DNA of 46,903 nt from an uncultured Pelagibacteraceae bacterium (GTDB taxonomy: Bacteria > Pseudomonadota > Alphaproteobacteria > Pelagibacterales > Pelagibacteraceae), in the NCBI GenBank assembly GCA_902515205.1, contig CABXTU010000007.1, forward strand, positions 1 to 46,903, in the 5' to 3' direction. The position numbers were made by a program, and so were the translations under genes. How positions within the stretch are numbered: position 1 is the stretch's first letter; every line of letters starts with the position of its first letter. The notes beneath the pieces were generated by a model. That model was not told where the DNA came from and made no database searches. It was given only the letters and a program-made list of their open reading frames with translations. This document shows, piece after piece, positions 1 to 46,903 of this stretch.

Positions 1-603
1 GACGGGTCAATTTTACAATATTCAGATATAGGATGCCATTTTAATAAAAAGGGCCTCAAAAGGTTAAATGAATATTTGGAAATAACTGATAAAAATAATA
101 TACTTGTATTTCAATATAAAGAACCAAATATTAACATGAATTCAAACTTGAGGTATCAAGTTTATTATGAACAAGAGTATACAAAAAGTGACTTATTTAG
201 TTTTTTAAAAATACCAACCTATTCGTCAATAAGAACTTCAGAACAAATATGGTCAGGAACTATTTTTTTTAAAAAAAATTTAGAAAATATAAATCTTTTA
301 AAAGAATGGCTTGAAATTAGCTATCTAAGTAATTTAATTGATGATAGTCCTTCAATTGAAGCTAATCATGATAAGTTTGTTGAGCATAGACATGATCAAA
401 GTGTTTTTTCTATATTGTGTAAAAGTAGGGATATAGAAAGTTTATCAGTCTCAGAGTGTGAATGGGCAGAAGATGAAAACGGAAGATGTTGGGATCATTT
501 GAAACATTTTCCAATTTTAGCTAAGAGGGATAAAAAATTTAATTTTCTGAAAAGATTTTTTTTAAGACAAACTAAAACTTTTAAAAGAATTTTCAAAAAA
601 TGA
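1..603 (+). CDS. Glycosyltransferase-like protein, 5' truncated
   Basis: The frame is open from the first base, so the gene begins upstream; about 200 residues are visible. The protein has an early YSDIGCHFN-like segment and a late HRHDQSVFS segment, a pattern I associate with bacterial glycosyltransferase-like proteins of surface-polysaccharide clusters (recognition from memory, not a search). The end is very basic and rich in K, R and F. The stop overlaps the start of the next gene by 4 nt (ATGA), so the two are co-translated. With the DUF4422-like and FkbM-like genes that follow, it probably belongs to a cell-surface glycan region. The donor sugar and linkage cannot be read from the sequence. 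Confidence 0.6.
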   Translation, partial: DGSILQYSDIGCHFNKKGLKRLNEYLEITDKNNILVFQYKEPNINMNSNLRYQVYYEQEYTKSDLFSFLKIPTYSSIRTSEQIWSGTIFFKKNLENINLLKEWLEISYLSNLIDDSPSIEANHDKFVEHRHDQSVFSILCKSRDIESLSVSECEWAEDENGRCWDHLKHFPILAKRDKKFNFLKRFFLRQTKTFKRIFKK

Positions 604-1397
604 ATAATCTTGATATTTATTGTGTGACTAATAAAAAACTTGGCTTTTTAGAAAATACATCTTTAAAGTTAGTTGGAGTTGGAAATGAAAATTTTTCAGA
701 GAAGTATTTAAAATGCGATAAACAAAATAACATTTATTATAAAGAAAAATATTACTCCGAACTCACATTCCATTATTGGTATTGGAAGAATATTTTACCA
801 ACTGAAAAAACTGAATGGGTAGGATTTTGTCAAAAGAGAAGATTTTGGATAATCTCGGATGATAAAATAAACCAAATTTCAGAAAAAAATCTTAATGATA
901 ATTTACTAAAAAATATAAGCAATAACTTTAATTCATATGAAAGTTTTATATGTAACCCAATAGACATATCAGGTGCAAAAAAAATAAAAATTTTAAAAAG
1001 AGGTTGGAAAAATTTAATTAAAGATCCGTCAATTTTTTTTGATAAAAAAAAACAAACAATTTCATTTCATTTCGATATGCATCATGGGTATAATAACTTA
1101 AATAAGGCTATAAAGTTATTAAATAGAGAAAATAGGGATGACTTTTTAACTTATGTGAATTCAAATAATATTTATAATCCCCATATAATGGTGATTGCAA
1201 AACCTTATATTTTAGAACAATGGTTTGAGGAACTTTTTCCATGGTTGGAAAGATGTGAAGAAGTTTTTGGTTTTGATAAATTAAAAGGGTATGATACCCA
1301 AAGACTTTATGCATACCTTGCTGAAAGATATCTATCCTTTTGGTTTAAGAAACATACTAAGTTTAAAACTAATCCTTGGACTTTTATAGATTTTTAA
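600..1397 (+). CDS. DUF4422-like glycosyltransferase
   Basis: A 265-residue protein whose N-terminal half carries the pattern typical of DUF4422 proteins found in capsule and LPS gene clusters: YSELTFHYWYWKN at about residues 52-64, then a WVGFCQKRRFW stretch that corresponds to the family's YVGLCHYRRYF. No signal peptide or membrane segment is evident, so it probably acts at the cytoplasmic face on nucleotide-sugar substrates. It overlaps the preceding gene by 4 nt and is followed after 26 nt by the methyltransferase. DUF4422 is thought to be a glycosyltransferase domain; that is family knowledge. The substrate is unknown. Confidence 0.65.
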   Translation: MNNLDIYCVTNKKLGFLENTSLKLVGVGNENFSEKYLKCDKQNNIYYKEKYYSELTFHYWYWKNILPTEKTEWVGFCQKRRFWIISDDKINQISEKNLNDNLLKNISNNFNSYESFICNPIDISGAKKIKILKRGWKNLIKDPSIFFDKKKQTISFHFDMHHGYNNLNKAIKLLNRENRDDFLTYVNSNNIYNPHIMVIAKPYILEQWFEELFPWLERCEEVFGFDKLKGYDTQRLYAYLAERYLSFWFKKHTKFKTNPWTFIDF

Positions 1398-1423
1398 TTA
1401 AATGAAATTTTTGTAGCAAATAT

Positions 1424-2233
1424 ATGGGGATAAGAAAAAAAATTATAAAAAAGGCTTGTAATTATTTATTGAGCAAAGGAATTTTTACCTCTCAAAGAGC
1501 AGATTTGTATGAAATACGTAAACTTTTAAAAACTATATCACCAAAAAAATTAACAAAAGATAATATTAGAATCGGCGGAAATAATGATGGAGGTTATGTA
1601 GTGCCAAATGATCTTGAAGATATTAATTATTGCTTTTCGCCTGGAGTTGGAAATTTAATAAATTTTGAAAATGATTTGATCAAAAAGGGCATTAAGTGTT
1701 TCCTAGCGGATAAAGATATTAATAAAATTTATAATAGTCAATTTATTGACTTTGAAAAAAAATTTGTTGGTCCAACTACAGATGAAAATTATATTACTCT
1801 AAAGGATTGGATATCATCTAAAATTGACTATGTTAAAAATAATGAACTCATTTTACAATTAGATGTCGAGGGTGATGAATACAATATTTTGAACTCCTTA
1901 GATATCTGTACTTTAAAAAAATTCCGGATTATTTTAATTGAATTTCATCAATTACATTATATTTTTGACTCATTTACATTTAAAAATATCAAAAAAGTTT
2001 TTGATAAATTGAATAAATATTTTTACTGCACACATATTCATCCAAACAACAATCCAGAATTTATAGTTAAAGAAAGAGATATAATAATTCCCCCAGTTAT
2101 GGAGTTTAGTTATTTACGAAAAGATAGATCCATCGTTATTGACCAAAAATTACATTTTCCATCAGTAATAGATCAACCCAACAATCCTTCAAGGGTAGAT
2201 ATTGATTTGCCCGAATGCTGGTATAAAGTTTAA
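1424..2233 (+). CDS. FkbM-type SAM-dependent methyltransferase
   Basis: A 269-residue class I methyltransferase-like protein. [11 protein letters not shown] at about residues 51-61 and SPGVG at 72-76 look like the start of the SAM-binding fold. [11 protein letters not shown] at about 146-156 is the hallmark acidic motif of FkbM-family proteins (usually KIDVEGAE). FkbM-type enzymes O-methylate sugars or other hydroxyls; next to two glycosyltransferase-like genes a role in decorating surface polysaccharide is likely, by inference. The ATG at 1424 has no strong Shine-Dalgarno sequence. The gene ends 29 nt before tRNA-Ser and closes the glycan block. Confidence 0.7.
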
Positions 2234-2262
2234 AGTTAATTTTTTTTTGACAAATAGTATAA

Positions 2263-2352
2263 GGAGAGGTGGCCGAGTGGTTGAAGGCGCACGCTTGGAA
2301 AGCGTGTAAAGGGGAAACTCTTTCATGGGTTCGAATCCCATTCTCTCCGCCA
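2263..2352 (+). tRNA. tRNA-Ser (anticodon GGA)
   Basis: A 90-nt class II tRNA with CCA encoded. The acceptor stem GGAGAGG pairs with TCTCTCC (last pair a G-U wobble). The anticodon stem CACGC/GCGTG encloses loop TTGGAAA, giving anticodon GGA. The long variable arm expected of serine tRNAs is present, and the T arm (ATGGG TTCGAAT CCCAT) is canonical. It lies between the glycan genes and the dioxygenase-like gene. tRNA-Ser loci are frequent landmarks at edges of variable regions, but no att duplication was seen here. Confidence 0.97.
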
Positions 2353-2416
2353 TTTCAAATTTTTAATAAAAAAATAATGAATTGTAAATTTTTATATTGT
2401 AAATTAAAATTTAGAC

Positions 2417-3178
2417 ATGACAGAAAAATTAGATAATTTTGAAAAAAATGGATTTATTATATTAAGGAATTTTATAAAAGATGAAAACTTTAATTATTTA
2501 TGCGAAAAATTGAAAGAAAACGTTTTACAAGAGTTCAAAAAACTCGATAAAAAAGGAGGAAGTTTAATGGGAAATTTAAATGTTTCTCCTGGAATTTATT
2601 CAAAAAAAATTTTTGAAAGATTAAATACCGAAGAATTTAAAAAAATTATACAGAATATATCAAAAAAAAATTTTTCAGCTTTTGATATTATTAGTGGTGG
2701 AAACTTGAATTTTCAATACAAATACAATCAGCATTTTCATACAGATAGTAAGTTTGATAATAGTTTTCTAATAGTAAATGTAGTAACTGAAGATATTTTT
2801 GAAATAAACGGTCCCCTAGAAGTATTACCAGGAACGCAAAAAGAAAAGCTTCCATACTGGAAAGTTATATTTAAAAAAAGTAAAAAAATATTAGCTAAAA
2901 AGGGAGACTTGATTATTAGAACAAGTAATTTATGGCACAGAGGTACAAAAAATATATCTAAAAATCCCAGATTGCTACTAGCATATACATTTAAGGAAAA
3001 GAAAGGAGAAAATGGTAATGTAGAATTTGAAGATAATAAAGATTTAAGAATTTTAGATAATTTATTTAAGTCAAATGTTAAGGGAGCTCTAAAAGAAAAT
3101 TTTTATACTAGGTTAAGCTATCTTTATAAGTCTTTTAGGTTATTAAGATCAATTTTTACTAAAAAGCATTTTCACTAA
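2417..3178 (+). CDS. Phytanoyl-CoA dioxygenase (PhyH)-like 2OG/Fe(II) oxygenase
   Basis: A 253-residue protein with the layout of the PhyH family. N-terminal NGFIILRNFI is the usual opening helix-strand. HFHTD gives the iron ligands H108 and D110, WHRG gives the distal ligand H174, and R185 is placed to bind the 2-oxoglutarate carboxylate. NGPLEVLPGT (about 131-140) is the typical strand before the distal histidine. It should be a cytosolic non-haem iron oxygenase using 2-oxoglutarate and O2; the substrate is unknown. It stands alone between tRNA-Ser and gyrB, and its position after glycan genes makes modification of a surface sugar or lipid possible. Confidence 0.8.
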   Translation: MTEKLDNFEKNGFIILRNFIKDENFNYLCEKLKENVLQEFKKLDKKGGSLMGNLNVSPGIYSKKIFERLNTEEFKKIIQNISKKNFSAFDIISGGNLNFQYKYNQHFHTDSKFDNSFLIVNVVTEDIFEINGPLEVLPGTQKEKLPYWKVIFKKSKKILAKKGDLIIRTSNLWHRGTKNISKNPRLLLAYTFKEKKGENGNVEFEDNKDLRILDNLFKSNVKGALKENFYTRLSYLYKSFRLLRSIFTKKHFH

Positions 3179-3331
3179 AATTTTTTTTTATAAAAGCTCT
3201 TTAAAGTAAAATTTTAATTTAATATGATAATTTTTTTTTAAATCATCTGTTAGACTGTATTTTAAAGGGGTTATTCGTTGTTTTTAAAACTGTAGTTGTA
3301 TTAAAAGTGAGCAATTTTAGTTAAAAAATGA

Positions 3332-3337
3332 TATAAT
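3332..3337 (+). promoter_or_regulatory. Candidate -10 box for gyrB
   Basis: A perfect TATAAT lies 23 nt upstream of the gyrB start codon. No good -35 hexamer is present at the usual distance. The 181-nt spacer 3179-3359 is otherwise AT-rich, with a T-run after the preceding stop and no clear terminator hairpin. Confidence 0.4.
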
Positions 3338-3356
3338 TTTGTTTTCCTATTATTAA

Positions 3357-5423
<2,067 letters not shown>

Positions 5424-5426
5424 AAA

Positions 5427-6707
5427 ATGAAGTTTTTTGAAACTTCAAAATATTATACCTTAAAAAAATCAACTTATATTAATTTAAGATGGATAGGTAT
5501 AATTGGTCAATTAATTTCTGTATGTATTGTTTATTTTTTATTAAATTTCAACTTTGATTTTGTTAAATCAGTTATAATTATTTTTGTTGGGATTATAAGT
5601 AATATCTATTTGATATTTGTTTACCAAAAAACACAAATTTCAGATAGATCAGCTTTACTCTTTCTGATGATTGATATTTTCCAATTAGGTGCATTAGTTT
5701 TTTTGACGGGAGGAGTGGTAAATCCATTTATAATATTTTTGATAATCCCAAGTATTTTTGCATCTTCTAATTTAGGCCTAAGGACAAATTTATTGCTTGT
5801 ATTGAGCACAATATTAATGATTATTTTTTTAACTTTTTTCTCTGAGGATTTACCCTCACCTTTAAACGAACATTTCCATATAGATATATATTATTACTAT
5901 TCTATCCCTACAGCATTAATAATAGCTTTAATATTTTTAAATTATTTTGCTATTATTTTTGGTTCTGAGTCAAGAATTAGAAAAGAAGCATTAAACAAAA
6001 TGGAGGAAATAATGGCCAAAGAGCATGAAATGCTTTCTCTAGGAGGACAAGCCGCTGCTGCTGCACATTCTCTTGGAACGCCGCTTTCCACTATAAAAAT
6101 AATTTCTCAAGAACTGAAGAAACAGTTAAAGAATAATAAGGAGTTAAAACCCGACATTGAATTATTGTCTAGTCAGGTTGAAAGATGTAATCAAATTTTA
6201 AAAAAATTATCATTGAATCCACATCAAGAAGATGACTTTATTGGTGAAAATCTAACTGTAAGGGGCTATATTAAGGAAATTATATCATCATTTAGTCAAA
6301 CTAGTAAGAAAGATTTTATCTTTAATTTTGATCAAGATTTTAATTCCAAAAAAATTTCAAAATCAATTGAAATTATTTACGGTTTGAGAAATTTTATTGG
6401 AAATGCAAATAAGTTTTCTAAAAAAAAAATATTCGTAAATTTAAAAAGTAATAATGAAAATACTGAAATTTTGATTAGCGATGATGGAAATGGATTCCCC
6501 AATGATATATTATCTAAATTAGGTGAACCTTATTTAAAAACATTTAACAAAAATAGAAAAGTTAAAAGTGGTCTTGGCTTAGGAATATTTATTGGGAAAA
6601 ACTTATTAGAAAAAAATTTTGCCTCTGTAAATTGTAATAATTCTAAAGAAACTCAGGGAGCTGAAATTAAAATTAAATGGAAAAATAAAGATTTACTTAA
6701 AATCTAA
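5427..6707 (+). CDS. regB: RegB/PrrB-type redox sensor histidine kinase
   Basis: 426 residues. Six hydrophobic segments fill roughly residues 20-178 and include the family signature TGGVVNPF (94-101). The H-box [18 protein letters not shown] has the phospho-accepting His214. Cys254 follows exactly 40 residues later, the same spacing as His225 and the redox-active Cys265 of Rhodobacter capsulatus RegB (family knowledge). The C-terminal ATPase motifs DDGNGFP and [10 protein letters not shown] are intact. In relatives RegB senses oxygen/quinone redox state and phosphorylates RegA; no regA is in this window. The gene overlaps the convergent cobT by 4 nt at its 3' end. Confidence 0.9.
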
Positions 6708-8512
6708 TGTAATTTATTTTTATTTTCAAACAGCTGACTTAATTGAGAAATCATAACGTCTCCAAGTTCATTTACATCTGTAATTTTAATTGCACGATTA
6801 TAATATCTTGAAACATCATGACCAATACCAATAGCTAAAATTTCTGTCTCAGTTTTATCCTCAATAAATTTGACAGTTTTTTTTAAGTGTTTTTCTAGAA
6901 AATCACCAGAGTTTACAGATAGAGTAGAGTCATCTACAGGAGCGCCATCCGAAATAACCATAAGTATTTTTCTTTCTTCCTTCCTTTTTTTTATTCTATT
7001 ATAAGCCCAAGAAATTGCCTCACCATCAATATTTTCTTTTAATAGCCCCTCTTTTAACATCAGTCCAAGATTATTTTTTGCTTGCCTCCATTGGGTATCT
7101 GCTCCTTTGTAGATTATGTGTCTTAAATCATTTAATCTTCCAGGAGATTTTGGTTTACCTTTTTGATTCCACAACTCTCTACTTTGACCACCTTTCCAAT
7201 TTTTTGTTGTAAAACCTAGTATCTCTACTTTAACAGAGCATCTCTCCAACGTCCTAGATAAAATATCTGCGCAAATAGCTGCAATAGTAATTGGCCTACC
7301 TCTCATAGAGCCCGAGTTATCAATTAATAAAGATACTATTGTATCTTTAAAATCTAAATCTTTTTCTTTTTTAAATGATAAGGAGTTATAAGGATCCATA
7401 ATAATCCGTGGTAATTTTGAGCTATCTAACAGTCCCTCTTCTAAGTCAAATTCCCAAGCTCTATTTTGTTTCGCTAATAATTGTCTCTGTAGCTTATTTG
7501 CAAGTTTAGTTATGACGTCTTGAAAACCAATCAATTGCTGGTCTAAAGTTTTTCTTAGTTTTGTAGCTTCATCAAAATTTTCTAAATTTTCTGCCTTTGT
7601 TATCTCATCAAATTGAGTAGAGAAAATCTTATACTCTAGATTTAGATTACTAATGTTTTTTTTTTGGATTACTTGTTCATTATTTTCCAGGTTAGATTCT
7701 GTATCCATTAATTCTTCATCTAACTTATATTCATCAATATCATATTCTGAATCTAAAGCTGCATTAGCCTCGTCATCTTTATTTTGATCCTTATTATCCT
7801 CGGTATCGCTCTTTTGATCATCGTTTGCAGGATTATCTGACCCATCATTTTGGTTTTCATCTACTGTCTCATCATTTTCTTCATTTTGAAAAATTTCCAT
7901 TTCATTAAATATTTCAAAAAATTTGTAAGAGTATTTATTTTGAGAGTCCAAATTATTTTTTAAAAATTCCAAATGTTTTTCGATTGCATTATCAAAGTCC
8001 TTTTGCCAAAAAGCTAACATCTTTGCATTCAAATCATTCAGTTCTATATTATGAAATTTTTCGAGCATATAGAGTTCAAAAGCATCATTTACCGATACGT
8101 CGTCTTTTGATTTTAATTGATCTTTTTTTTTTAATTTAATTATTTGATTATAATTTTCTCTGAGATTCTTTTCTACTCCCTTCAGCATTTTGGCTCCTAA
8201 AGTTTCATATCTTATTTTTTCTGCAATAGAGTAAAGAGATTTACAAGATGAATTAGATGGTAAATTTTTTATATATATTTCTTTATTTGAAAATTTCTTT
8301 TTTAACGCCAAGGAGTCAGATTCTGCTCTAGCTTTTATATAATCTGATTTTGAGTTTAAATCCTCTAAATTAAAAAAATCATTTTTTTTTGAATTTGCAT
8401 TTTGTTCTAAATTTTCTTTAATCTTGAATTCATCTGAGATAACTCTAGCTGTTGAATTTAGAGCCTGTTTTAGTCTCTCTTTTAAATTATTGGCTTTATT
8501 AGAATTATCCAT
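6704..8512 (-). CDS. cobT: CobT-type VWA protein (cobaltochelatase subunit family)
   Basis: 602 residues. The C-terminal third is a von Willebrand A domain with MIDAS motif DNSGS at 398-402 and a [10 protein letters not shown] segment near 525. The conserved CobT stretch around [17 protein letters not shown] and the [12 protein letters not shown] region are clear. The middle (about 215-270) is highly acidic and asparagine-rich, as in CobT. In aerobic B12 synthesis CobT works with CobS and CobN to insert cobalt. CobN and other cobalamin genes are absent from this window. The stop of cobS and this start are adjacent, so it is co-transcribed with cobS and the J-domain gene. Confidence 0.9.
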
Positions 8513-9487
8513 TTAAATTTGGATATTAAGAAGAGATTCAGGCAATTCTTCGCCAAAGCATCTCTGGTAGTACTCAGCAATTGTATTTTTTTCAATTTCA
8601 TCACATTTATTTAAAAAAGTAACTCTAAATGCATAACCCGTATCTTTAAATATTTCTGTATTTTCTACCCAATGTAAAACAGTCCTTGGGCTCATGACTG
8701 TAGAAATATCTCCAGCCATAAAGCCCTTACGAGTTAGTGATGCAACCTTTATCATGTTTGCTAATATTTCTTTACCCTTTTGATTATTTAAATCTTTATT
8801 TTTACTTAAAATAATTTCCATTTCTTTATCTAAACTCAAATAATTAAGAGTTGTTACAATATTCCATCTATCCATTTGACCTTGATTAATTTGTTGAGTT
8901 CCATGATATAAACCTGTTGTATCACCCAAACCAACTGTATTTGAAGTTGCAAATAATCTAAAAAATTTATTTTGTTTAATAACTTTATTTTTATCAAGCA
9001 ATGTGAAGCTTCCATCTGCCTCTAATACTCTCTGAATAACGAACATAACGTCTGGTCTTCCTGCATCGTATTCATCAAACACTAAAGCGACTGGATTTTG
9101 AATTGCCCAAGGCAAAATTCCCTCATTAAATTGTGTAACTTGTTTTCCATCTTTTAAAACAATTGCATCCTTACCAATTAAATCGATTCTACTTACATGA
9201 CTATCAAGATTCACTCTTATACATGGCCAATTTAATCTAGCTGCAATTTGTTCTATATGGGTTGACTTTCCAGTACCATGATATCCTTGTACTAAAACTC
9301 TTTTGTTAAATGCAAATCCTGAAATAATTGCAAGTGTTGTATCTTTATCAAATTTATAAGTTTTATCTATTTCTGGTACAAATTCACTTTTTTTTGAGAA
9401 AGCATTAACTTCCATTTCGGAATCTATTCCAAAACTTTGTTTAAGCGAAACTTTTATATCTGGTTTAATATCTAAATCAGGTGTCAA
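8513..9487 (-). CDS. cobS: CobS-type AAA+ ATPase (cobaltochelatase subunit family)
   Basis: 324-residue MoxR-like AAA+ ATPase. Walker A GYHGTGKST is at 68-76 and Walker B ALVFDEYD at about 131-138. The CobS signature FGEELPESLLN is at the C terminus, and the segment ATSNTVGLGDTTGLYHGTQQINQGQMDRW (about 185-215) is characteristic of CobS. It forms hexameric rings with CobT that power the CobN metal chelatase. The stop abuts the cobT start, and the N terminus overlaps the upstream J-domain gene by 11 nt, so the three are one operon. Without cobN here the pair could instead serve another partner protein, by inference. Confidence 0.92.
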   Translation of the reverse strand: MTPDLDIKPDIKVSLKQSFGIDSEMEVNAFSKKSEFVPEIDKTYKFDKDTTLAIISGFAFNKRVLVQGYHGTGKSTHIEQIAARLNWPCIRVNLDSHVSRIDLIGKDAIVLKDGKQVTQFNEGILPWAIQNPVALVFDEYDAGRPDVMFVIQRVLEADGSFTLLDKNKVIKQNKFFRLFATSNTVGLGDTTGLYHGTQQINQGQMDRWNIVTTLNYLSLDKEMEIILSKNKDLNNQKGKEILANMIKVASLTRKGFMAGDISTVMSPRTVLHWVENTEIFKDTGYAFRVTFLNKCDEIEKNTIAEYYQRCFGEELPESLLNIQI

Positions 9488-10004
9488 TTTTGTTCCTATA
9501 AGTGTTTTTAAGTTGTGTATAAGCTAAAGTAATTAATTTTAGTTTTTCTTCGTATTTTTTATTACCAGAATTCATATCAGGGTGAAATTTTTTGACAAGT
9601 AATTTAAATTTATCTTGAATTTTCTTCCATTTTAAACCCACAGATATTTCTAAAATGCTAAATGCTTTTATATCCTTATGATCAAATTTAAATTGACGCA
9701 TATGGTCGTTATCATTTTTAAATTTACCACTTTCTAATTCATCTCTCATAGTTGTATTCCACAACACTTTAAAAAAATTATCTGAGGAACTAAAGCTTTG
9801 AGTTGGCTTATGCCAGGTTAAGTCTGATTTTAAAAAATTTAACACTTGTTCGTCGTTCATTCCTGAAAAATAATTCCAGTTTTTATTAAACTCTTTAATA
9901 TGTTTTAAGCACAGCATTCTAAATTTCTTACTGTTATCCTTCTCTACTGGTGCTTTATATTCAGCTATTTCCCTACAATTATTCCAGTCACAAATATTTT
10001 TCAT
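9477..10004 (-). CDS. J-domain (DnaJ-like) protein upstream of cobS
   Basis: 175 residues. The C-terminal part is a J domain with the HPD tripeptide at 141-143, preceded by the KLLVKKF helix. The N-terminal part has possible metal ligands Cys5, Cys10, Cys32 and His35 and no glycine/phenylalanine region. It is therefore a short J-protein rather than a full DnaJ. A J-domain gene directly upstream of cobS is a conserved alphaproteobacterial arrangement (recalled). It should stimulate Hsp70 (DnaK) on specific clients, plausibly the CobS/CobT complex. It overlaps cobS by 11 nt and diverges from the BolA-like gene. Confidence 0.85.
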   Translation of the reverse strand: MKNICDWNNCREIAEYKAPVEKDNSKKFRMLCLKHIKEFNKNWNYFSGMNDEQVLNFLKSDLTWHKPTQSFSSSDNFFKVLWNTTMRDELESGKFKNDNDHMRQFKFDHKDIKAFSILEISVGLKWKKIQDKFKLLVKKFHPDMNSGNKKYEEKLKLITLAYTQLKNTYRNKIDT

Positions 10005-10025
10005 GATATATAATAAACAATATTT

Positions 10026-10286
10026 ATGGATATTAATGAACTAATTGCAATTATAAAAAAAAAACTAGCAAATCAGATTGTTGCTAAAAATATTACTATT
10101 GAAGACAAAACCTTTCTTCATAAAAATCATAAAGGCTATCAAGATGGAAAATATCATTTAAAAATCTCTTTGATATCCTCTGAACTAAAAAAATTGAGTA
10201 AAATTGATAGTAATAAAAAAATTTATAAAATTTTAGATGAAGAAATGAAAAAATTCATTCATTCTTTACAAATATTAATTAAATAA
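10026..10286 (+). CDS. BolA-family protein
   Basis: 86-residue single-domain protein. It matches the BolA fold pattern: an N-terminal helix, then ITIEDKTFLHKNHKGYQDGKYHLKISLIS containing the His residues used with monothiol glutaredoxins, and a C-terminal EEMKKFIHSLQI that corresponds to the family's IHALSI ending. BolA proteins pair with CGFS glutaredoxins in iron-sulphur trafficking. It is divergent from the J-domain gene and overlaps the 3' end of aroB by 12 nt. Confidence 0.82.
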   Translation: MDINELIAIIKKKLANQIVAKNITIEDKTFLHKNHKGYQDGKYHLKISLISSELKKLSKIDSNKKIYKILDEEMKKFIHSLQILIK

Positions 10287-11381
10287 TTTTTTTTTGAAAA
10301 ATAATTTTAAATATTTTTTTGTATAAAACTTGTTTATTAAAGGCAAACCAATTTTTTTAAGTAAAATTAAATTAATTTTTTCAGAGCTATTTTTTTTATC
10401 TTTTGACATAAATGATAAAATTTTATTAACATCCTTGAGTGAAAAGTATTTTTTAATATTATAGGGTAACTTAGATTTTCTCAGATGTTCAGATATATTG
10501 GTATAATCAATTTTTGATAGATAATTATTGTTAAAACTAAATTTAAGAGCTGAGCTAATTCCTAGCAGAACAGCTTCTCCATGATTCAATTTTTTTGAAT
10601 AACCAAGTGATGCTTCATATGCATGTGCAAAAGTATGTCCGAAGTTTAAAACTTTTCTTAAACTTTTCTCTTGATCATCTTTTTCAACAACATTTTTTTT
10701 TATAATACAACTTTCATATATAGTTCTTTCAATGATTGGTGTTTTAAGGCTTATTATTTTTGAATAGTTTTTATCTAAATATTTATAAAATTTTTTGTTA
10801 GCTATTAAAGAATGTTTTAGTATTTCCCCATATCCACAAATTATCTCCCTCTTCGATAATGATTTAAGAAAATCGATATCACTTATTACTAATTTAGGAT
10901 GATAAAAACTTCCTACTAAATTTTTTCCTTGCTTTGTATTTACTCCAGTTTTACCTCCAATAGAAGAGTCCACCTGAGAAAGAAGAGTTGTTGGCACGTT
11001 TATAAATTGAAGGCCTCTTTTGAACATACTTGCTGCAAATCCACTTACATCTCCAGTAATTCCCCCACCTACTGCGATTAAACCGTCTTTTCTAGAAAAA
11101 TTTTTATCAAGTAAAATTTTTAAAATTTTATTAATATTTTTTAGATTTTTGTTTTTTTCACTCGCATTGAATTGGTAAATGTATATTTTTTTACTCTTAA
11201 GGGAGTTTTTGATTTTTTTTACCATTTTCTTTGGAATATTTTTGTCAACAACTAATAAATATTTATTTGAGCTAGTAATATTTTTTTTTATTAGGTTAGA
11301 AATTCTAAAAATTAAGTTTCTACCTATTAATATAGGATATACGTGAGATTGAGTTTTAATTGTTAGCTTGATTGTTTTCAT
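10275..11381 (-). CDS. aroB: 3-dehydroquinate synthase
   Basis: 368 residues. It catalyses the second step of the shikimate pathway, converting DAHP to 3-dehydroquinate with NAD+ and a divalent metal. Diagnostic segments are GGGITGDVSGFAASMFKRG near 103-121, PTTLLSQVDSSIGGKTGVN near 130-148, and metal-ligand motifs GYGEILKHSL, LNFGHTFAHAYEA and LNHGEAVLLG. It overlaps the 3' end of aroK by 26 nt, the common aroK-aroB pairing, and is read from the same transcript. Confidence 0.96.
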   Translation of the reverse strand: MKTIKLTIKTQSHVYPILIGRNLIFRISNLIKKNITSSNKYLLVVDKNIPKKMVKKIKNSLKSKKIYIYQFNASEKNKNLKNINKILKILLDKNFSRKDGLIAVGGGITGDVSGFAASMFKRGLQFINVPTTLLSQVDSSIGGKTGVNTKQGKNLVGSFYHPKLVISDIDFLKSLSKREIICGYGEILKHSLIANKKFYKYLDKNYSKIISLKTPIIERTIYESCIIKKNVVEKDDQEKSLRKVLNFGHTFAHAYEASLGYSKKLNHGEAVLLGISSALKFSFNNNYLSKIDYTNISEHLRKSKLPYNIKKYFSLKDVNKILSFMSKDKKNSSEKINLILLKKIGLPLINKFYTKKYLKLFFKKKLFN

Positions 11382-11880
11382 ACTTATTTAAAATCTTATT
11401 AGCAATTTCACTTTTTGTAAGATTATTACAATTAATTTTAATCGAAGCCATAGAATAAATGTTAGAGCGTTGTTTGATTAAATCCATTAATTCATTATTA
11501 GTAGCTTCTTTTGCCAAAGGTCTTTTTAAACTGTTTTTAATTCTTTTAATAAGTATTTTACTATCCCATTTTAACCAGAATGATAAATGATTTTTTAAAA
11601 TTTCCTCTCTTATATTTTTGTTAATAAATGCACCACCCCCTAATGAAATAACTATTCTATTTTTTTTCAATATCTTTAAAGTGGTTTTTTCCTCAAATTC
11701 TCTAAAGAATTTTTCCCCCTTTTTTTCAAAAATTTCTGGGATTCTCATATTCAATTCTTTTTCTATTACTTGATCTATGTCGAAGAAATTTAGTTTTAAT
11801 TTTTTAGAAATAATTGAGCCAATTGAGGACTTTCCTGAGCCCATCATTCCAATAAAAACAATATTTTCTTTTGATTTCAT
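11356..11880 (-). CDS. aroK: Shikimate kinase
   Basis: 174 residues. It phosphorylates shikimate at the 3-hydroxyl using ATP. The P-loop GMMGSGKSSIG lies at about 11-21, FFDIDQVIE gives the shikimate-binding Asp, FREFEEKT follows, and SLGGGAFIN provides the glycine-rich shikimate-binding loop. The lid arginine lies in RIKNSLKRPLA. The start is ATG at 11880, and a 56-nt spacer separates it from the divergent small membrane protein gene. Confidence 0.95.
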   Translation of the reverse strand: MKSKENIVFIGMMGSGKSSIGSIISKKLKLNFFDIDQVIEKELNMRIPEIFEKKGEKFFREFEEKTTLKILKKNRIVISLGGGAFINKNIREEILKNHLSFWLKWDSKILIKRIKNSLKRPLAKEATNNELMDLIKQRSNIYSMASIKINCNNLTKSEIANKILNKYENNQANN

Positions 11881-11936
11881 AAGTTTCTATATTGAAAAAA
11901 CACAAATATGTCTTAATTTGATTTTAACTAAACTAT

Positions 11937-12116
11937 ATGCAATTTATAAAAAAAACAAGTTTGAGAACAAGCATAGTCAGCTTATTTATAAAAATATCTT
12001 TAATTTTAGTTGTAATTCTCGGCATTACTTTTTTTCTCAATAAAATAGATTTTCCCGCACCCAAAAAAGAAATAGAAAAAGTTATCTCGAATGAAAATTT
12101 TAAAGTTGTCAAATAA
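11937..12116 (+). CDS. Small single-pass membrane protein, 59 aa
   Basis: An ATG-initiated ORF of 59 codons with a basic N terminus (KKTSLRTS), one strongly hydrophobic helix (about residues 13-35, SLILVVILGITFFL), then a short polar tail rich in Lys and Glu. The orientation should be N-in, C-out. Its last 26 nt overlap the start of the 590-residue exported protein in another frame, which suggests translational coupling. I do not recognise a family. The clean start, classic membrane topology and coupling support a real gene, though its size leaves room for doubt. Confidence 0.55.
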   Translation: MQFIKKTSLRTSIVSLFIKISLILVVILGITFFLNKIDFPAPKKEIEKVISNENFKVVK

Positions 12117-13863
12117 AATATTTTTTTCAATTATATTTTTTTTATTAATTGGAATAACCTGTAATGCTGATGAAAAACCAATAGATATTTGGAATATTGA
12201 TAAAGATAAAATTGATGAAAATTTAACATCTAATACATCTACTATCTTAAATGAGTCTCAAATTGAAACTATATCCAAAACGAACATTTACAATATGCAG
12301 TCGCAAAAGCAGAAAAATGAAATAGCACTAGATGAAAATATAAATTCTAAAGAAATTAAGATTATTGGTTTGTATGATCCTGAAGATAATGGATTAGATA
12401 TTAACATGTGGATGAATTCTGACGGGGATCAATTAAAAAATATTTTTTCAAAATTAGAAAAAATTAAATTATCAGATGATGCGTCAGAAATAATGAATAT
12501 TTCTTTGTTAACAAATGCTTATATGCCGAATATAAATATAACTCATAAAGATTTTTTAAGATTCAAATCTCGATGGCTTATTCAAAATTCAAATTTAAAT
12601 TTAATTGAAGACTATTTAATAAAAAACCAAATTATAAATTTACACCCAAAATTAACAAAATACCTTGTAGATGAATATTTATCTCAATCAAATATAAAAA
12701 AAGCCTGTGAAATACTTTCAAAAAATAAAGTGTCTTTAGATGATGAATATTTATCAAAATTTAATCTATATTGTTTAGTTTATAGAGACAAAAAAGATCA
12801 GGCCCAACTAATGTTGGATTTAAAAAAAGAATTAGGTTTTAAAGATAAATATTTTGAGGAAAAAATTGGTTATTTAATTGGATATAATAAAAATATTGAC
12901 AATAAAGTATCTGAAAATTCAATTCTTGATTTTCATCTAGCTCATAAAACTAATCCAAATTTTAATTTTGAGCCCAAAACAAATACATCTAAAATAATTT
13001 GGAGTTATCTTTCTGCATCAAATTTGCTTTACAACATTCAAGAAATCGAAATTACCGAACTAAATAAAATTGCTACAATCGAAAAAGCAGTCCATGATAA
13101 AAATTATCCTGAAAAAGATTTATTCGAGCTGTATAAAAGATTTCAATTTAATATAAATCAGCTTTTGAATGCATCGGAATCTTACAAAACCCTTTCAAAT
13201 ATTGAGGCAAGAGCTTTAATTTATCAAAAGATTCTTTTAGAATCTGAATTGATAAAAAGATTAAGATTATTAAAAATTCTCAAAAATCTATTTAAAGATG
13301 AAGGAATTGTTAATGCATTCGATCTAGAATTAAAAAAATTTTTAGAAGAAATAGATCCAACAGATATTCCAGATAATTTAACAAGTTTTTACTATACTAA
13401 CATTCAAATTGAGAAAAATTTAGAGAAAAAAATTAAATTCAATAATAACGTATTACACCAATCTAAATTGATAAATTATTTTAATGGGGATTTTGCAAAA
13501 TCAAAAATCGAAAAAGATATAAATAATTTTTTAAAAAAAATAAAAAAAGATAAAAAATATTTTATTTCAAAAAAAGATATAATTTTTTTAGAGGCACTTA
13601 AATCTGATGGAATTGAAATTTCTGAAAAGTATGACGATTTATATAAAATAAACGATTCAGAAATTCCAACAGATATTCAAGTTATGATTAATAATAATGA
13701 AAAAGGTGCTGCATTATTACGAATTGCTGAAGTTATTGGACAAGATGATTTGGAGCGAATTGATGAAGATACAATTTATTTTATTATAAGTACATTAAAT
13801 CAATTGAATATAGATTTCCTGAGAAATAAAATTCTGTTAAAAGTTCTTCCTTTAAAAGTATAA
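12091..13863 (+). CDS. Exported hypothetical protein, 590 aa
   Basis: The N terminus MKILKLSNKIFFSIIFFLLIGITCNADE is a good Sec signal peptide with cleavage likely near residues 25-27. The rest is helical, acidic-basic and rich in N, K, I and L, with no metal or nucleotide motif. Segments around 160-260 (YLVDEYLSQSNIKKACEIL) look like TPR/SEL-type helical hairpins. The C-terminal 60 residues form a more conserved-looking helical unit (GAALLRIAEVIGQDDLERID). It is probably periplasmic. It sits between aroK and def, but its role cannot be stated; similarity to long repeat-containing alphaproteobacterial proteins is only an impression. Confidence 0.75.
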   Translation: MKILKLSNKIFFSIIFFLLIGITCNADEKPIDIWNIDKDKIDENLTSNTSTILNESQIETISKTNIYNMQSQKQKNEIALDENINSKEIKIIGLYDPEDNGLDINMWMNSDGDQLKNIFSKLEKIKLSDDASEIMNISLLTNAYMPNINITHKDFLRFKSRWLIQNSNLNLIEDYLIKNQIINLHPKLTKYLVDEYLSQSNIKKACEILSKNKVSLDDEYLSKFNLYCLVYRDKKDQAQLMLDLKKELGFKDKYFEEKIGYLIGYNKNIDNKVSENSILDFHLAHKTNPNFNFEPKTNTSKIIWSYLSASNLLYNIQEIEITELNKIATIEKAVHDKNYPEKDLFELYKRFQFNINQLLNASESYKTLSNIEARALIYQKILLESELIKRLRLLKILKNLFKDEGIVNAFDLELKKFLEEIDPTDIPDNLTSFYYTNIQIEKNLEKKIKFNNNVLHQSKLINYFNGDFAKSKIEKDINNFLKKIKKDKKYFISKKDIIFLEALKSDGIEISEKYDDLYKINDSEIPTDIQVMINNNEKGAALLRIAEVIGQDDLERIDEDTIYFIISTLNQLNIDFLRNKILLKVLPLKV

Positions 13864-13886
13864 AAATTAGTTTATTTATTTATTAC

Positions 13887-14411
13887 ATGAGTATTAAAGA
13901 TATTATAACTGTTCCAGATGAAATTTTAAAAAAAACTTCAGAACTAGTTGAAAAAGTTGGAGTAAATGAAAAAAAACTTATTAATGATTTATTTGAAACA
14001 ATGTATGAATCTAAAGGTATAGGGCTAGCTGCTGTACAAGTAGGCATATTAAAAAGAATTTTAGTTATTGATGTGTCTAATAAAGAAGAAAAAAAAAAAC
14101 CACTAAGTTTAATAAATCCAATTATCAAAAGATTAAGTAATGAAACTTCAATATATGAGGAAGGTTGCTTATCAATACCAGATACTTTTATAGAAATTGA
14201 AAGGCCTAAAATTTGTGAAGTTGAGTATATTGATATAAGTGGAAAAAAAAAAAACTTAAAATGTGATGGCCTTTTGTCAATTTGTATACAGCACGAAATA
14301 AATCACCTAGATGGAAAACTAATAATTGATCATTTATCAAAATTAAAAAGAGATTTAATTATTAAAAAAATTTCTAAGTTTAAAAAAAATCCAGATAGAA
14401 TAATAGTTTGA
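13887..14411 (+). CDS. def: Peptide deformylase
   Basis: 174-residue cytosolic metalloenzyme that removes the formyl group from nascent N-formyl-Met. All three family motifs are present: GIGLAAVQVG (44-53), EEGCLSIP with metal ligand Cys94 (91-98), and QHEINHLDG with His136, catalytic Glu137 and His140. The gene overlaps or abuts fmt, the usual def-fmt order. Confidence 0.96.
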   Translation: MSIKDIITVPDEILKKTSELVEKVGVNEKKLINDLFETMYESKGIGLAAVQVGILKRILVIDVSNKEEKKKPLSLINPIIKRLSNETSIYEEGCLSIPDTFIEIERPKICEVEYIDISGKKKNLKCDGLLSICIQHEINHLDGKLIIDHLSKLKRDLIIKKISKFKKNPDRIIV

Positions 14412-14413
14412 TC

Positions 14414-15346
14414 ATGTCTAAAAAGATTATTTTTATGGGCACGCCTGTATTTGCTGTACCTATTCTAGAGTCCTTGCATCAAAATGGCTATCAAATAAGT
14501 ATAGTTTATACTCAACCACCACAAAAATCTCATCGAGGACAGAAAATAAATAAATCTCCTATTCAAGGCATCTCTGAAAAATTAAATATAGATTTTAGAT
14601 TTCCAGAATACTTGAAAAATAATAATCAAGAATATGAATTTATAAAAAATTTGAATGCTGATCTTGCTATTGTTGTTGCCTATGGACAAATTATTCCAAA
14701 AGAATATTTAAACCTTACCAAAAAAGGTTTTATTAACATACATGGATCTATCCTTCCAAAATGGAGAGGAGCAGCACCAATTCAAAGATCAATTATGAAT
14801 TTAGATAATGAAACTGGTATAAGTATCATGAAATTAAGTGACAAATTAGATTGTGGACCGGTATGCAATGTTTATAAGATAAAATTAGACCAAAATAACA
14901 ATGCTCAGGAAATCTCAAAAAAATTATCACTGTTAGCAGCTAATAAAATTATAGATGATATTCATGATATATTAGAAGATAAGGCAAAATTTATTGATCA
15001 AGAACACTCAATGTCAACTTATGCAAGGAAAATAGACAAAGCTGAGGGTAAAATTGATTGGAGCAACGACGCTTCTCGAATTATTGGAAAGGTAAATGGT
15101 TTATTCCCTGTTCCTGGTGCTTTTTTTGTTTTCAAAGGGGAAAGATATAAAATTTTAAAAGCTGAAATTGGAAATCTCTCAGGAAAAATTGGAGAAGTGT
15201 TAACAGATAAACTAGAGATAGCTTGTGCAAAAAATCAGTCAGTAAAAATTGTGGAGATACAAAAAGAGGGGAAAAAACCTCAAAACATTGTAGAATTCAT
15301 GCTTGGATCAAATATAAAAAAAGGCTCATTAATATCTAATGCCTAG
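14414..15346 (+). CDS. fmt: Methionyl-tRNA formyltransferase
   Basis: 310 residues from the ATG at 14414, chosen over a TTG 6 nt upstream because MSKKIIFMGTPVFAVP is the standard family start. It transfers the formyl group from 10-formyl-THF to Met-tRNA-fMet. The catalytic block NIHGSILPKWRGAAPIQRS and the Asp in KLSDKLDCGP are present. The C-terminal tRNA-binding domain (FPVPGAFFVF onward) is intact. It ends 8 nt inside truA. Confidence 0.95.
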   Translation: MSKKIIFMGTPVFAVPILESLHQNGYQISIVYTQPPQKSHRGQKINKSPIQGISEKLNIDFRFPEYLKNNNQEYEFIKNLNADLAIVVAYGQIIPKEYLNLTKKGFINIHGSILPKWRGAAPIQRSIMNLDNETGISIMKLSDKLDCGPVCNVYKIKLDQNNNAQEISKKLSLLAANKIIDDIHDILEDKAKFIDQEHSMSTYARKIDKAEGKIDWSNDASRIIGKVNGLFPVPGAFFVFKGERYKILKAEIGNLSGKIGEVLTDKLEIACAKNQSVKIVEIQKEGKKPQNIVEFMLGSNIKKGSLISNA

Positions 15347-16079
15347 ATATCAGATACTAATAGAATATTCTGGATGTAATTTTAGAGGATGGCAAGTTCA
15401 AAAAAAAGGCAAAACTGTACAAGGCCTTATTCAAGAAAAAATTTCAAAACTTTTAAAAAAAAAAATAACAATATATGGAGCAGGCAGACTTGATAGTGGA
15501 GTTCATGCTTTGGAACAATCTGCACACTTTGATTTTGATATAGAAATTAAAAAAAAAAATAAATTCTTAAAATCTATAAACTATTTTTTAAGAAAAGATA
15601 ATGTTGTAATTTTAGCTTTAAAAAAAAAGAGTAGTAATTTTCACGCTAGATATTCAGCTAAGATGAGAGTATATAATTATATTATTATTAATCGTTTAAG
15701 TGAACCTATTTTAGAAAAAAATCGAGGATGGCATATCATAAAAAAACTTGATCTTAATATAATGAAAAGAGGTGCTAAAAAACTTGTTGGAACAAAGGAC
15801 TTCTCTACTTTCAGAGCTTCAAGCTGCAGGGCAAAAAGTTCAGTAAAGACTATGAAGTTAGTCAAAATAAAGTCCTTGAAAAATAAAATTGAAATTGAAT
15901 TTAGATCCCAATCATTTTTACAACATCAAGTAAGATCTATGGTAGGTTGTTTAAAGTACTTAGGCGAAAAAAAATGGTCTTTAAAAAAATTTGAAGATGT
16001 TATGAAATCAAAAGAAAGAAATTTATGTGCTCCACCAGCACCACCTGAAGGTCTTTATTTAACAAAAGTTATTTATTAA
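15339..16079 (+). CDS. truA: tRNA pseudouridine(38-40) synthase TruA
   Basis: 246 residues. It makes pseudouridine at positions 38-40 of the anticodon arm. GAGRLDSGVHALEQ carries the catalytic Asp52, the RGWQVQ motif is near residue 16, and FLQHQVRSMVG in the C-terminal half contains the conserved arginine. It is the last gene of the def-fmt-truA operon and overlaps the convergent SET-domain gene by 11 nt at the 3' ends. Confidence 0.95.
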   Translation: MPRYQILIEYSGCNFRGWQVQKKGKTVQGLIQEKISKLLKKKITIYGAGRLDSGVHALEQSAHFDFDIEIKKKNKFLKSINYFLRKDNVVILALKKKSSNFHARYSAKMRVYNYIIINRLSEPILEKNRGWHIIKKLDLNIMKRGAKKLVGTKDFSTFRASSCRAKSSVKTMKLVKIKSLKNKIEIEFRSQSFLQHQVRSMVGCLKYLGEKKWSLKKFEDVMKSKERNLCAPPAPPEGLYLTKVIY

Positions 16080-16548
16080 TTTTTTTTTTACTCATAGCAA
16101 ATTTCTTATTTATTCTCCATCTAGACTCTTCTCGAACAATATAGCCACAACAATTTTTAGATCTACATTTACAGGGAAATTGTTTGTAGTCCTCATCAAA
16201 ACCAAAGCCATAATCACAAGTAAATTCCTCTCCTTTTTTTATATTTTTTATTGCTGTTATCCATATCTTTAAGCCTTTACCATCGTACTGAGAGTTAGGA
16301 TCACAACTATGATTAATCAATCCTGCTGTATTCCATGGAAAATCTCCATCGAGTGTATATCTTTTATTTAGTGTAAATAAATATATAGGTTTATTATTGT
16401 TATACTTATCAGACTCATCTACTTGTTTATTAGTTATTATCTTGCCAGTATAATTAATAATTTTGGTTCCTTTTTTAATGTCTCTTGTTGCATAAAGACC
16501 TCGACCTTTATTATCAATTTTTGATTTTTTAATTTTATATAATTTCAT
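16069..16548 (-). CDS. SET-domain lysine methyltransferase-like protein
   Basis: 159 residues, nearly all SET domain. GRGLYATRDIKKGTKIINYTG (15-35) is the SAM-binding start, NHSCDPN (79-85) is the pseudoknot motif, and DYGF (112-115) supplies the active-site Tyr. A post-SET-like zinc cluster follows with C126, C128, C133 and C134. All catalytic motifs look intact. SET proteins are mainly eukaryotic, though bacterial copies are known. The target here is unknown; nucleoid proteins or ribosomal proteins are possibilities. It is downstream of the deacetylase gene on the same strand, 30 nt away. Confidence 0.85.
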   Translation of the reverse strand: MKLYKIKKSKIDNKGRGLYATRDIKKGTKIINYTGKIITNKQVDESDKYNNNKPIYLFTLNKRYTLDGDFPWNTAGLINHSCDPNSQYDGKGLKIWITAIKNIKKGEEFTCDYGFGFDEDYKQFPCKCRSKNCCGYIVREESRWRINKKFAMSKKKINK

Positions 16549-16578
16549 TAGGATGATTTTTAATGATTTAAATATTAA

Positions 16579-17502
16579 TTAATTGAATTCTACAAGTGCG
16601 TTAACATGTTCATTAGCACTGTCAGCTAAAGCATCTAAATCATATCCACCCTCAAGTATAGAAACAACTTTCCCTTCGGTAAACTTGTTGGTAGCTGCTA
16701 AAGTTCTTTTGGTTATCTCATAGAAGTCTTTTGAGCTAAGTTGAAATTGAGCTAAAGGATCATCTTTATGTGCATCAAATCCAGCTGAAAATAATAAAAA
16801 GTCAGGTTTATATTCAACCAGTCTGTCCAATACTCTGTTAAATGCATTAAAATATTGCTCTGAATTTGTACCTGCTGGCAAAGGTATATTTAGTGAATTA
16901 TTAAAATTACCTTTATCTTTATCAGTTCCCCCTCCAGGATAGAATGGATATTGATGAGTTGAAATATATAATGCATTTTTGTTGTTACGCATAACATCGT
17001 AATTTCCATTACCCCAGTGTACATCGAAATCTACACAAGCAATCTTTTTATATTTATATTTACTTATTAAATAGTTAGTTGCTATTCCAGCATTTGATAT
17101 ACAGCAGAAACCCATTGATTTATTTTTTTCAGCATGATGCCCTGGAGGCCTAGCCAAACAAAACGCATTTTGAAATTTATTATTTTCTATCCCATCTATT
17201 GCTCTAATAGTTGAACCTGCAGCATCAAAGACCGCTTTTTTACTTTCTGGTGATATTACAGTATCTCCATCTAAAAATTTAAGACCTTTTTTAGGAAAAG
17301 AGTTTTTTAAGTTATCTATATATTCCTTTGAATGTGTCATAGATAATATATTTTCAGGCACGTTATCTGGTTTATCCCAGATTAAATCTTTCCTTTTTTT
17401 TAATTTTTCTTTAATAGCGATTATTCTTTTAGGTTGTTCAGGATGACCATCCCCTGTGTTATGTTTTTCATAAGAGGCAGAATTTATAATTGCAGTTTTC
17501 AC
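16579..17502 (-). CDS. Histone deacetylase/acetoin-utilisation family deacetylase
   Basis: 307-residue arginase-fold zinc deacetylase. RPPGHHAEKNKSMGFC (118-133) has the catalytic HH pair (122-123). VDFDVHWGNG supplies zinc ligands Asp160 and His162, and SAGFDAHKDDPL supplies Asp243. The late GGYDLDAL motif has the transition-state Tyr. Bacterial members remove acetyl groups from polyamines, lysines or other acylamines; the substrate is not deducible. Its start overlaps the dapE stop by 4 nt, so it is probably co-transcribed with dapD-dapE and followed by the SET gene. Confidence 0.92.
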   Translation of the reverse strand: MKTAIINSASYEKHNTGDGHPEQPKRIIAIKEKLKKRKDLIWDKPDNVPENILSMTHSKEYIDNLKNSFPKKGLKFLDGDTVISPESKKAVFDAAGSTIRAIDGIENNKFQNAFCLARPPGHHAEKNKSMGFCCISNAGIATNYLISKYKYKKIACVDFDVHWGNGNYDVMRNNKNALYISTHQYPFYPGGGTDKDKGNFNNSLNIPLPAGTNSEQYFNAFNRVLDRLVEYKPDFLLFSAGFDAHKDDPLAQFQLSSKDFYEITKRTLAATNKFTEGKVVSILEGGYDLDALADSANEHVNALVEFN

Positions 17503-18656
17503 TTAAAATAATTTTCTAAAATTTTCCCATAAATTTTTGTTAAAATTTTTAAATCCTTTAAAGATACAGCTTCGTCAACTTTATGCATAGTCTTTCCTAC
17601 TAAACCAAATTCTAAACCAGGTGATATTTTTCTTATAAACCTTAAATCTGATGTTCCTCCAGTAGTAGATAATTTTGGTTTTATCTTAGTAATTTTTTTT
17701 ATGATATCTTGTATCATATATGTTGTTTTATTTGGCTCAGTTAAAAAAGCTTCGCCAGAAATTCGATAATCAATTTTAAACTTTGATTTATTGTTTTTTG
17801 TTATTTTTTTGAAAATTTTATCAAGTCTTTTTTTAATAGAAGTTGATGAATGTTTATTGTTGAACCTAATATTAAAAGTAGCTTCTGCTGTTCCAGGAAT
17901 GACGTTATCAGCATTATTCTCTATATTTATTTTTGTGACTTCTAAATTTGTTGGCTGAAAGTGTTTATTTCCTTTATCAAATTTTATATCTTTAATTTTT
18001 TTAAGAATTTCAACCAATGTTGTTGAAGGATTGTTTCCCCTATGTTGATAGGCAACATGACACATTTCACCAATAATTTTAATTTTTCCCGTTAAACTAC
18101 CTCTACGACCAATTTTAATCATTTCACCTAATTTATTTGGATTTGTAGGTTCTCCAACTAAACAAAAGTTGATTTTTTCCTTTTTTTTTTTTAAATAATT
18201 TACAACTTTTTTAGTTCCATTAACTGCATCTCCTTCTTCGTCTCCTGTGATTAATAGACTTATTGATCCTTTAAAACGTTTATTTTTCATTAAAAAGAGA
18301 CTCACTGCAGAAACGAAGGCTGCGATAGAACTTTTCATATCACTCGCTCCACGTCCAATTAAATGACCTTTTTTGAAAAAAGGTTTAAAAGGATTTGATG
18401 TCCATTCTTTTATATTGCCTGGGGGTACAACATCTAAATGTCCAGCAAAACAAAAATTAGGATTTTTTTTTCCAAATCTAGCGTACAAATTTTTTACAGG
18501 CTTAAAATTTTTTTCTTTAAATTCAAGCATTTTAGTTCTAAATCCTAATTTTTTGAGTTTTTTTTCGATAAACTTCATAATTCCAGCATCAACTGGAGTT
18601 ATAGACGGAAATTTAATTAGCTCCTGGGCCAACTTGACTTCATTTAAATTTTTCAT
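17499..18656 (-). CDS. dapE: Succinyl-diaminopimelate desuccinylase
   Basis: 385-residue M20-family dinuclear zinc enzyme of the lysine/meso-DAP pathway. CFAGHLDVVPPG (metal His and catalytic Asp), GRGASDMKSSIAAF (bridging Asp), GDEEGDAVNGT (catalytic Glu) and VGEPTN are all present. The C-terminal LGFG-type lid and the final metal His (KTMHKVDEAV) are intact. It lies directly downstream of dapD, 5 nt apart. Confidence 0.95.
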   Translation of the reverse strand: MKNLNEVKLAQELIKFPSITPVDAGIMKFIEKKLKKLGFRTKMLEFKEKNFKPVKNLYARFGKKNPNFCFAGHLDVVPPGNIKEWTSNPFKPFFKKGHLIGRGASDMKSSIAAFVSAVSLFLMKNKRFKGSISLLITGDEEGDAVNGTKKVVNYLKKKKEKINFCLVGEPTNPNKLGEMIKIGRRGSLTGKIKIIGEMCHVAYQHRGNNPSTTLVEILKKIKDIKFDKGNKHFQPTNLEVTKINIENNADNVIPGTAEATFNIRFNNKHSSTSIKKRLDKIFKKITKNNKSKFKIDYRISGEAFLTEPNKTTYMIQDIIKKITKIKPKLSTTGGTSDLRFIRKISPGLEFGLVGKTMHKVDEAVSLKDLKILTKIYGKILENYFK

Positions 18657-18661
18657 GAGTT

Positions 18662-19492
18662 TTATTCTCTCAATAGATCATTAATTGATGTTTTTGATCT
18701 TGTTTTTTCATCTACTTGTTTAATTATTACCGCACAATATAAAGATGGTGCTGCTGAGTTATTTTTATCTGGTAATGAGCCCGGTACCACAACTGAGTAA
18801 GGAGGAACTTTTCCATAGGTAATTTCACCAGTTTTCCGATTTACAATTTTTGTTGATTGACCAATATACATTCCCATACTTAAAACTGATCCTTCTCCTA
18901 CAATTACCCCTTCTACAATCTCTGACATCGCGCCTAAAAAAACATTATCCTCTATAATTGTTGGAAGTGCTTGAGCAGGCTCTAAAACTCCACCAACCCC
19001 ACTTCCTGCAGAAATATGACAATTTTTACCAATCTGACAACAACTTCCAGCTCTAGCAAATGTATCTATCATAGTTCCTTCGTCAATGTAGGCTCCTATA
19101 TTTACGTAGCACGGCATTAAAACTGCGTTTTTACCAACAAAAGAACCTTTCCTTACTGGAGAGTTTGGAACCATTCTAAAACCAGCCTTTTGATGATCTT
19201 CTTTTGACCATCCAGCGGTTTTACCTTTTAACAAATGGGCTTTGTCGTACCAACTGCTGTAAGGTCCATTTAAATTTTCCATTGGATAAATTTTAAAACT
19301 TAACATAATTGCTTTTTTTAAATATTGATTTGTCACCCATTCCTCATTAATTTTTTCAGCAACTCTTGATTTACCACTATCTAGATCACTTATGACTTGA
19401 TTTATTGCATCTTTAAGCTCTTGATCAGAGGCTTGACTCACTTGGTCTTTTTTTGCCCATGCTTCGTTAATAATATGCTCTAAGCGGTTCAT
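18662..19492 (-). CDS. dapD: Tetrahydrodipicolinate N-succinyltransferase
   Basis: 276 residues. It transfers succinyl from succinyl-CoA to tetrahydrodipicolinate. The protein has an N-terminal helical domain and a left-handed beta-helix of hexapeptide repeats (about 115-225: IGAYIDEGTMIDTFARAGSC, IGKNCHISAGSGVGG, IIEDNVFLGAMSEIVEGV). The substrate region MVPNSPVRKGSFVG matches the family. It is clustered with dapE and the HAD gene, as in other alphaproteobacteria. Confidence 0.96.
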   Translation of the reverse strand: MNRLEHIINEAWAKKDQVSQASDQELKDAINQVISDLDSGKSRVAEKINEEWVTNQYLKKAIMLSFKIYPMENLNGPYSSWYDKAHLLKGKTAGWSKEDHQKAGFRMVPNSPVRKGSFVGKNAVLMPCYVNIGAYIDEGTMIDTFARAGSCCQIGKNCHISAGSGVGGVLEPAQALPTIIEDNVFLGAMSEIVEGVIVGEGSVLSMGMYIGQSTKIVNRKTGEITYGKVPPYSVVVPGSLPDKNNSAAPSLYCAVIIKQVDEKTRSKTSINDLLRE

Positions 19493-19502
19493 AATTTTTG
19501 AT

Positions 19503-20174
19503 TTAACTATCTCTTAATATATTAATTTCTTGAAGAAAAGAAGGCAAGTTATTAATCTTATAATCAATGTATGGTTTGTCAGCATCTTTTTTTGCGAAAG
19601 CTTCATCATTTTCAAGCCAACAAGTTTTCATTCCCAAATTTTTGGCCTGTTTGAGGTTATGAGCTATATCCTCTATTAATATAGATTTTTTTGGATCTAA
19701 ATTAAATTTATCAATTAATTTTTTATAGGGATCTAAATGTGGTTTTGGAACAAAATCTGCATCAGTTATATCAAAAGCCCCGTCAAATAAACCATTTATT
19801 CCCAATTGATTGGTTACATTTTCAATATGAGCATGAGAACCATTTGAAAATATATATTTTTTATCCTTAATTTTAATTAATTCCTCTTTAAGAAAATTAT
19901 CCTTTGGAAGCCAAGATATATCAATGTCATGAACAAATTCTAAAAATTCATTGGGATTTACATCCTTTTTTTTCATCAATCCTGATAAAGTTGTTCCATA
20001 TTCATAAAAATATTCTTTTTGGATTTTTTTAGCTTCTGCAATATCAACGTTAAATTTTTTTGAAATAAAAGAGGACATTTTTTTATCAACTTCTGAAAAG
20101 ACTTTAGTTTGCCCGCTATAAAGTGTATTATCTAAGTCAAATATCCAATATTTTATTTTAGTTAATTCTTTCAT
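19503..20174 (-). CDS. HAD-family pyrimidine 5'-nucleotidase-like phosphatase
   Basis: 223 residues. HAD motif I FDLDNTLYSG (nucleophile Asp and acid/base Asp) is near residue 13, motif II FSNGSHAHIENV is near 110, the motif III lysine is in PKPHLDPYKKLI, and motif IV is ILIEDIAHNLKQAKNLG. This type, found between argB and dapD in alphaproteobacteria, is usually annotated as pyrimidine 5'-nucleotidase. It overlaps the argB stop by 4 nt. Exact substrate not proven. Confidence 0.88.
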   Translation of the reverse strand: MKELTKIKYWIFDLDNTLYSGQTKVFSEVDKKMSSFISKKFNVDIAEAKKIQKEYFYEYGTTLSGLMKKKDVNPNEFLEFVHDIDISWLPKDNFLKEELIKIKDKKYIFSNGSHAHIENVTNQLGINGLFDGAFDITDADFVPKPHLDPYKKLIDKFNLDPKKSILIEDIAHNLKQAKNLGMKTCWLENDEAFAKKDADKPYIDYKINNLPSFLQEINILRDS

Positions 20175-21019
20175 TTTCTTATAAGCGTTCCAGAGCCTTT
20201 ATCAGAAAATATTTCAAATAATATGGAATGCTTTTCTCTACCATCGATAATACCAACAGCTGTAACGCCATTCTTTACTGCATCCAAGCAAGTATTTATC
20301 TTTGGAATCATTCCCTCAGTTATAGTTTCATTTTTAATCATTTCTAAAATTTCAGATGATGAAATTTCCTCAATTAGTTTTTTTTCTTTGTCAAGCACAC
20401 CTTTTACATTTGTCATCAAAAGCAATCTTCTTGATTTTAAGGATTTTGCTATTGCTCCCGCTGCAGTATCTCCGTTAATGTTATATGTTTGATTATTCAT
20501 TCCCAAACCTAATGGTGACACAATTGGAATTATATTTTTTTCAACAGAATCTTTAATTATATTAATATTAATTTTGTTAGGTATACCAACAAATCCTAGC
20601 TCTTTAGCCTCAGGGGTAACCTCAATAATATTGTTCATTTTTGTATTTATAGAAATTGCTTGAGTATCTTTTTTTTTTAAAGATAAAACAATATCGTGAT
20701 TAAATTCTATAAGAACCGATTCAACTATATTTATAATTTCTTCATTAGTAACTCTTAATCCTCTTATGAATCTTGTTTCAATATTTGATTTTTCAAGTTC
20801 TCTTTTAATTCTTGGACCACCTCCATGGACCACAACAATTGAAAGTCCTAATTTATTTAACAAACTTATATCCGCTATAAAATTATTAAAAATATTTCTA
20901 TCTATAAAAACATTTCCCCCATATTTTATAACAATTAATTCATTCTTATATTTTTCAATATATTTGGTTACTTCTTCTATTGGTGGCCCGTTTTCTGGTA
21001 ATATTTCTTTTAAATCCAT
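20171..21019 (-). CDS. argB: Acetylglutamate kinase
   Basis: 282-residue amino-acid kinase of arginine synthesis, phosphorylating N-acetylglutamate. VIKYGGNVF (ATP-binding Lys), VVHGGGPRIKRELEK, NINGDTAAGAIAKSL and GGMIPK-type EGMIPKINTCLDAVKNGV segments are all present. The N-terminal extension that mediates arginine inhibition in some species appears present in short form. It follows yidC by 28 nt; the GTPase gene engB that often sits here in alphaproteobacteria is missing. Confidence 0.96.
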   Translation of the reverse strand: MDLKEILPENGPPIEEVTKYIEKYKNELIVIKYGGNVFIDRNIFNNFIADISLLNKLGLSIVVVHGGGPRIKRELEKSNIETRFIRGLRVTNEEIINIVESVLIEFNHDIVLSLKKKDTQAISINTKMNNIIEVTPEAKELGFVGIPNKININIIKDSVEKNIIPIVSPLGLGMNNQTYNINGDTAAGAIAKSLKSRRLLLMTNVKGVLDKEKKLIEEISSSEILEMIKNETITEGMIPKINTCLDAVKNGVTAVGIIDGREKHSILFEIFSDKGSGTLIRK

Positions 21020-21047
21020 TTATTTTTGTTTGATAATTACATCAACA

Positions 21048-22727
21048 TTATGTCGAAGTTTTAACTGTTGTTCTTTTCATGATAAATATTTGTTGTGCCA
21101 TAGTTAAAATATTGTTTACAGTCCAATAAATTACTAAACCACTTGGAAAAGGTGCAAGTATTACAGTTAAGAAAAGTGGAAAAAAAGCAAAAATTTTAGC
21201 TTGCATTGGATCTGTAGGTGCCGGATTTAGTTTTTGTTGAACCCACATAGAAACTCCCATTGCTACTGGCCAAGCGCCTATGATTAAAAAAGATGGGACG
21301 TCATAAGGTAACAAACCAAACAAATTAAATAAACTTGTAGGATCACGTTCACTCAAATCATGGATCCAACCAAAAAATGGCATCTGCCTCATTTCAATAG
21401 TTACGAATAAAACTTTATATAAAGCAAAGAAAACTGGTATCTGAACAAGTATTGGTAAACATCCTGACATGGGATTTACTTTTTCTTTTTTGAATAAAGC
21501 CATCATAGCTTGTTGCAGTTTCATTTTATCATCTTTATAAAGTTCTTTAAGTCTGGCTTGTTCAGGTTGTAGAGCTTTCATTTTTGCCATACTTCTAAAA
21601 GAAAAATTAGCCAATGGAAAAAATACTAACCGAATACAAATAGTTATAGCGATAATTGCTAAACCATAATTGCCTAAAAGTTTAAAAAAATAGTCTATTC
21701 CAAAGAACAGCGGTTTAGTGATAAAGTACAGGAATCCCCAGTCTATAACTAAATCAAATTTATCAATATTTAATGACTCAGCATATCCATCAATGATATC
21801 TACCCTTTTAGCAGCAACAATGATTTGTAATTTCTCTTCAATTTGATTGTTTCCAGTAAGTTCGATAGGCTCTGTTGATATAAAGTTTGCTCTAAATTTT
21901 TTTTTATAATCAAACGTTGTTTTAAATTCTTTTTTTTTTGGTGGTATTAATGATGTTATCCAGTATTTGTCTCCAATACCTAACCAACCTTTTTGTGATA
22001 TTTTTGAAAATTTTTTTTCCTGAATGTCATCGTAATCTTCTTCAATAAGCTCATCATCTAAAGTAGCAATTAAACCTTCGTGAAGAATATAAAAATTTGA
22101 TATATCAGGAATCTTATTTCTAATTATTTGCCCGTAAGAATAAAAATCATATTTATTGTTTGAAGGGTTTATGACCTTTTGATTAATTGTAAATAAATAC
22201 TTATCGTCTAAAGATATCTCTTTTTCAAATGTTATATTCTGAGGATTGGTCCAAGATAATTTAATATTTGATTGATTACTTAATTTTTTATTTCCAATAA
22301 CAGACCAAATACTATTTGAATTTGGCGTCTCAATATTTTTGTCAGATGTAACAAAACCACTTTCTATTAAATATCCATTATTAACATTCCTTGGATTTAA
22401 AAGTACAACTTTTTCATTACTATCAAGTTCAGTATTATAATTTTTAAAAGTTAAGTCATCTATAACAGCACCCTTTAAAGATATTGATCCTATAATACTT
22501 TTATTTTCAAATTTAATTCTTTCGTTCTGTTCTAAAGCTTCTTCTCTTGAAATCTGAACTAAATTTTCTTTTTGATCAAGAGTGGGAGCATCAGAATTTT
22601 GTTCAGTTTTTTGTTTTTCAATGATTTTTTGATTCTTTGTTGATTGTTCAGGTATAAAAAAAAGAGAATAAAGAACAATAACAGCAGATGATAATGCTAT
22701 TGCTGCAATTACATTTTTAGAGTCCAT
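21048..22727 (-). CDS. yidC: Membrane protein insertase YidC
   Basis: 559 residues. The N-terminal signal-anchor (about 6-26) is followed by a large periplasmic P1 domain (about 60-330), then the conserved five-helix insertase core beginning near FFKLLGNYGLAIIAITICIRLVFFPL, with the hydrophilic-groove Arg in that first core helix. The cytoplasmic hairpin (MAKMKALQPEQARLKELYKDD) and the later segments NPMSGCLPILVQIPVFFALY and PAPTDPMQAK are typical. It inserts membrane proteins with or without SecYEG. It forms an operon with rpmH, rnpA and yidD. Confidence 0.97.
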   Translation of the reverse strand: MDSKNVIAAIALSSAVIVLYSLFFIPEQSTKNQKIIEKQKTEQNSDAPTLDQKENLVQISREEALEQNERIKFENKSIIGSISLKGAVIDDLTFKNYNTELDSNEKVVLLNPRNVNNGYLIESGFVTSDKNIETPNSNSIWSVIGNKKLSNQSNIKLSWTNPQNITFEKEISLDDKYLFTINQKVINPSNNKYDFYSYGQIIRNKIPDISNFYILHEGLIATLDDELIEEDYDDIQEKKFSKISQKGWLGIGDKYWITSLIPPKKKEFKTTFDYKKKFRANFISTEPIELTGNNQIEEKLQIIVAAKRVDIIDGYAESLNIDKFDLVIDWGFLYFITKPLFFGIDYFFKLLGNYGLAIIAITICIRLVFFPLANFSFRSMAKMKALQPEQARLKELYKDDKMKLQQAMMALFKKEKVNPMSGCLPILVQIPVFFALYKVLFVTIEMRQMPFFGWIHDLSERDPTSLFNLFGLLPYDVPSFLIIGAWPVAMGVSMWVQQKLNPAPTDPMQAKIFAFFPLFLTVILAPFPSGLVIYWTVNNILTMAQQIFIMKRTTVKTST

Positions 22728-22978
22728 TATTTTTTTACCTTTGAGTTTTTTTTCACAGGATCGAAACCTTCTCCACCACCTAAAAACTTAATAGGATGGC
22801 ATGAAAAAATTCTTTTTAAACTGATATATGAACCTTTAAAAAAACCATAATTTTCTATTGCTTCAATACTATATTCAGAGCAAGTGGGTAAATATCTGCA
22901 AGAATTTCCTAATAAAGGACTTATGAAAAATTTATAGCTTTTAATCAGTTTGATTAAAATTTTTGATATAATGTTCAT
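22727..22978 (-). CDS. yidD: Membrane protein insertion efficiency factor YidD
   Basis: 83 residues. It has an N-terminal amphipathic helix, the diagnostic cysteine-rich motif SPLLGNSCRYLPTCSEYSIEAIENYG, and GGEGFDPV near the end (the family's GGxDPV). A peripheral membrane helper of YidC. Its ATG overlaps the rnpA stop by 1 nt (TAATG) and its stop abuts the yidC start. Confidence 0.95.
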   Translation of the reverse strand: MNIISKILIKLIKSYKFFISPLLGNSCRYLPTCSEYSIEAIENYGFFKGSYISLKRIFSCHPIKFLGGGEGFDPVKKNSKVKK

Positions 22979-23319
22979 TAGTATATTTTTTTAAAGCTCA
23001 GCAATAAGGTTTCTTTTATTTTTGTATATTCATTGTTTAGCATAGTTGGCTTGGCAATAACAAGATATGAATAATTAAATTTTATTGAGATTTTTTTACC
23101 TACTTCATTAAAAATATTCCTCAGACGTCTTTTAATTTTATTTCTCTTGACTGCATTTCCTATTTTTTTTTTTGCGACAAAGCTGATATTAAATTTTTTA
23201 TTATCTTTATTACTTAAATTACCAAAAAAAATTGTTACATATTTATTAGATATTTTTTTTCCTTTGAGCAAGTTTTTAAATTCTTCGTTTTTAGAAAGAG
23301 CAAGTATTTTGCTTTTCAT
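22978..23319 (-). CDS. rnpA: Ribonuclease P protein component
   Basis: 113-residue basic protein. The family's RNR motif appears as KRNKIKRRLRNIF (about 59-71), preceded by FVAKKKIGNAV. It binds RNase P RNA and helps 5' maturation of tRNAs. It lies 4 nt downstream of rpmH, the nearly universal arrangement. Confidence 0.95.
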   Translation of the reverse strand: MKSKILALSKNEEFKNLLKGKKISNKYVTIFFGNLSNKDNKKFNISFVAKKKIGNAVKRNKIKRRLRNIFNEVGKKISIKFNYSYLVIAKPTMLNNEYTKIKETLLLSFKKIY

Positions 23320-23323
23320 TATT

Positions 23324-23464
23324 TTAACCAGAAACAGTTAAAGATTTTCGTCCTCGAGCTCGTCTTCGAGCTAAAAGTTTTTTCCCACCTTTAGTTTTCA
23401 TTTTTGATCTAAAGCCGTGCTTTCTTGCTCTTTTAATTTTAGATGGCTGATATGTTCTTTTCAT
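23324..23464 (-). CDS. rpmH: 50S ribosomal protein bL34
   Basis: 46 codons on the minus strand beginning [19 protein letters not shown], the textbook bL34 start, and continuing with [22 protein letters not shown]. Very basic and arginine-rich; noticeably more GC-rich than surrounding genes because of CGA/CGT codons. First gene of rpmH-rnpA-yidD-yidC. Confidence 0.98.
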
Positions 23465-23496
23465 AAATGTGGTTAAATGTTTATTAAATTTGGCCC

Positions 23497-23525
23497 TTTA
23501 TAGTAATTAAATATATAAATAGCAA
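23497..23525 (-). promoter_or_regulatory. Candidate promoter for the rpmH operon
   Basis: On the minus strand TTGCTA is followed after exactly 17 nt by TATAAA, about 33 nt upstream of the rpmH ATG. This is normal housekeeping-sigma spacing and serves as contrast with the 14-15-nt elements at 37-41 kb. Confidence 0.5.
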
Positions 23526-23556
23526 ATAGAAGATTTTATAATTATTATGCTAAATA

Positions 23557-24276
23557 ATGGAAAAAACTAAAAAAATTAAATTATTTATAGGTTTATTTTA
23601 TTTTTTTTTAGTAGCTTTATTTTTGTATTTCTTTTTTTCAAAATTTAGCTTTCAGGAAATTACAAGTTACGACTTTATTAAAAATAATAGAGAATTTTTT
23701 TTCCAAATGAAACAATCAAATTTATTTTTGCTAGCATCATTATTCATCTCTTTTGCAATAATCTGGGTATTAGCAGCAGGATTTGTATCACCTTTAGCCA
23801 TTTTTGCTGGATTTATTTTTGGAAAATGGCTTGGATTAATTTTTTTAGGATTTGGTATGTCTTTAGGAGCAACATTTTTATATATTTTTGCTAACTATTT
23901 TTTAAAAGAATTGATTAGAGAAAAATTTTCAAATAAATTTCAAGGGCTTGAAAATAAATTTAAAAAATCTGAATTTACATATTTACTAATCTATAGATTT
24001 ATTGGAGGTATCCCTTTTGCTATTTCAAATGTATTACCATGTATATTTAATGTAAAACCATTTTATTTTTTTTGGGCAACTTTAATAGGTACAGCCCCAC
24101 AAATATTTTTATTTTGCTCTCTTGGAAACGGATTTGATAAAGTTATAGATAGAAATTTAGAAGCACCTACTTTAATAGAACTGATTTATTCTCCAGATAT
24201 TTACATACCTTTAATAATATTTGCAGTTTTAATTGTAATTACAATTTTTCTTAGAAAGTTATTTTATAATAAATAA
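23557..24276 (+). CDS. TVP38/TMEM64 (DedA-like) membrane protein
   Basis: 239-residue polytopic inner-membrane protein with about six hydrophobic segments. The central VTT-domain pattern is clear: PLAIFAGFIFGKWLGLIFLGFGMSLGATFLYIFANYF (about 76-112), then a cytosolic stretch and YRFIGGIPFAISNVLPCIFNVKPFYFFWATLIGTAPQIF. The family is implicated in lipid scrambling/transport and membrane homeostasis. It diverges from rpmH and ends 3 nt before the opposing tRNA-Thr. Confidence 0.85.
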   Translation: MEKTKKIKLFIGLFYFFLVALFLYFFFSKFSFQEITSYDFIKNNREFFFQMKQSNLFLLASLFISFAIIWVLAAGFVSPLAIFAGFIFGKWLGLIFLGFGMSLGATFLYIFANYFLKELIREKFSNKFQGLENKFKKSEFTYLLIYRFIGGIPFAISNVLPCIFNVKPFYFFWATLIGTAPQIFLFCSLGNGFDKVIDRNLEAPTLIELIYSPDIYIPLIIFAVLIVITIFLRKLFYNK

Positions 24277-24279
24277 ATA

Positions 24280-24353
24280 TGGTGCTCCCACCCTGTACTG
24301 ACCAGGGAACTAGTCCTTACCAAGGACTTGTTATACCATTTAACTACAGGAGC
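24280..24353 (-). tRNA. tRNA-Thr (anticodon GGT), unusual T loop
   Basis: 74 nt with encoded CCA. Acceptor GCTCCTG pairs with TGGGAGC (two terminal wobble pairs); D arm GTTA/TAAC; anticodon arm AGTCC TTGGTAA GGACT gives GGT; variable loop AGTT; T stem CCCTG/CAGGG. The T loop reads GTCAGTA instead of the canonical TTCRANY, so U54 and A58 are both replaced by G. The fold is otherwise complete, so it is called as a tRNA gene. Confidence 0.88.
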
Positions 24354-24453
24354 CATTGTCCTCAATTGTATTTTATTGATAATAATGCATTTTTTTCAAA
24401 TTATTGCCTTAATTTTCTGACTAATATGATTTATATCTATCTTGAGAATTTTT

Positions 24454-24654
24454 ATGGGCATTCATTACGATTATAAATCTACAAAAAGTGCTAAGTTAAT
24501 GGAAAAGCAAGCTAAAAGAGAAAAAAAACTTGCAGAAAAAAAAGCAAAACGACTAGCAAAAGAGGGTACTAGAAATGATGAAAATAAAGATAAAACTTTA
24601 GATACTTCGAAACCTATTACTTTGGATTTCCTTACTAATCCTAATAAAGAATGA
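24454..24654 (+). CDS. Small charged hypothetical protein, 66 aa
   Basis: The ATG at 24454 is preferred to an upstream TTG. The product begins MGIHYDYKSTKSAKLMEKQAKREKK, with a Lys/Glu/Ala-rich helix (about 12-38) that could form a coiled coil or bind nucleic acid, and a polar tail TSKPITLDFLTNP. No known family recognised. Its stop overlaps the next small ORF start (ATGA), and dcd follows, so the three may be one transcript. Confidence 0.6.
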   Translation: MGIHYDYKSTKSAKLMEKQAKREKKLAEKKAKRLAKEGTRNDENKDKTLDTSKPITLDFLTNPNKE

Positions 24655-24755
24655 AATCAAAAAATAAAAATGATCAATTAAGCTTGGCGTTAAAGAAAAA
24701 TTTAAAAAAGAGAAAATTATTCCAAAAAAAAAATAAAAAAAAAAATAATAAATAA
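24651..24755 (+). CDS. Very small lysine-rich ORF, 34 aa
   Basis: An ATG ORF of 34 codons with about half lysine and asparagine residues (ending in runs of K and N). It overlaps the previous stop as ATGA and the dcd start as TAATG. The tight coupling on both sides argues that it is translated, but the composition is also what A-rich DNA gives by chance. No function assigned. Confidence 0.35.
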
Positions 24756-25309
24756 TGTCGGTTTTATCAGATAAATGGATTAGAAAAATGTCTATGGAAA
24801 GAGATATGATTTCACCTTTTGAAGAAAAACAAGTTCGAGGAAAAAGTATTTCTTTTGGATTATCTTCTTTTGGTTATGACGCAAGAGTTTCTGATGAGTT
24901 TAAAATATTTACAAACGTAAATTCCGAAATCGTAGATCCTAAAAATTTTAAGCCAACAAATTTTGTTACTAAAAATACTTCAGAATGTATAATTCCTCCA
25001 AATTCATTTGTATTAGCTAGAACTGTTGAAAAATTTAAAATTCCAGATGATATTCTTGTTATCTGTCTCGGAAAATCAACGTATGCAAGATGTGGAATCA
25101 TTGTGAATGTTACTCCATTAGAACCTGGATGGGAGGGATATGTTACACTAGAATTTTCGAATACAACACCTTTACCAGCCAAAATTTATGCCAATGAAGG
25201 TGTGGCTCAATTTATATTTCTAAAAGGTAATGAGAAGCCGGATGTAACATACAAAGACCGAGACGGTAAATATATGGGGCAAACTGGAGTAACTTTACCA
25301 AAAGTATAA
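24755..25309 (+). CDS. dcd: dCTP deaminase
   Basis: 184 residues. It converts dCTP to dUTP for thymidylate synthesis. [32 protein letters not shown] (about 109-140) contains the nucleotide-binding and catalytic (Arg, Glu) motifs of the trimeric dUTPase/Dcd fold. QTGVTLP at the C terminus closes the active site. The start codon overlaps the preceding ORF stop (TAATG). Confidence 0.95.
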
Positions 25310-25311
25310 TC

Positions 25312-26565
25312 ATGCAAAAACTAGAAGTCCGTGGAGCAAATAGGCTTAGAGGACAAATTAAGATTTCAGGTTCAAAAAATGCTTCACTGCCAATTTTGGC
25401 AGCAACTCTTTTAACTGATAAAAAAGTTTATTTAAAAAATTTACCAAAAGTGAAAGACATAGAGACTATGATAAAATTATTAGAATCATTGGGTTCAAAA
25501 ATACAATTTGAAAAAAAAAATTTGATTATTGATAATTTTAAACAAAATAAAAAGTTTGCTTCTTACTCCTTAGTAAAAACTATGCGAGCGGGAATATTAG
25601 TTCTTGGCCCTCTATTAGCAAAATTTGGTAACGCAAAAATCTCACTTCCAGGAGGATGTGCGATAGGCACAAGACCTGTAGACGTACATCTAAAAGCATT
25701 ATCTAAACTTGGTGTGAAATATAAAATTATCCAAGGCTACATTCACGCTACTGCTCCCACAGGCTTAAAAGGCTGTACTTTAAGTTTCTCAAAGATATCA
25801 GTTGGAGCTACAGAAAATTTAATAATTGCAGCAACTTTAGCTGAGGGTACAACTATTTTGAAAAACTGCGCAATTGAACCTGAGATAAAAGATTTGGTAA
25901 ATTTTTTAAAAAAATTAGGATGCAATCTTAAATGGATAGCTAAACGTTCAATTAAAATTATTGGGGTCAATAAAACTAATATAATAAGCTATTCTGTAAT
26001 GTTTGATAGGATAGAGGCTGGTACTTATTTAATAGCAGCTGCTATAACTGAAGGAAATTTAAAGATTAAGAATATAATTCCAAATATAATGAAAACAGAA
26101 ATAAATATTTTAAAAAAAATTGGGGCCAAAATAAATTTAAAAAAAAATGAAATACATATAGAAGGAAGAAAAAAAATTAAAAACATGAAAATCAAAACTG
26201 CCCCCTATCCTGGTTTTCCAACAGATTTACAAGCACAAATTTCAGTTTTATTATGCAAAGCAAATAGAAATTCTTTGATTATAGAAGATATATTCGAAAA
26301 TAGATTTATGCATGTTTCTGAATTAAATCGAATGGGTGCTAATATCTCAATTAATGGTAATAAAGCTTTTATAATGGGAAATACAAAATTCGCAGCAGCA
26401 GAGCTAATGGCAACTGATTTAAGAGCCTCTGTTTCCTTAATTCTTGCCGCATTAAATGCAAAAGGAAAATCTGTAATTAATAGAATTTATCATCTTGATC
26501 GTGGATATGAAAATTTAGAAAAAAAATTAAAAAAAGTTGGAGCAAAAATAAGACGAGTAAATTGA
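25312..26565 (+). CDS. murA: UDP-N-acetylglucosamine 1-carboxyvinyltransferase
   Basis: 417 residues. First committed step of peptidoglycan synthesis (PEP transfer to UDP-GlcNAc). SGSKNASLPILAA holds Lys22, LPGGCAIGTRPVDVHL holds the active-site Cys116 (the fosfomycin target in other species), and APYPGFPTDLQAQ and DLRASVSLILA are standard. Stop overlaps the DUF2948 start (TGATG). Confidence 0.96.
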   Translation: MQKLEVRGANRLRGQIKISGSKNASLPILAATLLTDKKVYLKNLPKVKDIETMIKLLESLGSKIQFEKKNLIIDNFKQNKKFASYSLVKTMRAGILVLGPLLAKFGNAKISLPGGCAIGTRPVDVHLKALSKLGVKYKIIQGYIHATAPTGLKGCTLSFSKISVGATENLIIAATLAEGTTILKNCAIEPEIKDLVNFLKKLGCNLKWIAKRSIKIIGVNKTNIISYSVMFDRIEAGTYLIAAAITEGNLKIKNIIPNIMKTEINILKKIGAKINLKKNEIHIEGRKKIKNMKIKTAPYPGFPTDLQAQISVLLCKANRNSLIIEDIFENRFMHVSELNRMGANISINGNKAFIMGNTKFAAAELMATDLRASVSLILAALNAKGKSVINRIYHLDRGYENLEKKLKKVGAKIRRVN

Positions 26566-26963
26566 TGCAAAAAAAGTATTTAGCTCAAATTATTGCCACA
26601 GATAATGAAGGTTTACAAATGGTTTCAGCTTGTAGTGCGGGTGCGAATGTTAGAGTAGGAGATATTAAATATTTGGCTTCAAATAAAGTTTTTTTACTTT
26701 CAATTGAAAGATCAAAAATCGAAGCTGATCAGAAAAACAAAAAAATTAAAAGTATTTGCAGATTTGATTTTGTTGATAAGGTAAAATCGAAGAATATTGA
26801 TCAAAAAAATGCCGAATTGATTTTAGAACTTATAGCAATAGACTATATGAAAAATAAAAAAGACTATGAAATTAATTTAATTTTTAAAAACAATGCTCAT
26901 ATTACTTTGACCACTGAAACAATTGAAGTAAGACTTGAAGATCAAAGCGAGACAAAAAAATAA
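26565..26963 (+). CDS. DUF2948 family protein
   Basis: 132 residues from the ATG at 26565, chosen over a TTG just upstream because it forms the TGATG junction with murA. The segment AQIIATDNEGLQMVSACSAGANVRVGDIKYLASNKVFLLSIER (about 6-48) matches the alphaproteobacterial DUF2948 pattern, and the murA-DUF2948-hisD order is also typical of the class. Function unknown. Coupled to hisD by a TAATG overlap. Confidence 0.8.
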   Translation: MQKKYLAQIIATDNEGLQMVSACSAGANVRVGDIKYLASNKVFLLSIERSKIEADQKNKKIKSICRFDFVDKVKSKNIDQKNAELILELIAIDYMKNKKDYEINLIFKNNAHITLTTETIEVRLEDQSETKK

Positions 26964-28246
26964 TGAAAATATTAGATGTTAATAACAAAAATTTTAATAA
27001 AATTTTAAGTGAACTACTAGCAAAAAGAAAAGAAAAAATTAAAAACAATGCAGTGTCTGTTAAAAGTATTATTAGAGATGTAAAAAAAAATGGAGATAAA
27101 GCTTTATTAAAATATGAAAAGAAATTTAATAAAAATTATAAAATTATTCCTTCTTCTAAAAATATTTCAAAATCAATAGCAACCTTGGATAAAAAGGTTA
27201 AAAAGGCAATTGATCTTGCTTATGATAGGATTTATAAATTTCACTCTCTTCAAAGAACTAATAATATTTCATATACTGATAATCTTAAAAATAGACTTAA
27301 TTATAAATACTTTCCGATTGACTCTGTAGCAATATACGTTCCCGGATCAAAAGCTTCTTATCCATCAAGTGTTTTAATGAATGCTATACCAGCTATTGTA
27401 GCTGGAGTTAAAAGGATAGTAATGATAAATCCAGCATATAAAGGTAAACAAAATCCTGCTGTTTTATATGCTGCTCGTAAGTGTAAAATTAAGGAAATTT
27501 ATTCAGTTGGTGGTCCTTCAGCTATTGCTGCTGCAGCATACGGCACAAAGAAAATTAAAAAAGTAAATAAAATAGTAGGACCAGGAAATGTATTTGTAGC
27601 AGCAGCTAAAAAAGAAGTTTTTGGAGATGTTGGAATTGATGGAATGATAGCAGGTCCCTCTGAGATCACAGTCGTATGTGATGAATTGTCAAATCCCGAA
27701 TGGGTTGCAAGTGACTTAGTTGGTCAAGCAGAGCATGACATTAATGCTCAATGTATATTAATTTCTAAAGATAAAAACTTAATTAAAAAAGTAAAAATAG
27801 AAATTTCCAACCAACTTGAAAAAATTCCAAGAATATTAATTGCCAGAAAGAGTTTGAGGAATAATGGAATTTTAATGTATATTAATTCAGATAAAAAAAT
27901 AGCTCAAGTTATAAATGAAATTGCACCAGAACATTTAGAACTAAATATTAAAAATTACAAATCATTTTTACCAAGAATAAAAAATGCTGGATCAATTTGT
28001 TTAGGAAAATATGCAGTTATGGCGATGACAGATTATAATATAGGATCTAACCACGTGCTTCCTACTAACGGTTCAGCAAAATATTCAAGTGGTATTAGTG
28101 TAAATGAATTTTATAAAAGAATTTCATACATAAACATATCAAAAAAGGGTATTGAAAGTCTTGGACCATCAGTTATAACTCTTGCAAATTATGAAGGGTT
28201 AGTGGGACATGCCCATTCTATAATAAAAAGAATTAGGAGAAAATAG
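26963..28246 (+). CDS. hisD: Histidinol dehydrogenase
   Basis: 427 residues. It catalyses the last two steps of histidine synthesis (histidinol to histidine, NAD+ and Zn). [65 protein letters not shown] (metal ligand region) and the catalytic Glu-His in EIAPEHLEL are all intact. It is followed 2 nt later by infA and lies less than 1 kb upstream of tRNA-His/hisS/hisZ/hisG. Confidence 0.97.
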
Positions 28247-28248
28247 AT

Positions 28249-28464
28249 TTGTCAAAACAAGACTTACTTGAATTTAAGGGAAAAGTTACTGACTTATTAC
28301 CAAATGCAATGTTTAGAGTAAAATTAGAAAATGGCCATATTGTTACAGCCCACACAGCTGGTAAGCTAAGAAAAAATAGAATTAGAGTATTGCAAGGAGA
28401 CAATGTTACTGTAGAAATGACTCCTTATGATCTGACAAAAGGCAGAATAATTTTTAGGGGATAA
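28249..28464 (+). CDS. infA: Translation initiation factor IF-1
   Basis: 71 residues: [22 protein letters not shown] is unmistakable IF-1, with an S1-type OB fold and ending [11 protein letters not shown]. The start is TTG at 28249: no ATG fits, the protein length matches the family only from this codon, and AGGAGA at 28235-28240 is a good ribosome binding site 8 nt away. A TTG start may keep IF-1 synthesis moderate. tRNA-Phe begins 5 nt after the stop. Confidence 0.96.
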
Positions 28465-28469
28465 ATTTT

Positions 28470-28544
28470 GCCTCGGTAGCTCAGGAGTAGAGCAGAGCCC
28501 TGAAAAGGCTTGTGTCGGAGGTGCGAATCCTTCCCGAGGCACCA
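28470..28544 (+). tRNA. tRNA-Phe (anticodon GAA)
   Basis: 75 nt with encoded CCA. Acceptor GCCTCGG/CCGAGGC is perfect; D arm GCTC/GAGC has a short 7-nt loop; anticodon arm GAGCC CTGAAAA GGCTT gives GAA; T arm GGAGG TGCGAAT CCTTC has G at position 55 in place of the near-universal U. It is 5 nt downstream of infA and is probably processed from that transcript. Confidence 0.95.
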
Positions 28545-28620
28545 TCAAAATATCTTGAAATTTTCAAAATAAAAAATTAACCTCTAGTTATATTAAATAA
28601 CAAAAGGATTAAGTAATAAG

Positions 28621-28833
28621 ATGAGTACATTAAAAGGAACCGTCAAATGGTTTAATGGAAAAAAGGGCTTTGGATTTATTGAAAGAGAGGATAAAGAAAA
28701 AGACGTTTTTTGCCATGCAAGCGCCGTTAAAGCTGCAGGAATGAGATACCTTAACGAAGGGGATAAATTAGAATTTACTCTTGAAGATGGTCCTAAAGGC
28801 CCATCAGCTGTAAATTTAAAAAAATTAGATTAA
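28621..28833 (+). CDS. cspA: Cold-shock domain protein
   Basis: 70-residue single CSD protein: [15 protein letters not shown] contains RNP1 and DVFCHASAV is RNP2 (with Cys where Val is usual). An OB-fold RNA/ssDNA chaperone in the cytoplasm. AAAGGA lies about 14 nt upstream of the ATG. Followed by a hairpin with T-rich tail. Confidence 0.94.
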
Positions 28834-28848
28834 ATATAAAATTTTTAG

Positions 28849-28889
28849 AGGGCGTTTATCTGTTAAAATACATTAACGTCCTTTTCTTT
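28849..28889 (+). terminator. Candidate terminator after cspA
   Basis: AGGGCGTT (28849-28856) pairs with AACGTCCT (28875-28882), 8 bp with one G-U, loop of 18 nt, followed by TTTCTTT. It begins 15 nt after the stop codon. The long loop makes it a weaker terminator than usual. Confidence 0.5.
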
Positions 28890-28912
28890 CTAGGGTTGAA
28901 TAATTTAAATAT

Positions 28913-29010
28913 TTGTCATAAAAGACTTGTATGATTATAAATAAAACATTGATGATAAATCCAAACAGTTCTCATTTAATCTGTTTCCATAGCCTATAGG
29001 CTATTTATTT
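28913..29010 (+). ncRNA. Candidate small RNA or leader between cspA and tRNA-His
   Basis: In the 223-nt spacer, TTGTCA (28913-28918) is followed after 17 nt by TATAAA (28936-28941). The predicted transcript contains AAACAG/CTGTTT (28963-28968 with 28981-28986) and then the 16-nt perfect palindrome ATAGCCTATAGGCTAT (28989-29004) followed by a T-rich stretch, which could act as a terminator hairpin. Total length would be about 60 nt. The palindrome could instead be a protein-binding site for the tRNA-His/hisS promoter. Confidence 0.3.
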
Positions 29011-29056
29011 ATAATATAATTTAAATCCACACAAAAATAATATAAAAACAAGGAAC

Positions 29057-29131
29057 GCCTGGGTGGTGTAACGGTTAGCACGAAAGTTTGTGGAACTTTA
29101 AGTTTGAGTTCGATTCTCAGCCCGGGTACCA
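29057..29131 (+). tRNA. tRNA-His (anticodon GTG), no encoded G-1, A73
   Basis: 75 nt with encoded CCA. Acceptor GCCTGGG/CCCGGGT (G1-U72 wobble, U4-G69 wobble); D arm GTG...CAC; anticodon arm AAAGT TTGTGGA ACTTT gives GTG; T arm TTGAG TTCGATT CTCAG is canonical. The base before position 1 is C, and the discriminator is A, so the usual G-1:C73 histidine identity pair is absent. The gene ends 4 nt before the hisS start codon. Confidence 0.96.
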
Positions 29132-29135
29132 AAAA

Positions 29136-30530
29136 ATGAATAAAGAAAATAAACTAGTTCCTGGATTACCTCCAGGATTTGAAGATCGTTGGGATAAAAA
29201 AATTCTTCTTAAAAAAAAGCTTTTAAAAGCTATTGAGAATAATTTTATTAAATTTGGAGCAGAAGCTCTAGAAACTCCTTCGTTCGAAATTGCAGAAAAT
29301 ATTGGATCTTTTTTGGCAGAGGATGAAGCCAATCCTATGTCTGATGTTTTCTCATTTAAGGATGGAGATAAGAATATAACTCTTCGTTATGATCTCTCAA
29401 GCCCACTAGCAAGATTTTATGCTCAAAACAACCAAGTTCTTCCATCAATCTTCAAGCGATATCAAATTCAAAATGTATTCAGAAATGAAAAAGGTGGAAA
29501 TGGCCGGTACAGAGAATTTATGCAAGCAGATTTTGATATTGTTGGAAATATTAATCCTGCACAAGCAAATGCAGAGCTTTGTAATTTAATATCAAGCACA
29601 TTAACAGATTGTGGATTAAAAAAAGACCAATTTACAATTAATGTGAGTAATAAAAAAATAGTTCAGGGTTTAGTTGATGATTTAAAAATCTCTGAGAAAA
29701 AACAAATAAAAGTTATTAGAGCAATTGATAAACTAGATAAACCTGGTTTTGGATTAAGAGGTGTTGAAGACTTACTAAAAAAAGAGAGAAAAGATCAAAG
29801 CGGAGCTATTACTAAAGGAGCTGATTTAAGCAATGAACAGGCAGCGCAAATATTAAATTTTTTAAAAATAAAAGATTTAAAAGAATTAAAAGAAACTTTA
29901 AAAAATCCATTATCTCAAGAAGGAATCAAAGAATTAGAGGATATATTCCAAGTAATTGGATATTTTTCAAATTTAAATCAAGTTAAAACAAACTTTACGA
30001 TTGTGCGAGGACTCTCGTACTATGATTCATTTATTGTCGAAACAAATTTAAATTTTAAAGTGACTAATAACAAAAGTAAGGAAATAGCGTTAGGCAGTAT
30101 CTGTTCAGGAGGATCCTATGCTAAACTCATTTCAAGGTTTAGAGGTGTTGATGTTCCTGGGACTGGAATTAGTTTTGGTGTAGACAGGTTGTTATTTGCT
30201 TTAATGCAGTTAGACCAAATTCAAGTAGAAGATCTAAAACCAGTTTTAGTTTGTGTTATGGATGAAAAATACTTAAAGAATTATTATAAAATTGTTGATC
30301 AATTAAGAGATAACAATATTAATGCTGAAGTCTTTTTGAATACAAAAAAAAATCTAGGTAAACAACTTGATTTAGCAAATAAGCGTGAGTTATCAGTTGC
30401 AATTATTTGTGGTGAAAATGAGTTTAATGACAATACAATAACAATTAAAAACCTCAAAGGTGTTAAAGGTGAAAATAATCTAACAATTCCAAAATCAAAT
30501 TTAATAGATGAAATCAAAAAACTTATCTGA
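29136..30530 (+). CDS. hisS: Histidyl-tRNA synthetase
   Basis: 464 residues from the ATG at 29136; an earlier in-frame GTG lies inside tRNA-His and is rejected. Class IIa motifs: LRYDLSSPLARF (motif 1/2 region), FRNEKGGNGRYREFMQADFDIVG (motif 2, with the alphaproteobacterial wording), VRGLSYYDSFIVE (histidine-binding loop, Ser where Asp/Glu/Ala is usual) and GISFGVDRLLFAL (motif 3). It charges tRNA-His. Only 4 nt separate it from the tRNA 3' end, so a processed mRNA would be essentially leaderless. Confidence 0.95.
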   Translation: MNKENKLVPGLPPGFEDRWDKKILLKKKLLKAIENNFIKFGAEALETPSFEIAENIGSFLAEDEANPMSDVFSFKDGDKNITLRYDLSSPLARFYAQNNQVLPSIFKRYQIQNVFRNEKGGNGRYREFMQADFDIVGNINPAQANAELCNLISSTLTDCGLKKDQFTINVSNKKIVQGLVDDLKISEKKQIKVIRAIDKLDKPGFGLRGVEDLLKKERKDQSGAITKGADLSNEQAAQILNFLKIKDLKELKETLKNPLSQEGIKELEDIFQVIGYFSNLNQVKTNFTIVRGLSYYDSFIVETNLNFKVTNNKSKEIALGSICSGGSYAKLISRFRGVDVPGTGISFGVDRLLFALMQLDQIQVEDLKPVLVCVMDEKYLKNYYKIVDQLRDNNINAEVFLNTKKNLGKQLDLANKRELSVAIICGENEFNDNTITIKNLKGVKGENNLTIPKSNLIDEIKKLI

Positions 30531-31560
30531 AAAAATCCTAAGATCTGTAAAAACCAAGGGATTTAAATATATTGAATTACCCTCAGTAATTGAAACTAAT
30601 CATATTGTTCAAAGATCTGGTGAAAATTTTAGAAAGTTTATTTTTTCGTTTATTGATCAAAATGGAAATGAGCTATGTTTACGTCCTGATTTAACTATTG
30701 TTTCTTGCCTTAGGTATTTAGAGAATAAGCTAAGTGGTAAAGAAAAAATATTTTATAGTGGTCAAGCGTATAGGAAATCTCAAAATAGAAAAGACTCTAT
30801 AATTAGAGATCAAATTGGATTTGAAATCATTGGTTCTAAAGATGAAAAAAATGATGATAAAGAAATTATTAATACTTCTTTAAATTCTCTTAAAAATTTA
30901 AAATATACATCAGGTACTTTAACATTAGGAAATGTTGAAATATTTAAACTTTTAATTTCTAAACTAGATATTCCAACTAGATGGAAATTAAGATTATCAA
31001 GACATTTTTGGAGAGAGGACTATTTTAATGATTTATTAAAAAGGTTAGAAACAAATTCTGATGTTGATCCAACAATTGTTGAAATAGATAAAAAACGATA
31101 TCAAAGAATGCTTAAGGGTAGCAAATCCCATGTTGTTGCAGAGAGATCAATAGAGGAAATTTTAAAGCGTTTTGATAAAAAGATAAACGATCCAAGACGT
31201 CCAAGCAAAGGAAGGAATGTATCAAAAATTATTAAAGAGTTTTTGAAGATCAAATGCCCGATTAGTAAAGCTGCAGATTTATTAAACGAATTCTTCAAAA
31301 AATATCAAATAAACTTAATGGTAGATCAAAGATACTTTCCAACCTCTATTAACAAAATTTCAAAACTTAATGTAGTTTTTTCAACCTCTTTTGGAAGACA
31401 ACTTGAATATTATACTGGCATGGTTTTTAAAATTGATATCAAAATAAACAATAAAGTAAAAAATATAATTAATGGTGGAAGATATGATCAATTAATATCT
31501 GACCTTGGATTTAAAGAACAAATACCAGCAGTAGGAGCTGCTCTAAATTTAAATTATTAA
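30508..31560 (+). CDS. hisZ: ATP phosphoribosyltransferase regulatory subunit HisZ
   Basis: 350-residue HisRS-like paralogue. It has the motif 2-like LCLRPDLTI and a FYSGQAYRK segment, INGGRYDQLISDLG near the end, but lacks the synthetase's histidine loop and anticodon-binding domain. HisZ binds the short form of HisG to make the active, histidine-inhibited enzyme. It overlaps hisS by 23 nt and abuts hisG directly. Confidence 0.92.
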   Translation: MKSKNLSEKILRSVKTKGFKYIELPSVIETNHIVQRSGENFRKFIFSFIDQNGNELCLRPDLTIVSCLRYLENKLSGKEKIFYSGQAYRKSQNRKDSIIRDQIGFEIIGSKDEKNDDKEIINTSLNSLKNLKYTSGTLTLGNVEIFKLLISKLDIPTRWKLRLSRHFWREDYFNDLLKRLETNSDVDPTIVEIDKKRYQRMLKGSKSHVVAERSIEEILKRFDKKINDPRRPSKGRNVSKIIKEFLKIKCPISKAADLLNEFFKKYQINLMVDQRYFPTSINKISKLNVVFSTSFGRQLEYYTGMVFKIDIKINNKVKNIINGGRYDQLISDLGFKEQIPAVGAALNLNY

Positions 31561-32247
31561 ATGAAAAATATTATCAACATAGGAATTCCAAGTAAAGGCA
31601 GACTAAGAAAAGATGTTTTGAACATCTTTAAAAAGAAAAAATTAAAGCTAATCTCTGAACGAGGTGAAAGAGACTTAATTGGTTCTATTAAAAGTAAATC
31701 AAACATTAAAATTCTTTATTTGCATGCAAGAGAAATTATTCAAAGATTAGGAGATGGTTCTTTAGACATAGGTTTTTCAGGTTTTGATTTGCTTAAAGAA
31801 GGAGAGATCAATATTCAAAAGAAAATTAAATTAATTAAAAAGTATGAATTTGGAAAAGCAACTCTAGTTGTTGCTATTCCAGATCCATGGATTGATGTAC
31901 AAACAGTAGCTGATTTGGAGGAAATTGCTTTTGAATTTAGGGATAAAAAGAAAAAAAAATTAAGAGTTGCAACTAAATATCCAAATTTAACTAAAGAATT
32001 TTTATTTTCAAAGGGTGTAACACAATTTCGTTTAGTTGAAAGTTTGGGTGCTACGGAAGCCTATCCTTTTACAGGCTCTGCAAATTTGATTACCGATATC
32101 AGTTCCAGTGGTGAGACAATAAAAAGTAACAATCTACGTATTTTAAAAGATGGCGAGATTTTAAAATCCCAAGCATGTATTTTTACTTCGAAGAAAAACT
32201 TAAAAAAAAAAGGTTTAAATATTTTAGTTAAATTACTTTCCAAGTAG
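31561..32247 (+). CDS. hisG: ATP phosphoribosyltransferase, short form
   Basis: 228 residues, the HisG-S length that depends on HisZ. First step of histidine synthesis (ATP + PRPP). GIPSKGRLRKDVL at the start, DIGFSGFDLL and ESLGATEAYPFTGSANLITDISSSGETI (PRPP-binding loop) are diagnostic. It completes a tRNA-His-hisS-hisZ-hisG run. Its 3' end overlaps a small opposing ORF by 15 nt. Confidence 0.96.
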   Translation: MKNIINIGIPSKGRLRKDVLNIFKKKKLKLISERGERDLIGSIKSKSNIKILYLHAREIIQRLGDGSLDIGFSGFDLLKEGEINIQKKIKLIKKYEFGKATLVVAIPDPWIDVQTVADLEEIAFEFRDKKKKKLRVATKYPNLTKEFLFSKGVTQFRLVESLGATEAYPFTGSANLITDISSSGETIKSNNLRILKDGEILKSQACIFTSKKNLKKKGLNILVKLLSK

Positions 32248-32364
32248 CTTATCTTTAAAATAAATAAGGATTATTTTGATAACATCTAAATTTCTTAATA
32301 TTGCATAAAGAGCTATTAAAACACCAATTATAAATAAAATTTTTAAAATAAGATATAATTCCAT
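32233..32364 (-). CDS. Small single-pass membrane protein, 43 aa
   Basis: 43 codons from the ATG at 32364, overlapping the previous stop as TAATG. Nearly the whole first half is hydrophobic (LYLILKILFIIGVLIALYAIL), then a short basic tail ending KDKLLGK. A single transmembrane helix is predicted. Last gene of the minus-strand run that starts at nurA; convergent with and overlapping hisG by 15 nt. No family recognised; coupling and composition support it. Confidence 0.5.
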   Translation of the reverse strand: MELYLILKILFIIGVLIALYAILRNLDVIKIILIYFKDKLLGK

Positions 32365-32528
32365 TATTTACTTCTTTTTGATTTTAACCATTCTTTATAT
32401 CTCAAAGAACCTTTCAAAGAGTCTCTTCTGCCCATCCAATAAAATTTTTTACCACCCTTAGCTTTTTTAAGATATCCTTCGATTTGCTTCATAGTAAGAC
32501 CATTTTGTTTGGGTTCTTTTTTTTTCAT
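32364..32528 (-). CDS. Small basic protein, 54 aa
   Basis: 54 codons from ATG at 32528, 5 nt after the stop of the 190-residue gene. Very basic with a conserved-looking core: LTMKQIEGYLKKAKGGKKFYW then GRRDSLKGSLRYKEWLKSKR. No metal or membrane motif. It might bind nucleic acid or a phosphorylated ligand, by composition only. The TAATG junction with the following membrane ORF supports translation of both. Confidence 0.55.
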   Translation of the reverse strand: MKKKEPKQNGLTMKQIEGYLKKAKGGKKFYWMGRRDSLKGSLRYKEWLKSKRSK

Positions 32529-32533
32529 AAATA

Positions 32534-33106
32534 TTAAGAAATTTCTTTATTTAAAATTATTTCTTTGCATATTTTATTAGCTTTAGAAATTGACTCAATA
32601 AGATTATCTAATTTCCAATTGTTTATAGTTATATCGAAATATCTCGAAACCTGAAAATCAGCCCCATCAATTATTTCAATCTCATATTTTTCGTATTCTT
32701 CATATGTTTTATGAAGTAAATAAATATATTCCTTAATTGGGAATGTACCTAAAGCCAAGATTACTCGATTACCATTAAGAAAAGGGTTTATGGATAAAAT
32801 AGTAGCTGAAATACCTATTTCACCATTCAACATAATAGGCACTTCCTTATCTATTAATTTTTTAAAATCTTCTGGATTACGCCAAGTATAAAATGAAAAC
32901 CATGAAGTTACCTCGTTACAATCATCTTCAGATGCAATTATAAACGCAAGTTTATCACCATGTTGAATTTCACCTGAGACTGTTGCAAAACTAAATTTTT
33001 CAAATCTTTCAATATTCCACTCAACCTCAGTAGCCAAAACATTTCTTGAATTCAAAATTAATGAGAGACTAATAAGTAAAAGAAATAAAAGAAAATTTAT
33101 TTTCAT
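32534..33106 (-). CDS. Exported hypothetical protein, 190 aa
   Basis: Strong Sec signal peptide (MKINFLLFLLLISLSLILN, cleavage likely near residues 22-26, LATEVEW). The mature part has no family I recognise; it contains an ASEDDCNEVTSW segment and a second Cys near the C terminus (KICKEI). Probably periplasmic. Its ATG overlaps the stop of the 95-residue gene by 4 nt (ATGA), placing it in the nurA-herA operon. Confidence 0.65.
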   Translation of the reverse strand: MKINFLLFLLLISLSLILNSRNVLATEVEWNIERFEKFSFATVSGEIQHGDKLAFIIASEDDCNEVTSWFSFYTWRNPEDFKKLIDKEVPIMLNGEIGISATILSINPFLNGNRVILALGTFPIKEYIYLLHKTYEEYEKYEIEIIDGADFQVSRYFDITINNWKLDNLIESISKANKICKEIILNKEIS

Positions 33107-33390
33107 TCTTTAATTTTCTTATTTAATTTTCCCTCTAATTTTATAACCTCTTCAATGTCGTCCATAGAGGTATCTAAAATTTCTTTTAAAGTTTGGTTTG
33201 ATTGTTTAATTAATTCTCCAGCATTATAGGTAAATCTTGTACGAGGCTTATGATCGGTTTTAAACATGAAAAGAAGTTTTTCATTATCATCATTTCTTAC
33301 ACGAATATAAACGCACCACTTGCAGCTTACTTCTGGACTTTGTTTTTCAAATTCAATTTCCATATCATCAATTGAAATTATCTTTGTCAT
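33103..33390 (-). CDS. Hypothetical protein, 95 aa
   Basis: Soluble, mixed charge. A CKWC pair at about residues 23-26 and the segment FMFKTDHKPRTRFTYNAGELIKQ stand out; the last third is a charged helix. Family not recognised. The start overlaps the stop of the upstream Zn-type protein by 1 nt (TAATG), so translation is coupled. Confidence 0.6.
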   Translation of the reverse strand: MTKIISIDDMEIEFEKQSPEVSCKWCVYIRVRNDDNEKLLFMFKTDHKPRTRFTYNAGELIKQSNQTLKEILDTSMDDIEEVIKLEGKLNKKIKE

Positions 33391-33587
33391 TAATGAAGTG
33401 TATCTCCATCAAGCTCAAATACTTGTTTTAAAGTTTTTTCTGAACAAAGTTTACATTCTTCCATAATCTCTTTACCTAAGTAAAATTTTCCAACTTGGAT
33501 TATAGTTTTTACATTTTTTACTTTTTTGGTGCCTTCACATGCAGGGCAATTAATTAGGAATTTATTTTTTTGCATCAGATTTTTCAT
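33390..33587 (-). CDS. Small CxxC zinc-ribbon-like protein, 65 aa
   Basis: ATG at 33587 is chosen because AAGGAGG sits 6 nt upstream; an earlier TTG would touch that site. Two cysteine knuckles, CPACEGTKKV near residue 14 and ECKLCSEK near residue 45, resemble the DnaJ/rubredoxin type and suggest one bound zinc. It overlaps the preceding membrane-protein gene by 26 nt. Role unknown; possibly an adaptor in the operon. Confidence 0.65.
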   Translation of the reverse strand: MKNLMQKNKFLINCPACEGTKKVKNVKTIIQVGKFYLGKEIMEECKLCSEKTLKQVFELDGDTLH

Positions 33588-33888
33588 CTTCAACCTCCTT
33601 TTCGATTTTTTTAATTCTTGTATATTTTGAAATAATCAGATGAGCATCAACCAATGCCTGAGTTATCAAAATAAAAATTCCACACTTAATTAAGAAAGAG
33701 TTTCCTTGAATTATGCCACTTGCTAAAAATAAACATCCAGCATTGGCTAATACAAAAAATATATTTCTAGCTGAATAAGGTACCTTTTCATTTTTTCCAA
33801 AAAAATAGAATATTAAACAAGCCTGGAAAATAAGTGTAGCTTTAGCAGCAAATAACATGGCCTTAAGTAAGAATGGGTCTGGTATCAA
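33562..33888 (-). CDS. Small polytopic membrane protein, 108 aa
   Basis: Three or four hydrophobic segments (about 8-30, 41-58, 60-85) followed by a charged C-terminal tail (KKIEKEVEDEKSDAKK) that should be cytoplasmic. The start is TTG at 33888, overlapping the herA stop (ATTGA) with GAGGAG a few bases upstream. No family recognised. Its position directly behind herA, coupled in translation, suggests it anchors or signals for the HerA/NurA complex, by inference. Confidence 0.6.
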   Translation of the reverse strand: MIPDPFLLKAMLFAAKATLIFQACLIFYFFGKNEKVPYSARNIFFVLANAGCLFLASGIIQGNSFLIKCGIFILITQALVDAHLIISKYTRIKKIEKEVEDEKSDAKK

Positions 33889-35567
33889 TTTGCTCTCCTC
33901 TTATCTATAGAAGTTATATTTGAGAAATCTTTAGCAAATTTTTTTCTTTGCTTAACAGATTCTTTGTCATCCCAATTTTCTACTGCAGTGATAAAGTTTT
34001 CATTTCCAATATCGTCATTGATTAATTCTGCATCAAATTTTATTTGAACTGGAAGAGAAAAATTTACTACTTGGCCACTAATTATACCTTGGCCATTTGC
34101 TAGATTTGGCAATTGCTTAGAGTCGTCTACACTTAAAGTTTCAGAGTCTCTAGTAGTTGCTCTTTGGTCTTTTTGATTGACCATTCTAAATACAATCTGA
34201 CTATTACACTGAGAAGCAATAGTTTCATCCAACCTAGAGGGTCTTTGGGAAATGATCATGACACCAGTTCCAAATTTTCTACCTTCAGTAATTACTTTTC
34301 TAATTGTATCAACCGATGGAAGGTTATCTTTATCCTCTGATCTTGAAGGAATGAAATTATGAGCTTCCTCAATTATTGTTAAGAAAGGGGGTATTTCCTC
34401 CTCGACTTCTTGTCTGTGTTTAAATAAATTTTCTAATAGAATTGAAACAATCGCACTAGCTGGAAGGTTTTCGTAGCCTTTAAGATATAGGATACTTAAT
34501 TGGCCTTTATTTACAATTTTTTCCGGCTCTGTCGCAGCATCTGGCAATTCCTCAAATTTTAATTTACTCATTTTTTGTCTGTGTCTAAAGTTGGTTTGCT
34601 CCATATTTTTTAACTTTTTGGCAACTTGGCCAAGACTTCTCACCACAACATACATAGAAGCGGGACGAATATTTTTGAATGATTTAGACGAGTCAGATGC
34701 ATACTCTCTTGCTTTTCGAACAAGCAGTTCAATATATTTTAACAAACTGCCACCTTCATATTTTACTTTTTCTAAAAGGGAGCTTAAAAAATCTTTTTGA
34801 GGATCTGTTAGTGAGTTTCCAAGTTTATCAATTAAAGTATAGATAATCTCTTTATCATCAGAGCTTACTGATAAGTTTGGATAAAATAATTTTACTTGGT
34901 TGTTTGGGTATAATTTTTTTTGTTTTTGAATAAATCCTAAATAATCACCATGAATATCAAGAACAACCATAGGATACTTTTTCTGCAAAAGTTCATCCAT
35001 TATTCTTCTAACCATTACTGTTTTACCAGAACCTGACATTCCAAAGATTGAAACATGTCTTGAAACTAGATTGTCAGCATCAATTTTAATTTTAACAGCA
35101 TCTCGTGCAAGTAAACTTCCAATGAATAAAGGATGTTCAGAGTCTAGATCTGAGATCAATAAGGCCTCTACATCTTCACTAGATGGATAGCTCACAGTTG
35201 CTGCAGGTCTAACCGGATAGTTTAAAGGCATTAATTTTAGATTATCTTTTAAAGTAAAACCTAAAATGATTACTTTGCAAATAAGCTCATCTCTTGTTGT
35301 TGGAAGAATAGTGTCTCTAATATCAATATTTTCATTAGTTAGTTCTTGTGCTGCTTCAGTTGGAAAAAATGCATTTGAACTTTCAATTGAAGAAATTTTA
35401 CCCCAAACTGTTACTGGAACAACATTGCCTTCACTAGATGGAATTTTTGACTCTGTAGTGATGATGTCACCTTTTTTTGCTTTGTAATTTTTTAAGCTAA
35501 AGTAAAACTCGCTTATATTTGTCTCACCTAAAACTGTACCGATAGATTTCCATTTTTTAGTATTCAT
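33885..35567 (-). CDS. herA: HerA-type DNA translocase (FtsK/HerA ATPase)
   Basis: 560 residues. The N-terminal 150 residues look like the HAS beta-barrel; then Walker A GMSGSGKT (176-183), DIHGDYLGF (204-212), Walker B FLTIIEEAH (395-403) and the family-typical ITEGRKFGTGVMIISQRPSRLDE (about 426-448) with QRP sensor. HerA forms hexameric rings that translocate on duplex DNA and work with the nuclease NurA in archaeal end resection; bacterial HerA partners often belong to phage-defence systems (family knowledge). The ATG overlaps the nurA stop as TAATG. Confidence 0.9.
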   Translation of the reverse strand: MNTKKWKSIGTVLGETNISEFYFSLKNYKAKKGDIITTESKIPSSEGNVVPVTVWGKISSIESSNAFFPTEAAQELTNENIDIRDTILPTTRDELICKVIILGFTLKDNLKLMPLNYPVRPAATVSYPSSEDVEALLISDLDSEHPLFIGSLLARDAVKIKIDADNLVSRHVSIFGMSGSGKTVMVRRIMDELLQKKYPMVVLDIHGDYLGFIQKQKKLYPNNQVKLFYPNLSVSSDDKEIIYTLIDKLGNSLTDPQKDFLSSLLEKVKYEGGSLLKYIELLVRKAREYASDSSKSFKNIRPASMYVVVRSLGQVAKKLKNMEQTNFRHRQKMSKLKFEELPDAATEPEKIVNKGQLSILYLKGYENLPASAIVSILLENLFKHRQEVEEEIPPFLTIIEEAHNFIPSRSEDKDNLPSVDTIRKVITEGRKFGTGVMIISQRPSRLDETIASQCNSQIVFRMVNQKDQRATTRDSETLSVDDSKQLPNLANGQGIISGQVVNFSLPVQIKFDAELINDDIGNENFITAVENWDDKESVKQRKKFAKDFSNITSIDKRRAN

Positions 35568-36880
35568 TATCTTGCTAATCCTCCTAATGGTCTATTTCTC
35601 CAAGACCTTACTTTTTTTGATAAAATTTTTACTGCTAAGCTAATTGTGTTTTGATCTTTGCTTCTGATTGCTTGTTTTAATAAGTGGGTTGCATAATATT
35701 TTCTTGAGGCCTTACTCATCCAATTTGGAATTTTGGCGAATTTATCAACTACATTTAAACCTACTGGAAAACCATAGTTGGGCAATAATCTTGCTGTAGC
35801 TAATATATATTCGTAATCTTTAATTAAATTTTTGGATTGATTTAACGACTCAATTCGAATAGGTGCTGAGTGGTCATTAACCTTAATGTATCCAATATGA
35901 ACACTTGGAAAAGAGTCCATTTTATCTTCCCAAGCTGAGCCTGAAGTAACACTAAATCCTTTAATTTGTTTTTTTACTTCTAAAGGTTTAATTGCTTGGC
36001 CACTTTGTAAGATGATTTCTAATAAGTGAGAGTCTGTTATTTTGTATTTTTTGATTGTTGAAAGGGTATTTTTAAAATCCTTTTCGGAGATAGTTCCTTT
36101 AGATTTATAACTGTATAATAAGTTCTTGATATAAGGAGCTGAATTTGATGTTTCTACTATTCCGTATGTAGGGAACTTACTTTTTTTAATAGAGTTTAAA
36201 GCCTCTAGATAGACATTGATGAAATGTCTTGCTTCAGCATTAAGTTTATTTTTATTGTAAAAAGGCAGCATATTCTCTACTGCAAATTTAGTAAAAGTTG
36301 GAAAACCCATTACTGTAAATGGCATTACAGTTGCTTCAATCGGGCCATGTAAAAAGCAGTAATCAAACTTTCTGTTTAATAAGATGTGTTTAACAATAGT
36401 AACTGCTTCAAAGATTATTCTAGCACCATCTTTTTTCTTATTAAGCATTTGATCTTCATCAAAGTCATCTTCAGCAAAGTCATATAGTTCATTCTTAGGA
36501 TCATATAGATCACCCAAAAACACCATACTTTCCTCAAAGAATTCTCTGTTTTTATCTGCAGCGTCTGGTTTAACGATATAGCTACCAGTTCTAATACTTA
36601 GAGGAGCACTACTAATGATAGATGTTTTATCAACACCTCCATCTATAAAACATGCAGTTTTACATTTATTTTCAGACCAAAAATCTTTTCCTTTGTATTC
36701 AAGGTTTGTAATTAAATCTGCATCTTCTAAAATTTTTTGAACAGTCAGCGCTACTTGAGCACTAACATCTAAGAAATTATTTTGAACTTTGGGAGATGCA
36801 TTTACTGCATTTTTTACAAAATTTGTAAATAAAGATGAATTTGCTTTTATTTTATTTTTAATATCTATTTCGTTACGCAT
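35567..36880 (-). CDS. nurA: NurA-domain nuclease
   Basis: 437 residues from the ATG at 36880, preferred over an upstream TTG because GGAG lies 7 nt before it. ACFIDGG with Asp80 is the first metal-binding motif of NurA; the C-terminal half has APIRIESLN and LLPNYGFPVGLNVVDKFAKIP, which match the family's PVRLE and GYPxxLxxAHxxA blocks. NurA is a 5'-3' exonuclease/endonuclease fed by HerA. Directly followed by herA. The large middle region (about 100-300) is specific to this lineage and unrecognised. Confidence 0.82.
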   Translation of the reverse strand: MRNEIDIKNKIKANSSLFTNFVKNAVNASPKVQNNFLDVSAQVALTVQKILEDADLITNLEYKGKDFWSENKCKTACFIDGGVDKTSIISSAPLSIRTGSYIVKPDAADKNREFFEESMVFLGDLYDPKNELYDFAEDDFDEDQMLNKKKDGARIIFEAVTIVKHILLNRKFDYCFLHGPIEATVMPFTVMGFPTFTKFAVENMLPFYNKNKLNAEARHFINVYLEALNSIKKSKFPTYGIVETSNSAPYIKNLLYSYKSKGTISEKDFKNTLSTIKKYKITDSHLLEIILQSGQAIKPLEVKKQIKGFSVTSGSAWEDKMDSFPSVHIGYIKVNDHSAPIRIESLNQSKNLIKDYEYILATARLLPNYGFPVGLNVVDKFAKIPNWMSKASRKYYATHLLKQAIRSKDQNTISLAVKILSKKVRSWRNRPLGGLAR

Positions 36881-37209
36881 CTGTTTGCTCCACAAAAATA
36901 TTGAATTTTAGTTCCTCGAATGTTTGTTCGAATAGTTAGTTTTTTATTTGAAAATTTATGAAATTTTCTTTTTAAGATTTCTTTAAACACCCAGCATGAC
37001 TTTCTACTAGTAAAACTTCTTAAATGAATTTTAGTAACTTTGTTTTTAGCCTTAGTATTGCAGCTGTTGAACCCTTGGTTATGAAAGAAAGGAAAATGGA
37101 GAGATCCAAGGGTACGAGGCGTTGCCGCTACTCGACAGCTGCTTTTACTAAAGCTAATTACATTATTTGAAGTTGACCTCCTATGTTTATGTTTGTTATT
37201 AATTTGCAT
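36865..37209 (-). CDS. Doubtful basic ORF, 114 aa, overlapping a structured RNA
   Basis: An open frame from ATG 37209 to the nurA start region (16-nt overlap). In favour: no stop for 114 codons in AT-rich DNA, and the ATG sits exactly 6 nt after the shared upstream element, as at rmuC and the ATPase gene. Against: no family resemblance, codons in its middle (CGA, GCG, CTC, AGG) unlike the neighbours, and a 110-nt segment that is a well-paired RNA. It may be non-coding, or a coding sequence with an embedded regulatory RNA. Confidence 0.3.
   Translation of the reverse strand: MQINNKHKHRRSTSNNVISFSKSSCRVAATPRTLGSLHFPFFHNQGFNSCNTKAKNKVTKIHLRSFTSRKSCWVFKEILKRKFHKFSNKKLTIRTNIRGTKIQYFCGANRCVTK
37047..37156 (-). 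ncRNA. Candidate structured RNA upstream of nurA-herA
   Basis: On the minus strand a nested fold can be drawn by hand. Outer helix: 10 bp, 37147-37156 with 37047-37056 (one U-G). Inner helix: 8 perfect bp GCAGCTGT/ACAGCTGC (37135-37142 with 37060-37067). It opens into a branch with two arms: a hairpin at 37115-37134 closed by GCG/CGC with a GCAA (GNRA) tetraloop and a CGAG/CTCG base, and an 8-bp stem ACCCTTGG/CCAAGGGT (37106-37113 with 37071-37078) with a 27-nt pyrimidine-rich loop. The U-G pair and GNRA loop fix the strand. It does not match tRNA, tmRNA, RNase P or SRP RNA as I know them. Confidence 0.65.
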
Positions 37210-37217
37210 ATTATTGA

Positions 37218-37243
37218 GATATTCGTGATTATTCTAATTCCAA
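37218..37243 (-). promoter_or_regulatory. Shared upstream element, copy 1 (RNA/nurA operon)
   Basis: Minus strand: CTTGGAA, 14 nt, then AATATCT preceded by CG (CGAATATCTCAAT), ending 6 nt before ATG 37209. The same design (TTG hexamer, N14-15, WATATCT) precedes the sigma gene, the ATPase gene and rmuC. It reads into the structured RNA and nurA. Confidence 0.5.
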
Positions 37244-38152
37244 GTCTTTTTTATTTTTAATTAAAATATTTTTTAATTCATTAAAACTTTTCTCAGATAT
37301 TTGTCTTACTCTCTCTGATGAAATATTAAATTTTTTGCCTAATTTAGTTAATGATAATTCTTCATTTGATCCTAATTCACTTAATTTAGTACAGTTTAAA
37401 ATTTCTTTTTCACGAATTGGTAGACCCCTTAAAAAATCATTTTTTATTTTATTAAATTTATCTATATTTAAATTTTTATTTACACTTTCTTCTATATTTT
37501 CACCTGAACCAGTTAAGTCCCATTTATTTTCATTGTCTTTATCATTTTCTTGATTATTAACTTCTTCATCACCAGACTCTGTTTTCGTATTAACAAATTT
37601 ATCTATTAGTTTTACTTCATCTATTTTAATATCAGTCTCTTTAGAGATAGATCTATAGTCCGCTTCAGAAAGAAATTTTTTATTTAATTTAAATTGAGGT
37701 ATTTTTGAATACACACTTCTTGTACTATCCGAGTCAGGAAGTTTACCACAAATTCTGTTTGTATTTAAAAGTCTTAAGTGTGTTTTTAGTTTGAATTGAA
37801 GCTGATTACTCGCAAAAACACAAAAGTCAAATTTTTCTTTGTATTGAAAATTTGTTTTACTGTTAGTACCCCACAGATACTTTTCAGTAGCCTCCCAAAC
37901 AATCAAATGAGCTGTTGATCTTATGTCTTGTAAAGAATCATCAGTGATTTTTGAATTTTCATCTGGTTTAACAAAATATCTTTCAGGTCTGTATTTTTTG
38001 TTAAATGAAATGATTATGTTTTCTAAAACAGTTCTTTCAGAATTAACTTTGTGATTTAAGAAATGATTGAACAGATCAAGCCTAGCTTGACCAGCAAAAT
38101 TTTCATCAGTAATGTCTGCGGTGGGCAGCGCACCTGATAATGTTTTGTACAT
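37229..38152 (-). CDS. Divergent sigma-70 family factor (RpoH-like)
   Basis: 307 residues. The C terminus (about 243-298) is a sigma region 4: LPIREKEILNC, then ELSLTKLGKKFNISSERVRQISEKSFNELKNIL, with the helix-turn-helix and the characteristic ERVRQI. Around 108-155 a degenerate region 2.3-2.4 can be aligned to RpoH (FDFCVFASNQLQFKLKTHL; SVYSKIPQFK in the place of the RpoH box). An acidic linker (190-225) separates the halves. It is not a housekeeping sigma factor and not a standard RpoH. Its own leader carries the same upstream element as three nearby units, so it may regulate itself and them. Confidence 0.7.
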   Translation of the reverse strand: MYKTLSGALPTADITDENFAGQARLDLFNHFLNHKVNSERTVLENIIISFNKKYRPERYFVKPDENSKITDDSLQDIRSTAHLIVWEATEKYLWGTNSKTNFQYKEKFDFCVFASNQLQFKLKTHLRLLNTNRICGKLPDSDSTRSVYSKIPQFKLNKKFLSEADYRSISKETDIKIDEVKLIDKFVNTKTESGDEEVNNQENDKDNENKWDLTGSGENIEESVNKNLNIDKFNKIKNDFLRGLPIREKEILNCTKLSELGSNEELSLTKLGKKFNISSERVRQISEKSFNELKNILIKNKKDLELE

Positions 38153-38210
38153 AGCTAAGTGCTGCCAGATCCAACATTTATACCATAAAATAATGGCAAA
38201 ACTTGGAAAG

Positions 38211-38227
38211 TCGGTATTTTGTACCGA
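38211..38227 (-). promoter_or_regulatory. Hairpin in the leader of the sigma-like gene
   Basis: TCGGTA pairs perfectly with TACCGA around a 5-nt loop, 60 nt upstream of the sigma start; a second short inverted repeat CCAT/ATGG lies at 38183-38196. No U-run follows on either strand, so a terminator is unlikely. It could be a thermosensor-like or protein-binding leader element. The rest of the 120-nt spacer holds the upstream element and nothing else noted. Confidence 0.35.
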
Positions 38228-38236
38228 TACTATTGA

Positions 38237-38262
38237 GATATACGCTAGATTCTAAATTTCAA
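38237..38262 (-). promoter_or_regulatory. Shared upstream element, copy 2 (sigma-like gene)
   Basis: Minus strand CTTGAAA, 14 nt, TATATCT, embedded as CGTATATCTCAATAG. It is very similar base by base to copy 1, including a TTAGAAT in the spacer. CTTGAA with a short spacer resembles RpoH-type -35 elements. It would start transcription about 75 nt upstream of the sigma ORF, giving a leader with hairpins. Confidence 0.5.
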
Positions 38263-38272
38263 GAGATTAATT

Positions 38273-39232
38273 CTAAATTAATTCTGAAGCGTTAAAAAAT
38301 ATGAAATTATCTGATTTGTCCACATATTTAGACCATTCTTCCAGTTTCATCTGCGCCCAATCAGCATCCTGTTTAGTTATTTTTCTACCCTCAGTTGTCT
38401 GATTATCGTTAGTGATAATATTTAAGCCTCTCTCAACTGTAAATATTCCTATATTTATGTCGTCTAAAAAAGTTACGAACATCCTTTCATACATAGTTTT
38501 GAAAGCTTTAGTTTCATCTGACTTTACAAAAACCGGTGATTTAAATGACTTAAAATTAAGATAAAAATTTTTTAATGTGTTTTCTAGTTTATTTTTATCC
38601 ACTTTCTTTTTTAATAATTGGTTAATTTTTACGCCATTATAAAATTCAACATTTTTTACATTGGATGCTAAATCTGCAAAAAATTTAAATGAATTTTTGT
38701 AACTTTTTACAATTGCTACATTTTGGTTAACACAGTGATCAGGCAAATAAGCATCAACAAAATAAATTTTATCAGAATATTTAAAAATTCTTTTAAGTTT
38801 GGCGGTAACATCTTTTTTAAGTTGATTTTGAGGTATATTTCTATTTGGAAACCATTTGTTTGGTGTTAAATCTTTTATTTTTTTTGTAATTAGAGTCCTT
38901 TTATTCAAAATTTCGTCAATCGAAATATTTGTTTTTTTTTGATTTTTTGAAATTTCATTTGTGAATAATATGTCTACTTCAACGTTACTTAATTTTTCAA
39001 CTGGTTTTATATTTTTAGATAATAGTTGCTGAAGCTCTTTAATAATCAAAGAATTTGATCCAATAGCTAAATTAGGGTCAGAAATAATTTTTCTGTTATC
39101 AAAATACAAAAGATTTTCTCTATTTAAAAATAATTCACCAAAAAAATTTAAAATAGATAAAGATTCTTTGTAATCTAATTTTTTTTGTAAATCTAAAAAA
39201 AAATCTTTTGAAATTTTAAATGAATAAATCAT
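38273..39232 (-). CDS. Hypothetical partner of the AAA ATPase, possible PLD-like domain
   Basis: 319 residues, cytosolic. The C-terminal half has DKIYFVDAYLPDH (154-166) and MYERMFVTFLDDINIGIFTVERGLNII (about 248-274), an arrangement resembling the phospholipase D-like/MIT-C group (IxIIDPY...HDRxxx...GxGLDI), but the usual catalytic His-x-Lys is not evident. The N-terminal half is unrecognised. It starts 5 nt after the ATPase gene and is surely in the same operon. ATPase plus small effector pairs are common in phage-defence loci; that role is inference. Confidence 0.5.
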   Translation of the reverse strand: MIYSFKISKDFFLDLQKKLDYKESLSILNFFGELFLNRENLLYFDNRKIISDPNLAIGSNSLIIKELQQLLSKNIKPVEKLSNVEVDILFTNEISKNQKKTNISIDEILNKRTLITKKIKDLTPNKWFPNRNIPQNQLKKDVTAKLKRIFKYSDKIYFVDAYLPDHCVNQNVAIVKSYKNSFKFFADLASNVKNVEFYNGVKINQLLKKKVDKNKLENTLKNFYLNFKSFKSPVFVKSDETKAFKTMYERMFVTFLDDINIGIFTVERGLNIITNDNQTTEGRKITKQDADWAQMKLEEWSKYVDKSDNFIFFNASELI

Positions 39233-39237
39233 AAATA

Positions 39238-41238
39238 CTATCCTAATTCTTTAATTCTATCTGCGAACAAATCATCTTTCCACGGTTGAACATATTGTCC
39301 ATTTTTATTAATTTTGATTTTTGTAATAGAAGATCCTTTTTTAAAATTTGGTTTTACATAATTAACAGAGATATTCTCAGGAGTTATCTTATTTTGCCGA
39401 ATTGATTTTAAAATTCTTAAAAGAAAATCTTCGCTATGTGTCTCAATTATAAATTGATTATTTCTTTCAAGTGATGATTCTACAATAAGGTCTGCTAAAT
39501 CTGCCTCAAGTTTTGGGTGCAGATGAACTTCTGGCTCTTCTATTAGTATAATTTTATTGTTGGCTATAATGCACTGAACTATAAAAGGTAAAATTAATGG
39601 GTAACCAAGACCAATATGCATACTCGATACTTTAATTTTAGAATTTTTAGGTAAAAAAACTATTTCATAATAGTTTCCAGAAGGTTCTATTTTTACCTTG
39701 TATGGAATTTCTAATTTATTAAACCATTTATTGGTAGCTTCAGAAATTTTTGGATTTGCTAATAATTCTCCTAAGTTCTCTGCCGATGGACCTACATAAT
39801 CAGTTTGTAATCCTTTTACAAAATATCTTTTTGGAATTTGTCTTAAACCCGGTGCCACAACAAATCTGTGCATTACTTGTGTTACAGACTCAAGTGCAGA
39901 ACTTGATGAGTTCGAATATCTATCAGGATAATAGCCATTTATAATATTCACATTCAAAAATCTTGAAGGACTACCAATTAAATATAATAAAATATTAATT
40001 AAATAATTGTCTGTTTCTTGTGTTCTAAAAGGGCTTATTCTTTTCGATTGAGAAGGTTTTTTCATAAAAAAACCATTATAAAAAATTAAATCTTTGTTTT
40101 TAAGACAAATATCGTTTTTAAAAAAATTGATGAAGTTTGGTTTAGTAGATTTTTTACCTTTAAAAAAATTTATAAGTTTAGATAAATCTTTTTCAAGTTT
40201 TTTCTTATCTTCATTAAGAAATCCACGTCTTATTTCCCAGTCCATGAATTCATCTGCAAAAACAATGAATGTATCATTACCATTTTTTATAAATTCTTTA
40301 ATTTTATTTTGAATATTATTCTTATTTTTTTTTCTTATTTCATCACTTTTTTTCATAAAAGGTCTTAAGGCATTCATTCTTTTTGCATATCCACCATCAA
40401 TGTTATCCTCATTCTTCTGTAATTTTGTCTCTAAAATATTAGGATTTGTTTTTAAAAAATTTAAGAATTTTTGAAAAAAATCTCTAATCAAGTTATTTTC
40501 AACATTCAATAAATCATTATATGTTTCACCTAGACTTTTAATTTCGATGCTATTAACATCAAATTCTGTCTCATAGTAATAGGGGTCATAGATGCTCTTA
40601 TAAATATTTTCATCTAAATTTTTCCTTCTATCCAATCTACTTAAAAAAAATTCACCTGATTTAAATCTCTTTATTTCCTGTAAATTCAATGCAAACTGGC
40701 TACCTTCACTAAACATTACATGTTTTTTAAATTGTACTGAAACTTTTCCACCAGGATTTGAATAAGACATCTTATCTAAAATTGTTCTATCTTTCACTAA
40801 ATCTTTATTTTTATAAAAATTCTTTGAATATTTAAAAGTATAAGTTAAAGATTTTTCCTTATTTAAGATTTTTTTCTCTTTTTTTGAATATTCATTTGTT
40901 TCTATTCCAATTGTTATATTTGATTTTTTATTACCACTATTAACTAAACCCTCGTAGCCAACATCTATATCTAAACCACCTTTCCCCCTTAACTCTGTTG
41001 GAGACTCGTAATTAAATGGAGTTAATTTATTAACACCATAACTTTGTCTATATAATCTTAGAGCCTGATTTATAGTACTTTTTCCTGCACTGTTTTTTCC
41101 AAAGATAAGATTTATCATAGGAGCAAATTCAACCTGATTTTCTCCTTTAAAAGCTTTTAAGTTACCTATTTTTACTTTTGATAAGAAAATTCTAGGGAAT
41201 TCAGTAGTATTTTTTTTTGTAATTTTCTTCTTTTTCAT
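39238..41238 (-). CDS. AAA15/SMC-like ATPase (DUF3696-type C terminus)
   Basis: 666 residues from the ATG at 41238; a TTG 42 nt upstream is disfavoured because the ATG sits at the fixed distance from the shared upstream element. ABC/SMC-type ATPase: Walker A FGKNSAGKST (46-55), Walker B ILIEEPEVHLHP (about 564-575), switch ETHSEDFL (about 600). It ends with a GQYVQPWKDDLFADRIKEL block resembling the DUF3696 tail. Long lineage-specific insertion between the motifs. Such overcoming-lysogenization-defect or RecF-like ATPases occur in repair and in anti-phage systems with a neighbouring effector, which fits the 319-residue partner. Confidence 0.8.
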   Translation of the reverse strand: MKKKKITKKNTTEFPRIFLSKVKIGNLKAFKGENQVEFAPMINLIFGKNSAGKSTINQALRLYRQSYGVNKLTPFNYESPTELRGKGGLDIDVGYEGLVNSGNKKSNITIGIETNEYSKKEKKILNKEKSLTYTFKYSKNFYKNKDLVKDRTILDKMSYSNPGGKVSVQFKKHVMFSEGSQFALNLQEIKRFKSGEFFLSRLDRRKNLDENIYKSIYDPYYYETEFDVNSIEIKSLGETYNDLLNVENNLIRDFFQKFLNFLKTNPNILETKLQKNEDNIDGGYAKRMNALRPFMKKSDEIRKKNKNNIQNKIKEFIKNGNDTFIVFADEFMDWEIRRGFLNEDKKKLEKDLSKLINFFKGKKSTKPNFINFFKNDICLKNKDLIFYNGFFMKKPSQSKRISPFRTQETDNYLINILLYLIGSPSRFLNVNIINGYYPDRYSNSSSSALESVTQVMHRFVVAPGLRQIPKRYFVKGLQTDYVGPSAENLGELLANPKISEATNKWFNKLEIPYKVKIEPSGNYYEIVFLPKNSKIKVSSMHIGLGYPLILPFIVQCIIANNKIILIEEPEVHLHPKLEADLADLIVESSLERNNQFIIETHSEDFLLRILKSIRQNKITPENISVNYVKPNFKKGSSITKIKINKNGQYVQPWKDDLFADRIKELG

Positions 41239-41246
41239 ATTTAAAA

Positions 41247-41273
41247 GATATACGTTGAAATCGTAATAATCAA
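41247..41273 (-). promoter_or_regulatory. Shared upstream element, copy 3 (ATPase gene)
   Basis: Minus strand TTGATT, 15 nt, TATATCT (as CGTATATCTT), then 6 nt to ATG 41238. If this is a promoter the transcript would be leaderless or nearly so. Confidence 0.45.
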
Positions 41274-41286
41274 TTTTCAATTGTAT

Positions 41287-41312
41287 TTGATATTTAAATA
41301 ATCACGTATATC
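41287..41312 (+). promoter_or_regulatory. Shared upstream element, copy 4 (rmuC)
   Basis: Plus strand TTGATA, 14 nt, TATATCT (as CACGTATATCTTAAT), then 6 nt to the rmuC ATG. Spacing and core match copies 1 and 2. Confidence 0.48.
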
Positions 41313-41320
41313 TTAATGTT

Positions 41321-42418
41321 ATGGACATGATTCTATTAATTATCTTAGTTATATTGCTTAGTGCAACTTTAGGTATCTTATACCTAAATTTAAGATCAAA
41401 ACCCAAAGATGACAATGAAAACCAAGAGGCTGAGGAAATAGCCAACTTAAAAACTGAAATTGTTACATTAAAAGATACCTTAAATAATACTATCAACACT
41501 TCGCTTGGTACAATGTCGACTTCCTTTAATGCTCTCTCAACAGGAGTTACAAAGGATATGACTGAGGCTCTTACTAAAGTTGATGAGAAAGTTGGTAACT
41601 TTAATCAACAAGTACAATTACTAAATCAAAGCCAAGAGGGAATTACTAAAATTCTAGCAGGGGTTAAAAAGTATGGAACTTTGGCTGAATATTCTTTGGA
41701 TGCTTTGATAAAGGATTTGTTACCAGCATCTCAATTTATGACTAATGTTAAAATGAAAGAAGATACCAGTGAAAATGTAGAATTTGCAATTAAGCTTCAA
41801 GGAGATGTTTTGGTTCCAGTAGATAGTCATTTCCCAGTGGAAAAATTTAAAGCAATTACTGATGCACATGAAGCTGATGATAAAAGAGAAGTTGCTGATG
41901 CTAGAACAAAATTAGCAAGTGCATTTAAGGCTAAAGCAAAAAGTGTTATGGAAAAATATATAGTTCCACCTAAATCAACAGATTTTGCAATAGTGTATGC
42001 ACCAACAGAGAGTCTTTATAAGGAATTGACTGAATATCAAGATCCAAGCACTAAAGAACTATTAACTCAAGAACTAATGAAAAAATATAAAATAGTAATT
42101 TGTGGCCCTAATACTCTTTCAGCTTATTTACAATCCTTACATATGGGTTTTCAATCACTAAAAGTTCAAAAAGGAGCTACAGAAATATATAATCATCTTA
42201 AAACTATCACCACAAGATTTGAAAAACATTTTGATAACATAATTACGCTTAGAAAAAAATTAGAAGAAGCGATGAGCGTGGTAGATAAGTTTGGTACTGA
42301 TGCAAGATCAATAAGTAGAACTCTAGAAAATATAAAAGATCCCGAGCAGGTTGAGAAAGCTGTTCAAACAGAAAATGTAGAAAAATTTGTTGAAAGAAAT
42401 AAACAGCTTAAAAATTAA
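41321..42418 (+). CDS. rmuC: DNA recombination protein RmuC
   Basis: 365 residues. N-terminal transmembrane anchor (about 3-22), a coiled-coil region (about 35-105), then the RmuC domain: KYGTLAEYSLDALIKDLLP, VLVPVDSHFPVEKF, YIVPPKSTDFAIVYAPTESLY and GPNTLSAYLQSLHMGFQSL. The domain is PD-(D/E)XK-like. RmuC limits inversions at short inverted repeats and is linked to RecN/RecBCD-type repair (family knowledge). First gene of rmuC-MGME1-like-sbcB. Confidence 0.93.
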   Translation: MDMILLIILVILLSATLGILYLNLRSKPKDDNENQEAEEIANLKTEIVTLKDTLNNTINTSLGTMSTSFNALSTGVTKDMTEALTKVDEKVGNFNQQVQLLNQSQEGITKILAGVKKYGTLAEYSLDALIKDLLPASQFMTNVKMKEDTSENVEFAIKLQGDVLVPVDSHFPVEKFKAITDAHEADDKREVADARTKLASAFKAKAKSVMEKYIVPPKSTDFAIVYAPTESLYKELTEYQDPSTKELLTQELMKKYKIVICGPNTLSAYLQSLHMGFQSLKVQKGATEIYNHLKTITTRFEKHFDNIITLRKKLEEAMSVVDKFGTDARSISRTLENIKDPEQVEKAVQTENVEKFVERNKQLKN

Positions 42419-42455
42419 TTTCTTTTTTCCTTTAATACCGATTATAAGAAACTTC

Positions 42456-43142
42456 ATGCAATGGAATAGAAAATATGATTATCCTTCGTCATCAAGAGCA
42501 ACAGTAGATGGAATTAGAAGATATGTACTAGGAGAGTCAAAACTACCAAGTGTTACTTCAATTTTAGACGCAACCAAATCTGAAGAAGATAAAGCAGCTT
42601 TAGCCAATTGGCGCGAAAGAACTGGTCAAAAAGAAGCTGAAGCAATTACAAAAGCTGCGAGTAGTCGAGGTTCCAAAATGCATAATTATTTAGAGTCTTT
42701 TCTTTTAGGAAGAGAAAATTTAAGTTTTTTTGAAGATGGTGAACAATACAAATCTATGGCTAAACAAATTATTGATAAAGGTTTAAAAAATAGGTTAGAA
42801 GAAATATGGGGAGTTGAATGTACTCTTTACTATCCAGAAAAATATGCAGGAACTGCTGACTGCGTTGGTGTTTATGAAGGACAATCTTGCATAATTGATT
42901 TCAAGCAATCTAATAAACCAAAAAAAGCTGAGTATATAGATTCATGGTTTTTACAAACCAGCGCATATTCTTTAGCTCACAATATTGTGTATAATACAAA
43001 CATCACATCTTGTGTAATTCTTGTTTGTACAGTAGATAATCTATTTCAAGAATTTAAAATTCAAGGCTCAGAATTAATTACTTACCAAAATTTATTCTTA
43101 GGAAGACTAAAAAAATTTAATGAACTCTCAAATTTAATTTAA
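42456..43142 (+). CDS. MGME1-like PD-(D/E)XK exonuclease
   Basis: 228 residues from the ATG at 42456; an upstream in-frame TTG inside rmuC is rejected. LPSVTSILDAT near residue 30, RGSKMHNYLESFL near 71, then E121, D135 (AGTADCVG) and the D148-x-K150 pair (CIIDFKQSNKPK) reproduce the layout of mitochondrial genome maintenance exonuclease 1 and its phage relatives, including the catalytic D...DxK. It should digest single-stranded DNA ends. The gene sits 37 nt after rmuC and 2 nt before sbcB. Confidence 0.85.
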   Translation: MQWNRKYDYPSSSRATVDGIRRYVLGESKLPSVTSILDATKSEEDKAALANWRERTGQKEAEAITKAASSRGSKMHNYLESFLLGRENLSFFEDGEQYKSMAKQIIDKGLKNRLEEIWGVECTLYYPEKYAGTADCVGVYEGQSCIIDFKQSNKPKKAEYIDSWFLQTSAYSLAHNIVYNTNITSCVILVCTVDNLFQEFKIQGSELITYQNLFLGRLKKFNELSNLI

Positions 43143-43144
43143 AA

Positions 43145-44581
43145 ATGGATAAAATAGTAATTTATGACACAGAAACGACTAACAGTACTATTTGGGGATC
43201 AATTATTGAAGTCGGGGCAGTTGTAGTTGATAAAAATCTTAAAGAGATTGGAAAACTAAATATCAGAGGCAGAATGCCAGAAGGAGAAGTCCCTTCTGCT
43301 AAAGCACTTCTAGTTAACTCTACAAGTATTGACTTACTTACTAAAGGCAATTATTCACATTATGAATTTTTAGGTGCAGTTGAAAATTTCTTTGTAAAAG
43401 CTGCGCCTGCTATGTTTATGGGCTGGAGTAATTTAAATTTTGACAGAAGAATGTTTCATTTCAATTTTTTTAAGGGAAATAGGTATCCTTATTTAACTCA
43501 CTCTTCACCAAATCAGGAACACGATGGCTTACATGTAGCAAGAGCTGCTCAAACTATAGATTCTAAAACACTGAAAACAGAATTAACAGAAGCAGGAAAT
43601 GAGAGTTTGGCCTTAGAGGGTTTGGCCCGTCAGCAAGGTTTTGATACTTCAGCAGCCCACACTGCCTATGTAGACGCACATAATTCCTTAAAAATTCTAA
43701 GAATAATAAAAGATAAACATAAAACAAATTGGGAAAAATTTTTAGGTACTTCTACAAAAAGTAGTGTGGAGTCTATTTTAAAAAACGAAGGCATATATTC
43801 AATTTTTGAAAATGTTAAGGGAAGAAATATGATGTATCTAGTTTGTACATTACATCCAGCTCATTGTTTTCATCCTTCTTATGCATCTTGGGGGTATTTA
43901 TGGGATTTAAGAAGAGATCCAGAACTATTTTTAAATATGTCAGTAAATGAGCTTAAAGCAAATTTGAAAAAGATTAGTCCTAAAGCACTTCGAGTAATTA
44001 AAACTAATAAAGCTCCTATAATTTTAGATAAAAAGTTTGCATTGAAAGAAAAGGCTTATTCTGATCTTGATTTAGAGACAATTAAAAAAAGGGCAAAACT
44101 TGTAAGAAGTAGCGAAAAATTTTGTCAAAATATTCAAATTATTAATAGAGAAGCTGCAGAGGAAAAAGCACAAACCAATACTCAAGAGGATTTATTGCCA
44201 GAAGAAACTTTATATGAAAAGTTTATACCAAACAAAGATACCTCCTTATTCAAAATATGGCACAGCTCTTCCTGGGAAGACAAGTTAAGAATGTTAGATA
44301 AATTTCAAGATAAAAGATGCAGCTGGTTTGGGCAAAAAATTATCTATCAAGAAGCACCACAAATTTTACCACCAGATTTATACAAAAATATTAAAAGTGA
44401 AATTGCGAGACGAATTTTAAGTAAAAATAAAGAAAAATGGCAAACAATTGGAATGGCTTATAACGAAATTGACATATTACGAGATCAGGCAGATAATAAA
44501 AATGATGAAGAAGAACTTAAAAAATTAGATGAAATAAATGAATTTATTATGTCTATTGAAAAAAAATATGAAATTGCCTAG
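43145..44581 (+). CDS. sbcB: Exodeoxyribonuclease I (SbcB family)
   Basis: 478 residues, close to the 475 of Escherichia coli. DEDDh catalytic residues are visible: D8 and E10 (YDTETT), the Asp in WSNLNFDRRMF, and HTAYVDAHNSL with the general-base His and last Asp. The C-terminal region with IWHSSSWEDKLRMLDKFQDKRCSWFGQKIIYQEAP matches the ExoI C-terminal domain. It degrades ssDNA 3'-5'. Co-transcribed with the MGME1-like gene (2 nt gap). Confidence 0.9.
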   Translation: MDKIVIYDTETTNSTIWGSIIEVGAVVVDKNLKEIGKLNIRGRMPEGEVPSAKALLVNSTSIDLLTKGNYSHYEFLGAVENFFVKAAPAMFMGWSNLNFDRRMFHFNFFKGNRYPYLTHSSPNQEHDGLHVARAAQTIDSKTLKTELTEAGNESLALEGLARQQGFDTSAAHTAYVDAHNSLKILRIIKDKHKTNWEKFLGTSTKSSVESILKNEGIYSIFENVKGRNMMYLVCTLHPAHCFHPSYASWGYLWDLRRDPELFLNMSVNELKANLKKISPKALRVIKTNKAPIILDKKFALKEKAYSDLDLETIKKRAKLVRSSEKFCQNIQIINREAAEEKAQTNTQEDLLPEETLYEKFIPNKDTSLFKIWHSSSWEDKLRMLDKFQDKRCSWFGQKIIYQEAPQILPPDLYKNIKSEIARRILSKNKEKWQTIGMAYNEIDILRDQADNKNDEEELKKLDEINEFIMSIEKKYEIA

Positions 44582-44615
44582 TTGACTTTAGGGCACTTAT
44601 TTATAGAAATGGTTT

Positions 44616-44933
44616 ATGCTTGTAGATTTTAAAGACGAAGACTTTGATAATAAAGTTAAAAATGAAGATGTATCAGTTATTCAATTTAGCGCTGCTTGGT
44701 GTGGACCATGTAAAGCCTTAAAGCCAGTTATGGATAAATTAGCTTTAGAGTATAAAGATAAAGCAGGTTTTTATTATGCAGATATTGAAGATGGTGGAAT
44801 AAACACAGGAAGTGCCGCAGGAATAAGAGGCGTGCCTACAGTTATTATTTATAAAAAAGGTGTAGAGGTAGACAGGAAAGTTGGAGGAGTTCCAGAAAGC
44901 CACATGAAAGAATTTTTAGAAAAAAATATCTAA
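44616..44933 (+). CDS. trxA: Thioredoxin
   Basis: 105-residue thioredoxin with the active site WCGPCK in SAAWCGPCKALKPVMDKLA and the cis-Pro loop GIRGVPTVIIYKKGVEVDRKVGG. Cytosolic disulphide reductase, no signal peptide. The 3' end overlaps the convergent folC by 4 nt. Confidence 0.95.
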   Translation: MLVDFKDEDFDNKVKNEDVSVIQFSAAWCGPCKALKPVMDKLALEYKDKAGFYYADIEDGGINTGSAAGIRGVPTVIIYKKGVEVDRKVGGVPESHMKEFLEKNI

Positions 44934-46192
44934 TTTAAGTTTAAAACTTCTGAACATAAATAAAGTGATCCAGTAATTATTAATAAGTCTCCTCGATTTA
45001 ATTCTATAGATTTAATAGCTTTCTCAATACTTTCTGCATACTTTACATTTGGTAAGTGATTAAATTTATCTTTTAACTTTTTACCGCTTATAGCATTTGG
45101 TTGATTAGGTATATCAATGGTTGTGATTGATGAAATATTTTTTAGATATCCAATGTAGCTTTTATGGTCTTTATTGGCCATCATGCCAATTATTATATGT
45201 TTATTGCAATCTAAACTTTGGAGATAATCATTTAATACCCTTGCACCATCTTCATTATGATCTCCTGATACTAAAAAAAGATTATCCCTAACCAAATTTT
45301 TTAGGTTTCCAGAAGAAATCTCTTGAAGTCTTGCAACATTGTTAATTTTTTGGATGCCTATTATAATATTTTCATTTTTTATGTTAAAATTTAATGTTCT
45401 TAAAGATACTATAGCGGTTGAAATATTTTCTAATTGATAAAGACCAAGAACATTAGGGTCTGGTAATTTCAATCCACCAAATTTATCCTCATAATAAAAG
45501 TAACCATTTTCTCCATTTGTAAAAGAAAAATCTTCATTAAAGAGAATTTTATTTGATTGATTTTTAGAAATATTTTTTTTGATATAGTTCATCGTATTTT
45601 GATTTTGTTTTGCTACTATAATGTTTGAATCTAAAAGATTTGAAGTTTTTTCAAATACAATTTTCTCAATAGTTTGCTCATTTTTAGGGAGCCAATCTAA
45701 ATGATCTTTACTTATTGATGTTATGATAGTTGCTAAATTTTTTTTTAGTATGTTAGTGGCATCAAATCTAAAAAATAATCCAGACTCAATTAAGTTTATA
45801 TTCTCTGGATATTGAGCGGCCTTATAAAAGTAACATGCTGTAAGAATTTCAAAAAAAGTAATTGGTTGATTATCATTTATTTTTTCTACTTCTTCAAAAA
45901 GGTCCGCTAGCTCGTCATCTTTCAACTCCTGATTATCAAATACAAATCTTTCGTTCACCTTTTGCAAGTGAGGGCTAGTGTAAACATTGCATTTTATACT
46001 TGCCTCTTTTAAAATAGAGTAACATGCTTGAATAGTTGAATTTTTTCCATTTGTACCCACTACATTTATAGCTTTAATTTTATCTTGCGGGTTTCCAAGC
46101 TTTTTACAAAGGTTTAAAATTCGATCCAGGCTTAGATCAATTTCTTTAGGATGCAATTTTAGAAAGCGACTGAGTATTTTCTGTAGTTTCAT
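44930..46192 (-). CDS. folC: Folylpolyglutamate/dihydrofolate synthase
   Basis: 420 residues. Mur-ligase fold: VVGTNGKNSTIQ P-loop (near 44-55), TSPHLQKVNERF, FEILTACYF, SISKDHLDWLPK with the metal His, and LVSGDHNEDGARVL in the C-terminal domain. It adds glutamate to folates. Note GKNS where most family members have GKGS. It overlaps accD by 47 nt at its 5' end, as in other alphaproteobacterial accD-folC pairs. Confidence 0.93.
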   Translation of the reverse strand: MKLQKILSRFLKLHPKEIDLSLDRILNLCKKLGNPQDKIKAINVVGTNGKNSTIQACYSILKEASIKCNVYTSPHLQKVNERFVFDNQELKDDELADLFEEVEKINDNQPITFFEILTACYFYKAAQYPENINLIESGLFFRFDATNILKKNLATIITSISKDHLDWLPKNEQTIEKIVFEKTSNLLDSNIIVAKQNQNTMNYIKKNISKNQSNKILFNEDFSFTNGENGYFYYEDKFGGLKLPDPNVLGLYQLENISTAIVSLRTLNFNIKNENIIIGIQKINNVARLQEISSGNLKNLVRDNLFLVSGDHNEDGARVLNDYLQSLDCNKHIIIGMMANKDHKSYIGYLKNISSITTIDIPNQPNAISGKKLKDKFNHLPNVKYAESIEKAIKSIELNRGDLLIITGSLYLCSEVLNLN

Positions 46193-46903
46193 TTTCTTCA
46201 GTGCTTATAACAGAATTTTTCCTTAACAATATTGATAATAAAGTTCCTATTTTTTCTGAAAGATCTTTTCTTTCAACTATAAGGTCAACGAAACCTGTTT
46301 TTTCAACATATTCACTTTTTTGAAAACCATCTGGAAGATCTTCTTTTACTGTACTTTTTATGACACGCGCACCCGCAAAAGCTATTAGCGCCTCAGGTTC
46401 TGCCAAATGTATATCACCTAACATTGCATATGATGCTGTAATACCTCCAGCGGTTGGATCTGTTATACATACTAAATATGGAAGATTATTTTTCTTTAAC
46501 TCGTTTATTAAAAGAGTCGTTCTCGTCATCTGAGATAAAGAAATCAAACTTTCCATCATCCTCATTCCACCACCTGCACTTATACATAAAAAAGGGGTTT
46601 TATTTTCTATTGCATACTCAATACCAAATAAAAAAGCTTCACCTTCAGCTGCAGCCATTGAGGCCCCCAAAAAATCAAAATCAGAAGCGACTGCTGTAAT
46701 TTTAATTTTGTTAATTGTTCCACTCACCACCATCATTCCACATTCCATACCTGTTTTTTTTCTTGCACTTTTTAGCCTTTCTTTATACGGCTTGGAATCT
46801 GTCCATTCTAAAGGATCATCTTTTGGAATAGGAGTTTTGAAAATTTCATAATTATTCTTTCCAAATAAAATATCAAATCTTTGTTTAGGTTTAATACGAT
46901 GAT
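46146..46903 (-). CDS. accD: Acetyl-CoA carboxylase carboxyltransferase beta subunit, 5' truncated
   Basis: The frame is open to the window edge (last full codon at 46901), so the N-terminal zinc-finger part is missing. Visible: HRIKPKQRFDILF, TDSKPYKERL, then the crotonase-fold core DFDFLGASMAAAEGE, PFLCISAGGGMRMMESLISLSQM and DPTAGGITASYAMLGD, followed by the oxyanion-hole region AFAGARVIKST. With AccA it carboxylates acetyl-CoA in fatty-acid synthesis. The start codon lies outside the window. Confidence 0.96.
   Translation of the reverse strand, partial: HRIKPKQRFDILFGKNNYEIFKTPIPKDDPLEWTDSKPYKERLKSARKKTGMECGMMVVSGTINKIKITAVASDFDFLGASMAAAEGEAFLFGIEYAIENKTPFLCISAGGGMRMMESLISLSQMTRTTLLINELKKNNLPYLVCITDPTAGGITASYAMLGDIHLAEPEALIAFAGARVIKSTVKEDLPDGFQKSEYVEKTGFVDLIVERKDLSEKIGTLLSILLRKNSVISTEENETTENTQSLSKIAS

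Follow-up and report, generated by a model that had tools for sequence, protein, structure and literature searches.

We show that a conserved RNA with a three-way junction is encoded, on one strand and in its entirety, inside a translated-looking small gene of SAR11 bacteria, and comparison among relatives indicates that the same bases of this small ORF are under both protein and RNA selection. The element lies in the window, that is, the whole stretch of 46,903 nucleotides analysed here from an uncultured Pelagibacteraceae bacterium (contig CABXTU010000007.1), whose genome comprises 993,618 bases on 42 contigs. The first-pass annotation had proposed a branched RNA ahead of nurA-herA; a structured RNA is indeed present on the minus strand but the picture of a free-standing one is not supported, as it sits inside a conserved ORF for a small basic protein. 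The RNA lies in the first half of this ORF, which is placed between a sigma-70-like gene and nurA. The ORF and the parts of the element are as follows:

36865..37209, minus strand: ORF of a small basic protein (~110 codons) holding the RNA (comparison with relatives, folding model)
37177..37182, minus strand: AGGAGG, two AGG (Arg) codons, internal Shine-Dalgarno-like sequence (kept in 27/28 homologous ORFs)
37047..37156, minus strand: branched structured RNA element, wholly within the reading frame (folding, covariation)
37146..37156, minus strand: 5' strand of the outer helix, 11 bp with one U-G, partner 37047-37057 (folding, covariation)
37047..37057, minus strand: 3' strand of the outer helix (folding, covariation)
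37135..37142, minus strand: 5' strand of the inner helix, 8 bp, partner 37060-37067 (folding, covariation)
37060..37067, minus strand: 3' strand of the inner helix (folding, covariation)
37115..37134, minus strand: GNRA arm, with 4 bp, a UA bulge at 37129-37130, 3 bp and a GCAA loop at 37122-37125
37071..37113, minus strand: third arm, an 8-bp stem (37106-37113 with 37071-37078) and a 27-nt pyrimidine-rich loop at 37079-37105

The branched fold is real and is the strongest in the window. The minimum free energy of positions 37047-37156 on the minus strand is -42.8 kcal/mol (z -6.0), none of 200 dinucleotide shuffles folded as well, and the element is the best fold among 4254 stretches of 110 nt (whole window, step 22, both strands, tRNA genes included), with the next two best folds outside the element located at tRNA genes. 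The expected enrichment in GC over the surroundings was evident (0.455 vs. 0.249 in the 500-nt flanks and 0.279 in the window), and folding also bore out the 8-bp arm with its 27-nt pyrimidine-rich loop. Two other details of the original description required adjustment: of the nested helices of 10 and 8 bp, the inner one stands but the outer one is actually 11 bp long with one U-G pair, and the arm with the tetraloop does end in a GNRA sequence (GCAA) but is not one unbroken helix, since 4 and 3 bp flank a 2-nt UA bulge. At the junction of the third arm and the inner helix (37068-37071), the window copy is without 3 nt, in frame, of a conserved CUUUC. A lambda-like boxA, CUUUC and then AACA, was also weighed for this junction and rejected, the AACA part not being conserved.

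Compensatory changes among relatives support the RNA. In the near clade (18 distinct elements, 34 pairs), 93.6% of the alignment cells were paired, double changes occurred in 6/34 pairs (1/500 shuffles) and in 18 cells (0/500), and further pair types were no more numerous than in shuffles (165/500) for this clade alone. A model built from these 18 elements matched L015/L041, L018 and L019, which belong to another genus group, as well as L040, at E-values, which are rough, of 1.7e-16 to 1.2e-6, and also the degenerate L039 at a similarly rough E of 2e-6. The 23 distinct rows that resulted, fitted to the RNA model and hence biased towards it, showed 92.6% of cells paired, and 16/34 pairs (59 cells) with double changes that still pair, a level reached in 0/500 shuffles and well above slid versions of the same alignment, which reached no more than 8 pairs and 17 cells. 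A free alignment of 18 sequences had double changes in 15/27 predicted pairs, and when changes were counted along the NurA tree, both sides changed with the pair kept in 23/100 steps, compared to 2-5 in six slid controls. The compensatory-change test that had been suggested for this element was therefore passed. The strand assignment, previously based on the agreement between a wobble pair and the GNRA loop, held as well: G-U cells outnumber A-C cells (48 vs. 18, with one pair supplying 13 of the 48), which favours an RNA of the minus strand, and the GNRA pattern and the UA bulge are each found in 22/23 rows, L039 being the exception for the former. L039 has lost the GNRA arm but still has the ORF. 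Single-sequence folding matches the consensus in most members; for L019 the minimum-energy fold differs from the consensus and only the centroid resembles it. Taken together, the RNA is unusually well supported for a computational prediction.

The comparison also shows a protein layer. The frame is open in 28/28 homologous ORFs, with ATG and phase also kept, and survives length changes, for example by 3 nt in the window and by 15 nt in L018, L019, L040, and L041. Among 20 near-clade ORFs, the synonymous difference was reduced over the RNA (0.27) and in the AGGAGG stretch (0.13) relative to the C-terminal part (0.45) and the leader (0.43), and the corresponding dN/dS values were 0.56, 1.26 (a short stretch), 0.28 and 0.47. 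Permutation of synonymous codons failed to reach the fold energy in 16/16 branched members tested (z -3.4 to -6.1; the best case, in L040, was 1/200 as good) and had no effect on C-terminal control segments from seven members (z -0.7 to +1.1). For three hairpin variants (L016, L017, and L058), synonymous permutation gave no clear separation (z -1.1 to -1.9, 11-34/200 as good), whereas z was -3.0 to -3.8 against usage-sampled codons.

AlphaFold modelling of the L034 homologue (16-row alignment) predicts disorder for residues 1-60, approximately the RNA-coding part (pLDDT block means 44-51), and a confident beta-alpha-beta-beta domain for about residues 62-110 only; the C-terminal 52 residues of the small protein carry a net charge of +11 to +17. 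Foldseek gave no match to the L034 model at E<=0.001, neither Foldseek nor VIA recognised a known RNA-binding fold among the families listed, and the best VIA match, to pterin dehydratase (Z 5.2, 55 residues, rmsd 4.0), is too weak to name the fold. The window protein had no NCBIfam or PADLOC match, and for five or six members the hits in PHROGs and Pfam at E<=1 were all weak and below the Pfam cut-offs (best E 0.0096 and 0.013). Two loci (L039:4744-4992 and L053:1199-1474) have a further relative of the small protein, with no RNA-model match, between the RNA-bearing copy and nurA, so that the RNA goes with the position next to the exchanged upstream module (below). Finally, two contigs of one MAG (L033 and L040) carry a near-clade and a diverged version of the ORF and RNA, representing either two loci or a mixed bin.

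The neighbourhood of the small ORF in the window consists of the following genes:

35567..36877, minus strand: nurA (Pfam NurA; ATG start placed by relatives, an earlier TTG at 36895 also being open)
33885..35567, minus strand: herA (Pfam DUF87/HerA_C; PADLOC and NCBIfam HerA models, the NCBIfam match below curated cut-offs)
37229..38152, minus strand: sigma-70-like gene, immediately upstream, a member of the exchanged module (Pfam Sigma70_r4; NCBIfam sigma-32 below cut-off)
38273..39232, minus strand: hypervariable gene in the middle of the exchanged module (no family)
39238..41280, minus strand: AAA_15/AAA_21 ATPase, first gene of the exchanged module (family models)
41321..42418, plus strand: rmuC, chromosomal neighbour (Pfam RmuC, 3.2e-49)

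In near relatives the stop of the small ORF overlaps the nurA ATG. Over all loci, a gap of 3-29 nt separates the end of the ORF from the matched NurA segment (which does not always begin at the start codon), except in L018, where the ORF ends 19 nt inside that segment. In the window, a changed stop (36865-36883) makes the overlap with nurA a few codons longer than in near relatives. The reading that we favour, tentatively, is that the element is a cis-acting translational control element bound by the basic protein of its own gene; we infer this mechanism, while the structure and the constraint are what the comparisons above show. The RNA would then exert its effect on the mRNA in cis, at the start of the conserved small-protein/NurA/HerA unit, and ribosomes entering the ORF would meet AGGAGG 10-20 nt before the stable branched fold. 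The encoded basic protein would be the most likely ligand, binding the GNRA/UA-bulge arm and the junction, and its binding would determine the number of ribosomes that continue to nurA, the start of which overlaps the stop of the small ORF in the near clade. The constant NurA-HerA output would thereby have its own control, whichever upstream module is plugged in, and nurA-herA would presumably form an operon regulated by the element. The autogenous step is our guess by analogy with ribosomal-protein operons. The strongly basic C-terminal part of the protein speaks for it as the ligand, and the loci L016, L017, and L058, where no module precedes the small ORF, speak for a control element at the head of the unit; among the points against this reading are the retention of the fold without AGGAGG in L018, the loss of the GNRA arm in L039, the weaker result for the hairpin variants and the fold searches that recognised no RNA-binding fold. 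After this favoured reading, the order of plausibility is pausing without a ligand, then a trans-acting RNA, then a hinge at the DNA level.

Alternatively, AGGAGG and the downstream structure might together be a ribosome-pausing or recoding signal, slowing ribosomes (e.g., for folding, mRNA decay, or coupling) with no protein ligand, which we regard as possible but doubtful. The first base of AGGAGG precedes the outer helix by 26 nt in the near clade and by about 16-22 nt elsewhere (by reading), a spacing that pausing would accommodate. In the 27/27 ORFs that have it, the sequence is in phase and sits 8-13 codons downstream of the ATG, although the leaders vary from 24 to 39 nt; L018 is without it and keeps the fold. 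AGG is used at 54/54 of the AGG-AGG codons vs. 8/239 of the other Arg codons of the same ORFs, in sequences that are related rather than independent; this choice, like the constant phase, counts in favour of the preferred reading. The low share of AGG in five neighbouring genes (9/86 Arg codons) is consistent with pausing. The 16S 3' end, found in 9/12 tested genomes, was GGAUYACCUCCUUUCUAAGGA in all nine, and thus AGGAGG can pair with the ribosome. AGGAGG does not seem to be simply a ribosome-binding site, since no usable in-frame start follows it at the usual spacing in the near clade (by reading). Internal initiation was rejected by reading: near-clade ATGs after AGGAGG were seen only out of frame (the window and L044), and of the loci from other genus groups and L040, where an ATG follows closely, L016, L017, and L058 alone have it in frame, while in L018, L019, L040, and L041 it is out of frame. 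Frameshifting was rejected as well, as the shifted frames after AGGAGG close within 0-8 codons (27/28) and 0-15 codons (25/28), and only L041, L016, and L039 keep one shifted frame open for more than 15 codons; this early closure of the alternative frames argues for no conserved frameshift product. In dnaX-type cassettes, an internal Shine-Dalgarno-like sequence followed by a structure slows ribosomes and causes frameshifts; the order of AGGAGG and structure is similar here, but the conserved shifted-frame product is lacking. The early closure counts against the recoding version of this alternative, and pausing alone would need no conserved GNRA loop or UA bulge.

It is also conceivable, although we consider it rather unlikely, that the transcript is the precursor of a trans-acting RNA, possibly in an RNP with the encoded protein, whose 16S-like loop pairs with the Shine-Dalgarno sequences of other messages. 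The pyrimidine-rich loop shares 6-10 nt with the 16S tail (...CUCCUUUCUAAGG), with single-loop p values of <=0.05 in 16/26 rows, most of the diverged rows included (L016 0.002, L039 0.000, L041 0.014, L018 and L019 0.026), although p is 0.052-0.112 in five rows and 0.19-0.42 in another five (L024, L026, L033, L042, and L044), and these 26 distinct rows (merged from 28) are related to each other, the null model is of composition only, and the target was chosen post hoc. The likeness of the loop to the 16S tail is accordingly a lead and not a finding. By reading, the 16S-like motif in L018 and L019 is in a different reading phase from that of the near clade, which would fit this reading, and small basic proteins beside CcsR-like sRNAs are known in alphaproteobacteria, at least from the part of the CIN1 study considered here (PMC10253847). 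The RNA model, on the other hand, had no match outside the small ORF in 397 genomes, which argues against a trans-acting form. A pseudoknot between AGGAGG and the pyrimidine loop was attractive by eye but was dropped, because 8-75% of shuffled loops pair equally well.

The element is narrowly distributed. The 21 NurA-related loci are from SAR11 (18 Pelagibacteraceae, one Candidatus Pelagibacter, and two from one Proteobacteria MAG). A profile of the small protein matched 14/397 genomes of the order, in two genus groups, and the RNA model matched 10/397 of these genomes once each, always inside the small ORF, and none of the other 387, in a search run at stricter filters that may miss weak copies. 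NurA was found in 13/297 genomes of the family, two of the matches being weak (G212 and G254), and no element was seen by eye in G212. In the class-level sample, the small-protein profile matched 1/289 genomes, the window's own. That the element could not be matched to a known RNA class was borne out by the searches: Rfam 15 at the gathering threshold found four tRNAs in the window and nothing at the element, Rfam at E<=1 on seven relatives gave three weak hits with none in the element, and a tmRNA was detected at the element by neither ARAGORN nor Rfam. As for a phage or mobile origin, there was no DNA match in 50,697 phage records, where protein matches were at chance level only (E 3-7), and no relative of NurA or the small protein was confirmed in viral contigs with one single query protein each, a search that reaches close relatives only. 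No description of the element was found in the titles and abstract openings of the literature on SAR11 NurA/HerA, NurA-HerA with a sigma factor, and SAR11 defence islands, nor in those on Pelagibacter structured RNAs among the matches listed; the element is apparently undescribed.

The locus around the element is modular. Three large same-strand ORFs precede the small ORF in 15 loci (the window and 14 relatives, 5-kb upstream flanks), and a divergent ORF, cut by the flank, opens the stretch in 11/15; this ORF was scanned, and identified as rmuC, in the window and in two of the loci that lack the module. All first genes scanned (11/11, window included) match AAA_15/AAA_21, the ten middle genes scanned have no family above cut-off, and the third genes match Sigma70 above the curated cut-off in 5/11 cases (window included), only below it in 4/11, and not at all in 2/11 (L037 and L019), and thus the label "sigma-like" is assigned partly by position and mutual similarity. 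Across the 105 pairs of the 15 loci (blastp, E<=1e-3), the first gene and NurA are homologous in all 105, the sigma-like gene in 31 and the middle gene in 17. By sequence comparison, the ATPase, the variable gene and the sigma-like gene are swapped as a block, while the RNA-bearing ORF, nurA and herA persist, and the RNA marks the hinge between the two. The module is absent in L016, L017, and L058 (genus group g4); there the unit starts with the small ORF, which has a simple hairpin, and rmuC lies beyond a divergent gene (scanned in 2/3). In these module-less loci the divergent gene between the small ORF and rmuC is long (L079:2833-4803, L080:2894-4876, L081:524-2803), with a match to a Cro/C1-type HTH in L079 and to the FtsZ C-terminal domain (FtsZ_C) in L081, and upstream of the small ORF of L016 and L017 we noted by eye TTGACA/TTGTCA followed by a TATAAT-like sequence. 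PADLOC models for HerA and for defence ATPases match the two ATPases of the locus, and this polymorphic locus beside rmuC may be a candidate defence system.

Such exchange raises a third alternative, namely that the inverted repeats serve as a hinge in the DNA, i.e., a recombination or protein site for the exchange of the upstream module, which we judge improbable. In its favour, sigma-like proteins are <40% identical in 60 of the 74 pairs, among the 21 loci, whose NurA is >85% identical, and in 9 of the 13 locus pairs compared (the nine differing in the sigma-like gene) DNA homology sets in close to the small-ORF ATG, from 4 nt before it to 18 nt after it and still ahead of AGGAGG. For instance, L028 and L029 are 95.2% identical over 6.6 kb from 11 nt after this ATG, with no DNA match upstream. 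Another three of the 13 pairs share the sigma-like type and match further upstream. However, the homology between L042 and L039 begins at nurA and not at the repeat, ordinary homologous recombination would suffice for the exchange, and the G-U excess (48 vs. 18 A-C), the GNRA variation and the choice of AGG codons all point to an RNA of one strand. A more ambitious reading combines several of these elements: a new RNA class lying wholly in coding sequence would form an RNP with its own protein, mimic the 16S tail, and sit at the hinge of a probably anti-phage six-gene locus with a swapped ATPase/variable/sigma-like module, keeping NurA-HerA output controlled; as a whole, we find this unlikely. 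Finally, that the ORF is untranslated here and the RNA a plain non-coding leader with an incidentally open frame is highly improbable. The predicted disorder of the encoded region (pLDDT block means 44-51) and the dN/dS values (0.56 for the RNA, 1.26 for the short AGGAGG stretch) would fit it, but all 28/28 ORFs keep the ATG, the phase, and a stop-free frame despite length changes, and purifying selection acts on the C-terminal domain, which is read in the same frame.

Several known systems share features with the one described here. FtsO, the MS2 operator and rncO are functional RNA structures that overlap a protein gene; the overlap is alike, and what differs here is that the two-layer selection is measurable across many genomes. 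The loops of cuckoo RNAs, like the loop here, are related to the anti-Shine-Dalgarno sequence, but they are CCUCC hairpins, whereas the window loop has CUCUCC and UCCUUUC and no CCUCC, which does occur in the L018 loop. A Pfam scan of six of the small proteins (E<=1) found no DUF1127, unlike the cuckoo/CIN1 case. In the alphaproteobacterial CIN1 locus, the portion of the source considered here describes a small protein (CcaF1, DUF1127) that is co-transcribed with the CcsR sRNAs (PMC10253847); to that extent, the two systems are alike in being alphaproteobacterial with a small protein beside an RNA, and differ in that our element is inside the coding sequence and forms a three-way junction. The Pelagibacter rpsL motif, with a bulged stem and a three-stem junction, is described, in the part of that study considered, as found only in Pelagibacter and marine metagenomes (PMC2704228). 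The rpsB leaders and the rpsL motif are structured cis RNAs as well, but, on the same partial basis, they are untranslated and precede ribosomal protein genes, whereas our element is within an unrelated gene; identity with the rpsL motif, located upstream of rpsL, was rejected given the position of the element between the sigma-like gene and nurA, and the main text of that study, as far as it was covered, does not mention nurA, herA, or a sigma factor. DUF4297-HerA, as presented in the part of PMC11291478 considered here, is an anti-phage system of a HerA ATPase with a nuclease partner; the combination of HerA and nuclease is similar in our case, with NurA as the partner, linked to an exchanged module and an RNA, and a candidate for defence only.

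In conclusion, the element is probably best viewed as a cis-acting mRNA structure of a known kind, its unusual feature being that it is fully coding. To our knowledge, an RNA that is supported by covariation and shares every base with a conserved bacterial protein has seldom been documented, and searches that target intergenic regions would miss such RNAs embedded in coding sequence. Should the protein bind the sequence that encodes it, one short gene would combine dual coding with autogenous control. Further, the RNA exposes, in one of the most abundant bacterial groups, SAR11, a recurrent NurA-HerA locus of modular build next to rmuC, in which a sigma-like gene is exchanged and which represents a testable candidate defence system.
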